DNA from: a virus
Length of the DNA: 24,010 nt
Reading direction: 5' to 3' (one strand)
Virus record (IMG/VR): IMGVR_UViG_3300035157_000820
Span: 1-24,010 of that record
Below, in pieces: positions 1 to 24,010 of this stretch; position 1 is the stretch's first letter; each line of letters starts with the position of its first letter. The notes under the pieces are model-generated. The model was not told the origin of the DNA. It saw only the letters and a list, made by a program, of their open reading frames with translations, and did no database searches. Made by a program: the position numbers and the translations under genes.

Positions 1-2
1 AA

Positions 3-2417
3 TCGGCAAAAGGAACTTTGGCCCTAGAGGATGTAGTAAAAGATCAAAGAAAAATTATTGAAGAGTTGTTTGGTAAAGTAGAAGATCCTATGCAAACAAT
101 GCTTACAGGCACAAACAGATTATCTCTCATTGGAAGACGTAATCAGTTTTACAATACATTAATGTCAAAAGACAAAGAGATTGCTTTAGAAAGAGCTAAT
201 TTTATAAAAGACAACCCTGGTAAAATACCACCAAAAGCAATGAATGGTTTGTTTAGAGAAACAGAAAGAGAAGCTATTACTGATTTTGGTAGAAATATTA
301 AAAAGATTGAGATTGATCCTAGTAGAACAATAGAGGCAGGGTCTACAAATCCTCTTCATGGCAAGTATGCTGAGAGAGGTGTTGCTGAAGCTATCGAAGA
401 ATCTGCTATGGTAGCTAGAGATAAATCAACATTGAATCAATTATATGAAAGTTTTTTATTATATCCAAAAGCAACATCACAACTTGCAAAAACAGTTCTA
501 AGTCCTGTCACACATGCGCGTAACTTTATATCTGCAGGTGCATTTGCCTCTGCAAACGGTCTAATACCAGGCGTAACAGTAAGTCTTACGGATAGCGCTA
601 CAGCTTTTAAAGAAGCTTTTGAAGCACTACAGATACCAGGAGCTCGTATGGCTAATGAAAGATACAGAGATCTTTTAAGATTAGGTGTTGTGAACAGTAA
701 CGTTAGACTTGGTGATCTACAAAGACTATTAAAAGATACAAACTTTGGTGAGTCTATAAATTCTAGAAAAGCTCTACGAGAAATGTTTAGACCTTTGTCA
801 AAATTTAAAAAAGCTACAGAAGATTTTTATACAGCTGAAGATGATTTTTGGAAGATAACATCATTTGCTTTAGAAAGACAAAGATTAGGAAAAGCATATG
901 AAAAGTATGGTATCGCAAGAACAGCTGATGATTTGGATGAAGAGGCAGCGTCTATAGTTAGAGATAACATACCTAACTATGACATGGTCAATGATTTTAT
1001 TAGAGCTACAAGAAGATTACCGCTAGGTAACTTTGTATCTTTCCCTGCAGAAATATATAGAACTACAGGTAATATTATATCTAGGGCTATCAAAGAGATA
1101 AAATATGAACACGTATTAGACGACGGTAGAATTGTAAATCCTCTAAGAACTATAGGTTTAAAAAGAGCTTTTGGTATGGGTACAACTGTTTTAGCTGTGC
1201 CATATGGGACAGTAGAAGCGTTTAAAGTTCTCCACGATGTTACAGAAGAAGAAATAGCAGCTATGAGAAGGTTTGTACCTGATTGGTCAAAAAACTCTAC
1301 ACTAATTCCATTGAGAGATGACGATGGTCAACTTAAATATGTAGATTTTTCTCACGCTAATGCTTATGACACCATGATTAGGCCTCTTACTGCTTTGTAC
1401 ACAGGGATACAAAGAGGAGCCACTGAAGGTGAAATGGGAAGAGAAGTTTTAAAATCAATGTACGAAGGTACATCAGAAGCTTTGTCACCGTTTGTAAGTG
1501 AATCAATTTGGACAACAGCGCTTGCTGATATTGTAATGAGACAGGGCCGTACAAGAGAGGGTAACAGACTTTATACAGACGAAACACCACTAGGAGAACA
1601 GTTTAGCAGAGCACTATCACACGTTATAAAGACACAGTTTCCAGGATCAATACCACAGTTTCAAAGATTAGATAGAGCGTTTGAACCTGTAGATATTATT
1701 ACTAGAGGTAAATTTGATAAGTATGGACAAGATTTTGAGATAGGTAATGAGCTGCAAGGATTCTTAGGTTTTAGGGCTGTAGAGGTAGATCCGGTAAGAG
1801 CAATGAAATTTAAAATTGCTGACTTTAGAACTGGTATAAACAATGCTAGACGTGAGTTTACTTCTCCGTTGTTAAGAGGTGGTCCAGTCACTCCTGAACA
1901 AATTGTTGATAGGTATAAAGTTGCAAGTGACGCTTTATATAAAGTACAAAGCAAAATGTTTGAGGATTATTATGCAGCTAGAACATTAGGCACACCTATA
2001 AGTCAGTTAGATGCTGAGTTTGCTGACAGGGTATCAGATACACAATTGACTGCTATCAAACGTGGTGAGTTTAAACCCTTTGTACCATCAGAAAATATTG
2101 AAAAAGCTTTTGCAGAAAACGCTAGAGGCATAGGTGATCCTAATCCATACGCAAGAGCCAAAGGTTTACTTAGAAGATTAATTAAATTATACGATGGTTT
2201 ACCGTTAGGAGCTGCTTTGATTGATACTCCTAATCCATTTAGAACATCAGGTATATCACAGCTTCCTATCTTACAATCACAAGCATTACAAGGTTTGACT
2301 AATTCACCTGTAAGTACAGGGTCTATCACAGCAACACCACCAACACCTCAAAATCAATTAGCGTTGCAAGGGCAACGAGTTTTTGGTACAAATGATACAA
2401 TCTTTGGAACAGGATAA
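3..2417 (+). CDS. Large probable virion-associated protein, 5'-truncated by the window edge
   Basis: The reading frame is open to the left edge (codons from base 3 read S-A-K-G-T), so the true start lies upstream and at least 805 residues of the C-terminal part are visible. I do not recognise a catalytic domain. The protein is mostly helical-looking and charged, with one moderately hydrophobic stretch near residues 150-190 of the visible part and a low-complexity Pro/Thr/Gln-rich tail. Size and position directly before the lysis genes fit a large internal virion or tail-associated protein that is packaged or injected, as in many podoviruses; this is inference. Its stop overlaps the start of the next gene by one base (TAATG), which suggests coupled late expression with the lysis cassette. 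Alternatives are a large polyvalent protein or a tail fibre; no beta-rich repeats supporting a fibre were seen. Confidence 0.75.
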   Translation, partial: SAKGTLALEDVVKDQRKIIEELFGKVEDPMQTMLTGTNRLSLIGRRNQFYNTLMSKDKEIALERANFIKDNPGKIPPKAMNGLFRETEREAITDFGRNIKKIEIDPSRTIEAGSTNPLHGKYAERGVAEAIEESAMVARDKSTLNQLYESFLLYPKATSQLAKTVLSPVTHARNFISAGAFASANGLIPGVTVSLTDSATAFKEAFEALQIPGARMANERYRDLLRLGVVNSNVRLGDLQRLLKDTNFGESINSRKALREMFRPLSKFKKATEDFYTAEDDFWKITSFALERQRLGKAYEKYGIARTADDLDEEAASIVRDNIPNYDMVNDFIRATRRLPLGNFVSFPAEIYRTTGNIISRAIKEIKYEHVLDDGRIVNPLRTIGLKRAFGMGTTVLAVPYGTVEAFKVLHDVTEEEIAAMRRFVPDWSKNSTLIPLRDDDGQLKYVDFSHANAYDTMIRPLTALYTGIQRGATEGEMGREVLKSMYEGTSEALSPFVSESIWTTALADIVMRQGRTREGNRLYTDETPLGEQFSRALSHVIKTQFPGSIPQFQRLDRAFEPVDIITRGKFDKYGQDFEIGNELQGFLGFRAVEVDPVRAMKFKIADFRTGINNARREFTSPLLRGGPVTPEQIVDRYKVASDALYKVQSKMFEDYYAARTLGTPISQLDAEFADRVSDTQLTAIKRGEFKPFVPSENIEKAFAENARGIGDPNPYARAKGLLRRLIKLYDGLPLGAALIDTPNPFRTSGISQLPILQSQALQGLTNSPVSTGSITATPPTPQNQLALQGQRVFGTNDTIFGTG

Positions 2418-2677
2418 TGAACGATACAGTTAAAGGCATAACACCAGAGGGTGACAGAGAACACATTATATCTTTGTATGGGCATGTAAAAGGCGTAGAG
2501 CGTGAAATAGAACTTATAAAAACAAACCACCTCAAACACCTAGATGATAAGATTACACATGTACATCAAGACGTAGAAGCTTTGGGGGGCAAGATAGACA
2601 AAATCTATTGGGTAGTTCTTACCACGGTGGGTGCCGTTGGTTTAATTGTAATAGAAACTTTATTGGGGATGCTATGA
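2417..2677 (+). CDS. Small coiled-coil/transmembrane protein, holin-like (XhlA-type architecture)
   Basis: 86 residues. Residues 1-60 are hydrophilic and heptad-like (His, Asp, Glu and Lys rich, predicted coiled coil). Residues 64-85 form one hydrophobic membrane helix (WVVLTTVGAVGLIVIETLLG) ending almost at the C-terminus. This soluble coiled coil followed by a C-terminal anchor is the layout of XhlA-type haemolysin/holin accessory proteins. It lies immediately before an M15 peptidase with a 4-base ATGA overlap, the typical place for a holin. The function would be inner-membrane permeabilisation or endolysin release at the end of infection. The family call rests on architecture and context, not on a conserved motif; an unrelated membrane protein is possible. 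Confidence 0.65.
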   Translation: MNDTVKGITPEGDREHIISLYGHVKGVEREIELIKTNHLKHLDDKITHVHQDVEALGGKIDKIYWVVLTTVGAVGLIVIETLLGML

Positions 2678-3138
2678 AACTATCAAAAAACTTTTCACTA
2701 TCAGAATTAACAAAATCACAAACTGCTACGCGTAAAGGTATTAGTAATGAACCTTCAACAGAACACGTAGAAAATCTTATTCACCTAGCGGAGTCCGTCC
2801 TGCAACCAGTGAGAGATCACTTTGGTAAACCGGTCATGATATCTTCAGGCTATCGTAGCCCAGAGCTGTGCGAAGCTATCGGATCTTCGTCTAAGTCACA
2901 GCATGCCAAGGGTGAGGCAGCAGACTTTGAAATACCAGGAGTTGACAATATGCAACTTGCAATGTGGATTAATAAAAATACAAATTTTGACCAGTTAATT
3001 CTGGAATTTTATGAGCCAGGTGATCCAAATTCAGGATGGGTGCACTGCTCAGCGGTGAAGGAAGGGTCGAGAGCACAAGTGTTAAAAGCATCAAAAGTAG
3101 AAGGGAAGACCAAATACGAAAATATACTTCTGATTTAA
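2674..3138 (+). CDS. Peptidase M15-family endolysin (D-Ala-D-Ala carboxypeptidase-like)
   Basis: 154 residues, single domain of the M15_3 type. The zinc-binding signature SQHAKGEAAD spans residues 75-84, giving ligands H77 and D84. The third ligand is H124 in GWVH (121-124), and E111 in QLILEFYE is in the position of the catalytic acid. The upstream SSGYRSPELC segment (57-66) is also typical. The enzyme should cut peptide cross-links of host peptidoglycan at lysis. The frame is open from 2608, but ATG 2674 is chosen because it overlaps the preceding stop as ATGA, is preceded by GGGGA at 2665-2669, and starts where family similarity begins. There is no signal peptide, so it would need the adjacent holin-like protein for release. 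It is convergent with the helicase gene; the two stop codons share TTAA at 3135-3138. Confidence 0.88.
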   Translation: MKLSKNFSLSELTKSQTATRKGISNEPSTEHVENLIHLAESVLQPVRDHFGKPVMISSGYRSPELCEAIGSSSKSQHAKGEAADFEIPGVDNMQLAMWINKNTNFDQLILEFYEPGDPNSGWVHCSAVKEGSRAQVLKASKVEGKTKYENILLI

Positions 3139-4580
3139 ATCCAGTCTTTAATATCCTCCCCCATAATTTCATTTGCTAAGTTTATCTTCTTCCGTAATGC
3201 TTTAACGATACGCTCATCTATAGTCTTTTCAGCTATCAAGTCAACATAAGTAACACTGCCAGTCTGGCCGATACGGTGCGCCCTGTCTTCTGATTGTAGT
3301 CTTTTCTCAAGGTCATAATTGTTAGAGTAGTATACTACCGTGTTAGCAGCAGTCAGGGTAATTCCATACCCTCCTGTTTGTGTGTTTCCTACAAAATAGC
3401 GTGTAGGGCCGTTTTTTTGCTGAAATAGAGCAATGTTGTCCTGGCGGACCCTAGGGTCCACCCCACCGTGATATTCGACTGTAGACGCATCTCCGTAAGC
3501 TTTTTTTAGTTTTTCGACTATGTTTTTTATATCTTCCCTGTAGTTTGCCCAGATTATAACTTTGCCCTCTGTTTCTTCTAACAGGTCCATAAGCGCCTCG
3601 ACTCTGTTGTTTTTTAAATGTGTAACCTTGCCATCGTCTGCCTTAAAATGGCCACAAGTTATCTGATGCAGTCGCATAAGTTGTGTCATAACATTCATTG
3701 TTGACATGACACCACCATTCAGTTCTGCAATAGCCATGTGTTTCATTTCTCTATAAACTTTTTCTTGTTCTTTTGTTAATTCAACGTGTCGTTTAGTAAA
3801 TACTTTTTCTGGTAAATCTAAACAATCTTCTTTTAGTACACGATAAGAAAATTTATCTAGTTTTTCTGTAAGCTCTGGCAATCTACGATAACTACCTACA
3901 ATTTGTACACGACGGCCACCGAAATTTCTATCTACCATGTGTGCATAGCGTGCTCTAAAGCTATAGTACGACTGATGACCTAAATGGAAAGGGTCTAAGA
4001 ATTCACATTGACTATATAAATCAAGAGGTGATTTTGTTACTGGAGAGCCTGTCAAGATTCTACGATACTTCGCTAGATTCCCTATCGATAATATATTTTT
4101 TGTTCGCTTTGCTGTCGGATTCTTGATCGTCGTAGATTCATCGATCCCTATTAAAGCTCGTCCGCATAACATGTTAAGGAAAGAGTGTGCAAAGTCCAGT
4201 CCTTTTGATGTAGAAAATGCTTCTACGTTCATTATCAATATCTTAAGATCACCTTTATCATCAAATAAAGTGTCAAGTTCCATTTGTTTTTTCTTTGTGA
4301 TCGTTGCTTCCCATAAAACTTTTGTATACTCAACGTGTTCTGGCATGTGTACAGGAAATTCTATGTCGTCCCAGTTCTTGTATACACCTTTTGGTGCCAC
4401 GATTAATGCGCCGCGGATCGCGCCTCTGTCATACAGCATGGCTATATTGTCAACTAATACTTTAGACTTACCAGTTCCCATTTCCATAAACAAAGCGTAT
4501 GTTTCCTGGGCCCAGGATTTAGATAAAGCATCAGATTGATGCTGGTAAGGCTTGGTTTTAAACCTATAATTTTTTATCAT
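3135..4580 (-). CDS. SNF2-family (superfamily 2) DEAD/DEAH-type helicase
   Basis: 481 residues. RecA-like domain 1 has Walker A MGTGKS (34-39), a Walker B written IDES (146-149) instead of DEAH, and motif III LTGSP (177-181 region). Domain 2 has the segment VIIWANYRED and an SNF2-type motif VI, SEDRAHRIGQ (430-439), with the arginine finger. The Q-motif-like PYQHQSDAL is at 11-19. It is a compact phage SNF2 helicase/translocase; the likely role is ATP-driven remodelling or unwinding during replication or recombination, though phage members are poorly characterised. It is the only minus-strand gene in the window. Expression should come from the minus arm of the divergent promoter at 4609-4637, giving a leader of about 20 nt with no strong Shine-Dalgarno sequence. 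Its GC content appears slightly higher than that of many neighbours. Confidence 0.93.
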   Translation of the reverse strand: MIKNYRFKTKPYQHQSDALSKSWAQETYALFMEMGTGKSKVLVDNIAMLYDRGAIRGALIVAPKGVYKNWDDIEFPVHMPEHVEYTKVLWEATITKKKQMELDTLFDDKGDLKILIMNVEAFSTSKGLDFAHSFLNMLCGRALIGIDESTTIKNPTAKRTKNILSIGNLAKYRRILTGSPVTKSPLDLYSQCEFLDPFHLGHQSYYSFRARYAHMVDRNFGGRRVQIVGSYRRLPELTEKLDKFSYRVLKEDCLDLPEKVFTKRHVELTKEQEKVYREMKHMAIAELNGGVMSTMNVMTQLMRLHQITCGHFKADDGKVTHLKNNRVEALMDLLEETEGKVIIWANYREDIKNIVEKLKKAYGDASTVEYHGGVDPRVRQDNIALFQQKNGPTRYFVGNTQTGGYGITLTAANTVVYYSNNYDLEKRLQSEDRAHRIGQTGSVTYVDLIAEKTIDERIVKALRKKINLANEIMGEDIKDWI

Positions 4581-4600
4581 AATTTATTTTACTTTCTAAC

Positions 4601-4628
4601 TTGACAATTATATAATCATGACTATGTT
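4601..4628 (+). promoter_or_regulatory. Sigma70-like promoter for the replication operon
   Basis: TTGACA at 4601-4606, 16-bp spacer, TATGTT at 4623-4628 (4/6 to TATAAT). Predicted initiation is near 4635, about 18 nt before ATG 4653. The leader carries AGAAAG (4641-4646) as the only Shine-Dalgarno-like sequence. The prediction is from consensus only. Confidence 0.55.
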
Positions 4629-4637
4629 GTTTGTCAA
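4609..4637 (-). promoter_or_regulatory. Sigma70-like promoter for the SNF2 helicase gene
   Basis: Read on the minus strand: TTGACA (complement of 4632-4637), 17-bp spacer, TATATA (complement of 4609-4614). An overlapping TATAAT two bases further on gives a 19-bp spacer. Predicted initiation is near 4602, about 22 nt before the start codon at 4580. It shares the inverted repeat with the opposing promoter, so the two are probably co-regulated. Confidence 0.6.
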
Positions 4638-4652
4638 CATAGAAAGTATGAA

Positions 4653-5060
4653 ATGAGAAATAAATTATTTGAATTATATAGGCCAAAACAATTGGCAGAA
4701 TTTTTAGAGTTTAACAAGGCAAATCCCACTGAAAGCTTTGTCTATGTTCTACAGCATCCACCAAGAAATATAAATATTTTAACGGCATCTGACTATGGAT
4801 ATTTGGTTATTTGTTTACCAGAAAATTCACAGATGTTATTTAGTCCAGCACCTTTTATACATAAAATGAGAAAAAATTTACGAGATTTCAGAGAAACAGA
4901 TTATATACTTTGTTCTGGTGATCCTGCTATAATAGGATTATCTACAGCTATTGTAAGTGATATAACACAAGGTAAATTTAATTTGCTGAAATGGGATAGA
5001 CAAGAAACAAGATACTATCCTCTGTCATTTAATTTATTTGAGAAAGGAGAAGATGAATGA
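4653..5060 (+). CDS. Conserved phage protein of unknown function, first gene of the replication operon
   Basis: 135 residues, no catalytic motif that I recognise. The protein is mixed alpha/beta in appearance, rich in Phe, Leu and Tyr, with no signal peptide or membrane helix and an acidic C-terminus (EKGEDE). It begins about 18 nt after a predicted start site and has only a weak AGAAAG ribosome site. A competing ATG at 4648 leads to an immediate stop (ATG AAA TGA) in another frame. The stop overlaps the next start as ATGA (5057-5060). The position suggests an early role such as host takeover or replication accessory, but this is inference from place only. Confidence 0.8.
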   Translation: MRNKLFELYRPKQLAEFLEFNKANPTESFVYVLQHPPRNINILTASDYGYLVICLPENSQMLFSPAPFIHKMRKNLRDFRETDYILCSGDPAIIGLSTAIVSDITQGKFNLLKWDRQETRYYPLSFNLFEKGEDE

Positions 5061-5617
5061 CAAAATTAACACTAGACGAACTAGAATCAGACCAACAGAA
5101 CTTAGTCGAAAAGACAGATATTGAGACGTTGGCTTATCATTGTAAAGAACTTCAAGCGTACGAGGAAGAAATCGAACAACTTGAAGAACAATTAAAATAT
5201 AAAAAAGAAAAAAAAGAAAAGATTAGTTCAGAGATTATACCCAATATTCTAGCAGAACAGGGTCTAAGTTCTTTGAAATTAGCTGATGGCAGTAGCATTG
5301 ATGTAAGAAAAAAATATCGATGCACCATTAAAAAAGATGAAATGGAATCAGCTTACAACTGGCTTCGAGAAAACGGACTGGATGACATCATTAAAAACGA
5401 GGTCTCTGTACAGTTCGGAAAAGGCGAAGACTCAAGAGCACAGGAATTACTGTCTCTTGCAGGGCTAAATGGTTATGAACCTACTCAAAGACAAAAGGTA
5501 GAACCTATGACTTTGATGGCCCTCTATAGGGAGCGTGTCGAGGCCGGCCTCGACATGCCTTCCGATTCCTTTAATTTATTTATACAGGATGAAACTAAGA
5601 TTAGCCGGAAAAAATGA
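5057..5617 (+). CDS. Coiled-coil protein of unknown function upstream of the SSB-like gene
   Basis: 186 residues. Residues 28-60 form a strongly charged Glu/Lys coiled coil. This is followed by a compact region with SSLKLADGSSIDVRKKYR (71-88), which looks like a beta-hairpin and recurs in phage genes next to single-strand-binding proteins. No enzyme motif is seen. A role as a replication/recombination accessory is inferred from its neighbours, an unknown early protein upstream and an SSB-like protein downstream. The codons for about residues 160-167 (RVEAGLDM) contain a perfect 20-bp GC-rich palindrome at 5536-5555, unlike anything else in this AT-rich gene. A short 24-nt gap with AAGGAG follows before the next gene. 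Confidence 0.8.
   Translation: MTKLTLDELESDQQNLVEKTDIETLAYHCKELQAYEEEIEQLEEQLKYKKEKKEKISSEIIPNILAEQGLSSLKLADGSSIDVRKKYRCTIKKDEMESAYNWLRENGLDDIIKNEVSVQFGKGEDSRAQELLSLAGLNGYEPTQRQKVEPMTLMALYRERVEAGLDMPSDSFNLFIQDETKISRKK
5536..5555. repeat. Perfect 20-bp GC-rich palindrome inside a coding gene
   Basis: TGTCGAGGCCGGCCTCGACA is identical to its reverse complement, and 14 of its 20 bases are G or C in an AT-rich genome. Flanking bases 5533-5534 and 5557-5558 also pair after a single G/T mismatch, extending the dyad to 5533-5558. There is no loop, so a protein-binding site or cruciform fits better than a terminator. In the gene it encodes roughly R-V-E-A-G-L-D. Confidence 0.9.
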
Positions 5618-5641
5618 ATCATGAACAAGGAGAAATGACAA

Positions 5642-6409
5642 ATGAATAATGAAGTAGCGAAAAAAACAAAAAGTGATGTAGCTTTGAACACTATGTTTGA
5701 AGCTGATCAAGCTGCAGGTATGCAGGGAATGGGGCAAGAAGATTTTGCTATGCCGTTCTTACGTATACTAGGCATGCAATCCCCGGAAGTAAATGATCGG
5801 GACGCCAAATATGTAGAAGGTGCAAAAGCAGGAATGATATTTAATACTGTGACTAAATCGACATATGATGGGGTGAAGGGTATCAATGTAATTCCTTGCG
5901 GATACAAAAGGGAGTACGTTGAGTGGAGTGATAGAGGCGAGGGCACTAGTGCTCCTGTAGCTATACACTCTGTTGAAAGTGGTATAATAAAAGAAGCCAC
6001 AAGAGGAGCTGACTGGAAGGATAGACTACCTAATGGTAACTATCTTGAGAACACAGCATCTTACTTTGTGTTGACAGAGGATTTGGAGACAGCATTAATC
6101 TCTATGAAGTCGACACAATTAAAAGTGAGCCGTACGTGGAACACGATGATGAATACCATCAAACTGAAAGGTAAGGAGGGTCTATTCATACCGGCTGCTT
6201 ACAGTCACATTTACAACTTAAGTACAGTGCAACAGTCTAACGACAAGGGAACTTGGTTTGGTTGGGCTGTAGCAAAAGTAGGTCCCGTACAAGATAAAGA
6301 TACGTACGATGCCGCTCGAGCTTTTGCTTCTAGCGTTTCCTCTGGAATGGTAGAGGCAAAACATGGTGCAAGCGAAACTGAGTCTAAGAAAGACGAAGTC
6401 CCGTTTTAA
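5642..6409 (+). CDS. Single-stranded DNA-binding protein-like replication protein with EVPF tail
   Basis: 255 residues. The body is a predicted beta-rich fold (residues about 35-225), followed by a disordered, charged linker and the C-terminal tail KKDEVPF. An acidic tail ending in Pro-Phe is the protein-interaction tip of bacterial SSB (DDDIPF) and of many phage SSBs. No standard OB-fold signature can be proved by eye, so the call rests on the tail, the size and the position before a primase and helicase. It should coat single-stranded DNA during replication and recruit partners. The start is supported by AAGGAG at 5627-5632, nine bases upstream; an ATG at 5635 only opens a four-codon frame. 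The downstream stem-loop at 6418-6453 could protect the 3' end of this mRNA segment. Confidence 0.7.
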   Translation: MNNEVAKKTKSDVALNTMFEADQAAGMQGMGQEDFAMPFLRILGMQSPEVNDRDAKYVEGAKAGMIFNTVTKSTYDGVKGINVIPCGYKREYVEWSDRGEGTSAPVAIHSVESGIIKEATRGADWKDRLPNGNYLENTASYFVLTEDLETALISMKSTQLKVSRTWNTMMNTIKLKGKEGLFIPAAYSHIYNLSTVQQSNDKGTWFGWAVAKVGPVQDKDTYDAARAFASSVSSGMVEAKHGASETESKKDEVPF

Positions 6410-6412
6410 ATC

Positions 6413-6610
6413 ATGGGAGAGACGCGTAAACATATCCCCCCTTACGCGTCTCTGACGTTTGACGAGTATTGGTTAGCCCAAGACGAGTTGTGGGATATAA
6501 GTACAAAGGAGTCTAAGAAACAAAAAGAAGAAAGGTTAAAGAGATTAAATGAACAAAGTGTGTCCGACATGCCAACAGGTGTTTCAGATAACAAAGTGGC
6601 AAAAGAGTAA
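6413..6610 (+). CDS. Small charged protein of unknown function
   Basis: 65 residues, rich in Lys, Glu and Trp, with PPYASLTFDEY near the N-terminus and a Lys/Glu/Arg helix at 34-47. No known domain was recognised. The start is only three bases after the SSB-like stop, with no Shine-Dalgarno sequence, so translation probably depends on reinitiation. The first 14 codons contain a perfect 12-bp stem-loop (6418-6453) that would hinder initiation. The last 62 bases overlap a zinc-finger gene in another frame. Amino-acid composition looks protein-like, but part of the C-terminus is constrained by the overlap. Confidence 0.6.
   Translation: MGETRKHIPPYASLTFDEYWLAQDELWDISTKESKKQKEERLKRLNEQSVSDMPTGVSDNKVAKE
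6418..6453 (+). repeat. Perfect 12-bp stem-loop with a C-rich loop over the start of a small gene
   Basis: Left arm AGAGACGCGTAA (6418-6429) and right arm TTACGCGTCTCT (6442-6453) are perfect reverse complements around a 12-nt loop ending in six C residues. It begins nine bases after the SSB-like stop and five bases after the first base of the next start codon. No U-tract follows, so it is more likely an RNA stability or translation-control element, or a protein site, than a standard terminator. Confidence 0.85.
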
Positions 6611-6695
6611 AGTTTATTGCACTGAGTTATGTAAGCCAACTTACAGACCTAACCGAGGTAAAGCAAAAACCGGGAGGCCTAAAGCAAAGAAATGA
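6549..6695 (+). CDS. Small zinc-finger protein with basic tail (48 aa)
   Basis: The ATG at 6549 opens a 48-codon frame ending in TGA at 6693-6695, which overlaps the primase start as ATGA. The product has CPTC (C5, C8) and YCTELC (C24, C28), a four-cysteine zinc site like a treble clef. It ends in a Lys/Arg/Gly tail with an AT-hook-like GRPK. It probably binds nucleic acid. The first 62 bases overlap the preceding gene in another frame, which is why it is easily overlooked. The upstream ribosome site is weak (AAAGAG). Paired cysteines and exact coupling to the primase gene make it credible. Confidence 0.7.
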   Translation: MNKVCPTCQQVFQITKWQKSKVYCTELCKPTYRPNRGKAKTGRPKAKK

Positions 6696-8215
6696 GGTTC
6701 AAGGAAATATTTCAAGGTAATAATAGTGCCTATGGTATAATGAAGCTAACCGGAGAGACTACAGAGAAAGGAAAAGCGGTATCAAAGGCATTTATTAAAC
6801 GAGAAATAATTACAGATACATTATGGAAAGAGCATATAGAAGGTAAAGAACCTGCTCTTGGGGTCATACCTATTAACGAAAACAACGAATGTAAATGGGG
6901 ATGCATAGACATTGATGTTTACAATGTAGATCATTTGGTTTTGATGAGAAATATAAAAGGATTAGATTTTCCTTTAGTTACATTTAGATCAAAGTCTGGG
7001 GGCGCACATTTATTTTTATTCACAAAAGATTTTATACCTGCATCATTAATGCAATCTAAATTAAAGGCAATGGCAAAAGCTTTAGGTTACGAAGGTAGTG
7101 AGGTTTTTCCAAAACAAACTCAGATATTTATGGACCGTGGAGATACTGGTAACTTTTTAAATTTACCATACCACGGCGGCATACGAGGGTTGAGGTACGC
7201 TATTAAAGCTGGCGGTGAAGCTGCTAGTTTAGAATCATTCTATTCTATATATGATGAGTGGGTACAGACAAGAGAGCAAGTAGAAAATTTAAAAGTTCAA
7301 ACATCTGTGCCAAGCAATGAAACATTTGAACAAGGACCACCTTGTTTAAATAAATTAGCCAAAGAGGGTTTTGGCGAGGGCTCAAGAAACAACGCATTAT
7401 TTAATGTTGGTGTGTACAGAAAAAAATCTAATCCTGATAACTGGGAGGACATGCTGGTGTCTGATAACCAAAAAGTTATGGACCCTCCTCTTAGTAATTC
7501 AGAAGTACAATCATTAATAAAATCATTAAACAGAAAAGGGTATGATAAGTATAGGTGTAAAGAACAACCTATATGTTCTGTTTGTGATCCTGCTAGATGT
7601 AGGACAAAAAAGTTTGGTGTTGGTTTTGAAGAAGAACAAATGCCAGAGTTAGGTACACTAACTAAAATATGTTCTAACCCATCACAATATTTTTTAGATG
7701 TAGATGGTAAGAGAGTTGAGTTAACAAAAGAACAATTACACAATCCTAATTTATTTTCTATTGAAGTTATGGACAAAGCTTCTGTAGTTGTACCTATACC
7801 AAAACCAAAAGACTGGAGAGAACTATATTTAAAACCTTTGATGGCAGGTATACAAGAAGTAGCACCATTAAAATCTTCAGACCCTACAGAAAATTTAATA
7901 TCTTTGTTGCAACAGTTTACAGTTAACAGAGCGCAAGCAAGAACTAAAGAAGACATATTAAATAAAATGTCTTGGCACGATGATGAAGGTCATTGTTATT
8001 TTAGGATGGATGATTTTTTTGCATATTGTAAAAGAAACAACTGGGAACTGAAGCGTACAGATACAAGCAATCTGCTCCAACAACTAGATAAGATTTTTGT
8101 AGACGAGGTACGAAAAGAGATTAAAAATCAAAACGTTAGACTAATTAAAATTAAGGCTATGAAAAAAATAGAACCTTCTATTAGTCCCATAAAATATGAG
8201 GAAGTTCCTTTTTAA
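6692..8215 (+). CDS. Archaeo-eukaryotic-type primase (TOTE-like AEP) with Cys cluster and EVPF tail
   Basis: 507 residues. The N-terminal AEP core shows the metal-binding DID motif (D73, D75 in CIDIDV), the nucleotide-binding RSKSGGAH (99-106, with H106), and EVFPKQ (137-142) followed by NLPYHGG. This is the pattern of the TOTE-type primase family. Residues 216-305 hold a PriCT-like helical region and a cysteine cluster (C289, C295, C298, C303) that may bind zinc or an iron-sulphur centre. The C-terminal region is of unknown fold and ends in KYEEVPF, resembling an SSB tip. It should synthesise primers and possibly extend DNA for the polymerase encoded downstream. The start is fixed by ATGA overlap with the zinc-finger gene, and the stop overlaps the helicase start (TAATG). 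A primase-polymerase function is possible but unproved. Confidence 0.82.
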   Translation: MRFKEIFQGNNSAYGIMKLTGETTEKGKAVSKAFIKREIITDTLWKEHIEGKEPALGVIPINENNECKWGCIDIDVYNVDHLVLMRNIKGLDFPLVTFRSKSGGAHLFLFTKDFIPASLMQSKLKAMAKALGYEGSEVFPKQTQIFMDRGDTGNFLNLPYHGGIRGLRYAIKAGGEAASLESFYSIYDEWVQTREQVENLKVQTSVPSNETFEQGPPCLNKLAKEGFGEGSRNNALFNVGVYRKKSNPDNWEDMLVSDNQKVMDPPLSNSEVQSLIKSLNRKGYDKYRCKEQPICSVCDPARCRTKKFGVGFEEEQMPELGTLTKICSNPSQYFLDVDGKRVELTKEQLHNPNLFSIEVMDKASVVVPIPKPKDWRELYLKPLMAGIQEVAPLKSSDPTENLISLLQQFTVNRAQARTKEDILNKMSWHDDEGHCYFRMDDFFAYCKRNNWELKRTDTSNLLQQLDKIFVDEVRKEIKNQNVRLIKIKAMKKIEPSISPIKYEEVPF

Positions 8216-9726
8216 TGAAAACAATAATACTAGGACCACCAGGAACAGGTAAGACAACGACACTACTAAATTTAGTAGAAGAATTTTTACGCGCTGGCAC
8301 AGACATAAAAAAGATAGGTTACTTTTCTTTTACAAAAAAAGCTGCATGGGAAGCAACACGCAGAGCAGAAGAAAAATTTATGATAGATGCAAAGGATATT
8401 GTTAACTTTAGAACGCTACATTCTTTTGCTTTTAGAACACTAGGTATGAACAAAGAACGTGTTATGGGGCATGCAGATTATAGAGAGTTTGGTAATAAGG
8501 TTGGTATACCTATTAAGTCTGCTTGGCACAAAGAAGAGGATGGAGTGTTTAATTCTGACAATGAATATTTAAGAATAATAAATAAAGCTAGAGTGAAAGA
8601 GATACCTGTGTTGGAAGAGTATGACAAAAATCGTCATGGCCTAGACATAGAACGAGATTTATTATATCTTTTAGATCAAGAATTTAAAAAGTATAAAAAA
8701 GAAAAAGGACTGTACGACTATGATGACATGTTGGAACAATTTATTAACGAAGATATTTCACCATCTTTCGACGTATTATTTATTGACGAAGCACAGGACC
8801 TCTCACCTTTGCAGTGGCGAATGGTCAGGGCTCTTTGGAAGAAAGCAGACAAAACCTACATTGCTGGGGATGATGATCAGGCAATATTTAAATGGGCTGG
8901 CGCTGATGTTGATACTTTTATCGCACTTAAGGAAGAAGTAGATTACGTAGACACACTGGATCAATCCTATCGTATTCCTGGTGGTCCTATACACGAATTA
9001 TCACAACGCATAATTAGAAACGTATCAAACAGATACGACAAAGATTACATGCCAAGACAAGAGTTGGGTGATCTTACAAGATATTCAGACGTTACACAGG
9101 TAGATATGTCTCAGGGTGAGTGGTTGGTATTGTCATCTGCCAACCACTTTTTAGACGACATCAAAGAATTTTGTGAACTAAAGGGGTGGTATTATTCACA
9201 TAAACATAAGAACTCTGTAAAGTTAGATCTTCTTCTTGCGATACAAACATGGGAGAAGTGGAGAAACAGTGAAACAATATTACCAGTCGCATCAATAAAA
9301 AATATATATCAATACTTAGGAGACAACGTAACCAAGGGTTATCGCACAGGTAAAACCATGGACGATAACGAAGAAGGTTATTACATCGAAGAGTGTCGCG
9401 CGGATCACGGATTACAAACTGATGACGTTTGGTACAAAGCGTTTGAAGGTTTAGATGCTGAAACAGAAAACTACATACGTAATATGCTAGCCAACAGAGA
9501 AAAAATTACACAACAACCAAGAATAACATTATCAACAATACATGCTGCAAAAGGAGGTGAGGCTGACAATGTATTACTACTTCCTGATATTACTAAGTCT
9601 GCTCTTGATCAAAACGATATGGATCCAGACGAGCTACACAGGTTATTTTATGTAGCAGTAACAAGAGCAAAGAAATCTTTGCATATTTTAGAACCAAGAA
9701 ACTATGAAAGGAGCTATGAAATATGA
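8215..9726 (+). CDS. UvrD/Rep-like superfamily 1A DNA helicase
   Basis: 503 residues with the full SF1A motif set: Walker A GPPGTGKTT (7-15), motif Ia FSFTKKAA (38-44), Ic TLHS (67-70), motif II DEAQD (191-195), motif III GDDDQAIFKWAGAD (218-231), motif IV LDQSYRIP, motif V STIHAAKGGEAD and motif VI RLFYVAVTRAK (476-486). It is shorter than bacterial UvrD (about 720 residues) and comparable with phage Dda-type enzymes. It should unwind DNA 3'-to-5' or 5'-to-3' at the phage fork; direction cannot be told from sequence. It is translationally coupled to the primase upstream and the HNH gene downstream. No replicative DnaB-type helicase is visible in the window, so this and the SNF2 protein may be the only replication helicases seen here. 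Confidence 0.93.
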   Translation: MKTIILGPPGTGKTTTLLNLVEEFLRAGTDIKKIGYFSFTKKAAWEATRRAEEKFMIDAKDIVNFRTLHSFAFRTLGMNKERVMGHADYREFGNKVGIPIKSAWHKEEDGVFNSDNEYLRIINKARVKEIPVLEEYDKNRHGLDIERDLLYLLDQEFKKYKKEKGLYDYDDMLEQFINEDISPSFDVLFIDEAQDLSPLQWRMVRALWKKADKTYIAGDDDQAIFKWAGADVDTFIALKEEVDYVDTLDQSYRIPGGPIHELSQRIIRNVSNRYDKDYMPRQELGDLTRYSDVTQVDMSQGEWLVLSSANHFLDDIKEFCELKGWYYSHKHKNSVKLDLLLAIQTWEKWRNSETILPVASIKNIYQYLGDNVTKGYRTGKTMDDNEEGYYIEECRADHGLQTDDVWYKAFEGLDAETENYIRNMLANREKITQQPRITLSTIHAAKGGEADNVLLLPDITKSALDQNDMDPDELHRLFYVAVTRAKKSLHILEPRNYERSYEI

Positions 9727-10382
9727 GCAAACAATCTAAAAGACTAGACCCAGAGGTGTGGGATAGAATTGACAGATGGAGAGCTAAGGGATGGAGTTAT
9801 AAAAACTTAGCAACAAAATTTAAGATAAGTAAAGGAACATTAGCTTATCGTTATGGTAAAGGACAAAAAGAAAAAACCTTAGCCAGACAACAAAAAAGAA
9901 GAGATTGCTTTCAGATGAAAGTAGACCATTTCATACATCAAACACACGATGTAAGAAGAAACCAAAAACTTATGAACAAAAGACCTGAGAGAACTTGGGA
10001 TTATAAAATCAGAGGTTTTTACAAAGACAAAGAAAACTCAACAAAAGGATTAGATATGCCAACAGCAAGAGAACAAATGATACAACACATATGGCCAAAT
10101 GATGGAAAGGATGAAAACGGACATTCTTTTCCATGGACAACATGTAAGATTACAGGAAAGAAAGTTTCTGTGATGGTGCCTAAAGGACATTACTATGCAT
10201 GTAACCTAGACCATATTTTACCAGTAGCACGAGGCGGGGCTAACGAATTAGAAAACTGTCAAGTTTTGGCTGATAAAGTAAATTATGCAAAAGGCGATAT
10301 GACAAACGACGAATTCCTTGACATGGTTACATTAATTACAAAAGGCGAAATGTATAAAAAACATACGAAAGGAAAAAAATGA
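9723..10382 (+). CDS. HNH endonuclease-like protein with N-terminal helix-turn-helix
   Basis: 219 residues. Residues 10-46 look like a helix-turn-helix (WDRIDRWRAKGWSYKNLATK followed by FKISKGTLAYRYG). The centre is basic. The C-terminal HNH region includes LDHILPVARGG (162-172, D163-H164), N178 and N187, with C141 and C160 upstream as possible zinc ligands. It could nick or cleave DNA, as a homing-type, packaging or replication nuclease. It sits in the middle of the replication operon with ATGA overlaps on both sides and AAAGGAG at 9707-9713, so it looks like a resident gene rather than a recent inserted homing element. The specific role is unknown. Confidence 0.8.
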   Translation: MSKQSKRLDPEVWDRIDRWRAKGWSYKNLATKFKISKGTLAYRYGKGQKEKTLARQQKRRDCFQMKVDHFIHQTHDVRRNQKLMNKRPERTWDYKIRGFYKDKENSTKGLDMPTAREQMIQHIWPNDGKDENGHSFPWTTCKITGKKVSVMVPKGHYYACNLDHILPVARGGANELENCQVLADKVNYAKGDMTNDEFLDMVTLITKGEMYKKHTKGKK

Positions 10383-10585
10383 GTGCATACAAAACACAGG
10401 TTGGAGGTAGTCATTACAAAAAATATAAGATACAGCCTAGCGAATTCATCAATAAAAACAAATTGTTATTCGCTGAAGGATCTGCTATAAAGTATATAGT
10501 TAGACATCAAGATAAGGGAGGCAAGGAGAGCCTCGAGAAAGCAAAACATTTTATCGATATGATAATTGAAAGGGACTACAAATGA
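10379..10585 (+). CDS. DUF3310 family protein
   Basis: 68 residues matching the DUF3310 pattern almost throughout: QVGGSHYKKYKIQPSEFI (7-24), the central LLFAEGSAIKYIVRHQDKGG (29-48), then a KAKHFIDMIIE helix. Phages carry this family commonly, often within larger nucleotide-kinase-annotated proteins, but the biochemical function is not established. It is coupled by ATGA overlaps to the HNH gene upstream and an oxygenase downstream. The protein is of normal length for the stand-alone form. Confidence 0.88.
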   Translation: MSAYKTQVGGSHYKKYKIQPSEFINKNKLLFAEGSAIKYIVRHQDKGGKESLEKAKHFIDMIIERDYK

Positions 10586-11157
10586 CTTTTAAAATTATAA
10601 AAGATTTTTTACCTGTTGAGGTTGCAACTAGAATAAATAAAGTTTTTACAGGTCCTTTCCCTGCTTGGAATTTTTTTGAAAACGCAGCTTCACCTAATGA
10701 TAAAGCAGGTCATGGGTATTTTCATATAAAAGCGTTTGACTTTGGTTGTCCTGTAGATTTTTTTTCTATGGAACAAAATGCAATGGCTGAGCTTAAACCA
10801 ATGATAGAGTATTTGAATCTTAAATACATTCGTCGTGTAAAATGTAATTTATATGCTAGAACACATAAAATTGTACAACACGGAAAACACTATGATGACA
10901 CAGCTTATAATCAAAACTTTCGTCCTTATGATATTAATGCTGGTGAACACCCATGGTCAAAACCAGGAGAGAAAACTATTTTATATTATGTTAACAGCAA
11001 TGATGGTTACACAGAATATTTTCCAGAAAATAAAAAATCAATAAAAGTACCAAGTGTATTTAACACTGCTTTATATACAGATGAGAACATACTACATCGT
11101 AGTTCTACATGCACAGACCAACCTGTAAGAGTAACAATTAATATTAATTTCAGATGA
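10582..11157 (+). CDS. 2OG-Fe(II) dioxygenase (first of three)
   Basis: 191 residues, double-stranded beta-helix type. The iron triad is H103-x-D105 (GKHYDD) and H172 (ENILHRSS). R183 in PVRVTINI is in the position of the 2-oxoglutarate-binding arginine. The N-terminal region, IIKDFLPVEVATRINKVF, resembles prolyl-4-hydroxylase-like phage oxygenases. It should hydroxylate a protein, nucleic acid or small-molecule substrate using 2-oxoglutarate and O2; the substrate is unknown. It lies between the DUF3310 protein and DNA polymerase, with ATGA overlaps at both ends, an unusual place for a metabolic gene and possibly a hint at a DNA- or replication-linked substrate. Confidence 0.85.
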   Translation: MTFKIIKDFLPVEVATRINKVFTGPFPAWNFFENAASPNDKAGHGYFHIKAFDFGCPVDFFSMEQNAMAELKPMIEYLNLKYIRRVKCNLYARTHKIVQHGKHYDDTAYNQNFRPYDINAGEHPWSKPGEKTILYYVNSNDGYTEYFPENKKSIKVPSVFNTALYTDENILHRSSTCTDQPVRVTININFR

Positions 11158-13010
11158 GAACACTACAACAACCATTATTTACACCTGAAACTGAGTGGGT
11201 TCCACCAGACAAGTTACCAGATTTATCTAGTTATGCAGAAATTGCAATTGACTTAGAAACACGAGATCCAAACCTGATGACATTGGGGTCAGGTTCGGTA
11301 AGAAGAGACGGGGAGATAGTCGGTATAGCAGTCGCGGTCGAAGGCTGGTCCGGCTATTTTCCTATCGCGCATGAAGGTGGTGGGAACATGGACCGCGCAT
11401 TAGTCCTGGATTGGTTTGAAGAATTATTGCAAACCACTTCTACAAAAATATTTCACAATGCAATGTACGACGTATCCTGGATACGTTCTCTTGGTTTTTA
11501 TATAAACGGTGGCATCATTGACACAATGATTGCTGCAAGTTTGATTGACGAAAACAGATACAGCTACACACTAGACTCTGTTGGTAAAGATTACATAGGC
11601 ATGCGCAAGAACGAAAAGCTTTTACAGGATGCTGCAAAGGACTTTGGCGTCAATCCAAAAGCAGAGATGTGGAGATTACCTGCACCATTTGTAGGTGAGT
11701 ATGCAGAGAAAGATGCAGAGATTACATTGAAACTGTGGCACGCACTACAGCATCAAATATCAAAGCAAGATCTATGGGATGTATTTAATTTAGAAACAGA
11801 ATTATTTCCATGCCTGGTTGATATGAAATTTAAGGGTGTGCGTGTTGATGTTGCAAAAGCTATGTCAGTTAAGAACGAACTAATAGAAACAGAAAAAAAT
11901 TTGCTACGAGATATAAATAAGATAGCGGGGTTTGATGTAGAGATCTGGGCTGCTGCATCGATTGCAAAAGCATTTGATGGTCAAAAGATTCCATATGACA
12001 GGACAGAGAAGGGCGCACCAAGTTTTACAAAAAACTTTCTTGCAACACACCCAGCTGAGCTACCAAAACTAATTAACGAAGCAAGAGAGATAAACAAAGC
12101 CAACACAACATTTATCGATACGATATTGAAGCACGAACACAACGGACGTATACATGCTGAGATAAACCAGATACGATCTGATCAAGGTGGTACAGTGACA
12201 GGTAGATTTAGTTACAACAATCCAAACTTACAACAGATACCTGCACGACATAAACACCTGGGACCATTAATAAGATCATTGTTTATACCAGAAGAGAAAC
12301 ATGCCTGGGGTTGTTTTGACTACAGCCAACAGGAGCCACGTATACTTGTACACTTTGCATCATTGATGAAGCTAGAAGGTACAGGTACGATTGTTGATGC
12401 ATACAGAGATGGCAGTGCAGACTTTCACCAGATGATTGCAGACATGGCCGGCATAGAACGTAAACAAGCAAAGACAATTAATTTAGGTATCATGTATGGC
12501 ATGGGTAAGAATAAACTTATGGCAGAATTAGGGCTGATGAAAGATGCAGCAGAAAAACTTTTAAAGACATACCATCAGAAAGCGCCTTTTGTTAAAATGT
12601 TATCAGAGGCAGTGAGTCGACGAGCAGATGATAGTGGTAAGATACGCACGATTGGTGGACGACTATGTCATTTCGATATGTGGGAGCCGCATGGTTTTGG
12701 TATTAAGAAAGCATTACCTCATGCCGAAGCGCTCAGGGAGCACGGACCGGGGATTAAACGTGCCTTTACTTACAAAGCATTAAACAAACTAATACAAGGA
12801 TCAGCAGCAGACATGACAAAAAAATCTATGTTGGCCCTTTACAAGGAAGGAGTTATACCCCATGTTCAAATTCATGATGAACTTGATATATCAGTATCAA
12901 GCCCTGAAGAGTCAGAGCGAATTATTAGAATTATGGAAGAAGCGGTACAGCTACAAGTACCGAACAAAGTCGACTACGAAAAAGGAGTAAACTGGGGTGA
13001 CATACAATAA
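11154..13010 (+). CDS. polA: Family A DNA polymerase (PolA type) with 3'-5' exonuclease
   Basis: 618 residues; no 5' nuclease domain. The exonuclease domain has Exo I DLE (D33, E35), Exo II HNAMYD (101-106) and Exo III YAEKD (183-187), so proofreading should be active. The polymerase domain has motif A DYSQQEPR (389-396, normally DYSQIELR), motif B KTINLGIMYG (K440, L444, Y448) and motif C HDE (574-576). Residue 444 corresponds to E. coli Pol I F762 and is leucine here. The enzyme is the replicative polymerase of this phage, comparable with T7-like and pelagiphage enzymes. It is coupled to the oxygenase gene upstream by ATGA and overlaps a GTG-started zinc-ribbon gene downstream. Confidence 0.96.
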   Translation: MRTLQQPLFTPETEWVPPDKLPDLSSYAEIAIDLETRDPNLMTLGSGSVRRDGEIVGIAVAVEGWSGYFPIAHEGGGNMDRALVLDWFEELLQTTSTKIFHNAMYDVSWIRSLGFYINGGIIDTMIAASLIDENRYSYTLDSVGKDYIGMRKNEKLLQDAAKDFGVNPKAEMWRLPAPFVGEYAEKDAEITLKLWHALQHQISKQDLWDVFNLETELFPCLVDMKFKGVRVDVAKAMSVKNELIETEKNLLRDINKIAGFDVEIWAAASIAKAFDGQKIPYDRTEKGAPSFTKNFLATHPAELPKLINEAREINKANTTFIDTILKHEHNGRIHAEINQIRSDQGGTVTGRFSYNNPNLQQIPARHKHLGPLIRSLFIPEEKHAWGCFDYSQQEPRILVHFASLMKLEGTGTIVDAYRDGSADFHQMIADMAGIERKQAKTINLGIMYGMGKNKLMAELGLMKDAAEKLLKTYHQKAPFVKMLSEAVSRRADDSGKIRTIGGRLCHFDMWEPHGFGIKKALPHAEALREHGPGIKRAFTYKALNKLIQGSAADMTKKSMLALYKEGVIPHVQIHDELDISVSSPEESERIIRIMEEAVQLQVPNKVDYEKGVNWGDIQ

Positions 13011-13203
13011 TGATAGTCCTGTAGAAATAACACTAGGTGTCTGTGACAACTGTAGTAGTTATGTGCCTTTTGTTAGATTGGTAACAGAGGACGACAAAAG
13101 GATATATCAATGTATGACCTGTAAGGCAAAACACACACAGCACGTTAACGGTAAGGTAACTTTTAATTATTTAGATGAAAGCTACGTTTTTAAAAGAAAC
13201 TAA
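12997..13203 (+). CDS. Small zinc-ribbon protein, GTG start
   Basis: 68 residues with CDNC (C16, C19) and CMTC (C39, C42), a classic four-cysteine zinc ribbon with beta-strands between. The start is GTG at 12997, chosen because AAAGGAG at 12981-12987 is correctly spaced and no ATG gives the whole ribbon. It overlaps the polymerase by 14 bases. Such proteins often bind DNA, RNA or a polymerase subunit; the partner is unknown. It is the last gene of the replication operon and is followed within a few bases by the hairpin at 13207-13229. Confidence 0.72.
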   Translation: MTYNNDSPVEITLGVCDNCSSYVPFVRLVTEDDKRIYQCMTCKAKHTQHVNGKVTFNYLDESYVFKRN

Positions 13204-13206
13204 TGC

Positions 13207-13229
13207 CGGTGGCTAAGAATAAGCCACCG
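13207..13229 (+). terminator. GC-rich hairpin at the end of the replication operon
   Basis: CGGTGGCT (13207-13214) pairs perfectly with AGCCACCG (13222-13229) around a 7-nt loop. It starts four bases after the zinc-ribbon stop codon. There is no T-tract downstream on the plus strand, so it could be a weak terminator or a 3'-end stability hairpin. Its place between two operons supports an end-of-transcript role. Confidence 0.55.
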
Positions 13230-13275
13230 ACATACAAAAAGGTGAAGTAACCATAAAATAAATTAAAATAAACTC

Positions 13276-13305
13276 TTGTCAATTATAATATTTGACATAT
13301 ATAAT
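13276..13305 (+). promoter_or_regulatory. Sigma70-like promoter of the accessory operon
   Basis: TTGTCA at 13276-13281, 18-bp spacer, perfect TATAAT at 13300-13305. Initiation would be near 13312, about 24 nt before ATG 13336, with AAGGAGG at 13324-13330 in the leader. The spacer holds TTGACA (13292-13297), which with TGTCAA (13277-13282) forms an inverted pair that could be an operator for the regulator encoded immediately downstream. Confidence 0.6.
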
Positions 13306-13335
13306 CCCATATAATAATATAATAAGGAGGCAAAA

Positions 13336-13515
13336 ATGCCAGATATAAGTAAATTTAAATCAGTGTCTGTATCGACCGATACACACCAAAAACTGCAAAG
13401 CATGGCGCAAAATAGATTTGAAGTGCCTGTTAGCGTACAGAAAGTAATAGAATTTTTATTAGAGAAAGAACTAAAAAAGAAAAATGGTAGATCTAACGGG
13501 AAAGCACGACGTTAA
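13336..13515 (+). CDS. Small ribbon-helix-helix-like DNA-binding protein (59 aa)
   Basis: 59 residues. A short N-terminal strand (FKSVSVSTD, residues 7-15) is followed by two helices (HQKLQSMAQNRF, then VPVSVQKVIEFLLEKELKKK), the layout of MetJ/Arc/CopG-type repressors, and then a basic tail. It has the best ribosome site in the window (AAGGAGG, 5 bases from ATG) and follows a strong predicted promoter. It is the first gene of the accessory operon and could autoregulate by binding the TGTCAA/TTGACA pair in its promoter; this is inference. The last 32 bases overlap the next gene. Alternative: a small helical protein without DNA binding. Confidence 0.75.
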   Translation: MPDISKFKSVSVSTDTHQKLQSMAQNRFEVPVSVQKVIEFLLEKELKKKNGRSNGKARR

Positions 13516-13687
13516 AGCTATTTGCCCTCGTTGTAAGGGCAATGGTTTTATTAGAGTAGAAGGTAAACAAATAAATTGTCCTCAATGTGAGTGTGAGGGC
13601 TGGGTTATGTTGCCAGCTTATCAATGTAGAGTTAATGTAGAAGGTGGAGTTGAACCAAGATGGATGAAAACAGGCGAAACCATATAA
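13484..13687 (+). CDS. Small DnaJ-like zinc-finger protein
   Basis: 67 residues. Two cysteine pairs in DnaJ central-domain style, CPRCKGNGF (C14, C17) and CPQCECEGW (C32, C35), form one zinc centre. There is no J domain. DnaJ-type zinc fingers of this size are common in phage genomes and may act as chaperone-like or nucleic-acid-binding adaptors; the function here is unknown. It overlaps the regulator by 32 bases and the following oxygenase by 28 bases, so start choice relies on the conserved cysteines and on the ATG at 13484. Confidence 0.75.
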   Translation: MVDLTGKHDVKAICPRCKGNGFIRVEGKQINCPQCECEGWVMLPAYQCRVNVEGGVEPRWMKTGETI

Positions 13688-14202
13688 TTAGAAACTTTGT
13701 TAACGAAGATGTTTTAAAAATATTTCATGAATATTCATTAGCACTTGCTATGAAAGATAATGTTTATAGTGCAAGTACTGACAGCTATTCAACGAAACAT
13801 GAGGTTGGTATAGGTCATTGCATAGACATAAGAGGCATGGATCCTTTTACGGAAGCTATGTTGCGCTTTTACATGTCAAAAATATCTAGCGTGGTAAAAA
13901 AAGAATTAAGCCCTGTAGCATCTTTTTACAGGATATATGGCCCCAACTGTAAATTAGATATGCACACCGACAATCCAGACTATGAATGGTCAGCTACATT
14001 GTGTATGGGGTATGATGCACCTGAATGTTGGCCGATCTATATAGAAAAAGAACCCTTTTATTTAGAAGCCGGAGATTGTTTAATATATCAAGGCGCAAAA
14101 GATTCCCACGGTAGGAAACCTTTTATAGGTTCTTGGCAATCACAAGTGTTTTTACATTATAAGGAGGTAAAAGATGGATTTGATGGAGAAAAGAATAAAT
14201 AA
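13660..14202 (+). CDS. 2OG-Fe(II) dioxygenase (second of three)
   Basis: 180 residues. Iron ligands are H102-x-D104 in MHTDNP and H150 in KDSHGRKPF, with R152 nearby as a possible co-substrate ligand. The terminal strand SQVFLHYKE matches the family. An upstream ASFYRIYGPNCKLDMHTD segment is typical of prolyl-hydroxylase-like enzymes. The substrate is unknown. Its C-terminal 29 bases overlap a 54-residue gene whose ribosome site (AAGGAGG) lies inside this gene. It differs in sequence from the oxygenases at 10582 and 14898, so these are not recent duplicates. Confidence 0.83.
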   Translation: MDENRRNHIIRNFVNEDVLKIFHEYSLALAMKDNVYSASTDSYSTKHEVGIGHCIDIRGMDPFTEAMLRFYMSKISSVVKKELSPVASFYRIYGPNCKLDMHTDNPDYEWSATLCMGYDAPECWPIYIEKEPFYLEAGDCLIYQGAKDSHGRKPFIGSWQSQVFLHYKEVKDGFDGEKNK

Positions 14203-14338
14203 CCTGATGCTGGTAATGAAGCGAGCAAAAGATTATGATATGAAAGATATGTGGTCTAGAAAACTGCAGCAACTTTTTGATTTAAGAGCGAGGAAAGCTT
14301 ATGAAAGACTTGAAAATCAAGCTAGAATGGTCCACTAG
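14174..14338 (+). CDS. Small basic helical protein (54 aa), easily missed
   Basis: 54 residues, predicted all-helical, rich in Met, Lys, Arg and Leu, with the segment WSRKLQQLFDLRARKAYERL. No family is recognised. The gene is supported by a strong Shine-Dalgarno sequence AAGGAGGT at 14161-14168, correctly spaced from ATG 14174, and by overlap with both neighbours (29 bases upstream, 38 downstream). It could be a small regulator or protein partner. It is below the usual length cut-off for gene calling. Confidence 0.62.
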   Translation: MDLMEKRINNLMLVMKRAKDYDMKDMWSRKLQQLFDLRARKAYERLENQARMVH

Positions 14339-14516
14339 TAATTTGTTGGTGTGGACAGTTTTGGCAATGGGGATAGGATTAATGATTGTAAATATAGTCA
14401 CAATCTATAATATATACCAAGTAATAGAAACGATGTGGCTAGAGATACAGCAGGTGAAGGAAACTAATATTAGTCTTTACCAATTTATCGAAAGGCATCA
14501 AAATGACTTTGATTAA
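14301..14516 (+). CDS. Small single-pass membrane protein
   Basis: 71 residues with one clear membrane helix at about 14-37 (LLVWTVLAMGIGLMIVNIVT) and a polar, weakly coiled-coil C-terminal half. A short basic N-terminus suggests the C-terminal part faces the periplasm, but topology is uncertain. No family is recognised; it could be a membrane-active accessory protein such as a holin- or superinfection-type protein. AGGAAAG at 14291-14297 precedes the start. The C-terminus overlaps the next gene by 14 bases. Confidence 0.65.
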   Translation: MKDLKIKLEWSTSNLLVWTVLAMGIGLMIVNIVTIYNIYQVIETMWLEIQQVKETNISLYQFIERHQNDFD

Positions 14517-14898
14517 GGAAAACAATAAGGTGAGAAAAGAAATTCCGAATAGGATGATGAGTGCAACTTTCGCTCTACCAATTGATGAGCGTAGAGTGGT
14601 AGGTATATTAGATTATGTTGCCAGTGATACTGGTGTCACACCTATGGCTTTCTGGATAAAGTTAAAACCAACAGATTCGTATTTGGATAGAGAACTGAGA
14701 GCATCAGGTAAACTTATATCCAGATGTTTACAACATGGTGAGTCCTTGAAAGATTTAGTTGACACACTATCTCAAGATAATGTGATTGGTCAGATGGCAA
14801 ACTATCTGCACAAAAACATGGAAGATATTATCATGGGTAAGCAACCGGAGAAGAAACAACGTATGTTGTCTACCGATCCGTATGCGATGAAAGAATAA
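14503..14898 (+). CDS. TSCPD-like protein
   Basis: 131 residues. Residues 68-105 (around ISRCLQHGESLKDLVDTLSQ) resemble the TSCPD region found at the C-terminus of class II ribonucleotide reductases and as stand-alone phage proteins. The N-terminal part is a short strand-rich segment. Stand-alone TSCPD-like proteins occur near replication genes in marine phages and may assist nucleotide metabolism, but no function is demonstrated. No reductase is encoded in this window. The stop overlaps the next start by one base (TAATG). Confidence 0.6.
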   Translation: MTLIKENNKVRKEIPNRMMSATFALPIDERRVVGILDYVASDTGVTPMAFWIKLKPTDSYLDRELRASGKLISRCLQHGESLKDLVDTLSQDNVIGQMANYLHKNMEDIIMGKQPEKKQRMLSTDPYAMKE

Positions 14899-15575
14899 TG
14901 GACCATATACAATACGCTAAAAATGTTTTGGACGAAGGAACATTAAACAACTTACAACAATTTTGTCTTGAACATTTTGAAGAAATACCAGTTTATAATT
15001 TTGCTTTTAAAACTGAACAACCAAAAAACTATCTAGAAGAAGTGATAAGAGACCTTATTGGTTATGACAATCACTTAGAGTATTGGGTCAGAGACAGTAC
15101 TGACTCAACTTTAATGCATGTAGACGCTAACGAACTACAAGCTAAGAGAGATTTTTTTAAATATGGATCGGAAGATCCAAACATGATAAAAGAGTTTCCT
15201 CTAAATACACACATACTGTATGTATACGTAGATCCAAAAATGGAGGGCGGAAAATTGTTATTGATGCCTGAACAAGAATACATACCAGGAAGAAAAATTT
15301 TAGATACAACTTTTAAACCTGAAGAGGGTTCTAAAATTTTAGTAATTGAACCAAAAACAAACCACATGGTTCTTTTTGATAAACCTTTGTACCATGCTGT
15401 AGAAAAGGTTATTAATTATGATGATGTAAAACACAGATGTGCTCTTATGTTTTCTTCTTGGAAAAAAGTTCCTAATATATACAAAGAGCATCAACATTGG
15501 AGTAATTATATGATTACACATCCTGGGGCAACAAACCATGAGCCTCAAGCTTTGGAGTTTAGATTAACGATATGA
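14898..15575 (+). CDS. 2OG-Fe(II) dioxygenase (third of three)
   Basis: 225 residues, larger than the other two. The iron triad is H74-x-D76 (TLMHVDANE) and H166 (LYHAVEKV), with R180 in HRCALMFSSW as the 2-oxoglutarate ligand. Between them ILYVYVDPKMEGGKLLLMPE (106-125) forms the expected beta-strands. The spacing between HxD and the distal His is longer than in the other copies, showing an insertion at about 80-105. The substrate is unknown. It is coupled to its neighbours by TAATG and ATGA. Confidence 0.83.
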   Translation: MDHIQYAKNVLDEGTLNNLQQFCLEHFEEIPVYNFAFKTEQPKNYLEEVIRDLIGYDNHLEYWVRDSTDSTLMHVDANELQAKRDFFKYGSEDPNMIKEFPLNTHILYVYVDPKMEGGKLLLMPEQEYIPGRKILDTTFKPEEGSKILVIEPKTNHMVLFDKPLYHAVEKVINYDDVKHRCALMFSSWKKVPNIYKEHQHWSNYMITHPGATNHEPQALEFRLTI

Positions 15576-15820
15576 TAGATGAAGAGTTTGAATTAGAGAT
15601 AGATTGGATACCAGAAGATACAGGTGCACCCTACGAAGCAGACGAAGATGTGTTTCCTGACATACCAGCGCATACTATCGACAAATTGTGCAAACAAAAA
15701 TATGGCCATACAAACTGGGCTAGGATGGGGATGATGTCACCGACAGATCTCGTTGGCAACCCGTGTGAATTTGATTATATTAACGGAGTTATTTATTTTA
15801 AAAACAAGGTACTAGTATGA
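15572..15820 (+). CDS. Small acidic protein of unknown function
   Basis: 82 residues. The N-terminal 40 residues are strongly acidic (Glu/Asp with Pro), and the C-terminal half has mixed strands and ends in YINGVIYFKNKVLV. No cysteine pairs form a clear metal site. It overlaps both neighbours by ATGA, which supports it as a real gene. An acidic small protein next to an adhesin-like gene might be a chaperone or partner, but nothing in the sequence proves this. Confidence 0.65.
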   Translation: MIDEEFELEIDWIPEDTGAPYEADEDVFPDIPAHTIDKLCKQKYGHTNWARMGMMSPTDLVGNPCEFDYINGVIYFKNKVLV

Positions 15821-16548
15821 CTTTACCCAGCAGCGGCAGTTTGAGCTATAACACCATTAGGGCTGAATTTGGTTCGCCTTCAACAAACGTATATTTAAGT
15901 TTGTATTACAGAGGTGGCCCTTACACATACGCTCTACCACAAAACAATAACATAACGACAAGTTCTACAGGTACAATATCTGTAAGTAATTTTTATGGAG
16001 CATCAAACAAAGGGCCTTTTATGCAATTTAGTGGAGGCACTTACAACTCAGGGGGCAAGGCACCTATTGTTTATTATGGAGCCGGTGGACCAAGTTTACC
16101 AAGTGTAGCTGACTCAAGTTTAACGATTGGCGGAACAGGTTACAGTGTAAGTAAATTTTATGCTATTGGGGGCAGTATGTTTATTTCAGGAACACCAAGT
16201 GCTAATGTTACAAGCGCTCCCACTTGGTCACAAAGAAATTTTTACGCTTATAATTCTTCTGGAAGCTTAGCTTTTCATTTTAGAACAGGTTGGGCAGCTG
16301 GAAGAGGGCAAATGCTTATAGGTATAGGAACTACTACAAACCAAACACCACGAACAAACTCACCTGTAGCCCCAGCTTGGATGTATGAATCAAACGGGGT
16401 TTATCCTTCTGGTTCACTTGGTCTTTACACAGATTATTTCTTGTCTACCGCAGGAAACAGTTCTCCACCCAGCCCTCAACCTGTACCATCGTTTGTTACT
16501 GGAAGCGCTGCTACTCTTGCGCAATATTTAGTTGTAAAGGCTAACTAA
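15817..16548 (+). CDS. Adhesin-like or tail-fibre-like protein
   Basis: 243 residues, very rich in Ser, Gly, Thr, Tyr and Asn, with few charged residues, and predicted beta-structure throughout. The N-terminus (MTLPSSGSLSYNTIRAEFG) and the module ending TISVSNFYGAS (54-64) match a recurring motif of marine phage structural proteins, in which a short leader precedes an SLS/Y-type strand and a FYG turn. A virion surface or host-binding role is likely. It is unusual in lying inside an accessory metabolic operon rather than with other tail genes. The next two genes may be partners. Confidence 0.68.
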   Translation: MTLPSSGSLSYNTIRAEFGSPSTNVYLSLYYRGGPYTYALPQNNNITTSSTGTISVSNFYGASNKGPFMQFSGGTYNSGGKAPIVYYGAGGPSLPSVADSSLTIGGTGYSVSKFYAIGGSMFISGTPSANVTSAPTWSQRNFYAYNSSGSLAFHFRTGWAAGRGQMLIGIGTTTNQTPRTNSPVAPAWMYESNGVYPSGSLGLYTDYFLSTAGNSSPPSPQPVPSFVTGSAATLAQYLVVKAN

Positions 16549-16919
16549 TGGATTTGTCTGAATATACAAAAAAGATAGAAATACTACCTGAAAAAGTAAG
16601 ATACAGAGATGATGACACAGGGGAAGATAAGGAAGGTAATGAAGTTTGTATAACATGGAAACATAACTATTTACCTGTTTCAGAATTAAAGTTTTATTTA
16701 AGAGAAAACCATGACGAGTTTGAACATAAAATAAATTCTAGAGAACAAGAAATATTAGAAATTTGGATGAAAGAATTAAAATACGATTCACGATATTTTG
16801 TTGTTGAGGATAAAAAAATAAAAGAGGTAGGAAAAATAGAAGATGATAATCAAATACAAAACTGGTTACACCCTAATTCTCAAACGGTTGTGCCTATAAC
16901 AAAAGCAGAAGAGATATGA
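16548..16919 (+). CDS. Charged protein of unknown function
   Basis: 123 residues, very AT-rich gene with Lys, Glu and Ile dominance. It has a helical centre (SELKFYLRENHDEFEHKINS) and an acidic C-terminal half. No family is recognised. It sits between the adhesin-like and cupin-like genes with TAATG and ATGA overlaps, so the three are probably co-translated and may act together, for instance as a fibre-assembly set. That grouping is inference. Confidence 0.65.
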   Translation: MDLSEYTKKIEILPEKVRYRDDDTGEDKEGNEVCITWKHNYLPVSELKFYLRENHDEFEHKINSREQEILEIWMKELKYDSRYFVVEDKKIKEVGKIEDDNQIQNWLHPNSQTVVPITKAEEI

Positions 16920-17617
16920 TTTTTGGATTAGGTTTTAACGTTGTTAACATAGATAATAAAATACAAATATCTATTAGTAAAGATACTGAGGTAGGACAAC
17001 GAATAAAAAGAGAGGGTGAAGCTGAATACACAAAAGATGCTACTGGCACACAAATAATTGTACCACACCCTGATCATGATTTTTTAATTAAATCTAATAC
17101 AAATTATTTTATTTTAGGTGGAGGTATAAAAGTTCGGTATGAATGGAATGACACCAGTAAATTTCAAGACGAACATAAGGAAATCTACATGAACTTATTA
17201 AAAGAAAGTCAGGCTGATTTATCAATTCCTTTTGATGATGCTAAATATAATCATGGTGAAGGGTTTATGGAGCACGAAGTATTTCATGCTAATAGGTCAA
17301 AAAAATGGCTGGCTTCTCCTTTGCCATATGAACCATATTGTACAAACGCAGAAATAGAAGTTATACAAAAAGACACACTTATATTGTGTCCTATGCAACA
17401 TGCAGCTGGTTGGACGTTTGAACACATAGATGTAGAAAGAGGAGAGACAATAGAGTCTAATAAACAAGGACAAGAAATGTATATAGTTTTTGGTATGCGC
17501 TGCACTGTAGGAGATAAAGAAATAGATCAATTCGAAGTTAAAAAACAAACAAGCACACAACTACAGATTACAAACGCAAGTTATAATTTAGGAACGTTAG
17601 TTCGTATATACAAATGA
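16916..17617 (+). CDS. Cupin-like protein of unknown function
   Basis: 233 residues. Residues 165-193 (GWTFEHIDVERGETIESNKQ, then GQEMYIVFG) look like a cupin or beta-barrel core with the usual Gly-turns. However, a complete two-His-plus-Glu metal motif is not evident, so metal binding is uncertain. The N-terminal half has no recognised domain. Candidate ligands upstream are H120 and H124 (FMEHEVFHAN). It could be a sugar- or small-molecule-binding protein, or part of a receptor-binding assembly given the adhesin-like gene two positions upstream. ATGA overlaps link it to the desaturase gene downstream. Confidence 0.55.
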   Translation: MIFGLGFNVVNIDNKIQISISKDTEVGQRIKREGEAEYTKDATGTQIIVPHPDHDFLIKSNTNYFILGGGIKVRYEWNDTSKFQDEHKEIYMNLLKESQADLSIPFDDAKYNHGEGFMEHEVFHANRSKKWLASPLPYEPYCTNAEIEVIQKDTLILCPMQHAAGWTFEHIDVERGETIESNKQGQEMYIVFGMRCTVGDKEIDQFEVKKQTSTQLQITNASYNLGTLVRIYK

Positions 17618-18369
17618 CCGAGATCTTACCGCAAAAGTATGACAGGTTGTACCTGACGGTGACGTATCTAATTATTACATTTTTTACGTTGGGTTGGGTG
17701 TGGCAATACATATGGAACTTAGACCCAAGATTAATTATTACATACCTGCTGGCTGTCCTAGTGGGCACACTTGGTACAAACGTTGGTTATCATAGACTTT
17801 TTACACATAAAGCATTTAAGACATCTAAGTTTTGGTATAACACTCTGGCCTTCTTTGGGGTGTACGGAACAGTGTCCAGTTCTATAGGATGGGTGGCTAC
17901 GCACCTGCACCATCACAGATACCTGGGTAAAGACATGGACCCGCACACGCCGTGGACCGAGAAAAATAAATTTAAAGGATGGCTCAGAACATTCTTACCT
18001 CTGTGGATGAACGTACCACAAGCTGACGCTAAGTTACTAATTGCTATGCGACACCTGCTGCAGAACAAATGGATTATGTTCTTGCATAAGTGGGCGCCAA
18101 TACAGGTCTACGCAACGGGGACCGCGATTTGGTTATTGTTTGGCTTTGACTGGTTCCTGCTCGCTTTTTGTTTTCCTATCGGCTACAGTTTAATCAGCCA
18201 GTTTTGTGTCAACTGGTTTCACTATGACATAGAGTTTGTACACAGAAACAGATGGTGGTTAAATATATTGATAGGTGGTGAAGGTAATCACAAGCATCAC
18301 CATGACTTTCCACGTGACTATTCTAAAGACTGGCCTATAAAATATTTTATAGATTGGATAAAAGTATGA
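17614..18369 (+). CDS. Membrane fatty-acid desaturase (first of two)
   Basis: 251 residues with all three histidine boxes of acyl-lipid/acyl-CoA delta-9-type desaturases: HRLFTH (60-65), HLHHH (97-101) and HKHHH (226-230). Membrane helices are predicted at about 12-33, 40-57, 78-92 and 168-195. The di-iron enzyme would introduce a double bond into fatty acyl chains in the host inner membrane. It needs an electron donor that the phage does not visibly encode. Lipid desaturases are known in cyanophages. The region is visibly less AT-rich than the gene just upstream, suggesting separate acquisition. It is coupled to the second desaturase. Confidence 0.93.
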   Translation: MTEILPQKYDRLYLTVTYLIITFFTLGWVWQYIWNLDPRLIITYLLAVLVGTLGTNVGYHRLFTHKAFKTSKFWYNTLAFFGVYGTVSSSIGWVATHLHHHRYLGKDMDPHTPWTEKNKFKGWLRTFLPLWMNVPQADAKLLIAMRHLLQNKWIMFLHKWAPIQVYATGTAIWLLFGFDWFLLAFCFPIGYSLISQFCVNWFHYDIEFVHRNRWWLNILIGGEGNHKHHHDFPRDYSKDWPIKYFIDWIKV

Positions 18370-19106
18370 CCTGGTATCAAAAGTTTCCTCAATATTATAT
18401 TTCACTTTGTTACATAGTTAGTGTTGCATTGTTTCTTGTTTTTATTTGGGACTATCTTGACTGGCGGCTGCTGGTAACCTGGGCGGTGCTACAATTCTTA
18501 GGTATGGTTGGCATCAACATGGCCTATCATCATCTGATATGTCACAAGTCATATAAAACAAATACCTTTTGGAAATTTATCTTGACCTACATTGGCGGTA
18601 TCGCAACACAGTCTAGTCCTAACGAATGGGCCTTGGTGCATTTGACACATCACAGATACACTGACACAGAACGCGACCCGCACACGCCTAATCTATCAGG
18701 TAATAAAATCATGGGTGTGCTACGCGCCGCACTGCCGGTGTTTATGAACATAACCATAACCGATACTAAAATTAACCTGATGGCGAAGAAGTCTTTTGAT
18801 GACCCTATCTATAGATTCTTTGACTACACTCACATGCTCTGGTTTCATGGGACGTGGATCGGGGTTTATTATCTATTTGGTTTTGACTGGCTTATGATTG
18901 CATTTGTATTCCCAATTGCTTTGGCTCACATAGGCGAGACGGTTATAAACTGTTTCCATTTTGATATGGAATCAGTCAGGCGTAATGCTTGGTTTTGGAA
19001 TATACTGATTGTTGGAGCTGGCTATCATGCAAAACATCACGATACTCCCAGAGATTACAATACAGACTGGCCAGTTAGTAAAATTATTGATATGATAAAA
19101 ACATGA
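18366..19106 (+). CDS. Membrane fatty-acid desaturase (second of two)
   Basis: 246 residues from ATG 18366, which overlaps the first desaturase stop as ATGA; an in-frame ATG at 18354 is not preferred. The histidine boxes are HHLICH (55-60), HLTHH (92-96) and HAKHH (221-225). Layout and length match the first copy, and both share a PRDY segment followed by DWP near the C-terminus, but they are well diverged. They could be an old tandem duplication or two acquisitions, and might act on different positions or chain lengths. Sequence cannot decide regioselectivity. The GC level is similar to that of the first copy. Confidence 0.93.
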   Translation: MTWYQKFPQYYISLCYIVSVALFLVFIWDYLDWRLLVTWAVLQFLGMVGINMAYHHLICHKSYKTNTFWKFILTYIGGIATQSSPNEWALVHLTHHRYTDTERDPHTPNLSGNKIMGVLRAALPVFMNITITDTKINLMAKKSFDDPIYRFFDYTHMLWFHGTWIGVYYLFGFDWLMIAFVFPIALAHIGETVINCFHFDMESVRRNAWFWNILIVGAGYHAKHHDTPRDYNTDWPVSKIIDMIKT

Positions 19107-19372
19107 CTATACCAAGAGTAACAGGACACAAATACAAATACGTAGGAAGTCTTGATATAGTTGATACAGATGCTAAATATATAAAAGAATTAGAAAAACA
19201 GGTGGAGGGTTATCTAGACTATTGGCATATGACATGCCACGAATGGAAGAATGTATTATGGCCGCAGATCATAAGTTTAAGAGCAGAGAACAGAGAGCTC
19301 AAGATAGAATTAGCACTATTGAAGAAAGCAATAAAGAAAGCACAGAGGGCAACAAACCAAAGACTGGAGTAG
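19103..19372 (+). CDS. Coiled-coil protein of unknown function
   Basis: 89 residues. The C-terminal half (residues 55-85, with SLRAENRELKIELALLKKAI) is a clear leucine/isoleucine heptad coiled coil. The N-terminal half has Tyr- and Trp-rich segments. No enzymatic motif is seen. It is coupled by ATGA to the desaturase upstream. Its last 115 bases also encode the start of another small gene in a second frame (19258-19425). It is possibly an oligomeric adaptor or regulator, but no assignment is made. Confidence 0.65.
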   Translation: MTIPRVTGHKYKYVGSLDIVDTDAKYIKELEKQVEGYLDYWHMTCHEWKNVLWPQIISLRAENRELKIELALLKKAIKKAQRATNQRLE

Positions 19373-19425
19373 AAGATCCAAAGTGGAGACGACATTGGAG
19401 TCTGGTCTTTAGAAAAATGAAATGA
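19258..19425 (+). CDS. Small charged protein in an overlapping frame (55 aa)
   Basis: 55 residues from ATG 19258 (MAADHKFKSREQRAQDRI); ATG 19243 and 19222 in the same frame are alternatives. GGAAGA at 19245-19250 is spaced seven bases before the chosen start. The C-terminus EDPKWRRHWSLVFRKMK is non-random in character. The stop overlaps the nuclease start as ATGA, which fits a coupled gene. About two thirds lies in another frame of the coiled-coil gene, so this is either true dual coding or a chance frame; exact coupling to the nuclease favours a real gene. Confidence 0.5.
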   Translation: MAADHKFKSREQRAQDRISTIEESNKESTEGNKPKTGVEDPKWRRHWSLVFRKMK

Positions 19426-20138
19426 AGATTGTAGATAAATACACGTACCCTAGATCCAGTCGCGCGAAGCTCGCCGGACTGAGACACTATACAGTGGATG
19501 GTGAAGAGAAATTATTACCATCTGTTACAACTATCCTTGGACAAACACAACCGAAAGAGAAACAAGACAGCCTAGAGAAATGGCGCCAGAAAGTCGGTTT
19601 GCGCGAAGCTCAAAAAATTACCAGAGACGCAGCGATACGTGGTACAGCGATGCATAAGTACCTCGAAGATCTAATCCGCGGGCAGCGATCCTTGGATCTT
19701 ACCCCGTTGGGTGTAGAGGCCACGCGTATGGCAGAAATAATCGTGGACCGGGGATTGAATGACTGTTCAGAAATTTATGGCATAGAGGCTACCCTATATT
19801 ATCCTGGTTTGTATGCAGGTAGTTGTGATTTGATAGCAAAGTATAAAGATAAGGTAAGTATTATTGACTTTAAACAAACGAACAAACCGAAACGCGAAGA
19901 ATGGATCGGGGATTATTTCTTACAGATGGCAGCATATGGCATGGCGCATGACGTGGTACACAATACCGCAATAGAGCAAGGTATCATTATGATGTGCAGT
20001 AAAGATGGCTATTATCAACAATTCATGATAGAAGGAGATAAGTTTAGGCAAGCTAAACACAAATTCTTGGGGAGACTAAATGAATTCTACAATAGTATGG
20101 ATAATAACAGCGATGCTCTGGTATCAGGGTCCGGGTGA
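19422..20138 (+). CDS. PD-(D/E)XK nuclease (RecB/Cas4-like exonuclease)
   Basis: 238 residues. RecB-family motifs are readable: GTAMHKYLE (74-82, H78), E122 in IEATLYYPG, D136 in AGSCDLIA, the D-x-K pair D149/K151 in IIDFKQ, and Q168-x3-Y172 in LQMAAYGMA. These form the metal-dependent nuclease centre. There is no four-cysteine iron-sulphur cluster as in Cas4. It probably works in recombination or processing of host or phage DNA; phages of this type often carry one such nuclease with an SSB-like protein. The start is defined by ATGA overlap. The gene is less AT-rich than many in the window. Its 3' end overlaps the next gene by 59 bases. Confidence 0.88.
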   Translation: MKIVDKYTYPRSSRAKLAGLRHYTVDGEEKLLPSVTTILGQTQPKEKQDSLEKWRQKVGLREAQKITRDAAIRGTAMHKYLEDLIRGQRSLDLTPLGVEATRMAEIIVDRGLNDCSEIYGIEATLYYPGLYAGSCDLIAKYKDKVSIIDFKQTNKPKREEWIGDYFLQMAAYGMAHDVVHNTAIEQGIIMMCSKDGYYQQFMIEGDKFRQAKHKFLGRLNEFYNSMDNNSDALVSGSG

Positions 20139-20328
20139 TTATGGATACACAGACTACGAAGCAAAACAATTCAACGGTCGTGGTGAGTGCCTTGATTACA
20201 TCTGGGACAACAAGGCTCTTCTTGTTGAAGAACTGTTCAGAATCCATGGTATCCACGAAGACGGACGTAGACTCAAGACATGGGGCTTCTACTGTGAAGC
20301 AAAAAGAGTAGAGACTACCGACATATAG
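20080..20328 (+). CDS. Small protein with hydrophobic N-terminus
   Basis: 82 residues. The first 15 residues (MNSTIVWIITAMLWY) are hydrophobic and could be a short signal sequence or membrane anchor. The rest is soluble with two cysteines, C37 (GECLDY) and C72 (GFYCEAK), which could form a disulphide if exported. No family is recognised. It is the last gene of the accessory operon and overlaps the nuclease gene by 59 bases. A 241-bp non-coding region follows. Confidence 0.6.
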   Translation: MNSTIVWIITAMLWYQGPGDYGYTDYEAKQFNGRGECLDYIWDNKALLVEELFRIHGIHEDGRRLKTWGFYCEAKRVETTDI

Positions 20329-20565
20329 TAGAATTTTTGACCCCCAAAGTTTTTTTAAAAAAAATTTTCTACGAAAAAAGCTGGTATATTGGTAGTTTTA
20401 TGGTCAAGTTATTGTATTTATTAATGGTTTTGCCTACCAGATACTAAAAATTTACTGGTATACTCTGGTCGGTTTAGGCAATTTTTCCTAGTTTTTGTAC
20501 ACTTGGCGCGCACGCGAAAATTGGTATGAAATGTATTGACTTAGGGGGTCAAATTCTCACTATAT
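20323..20565. repeat. Inverted repeat bounding a 241-bp structured non-coding region
   Basis: The left arm (20323-20345) reads atatagtagaattt then ttgaccccc. The reverse complement of the right arm (20544-20565) reads atatagtgagaattt then gaccccc. They match after one inserted and two deleted bases. Between them lie a T7/A8-type tract (20350-20365), a hairpin TACCAG/CTGGTA (20435-20440 with 20455-20460), an outer pair TTGCCTA/TAGGCAA (20430-20436 with 20475-20481) and an alternating GC block GGCGCGCACGCG (20505-20516). No gene is present. It could be an origin, promoter or packaging-related site. Confidence 0.75.
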
Positions 20566-20566
20566 A
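20536..20566 (+). promoter_or_regulatory. Possible promoter before the metallopeptidase gene
   Basis: TTGACT (20536-20541) and TATATA (20561-20566) are 19 bp apart, a weak sigma70 match. Within it, CTCACTATA (20556-20564) equals the core of the T7 RNA polymerase promoter, although flanking bases differ. Either would initiate almost at ATG 20570, giving a leaderless or nearly leaderless message. Both readings are tentative. Confidence 0.35.
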
Positions 20567-20569
20567 GCA

Positions 20570-20965
20570 ATGCCAAAAAAATTAGCAAAGAAAATACGTC
20601 CAGTCGTTGCTTCTCTTCCAACCGAAAAGATTGTTAAAGTAGGTTATAGAGATATACAGATCAAATACGTAAGTCCTGATTTTAAAACAGACGACATGAC
20701 AGAAAGCTATGGAGAGTATAGACCTCGTGAAGGCGTCATCTTGTTGCAGAAAGTTTTATGTGGACAAGAGATGGTCAACACTACATTTCATGAGATTATG
20801 CATGCATGTGTATATGTGTCTGGACTCAATCAAGCCAACGGTCCGTTAAAAGAAGATGACAATGAAGAAATTGTTGTTAATAATCTATCTAATATGATAA
20901 TGGGTGTATTCAGGGACAATCCCTGGTTGCTAGATTACATAAAAAATAATATAAATAAAATATAA
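20570..20965 (+). CDS. HExxH zinc metallopeptidase-like protein
   Basis: 131 residues. HEIMH (74-78) is the zinc-binding HExxH helix, and E99 or E100 in DDNEEIVVNN is a plausible third ligand, as in gluzincin- or ImmA-like peptidases. The N-terminus is basic and resembles a short beta-sheet before the active-site helix. It may process a phage or host protein; the substrate is unknown. There is no Shine-Dalgarno sequence before ATG 20570 and the next in-frame ATG (residue 43) would delete part of the fold, so leaderless or weak initiation is likely. It is the first gene after the non-coding region. Confidence 0.75.
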   Translation: MPKKLAKKIRPVVASLPTEKIVKVGYRDIQIKYVSPDFKTDDMTESYGEYRPREGVILLQKVLCGQEMVNTTFHEIMHACVYVSGLNQANGPLKEDDNEEIVVNNLSNMIMGVFRDNPWLLDYIKNNINKI

Positions 20966-20978
20966 GGAGACAAAAATT

Positions 20979-21188
20979 ATGCCATATGGTCCAGGAACAT
21001 ACGGGTCTAAAAAAGGAAGACCTAAAAAGAAAAAGAAGGATACAAAGAAAAAGAAAATGATGTACGGCGGTCGAGTCAAAAAGAACGACGGCGGTGTATT
21101 AAAAACTCCTACTAACAAAGGCCTAGCAAGCTTACCTGAAAAGGTTCGTAACAAAATAGGCTTTAAGAAAAACGGAGGTAAAGTATAA
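20979..21188 (+). CDS. Very basic small protein (Lys/Gly-rich)
   Basis: 69 residues, nearly one third lysine, with a KKGRPKKKKKDTKKKK block at 11-26 and YGGR and NGGK turns. This resembles small lysine/glycine-rich proteins recurring at the start of structural modules in pelagiphage-like genomes. It could bind DNA or be a minor virion component; there is no recognised domain. AAGGAG at 20965-20970 precedes the start. The stop overlaps the next start (TAATG). Confidence 0.7.
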   Translation: MPYGPGTYGSKKGRPKKKKKDTKKKKMMYGGRVKKNDGGVLKTPTNKGLASLPEKVRNKIGFKKNGGKV

Positions 21189-21376
21189 TGGCTATACCTA
21201 AAGGTTATCATAGAACTAAAGACGGAAGAATAGCTAAGAAAGGTTTATATTATTATATGAACCAAGCTAAGAAAAAAGGTACAAGTAAACCAGGAAAAGG
21301 AACTGTATCTGATAAAGCTCTAAAACAATCTGCTAAAACTGCGAAGAAGCCAAAGAAAAAAAAGAAGAATAGCTAA
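21188..21376 (+). CDS. Basic small protein, second of three
   Basis: 62 residues, Lys-rich, beginning MAIPKGYHRTKDGRIAKKGL and ending in a polylysine tail (KKPKKKKKNS). No structured domain is recognised. It is coupled to both neighbours by TAATG, and shares composition with them but not alignable sequence. A DNA-condensing or packaging-related role is possible from charge alone. Confidence 0.68.
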   Translation: MAIPKGYHRTKDGRIAKKGLYYYMNQAKKKGTSKPGKGTVSDKALKQSAKTAKKPKKKKKNS

Positions 21377-21657
21377 TGGCTAAGACACCTGCATGGCAAC
21401 GCAAGGAAGGCAAAAGCAAGTCTGGCGGTTTAAATGCAAAAGGTGTTGCTTCTTATCGTAGAGCTAATCCTGGTTCTAAGTTAAAGACTGCAGTTACAAC
21501 AAAACCCTCGAAATTAAAAAAGGGAAGTAAAGCTGCCAAACGACGTAAATCGTTTTGTGCACGTATGGAAGGCATGAAGAAAAGAAGGACGTCTGCCAAG
21601 ACAGCAAGAGATCCTAATAGTAGGATCAATAAGTCTTTGCGAAAATGGAATTGTTGA
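21376..21657 (+). CDS. Basic protein, DUF6321-like
   Basis: 93 residues. The pattern MAKTPAWQRKEGKSKSGGLN, then KSFCARMEGMK (58-68), then ARDPNSRINKSLRKWNC at the C-terminus matches a widespread phage/marine protein family that I know as DUF6321. The two cysteines (C61, C93) and the RINKSLRKW motif are the conserved points. Function is unknown, probably nucleic-acid-binding given the charge. It is the last of three coupled basic genes. A 18-bp gap follows. Confidence 0.75.
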   Translation: MAKTPAWQRKEGKSKSGGLNAKGVASYRRANPGSKLKTAVTTKPSKLKKGSKAAKRRKSFCARMEGMKKRRTSAKTARDPNSRINKSLRKWNC

Positions 21658-21675
21658 TATAACAAATCTGGGGGG

Positions 21676-22383
21676 ATGATGAGAAATATAATTTTAGCTT
21701 TAGCAATAAGTATGTTCTTAGCAGCATTTGCAATTGGTTTTGCATTTGCAGATGTTACAGGCGCTGGCGCTACAACCAACACACAATCAACTACAGGATC
21801 ATCAGCCACAAACACTGCAATCACTGGTGGTTATCATAGTGAGGCAACAACAAACTATCAATCAGGTTCGTCATCATCTACAACTACAAACAATTCTACA
21901 ACAAACAATAATAATTCCTACACCGGGGACACACGTACAGTACCGTCTGCATCTGCTCCAGGCATCTCAGCGATGTCGCAAGATTTGTGTACTGTAGGTG
22001 TTGGACTTGGTATACAAAAGCCATTGATAGGTGGCAGTATAGGTATCACAAAGCGTGATATGAATTGTGAAAGAATGAAACTATCTAAACTATTATTTGA
22101 TTTTAACATGAAAGTTGCAGCTGTATCTATACTCTGTCAAGACAGTAGAGTTTTCTCAGCTATGGCCCATGCTGGTACACCATGTCCATTCAATGGCAAG
22201 ATTGGTGATGAAGCATTAGAAGAATGGAATAAGTATGATCAACAAAGACCAGACTATGAGGAGTATACAAAAGCTCTGCGCTACATGGAAAAAGTTGACA
22301 ACACAATTCTGGAGGGACTAGATGAGAAGGAAGCTTATATCTCTGACGGCAGCGGCAATCCTGTCAAGCTCGGCAGCAACTAG
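21676..22383 (+). CDS. Signal-peptide protein with Ser/Thr/Asn-rich spacer
   Basis: 235 residues. Residues 1-25 form a signal peptide (basic MMRN, hydrophobic core, FAFA before DVTG). Residues 27-85 are low-complexity Ser/Thr/Asn/Gly. Residues 95-185 are a conserved globular part with four cysteines (QDLC, MNCER, ILCQD, TPCPF) and AAVSILCQDSRVF. This family recurs in pelagiphage-like genomes next to structural genes; the function is unknown. Export in a phage protein suggests an envelope role or a membrane-linked assembly step. ATG 21676 follows GGGGGG directly, so ATG 21679 is an equally possible start. The 3' end overlaps the next gene by 62 bases. Confidence 0.75.
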   Translation: MMRNIILALAISMFLAAFAIGFAFADVTGAGATTNTQSTTGSSATNTAITGGYHSEATTNYQSGSSSSTTTNNSTTNNNNSYTGDTRTVPSASAPGISAMSQDLCTVGVGLGIQKPLIGGSIGITKRDMNCERMKLSKLLFDFNMKVAAVSILCQDSRVFSAMAHAGTPCPFNGKIGDEALEEWNKYDQQRPDYEEYTKALRYMEKVDNTILEGLDEKEAYISDGSGNPVKLGSN

Positions 22384-23980
22384 TACAGAAGTAATTTTAG
22401 AAGACACACCAAACGTAGGTGACACTACAACTATTACAACCATCACATCTGGTAATCCTGCAAGCACAGGCAACTTAGTTTCACAAGACTTTGACGACGG
22501 CAGCTGGGTAGGCACAATGTTTCCTGATAGTTCTGACATCAACGAGTCAACATGGTTGACCGGCAAACATGGTAAGTATGCAGAAACAACAATAGACTCT
22601 GACGATCATTTGTCGTTAGAAGAACTACAACTTGGTTTTACATCTACCTTTGGTGCACAGATAAGATGGTGGAACCCTGTTGAGTCAACAGTCACACTTA
22701 CACAAACTGCAACCAACGGCGTTGATACAACAACACAAAGCACAACATTTCATGACACAACAAACCATAACTATCAAACCAATCCATATTCTAATCAGCT
22801 TACACTTGCACCAGACGCACAAAACCAACACGGCACACTCACTGTAAGATTTAGTTTTGATATACAAGGCAATAAAAACTACAACGGAGGCCATGCTGGT
22901 GTTGACGTCCGCGATCCTGTAGTCACTGTTGATTACAACACACTGTCAACTACCACGTCTACTAGTGTAGTTTATTGTTGGCAAAAGAACCCACCGACAT
23001 GTCCTGGTCAAGACGAGCTAGAAGATGTGCAAGAGCAATTAGAACAGTTTGAGTTAATGGAGTTTACAATACCAGAAGATATATTTGTTGAACCACCACC
23101 AGAAATTGAATACACATTCAATCCTGTCTTTGAAGAGATAGAGGTTGTAGAAGAGTTTGACATAATGCCGATGGATGAATTTTTTTTTGAACCTGAGTAT
23201 ATCGAAGAAGTTTTCGTGGAAGAGTTTATTCCAGTCGATGTTGTTATGGTAGACATGCTAGAAGAGCTGCCTCCGATGGAGGAGGTGTACATGGAAGATA
23301 TAGTTATGGAGGAGATGTTTGCAGAAGAATTTACAGAGGAGATGCAAGAAGAGTTTATAGAAGAGGTCTTTGAAGAAGTTGTTATGGAAACAGAACCTGA
23401 ACCCATCGAAGAGAAACCTGCGATGGAAGAGATAAAAGAAGAACCAATTGAAGAGGAGATTGTAAGTGAAGAAATTACAGAGCAACCCAGTAGCGAAGAA
23501 GTTGTTGCAGACGAGCCAGCACCGACAACAGAGATTGCCAAACAAGAAGAAGCAATCGAGGAGCCAACTCAAGAACAACCTAGCTCAGATGTGGAAGTTG
23601 ATTTAGATATAAAAGTTGCAGCCATAGAGAAGGCTATACAAAGCAAGATAAAAAATGAAATGCAAAGAGTTAGTGTGACGCTCGATGTAATTAACGAGAT
23701 TGTGTCTCGTGAGATGACATCTACGCAGGCTGATATTTCTAGCTATTTCAATACAAATGCTGCTTTGTTTGACACCAGACAACTGCCTGGTGGCGATCCT
23801 GCTTTCTTCCTACAGGCCAGTCTTGCCAGTTATGATAAAAACATATATGCTACACAGCCAAGCATTGCAGGTACAGACCCTGTAGTACAGCATCAGATTA
23901 AGATGCAGGAACACAAGAAGAAAACCAGCGATGCATACAGAAATCTTATGGAGTTATTAAATGCAAGAAATGTTCAGTAA
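22322..23980 (+). CDS. Large signal-peptide protein with extremely acidic repeat region
   Basis: 552 residues. A signal peptide at about 1-19 (MRRK, then a hydrophobic core, then SSAATS) precedes a Thr/Ser/Asn-rich beta-like domain (20-220) ending in two cysteines (VYCWQ, PTCPG). Residues 231-425 are dominated by Glu with Val, Ile, Met, Phe and Pro in irregular repeats such as FIEEVFEEVVMETEPEPIEE. A predicted helical C-terminal domain follows. GGAGGG at 22311-22316 supports ATG 22322. It could be an exported or virion surface protein binding cations or basic proteins; notably three very basic proteins are encoded just upstream. The function is not known. Confidence 0.72.
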   Translation: MRRKLISLTAAAILSSSAATSTEVILEDTPNVGDTTTITTITSGNPASTGNLVSQDFDDGSWVGTMFPDSSDINESTWLTGKHGKYAETTIDSDDHLSLEELQLGFTSTFGAQIRWWNPVESTVTLTQTATNGVDTTTQSTTFHDTTNHNYQTNPYSNQLTLAPDAQNQHGTLTVRFSFDIQGNKNYNGGHAGVDVRDPVVTVDYNTLSTTTSTSVVYCWQKNPPTCPGQDELEDVQEQLEQFELMEFTIPEDIFVEPPPEIEYTFNPVFEEIEVVEEFDIMPMDEFFFEPEYIEEVFVEEFIPVDVVMVDMLEELPPMEEVYMEDIVMEEMFAEEFTEEMQEEFIEEVFEEVVMETEPEPIEEKPAMEEIKEEPIEEEIVSEEITEQPSSEEVVADEPAPTTEIAKQEEAIEEPTQEQPSSDVEVDLDIKVAAIEKAIQSKIKNEMQRVSVTLDVINEIVSREMTSTQADISSYFNTNAALFDTRQLPGGDPAFFLQASLASYDKNIYATQPSIAGTDPVVQHQIKMQEHKKKTSDAYRNLMELLNARNVQ

Positions 23981-24010
23981 ACTATCATCATACGCTGCAC
24001 TGATTGGTGT
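23961..24010 (+). CDS. Start of a further gene, truncated by the window edge
   Basis: ATG 23961 opens a frame (MQEMFSKLSSYAALIG) that runs off the right edge. GGAG at 23950-23953 is seven bases upstream; ATG 23970 is an alternative start. It overlaps the stop of the acidic protein by 20 bases. The beginning resembles the MF-x-KLS-x-YAALI start of small proteins that follow the acidic protein in related marine phages. Too little is visible for any function. Confidence 0.5.
   Translation, partial: MQEMFSKLSSYAALIG

Follow-up and report, generated by a model that had tools for sequence, protein, structure and literature searches.

Within the 24,010-nt stretch of viral DNA analysed here (the window), a perfect palindrome lies inside a coding gene, and the question this locus raises is whether the palindrome is a by-product of the encoded protein or functions as nucleic acid, and if the latter, whether as duplex DNA or as RNA. 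The 20-mer TGTCGAGGCCGGCCTCGACA at 5536-5555 is fully self-complementary, and the dyad around it reaches 5533-5558 with one mismatch, a G.T (G.U in RNA); on both points the sequence-only reading was borne out. There is no longer perfect palindrome in the window, the runners-up being 18 and 16 bp long and AT-rich. Preceded by CG and followed by TG, TGTCGAGGCCGGCCTCGACA is read in frame as R-VEAGLD-M, its first base completing the arginine codon and its last opening the ATG, and it occupies codons 160-167 of the gp33-like ORF (Table 1), 60 bases 5' of the stop. This ORF directly precedes the so-called SSB-like gene, as had been proposed. The earlier estimate of 0.02 such dyads by chance stands for an even base composition and rises to ~ 0.04 at 37% G+C (24010 x 0.267^10). 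That question is moot in any case, since the exact 20-mer and the stem pairs are conserved across relatives.

Table 1. Genes, signals and RNA helices around the palindrome, in window coordinates
Feature	Positions	Strand	Description
gp33-like host gene	5057-5617	+	Pam3 gp33-like, 186 aa; PF23984 E=1.7e-32, phrog_2378 E=2.5e-44
Candidate helix P2	CTTC 5363-5366 / GAAG 5426-5429	+	encloses helix A; from RNAalifold
Helix A (plausible)	5381-5386/5402-5407	+	extends to 5392/5396; imperfect in the window itself
Helix B (likely)	CAAGAG 5433-5438 / CTCTTG 5454-5459	+	most relatives have CAAGG/CCTTG, with a one-base shift
Stem C (palindrome as RNA)	5533-5543/5548-5558	+	11 bp, loop 5544-5547 (CCGG); 5535.5556 is G.U
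Stem C outer extension	5529-5531/5560-5562	+	beyond an A.C mismatch
Probable pseudoknot, strand 1	5544-5548	+	hairpin C loop CCGGC; pairs with 5604-5608
Probable pseudoknot, strand 2	5604-5608	+	GCCGG; codons 183-184, just 5' of the gp33-like stop
Shine-Dalgarno of gp34-like gene	5627-5632	+	AAGGAG, in the A-rich leader 3' of the pseudoknot; from sequence
gp34-like gene	5642-6409	+	Pam3 gp34-like, 255 aa; PF23977 E=8.6e-69
Hairpin E	6418-6429/6442-6453	+	12 bp, CCCCCC-containing loop, 3' of the gp34-like stop

The exact 20-mer was found in 67 other IMG/VR viral contigs, always in the gp33-like gene (some as contig-end fragments). An exact search selects for the motif itself, so relatives were also fetched with a protein-level pattern that leaves synonymous bases free, and further ones with patterns covering other parts of the gp33-like protein; one protein-pattern search found 565, of which 80 were taken in. 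After duplicate removal, the sample comprised 188 ORFs with a readable segment, and 163 of these carried the hairpin, which was counted as present where 6 or more of the 7 outer pairs, and 8 or more of all 10, could form. Relatives that share the peptide RERVEAGLDMP did not vary freely at its synonymous sites: the stem was kept in 82 of 83, which supports the proposal that the dyad functions at the nucleic-acid level and is no by-product of the protein. With codons drawn at random from background usage, the main stem pairs would be kept less than 1% of the time. Codon choice was correspondingly narrow, with CGT for R160 in 163/163 (background 17%), GAG for E159 in 162/163 (background 36%), CTC for L165 in 141/163 (87%; background 5%) and GCC for A163 in 112 of 133 alanines (background 7%). 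The palindrome's flanks, GAGCG and TGCC, are nearly invariant among relatives. Each large genome tested that has the element has one copy. One clade, with the peptide RERIEAGKEMP, lacks both the hairpin and the pairing of its loop with the tail of the gene, yet retains the CTT and CAAG/CTTG positions of the upstream helices described below. Elsewhere in the gp33-like gene, codons 71-73 (about 5267-5275) were also unusually fixed, with TCT at S72 in 96% and TTG at L73 in 71%, and no pairing partner was identified for them.

Whether the constraint acts on DNA or RNA can be read from how the dyad decays. A perfect DNA dyad is present in 81 of the 163 hairpin-bearing sequences. The asymmetry in the other 82 consists almost entirely of sense-strand G.U pairs or loop changes, and in 78 of them every one of the seven outer stem pairs is a standard RNA pair; as the 163 were picked by a pairing criterion, the informative part of these counts is the type of imperfection. 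At 5537/5554, where the protein permits all four transition combinations, we observed 93 G-C, 50 A-T, 20 G.T, and 0 A.C. Across stem C pairs where both are possible, there were 102 G.U and 0 A.C, and because a duplex-DNA site would treat the two alike, RNA is favoured over duplex DNA. In helix A, too, G.U was far above A.C. Paired changes were observed within silent variation (GTC...GAC to ATC...GAT) and across amino-acid replacements, where CTC becomes CTG when E is replaced by Q (CAG) and CTT when E is replaced by K (AAG), Q-T (CAA ACC) is accompanied by GGT TTG, and a change of A to S (TCC) by GGG or GGA. In total, four stem C pairs show compensatory changes, and 99% of cells are paired, versus 27-62% with slid partners. 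With the paired columns left out of tree building, 5537/5554 changes 21 times on the tree, and in an independent-pairs test the partner went the same way 10.5 times and the opposite way 0 times (p about 0.001). The outer extension pairs in a weighted 97% (5530/5561) and 99% (5531/5560), as mixtures of G-C, A-U, and G.U, and the RNA folding z was -4.6.

Comparison of the relatives thus makes stem C, with its 11 bp and four covarying pairs, secure, and its identity as a sense-strand RNA structure under selection with compensatory evolution is well supported. The absence of a loop, which had suggested a dimer-binding site, a recombination site, or a cruciform, is only apparent, as CCGG at the centre forms the loop in RNA; those three suggestions fit poorly with an imperfect DNA dyad in half of the relatives. 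The view that the palindrome is not a terminator was sound: no intrinsic terminator was called at 5533-5558, and the hairpin runs on into CTTCCGATTCC instead of a T-run.

Stem C is probably one part of a larger fold. In an unbiased helix scan that set every column of codons 60-185 against every other, the top helices were, in order, stem C, helix A, and the pairing of the hairpin C loop with the tail, and the same three led under a tree null in which columns evolve independently. An R-scape-like omnibus G-test with a tree null gave no pair below E 0.05, and as it had no power, we used tree-null pairing, independent pairs, shuffles, and slid structures. Pooled over four helices, 94.8% of cells pair, versus 36-47% with slid partners, and 0 of 500 shuffles attained any of five covariation measures of the four-helix structure. 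RNAalifold, unaided, recovered helices A, B, and C and added P2. Rfam 15 gave zero matches at the gathering threshold in the window and only chance-level matches around the element, and no tRNA or tmRNA was found. The element is therefore a structured RNA new to Rfam, of a known kind (coding-region cis-acting RNA), with a function that we infer.

The loop CCGGC and the tail GCCGG probably form an H-type pseudoknot. Tail codons 183 (AGC) and 184 (CGG) are strongly favoured over background, and loop and tail vary in matched combinations: CCGGC/GCCGG (93), CCGGG/CCCGG (9), CCGGG/CTCGG (6) and, more rarely, CTGGC/GCCAG (5, with R184 replaced by Q) and ACGGG/CCCGT (2). This helix has just two covarying pairs, within the range of a control scan of the gp34 gene, whose best helix had three; G.U and A.C are about equal in it (22:20), and two hairpin-bearing clades lack the loop-tail pairing. 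By the measure of that control helix, the pseudoknot and helix A are less certain than stem C. Helix A, which scores slightly above the control gene, is plausible: 5383 and 5405 have undergone 38 and 17 substitutions and are still paired in 91%. Helix B is likely, judging from L134 as CTT in 163/163, a nearly invariant AAC AAG, and a CAAGG that persists in a shifted frame where N-K becomes T-R or S-R; its tip pair 5443/5450 changed the same way 7.2 times and the opposite way 0 times (p 0.016). Pairing in P2 would explain the near-invariant CTT of L103 (161/163), but P2 shows no covariation and is therefore only suggestive. With helices A, B, and P2 added, the whole structure may span ~ 250 nt of coding sequence. 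TGGCTT (5360) was also tried as a partner for AAGCCG at the tail and rejected, as this pairing fails in the ACC-CGG clade.

The genes 3' of the gp33-like gene are, in order, the gp34-like gene, a small ORF, an AEP-type primase, a UvrD-type helicase, an HNH endonuclease-like gene and, at a greater distance, DNA polymerase A. Among named phages, the closest found was the seawater phage 023Pt_psg01, whose gp33 is 55% identical; 023Pt names denote HTVC023P-type pelagiphages (PMC9599517). To judge from title and abstract, no Pam3 paper that a literature search listed deals with the gp33 and gp34 proteins. The gp34-like protein is a putative single-strand-binding protein: the best PDB matches of its AlphaFold2 model (pLDDT 88.5) include the OB-fold ssDNA binders PrgE, RPA, and Teb1 OB-A, though these matches are weak (E 0.014 to 0.2). 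By sequence it matched no SSB family, and a PDB profile search and NCBIfam gave nothing useful; most of its neighbours among viral proteins lack a characterised function, and a few SSBs by annotation stand further down the list. Three other regions of the window were noted. At 4590-4648, between a divergent SNF2-type helicase gene (- strand) and the gp32-like gene, an imperfect 18-nt inverted repeat with TTGACA-like boxes is a probable divergent promoter/operator of the early operon. At 17614-19106, two related ORFs in tandem carry histidine-rich motifs of the HHHRY/LTHHRY type and look like fatty-acid desaturases, and at 20320-20570 there are ~ 250 nt of non-coding sequence that contain A/T runs (palindrome TTTTTTTAAAAAAA) and have no feature assigned to them.

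The position of the element relative to the gp34 start varies with its structure. Where the hairpin and the loop-tail pairing are both present, 127 of the 133 gp33-gp34 gaps measured are 10-30 nt long; without the loop-tail pairing the gap is mostly at most 9 nt, with many Shine-Dalgarno sequences inside gp33, a correlation that is confounded by phylogeny. Where the tail itself serves as the gp34 Shine-Dalgarno (AAGGAG inside gp33, gap ~ 2 nt), the loop-tail pairing is absent. The gp34 leader of the relatives has a mean of 53% A and a mean of 72% unpaired bases, and the window's own Shine-Dalgarno is predicted to be partly paired. Sequestration of the Shine-Dalgarno by 5558-5582 was considered and found not to be specific. 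The element lies directly upstream of gp34 in nearly all relatives. In two loci, L009 and L010, a gene of ~ 150-163 aa sits exactly between gp33 and gp34 (L009:1516-2004, L010:1509-1958), and the element remains with gp33, 460-490 nt from gp34.

The reading that we place first, tentatively and as possible rather than probable, is that the element is a cis-acting mRNA control of gp34 arranged like the T4 gene 32 operator. In T4, the gene 32 product binds a pseudoknot and then the unstructured leader, and the operator runs from pseudoknot to unstructured ribosome-binding region to Ssb gene (PMC535899). The likeness of arrangement makes autogenous control of gp34 the leading mechanism by analogy. 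The palindrome would encode the stem of a stem-loop in a polycistronic early mRNA, and the loop CCGGC would fold onto GCCGG at the end of the gp33-like cistron to give an H-type pseudoknot with a stem 1 of 10-11 bp, a stem 2 of 5 bp, and one loop of ~ 45 bases. An A-rich leader of ~ 33 bases, with the gp34-like Shine-Dalgarno and start codon, would follow. Once free gp34-like protein exceeded the available ssDNA, it would nucleate on the pseudoknot and spread along the unstructured leader, blocking its own translation and so acting in cis on its own production. The place of gp34 in a replication module, ahead of the AEP-type primase, helicase, and DNA polymerase A, supports this model, while the extra gene in L009 and L010 and the weak OB-fold match of gp34 (E above 0.01) count against it.

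Hairpin E would bound the other side of the gp34 cistron. Across about 165 related loci, most relatives have a counterpart of 11-17 bp, 5-20 nt past the gp34-like stop. Its stems are strongly covarying, unrelated in sequence between clades with the pairing kept, and its loop in the main clade is CTCCCCC/ATCCCCC. In the window's clade, the hairpin runs into the beginning of the following ORF (MGETRKHIPPYASL). This strong hairpin 3' of the gp34 stop makes mRNA processing or stability the main rival explanation, in which hairpins flanking gp34 would be RNase III-like cut sites or exonuclease barriers that yield a separate, stable gp34 mRNA. Strong conserved hairpins on both sides of gp34, an extended stem of 11 bp, and the persistence of the element where another gene comes next (L009, L010) all fit, as does the fully variable sequence of hairpin E with its stem kept, which is expected of a structure-only role. 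We nevertheless consider it somewhat unlikely, as the loop-tail pseudoknot and the near-invariant stem positions exceed the needs of a stability hairpin, and ribosomes open hairpins inside translated regions.

A role in replication, either as a structured transcript (an origin RNA such as ColE1 RNA II) or as a sense-strand ssDNA hairpin for a primase or strand initiation, is considerably less probable. It agrees with a single-copy element at the head of the replication genes that does not require adjacency to gp34, and the sense-strand tolerance of G.U/G.T suits a single strand of RNA or ssDNA. However, the site showed neither iterons nor the A+T-rich features of an origin, the window's skew profile gave no sign of an origin, and the covariation with bases just 5' of the stop, together with the gp34-spacing link, suggests an mRNA role. 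We give the same low standing to an effect on the ribosome translating gp33, through a co-translational-folding pause or programmed frameshifting. The element and its upstream helices do lie within the coding sequence, and the pseudoknot's dimensions recall those of frameshift pseudoknots such as that of IBV, but a slippery heptamer is missing upstream, and neither of the two other frames has a conserved extension. A programmed frameshift site was rejected, with no conserved heptamer and no conserved alternative frame among relatives. Least probable by a clear step is a double-stranded palindrome that binds a protein dimer or serves recombination or an endonuclease. The perfect dyads and nearly invariant flanks would suit it, but the broken dyads that keep their RNA pairs, the G.T without A.C at 5537/5554, and the covariation of the palindrome's centre with a site 56 bases away all speak against it.

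Few regulatory RNA structures have been described in uncultured marine phages, and this one lies within a coding sequence, out of sight of annotation. With amino-acid replacements matched by silent, pair-restoring changes, dual coding is unusually clear here for a DNA phage. For a phage family related to the pelagiphages, the element is a sign that replication genes are controlled after transcription. It also suggests that these phages use gp34-like proteins as their single-strand-binding proteins, and it makes the idea of a T4 gene 32-like autogenous pseudoknot testable far outside the T4 group.

Among known systems, the T4/RB69 gene 32 operator likewise has a pseudoknot 5' of a single-strand-binding gene (a probable one here) that belongs to a replication module, and its ribosome-binding site likewise sits in an A-rich leader after the pseudoknot. 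The T4 pseudoknot, too, shares sequence with a reading frame upstream, segG (PMC535899). The present element differs in its much larger stem 1 (10-11 bp), its 45-base loop, its location wholly inside a conserved upstream gene, and its possible extra helices, A and B having no T4 counterpart; no sequence link was found between gp34 and gp32. Coding-region elements of RNA viruses, such as HCV SL9266/PK (PMC4357731), share the stem-loop in coding sequence, the loop engaged in a long-range pseudoknot, and detection through synonymous constraint and covariation, whereas here the carrier is a dsDNA-phage mRNA, for which a role in RNA-genome replication or packaging is impossible. Like the Rfam RNAs found by comparative genomics (Weinberg 2010, PMC2864571), the element was found by covariation in environmental sequences; unlike the catalogued ones, it belongs to a window in which no Rfam 15 family reaches its gathering score. 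It is somewhat unlikely that these features amount to a new class, in which a ~ 250-nt multi-helix pseudoknotted RNA wholly within a conserved marine-phage gene and a second covarying hairpin after the next gene would act as one RNA control unit on both sides of a phage single-strand-binding protein that has gone unrecognised.
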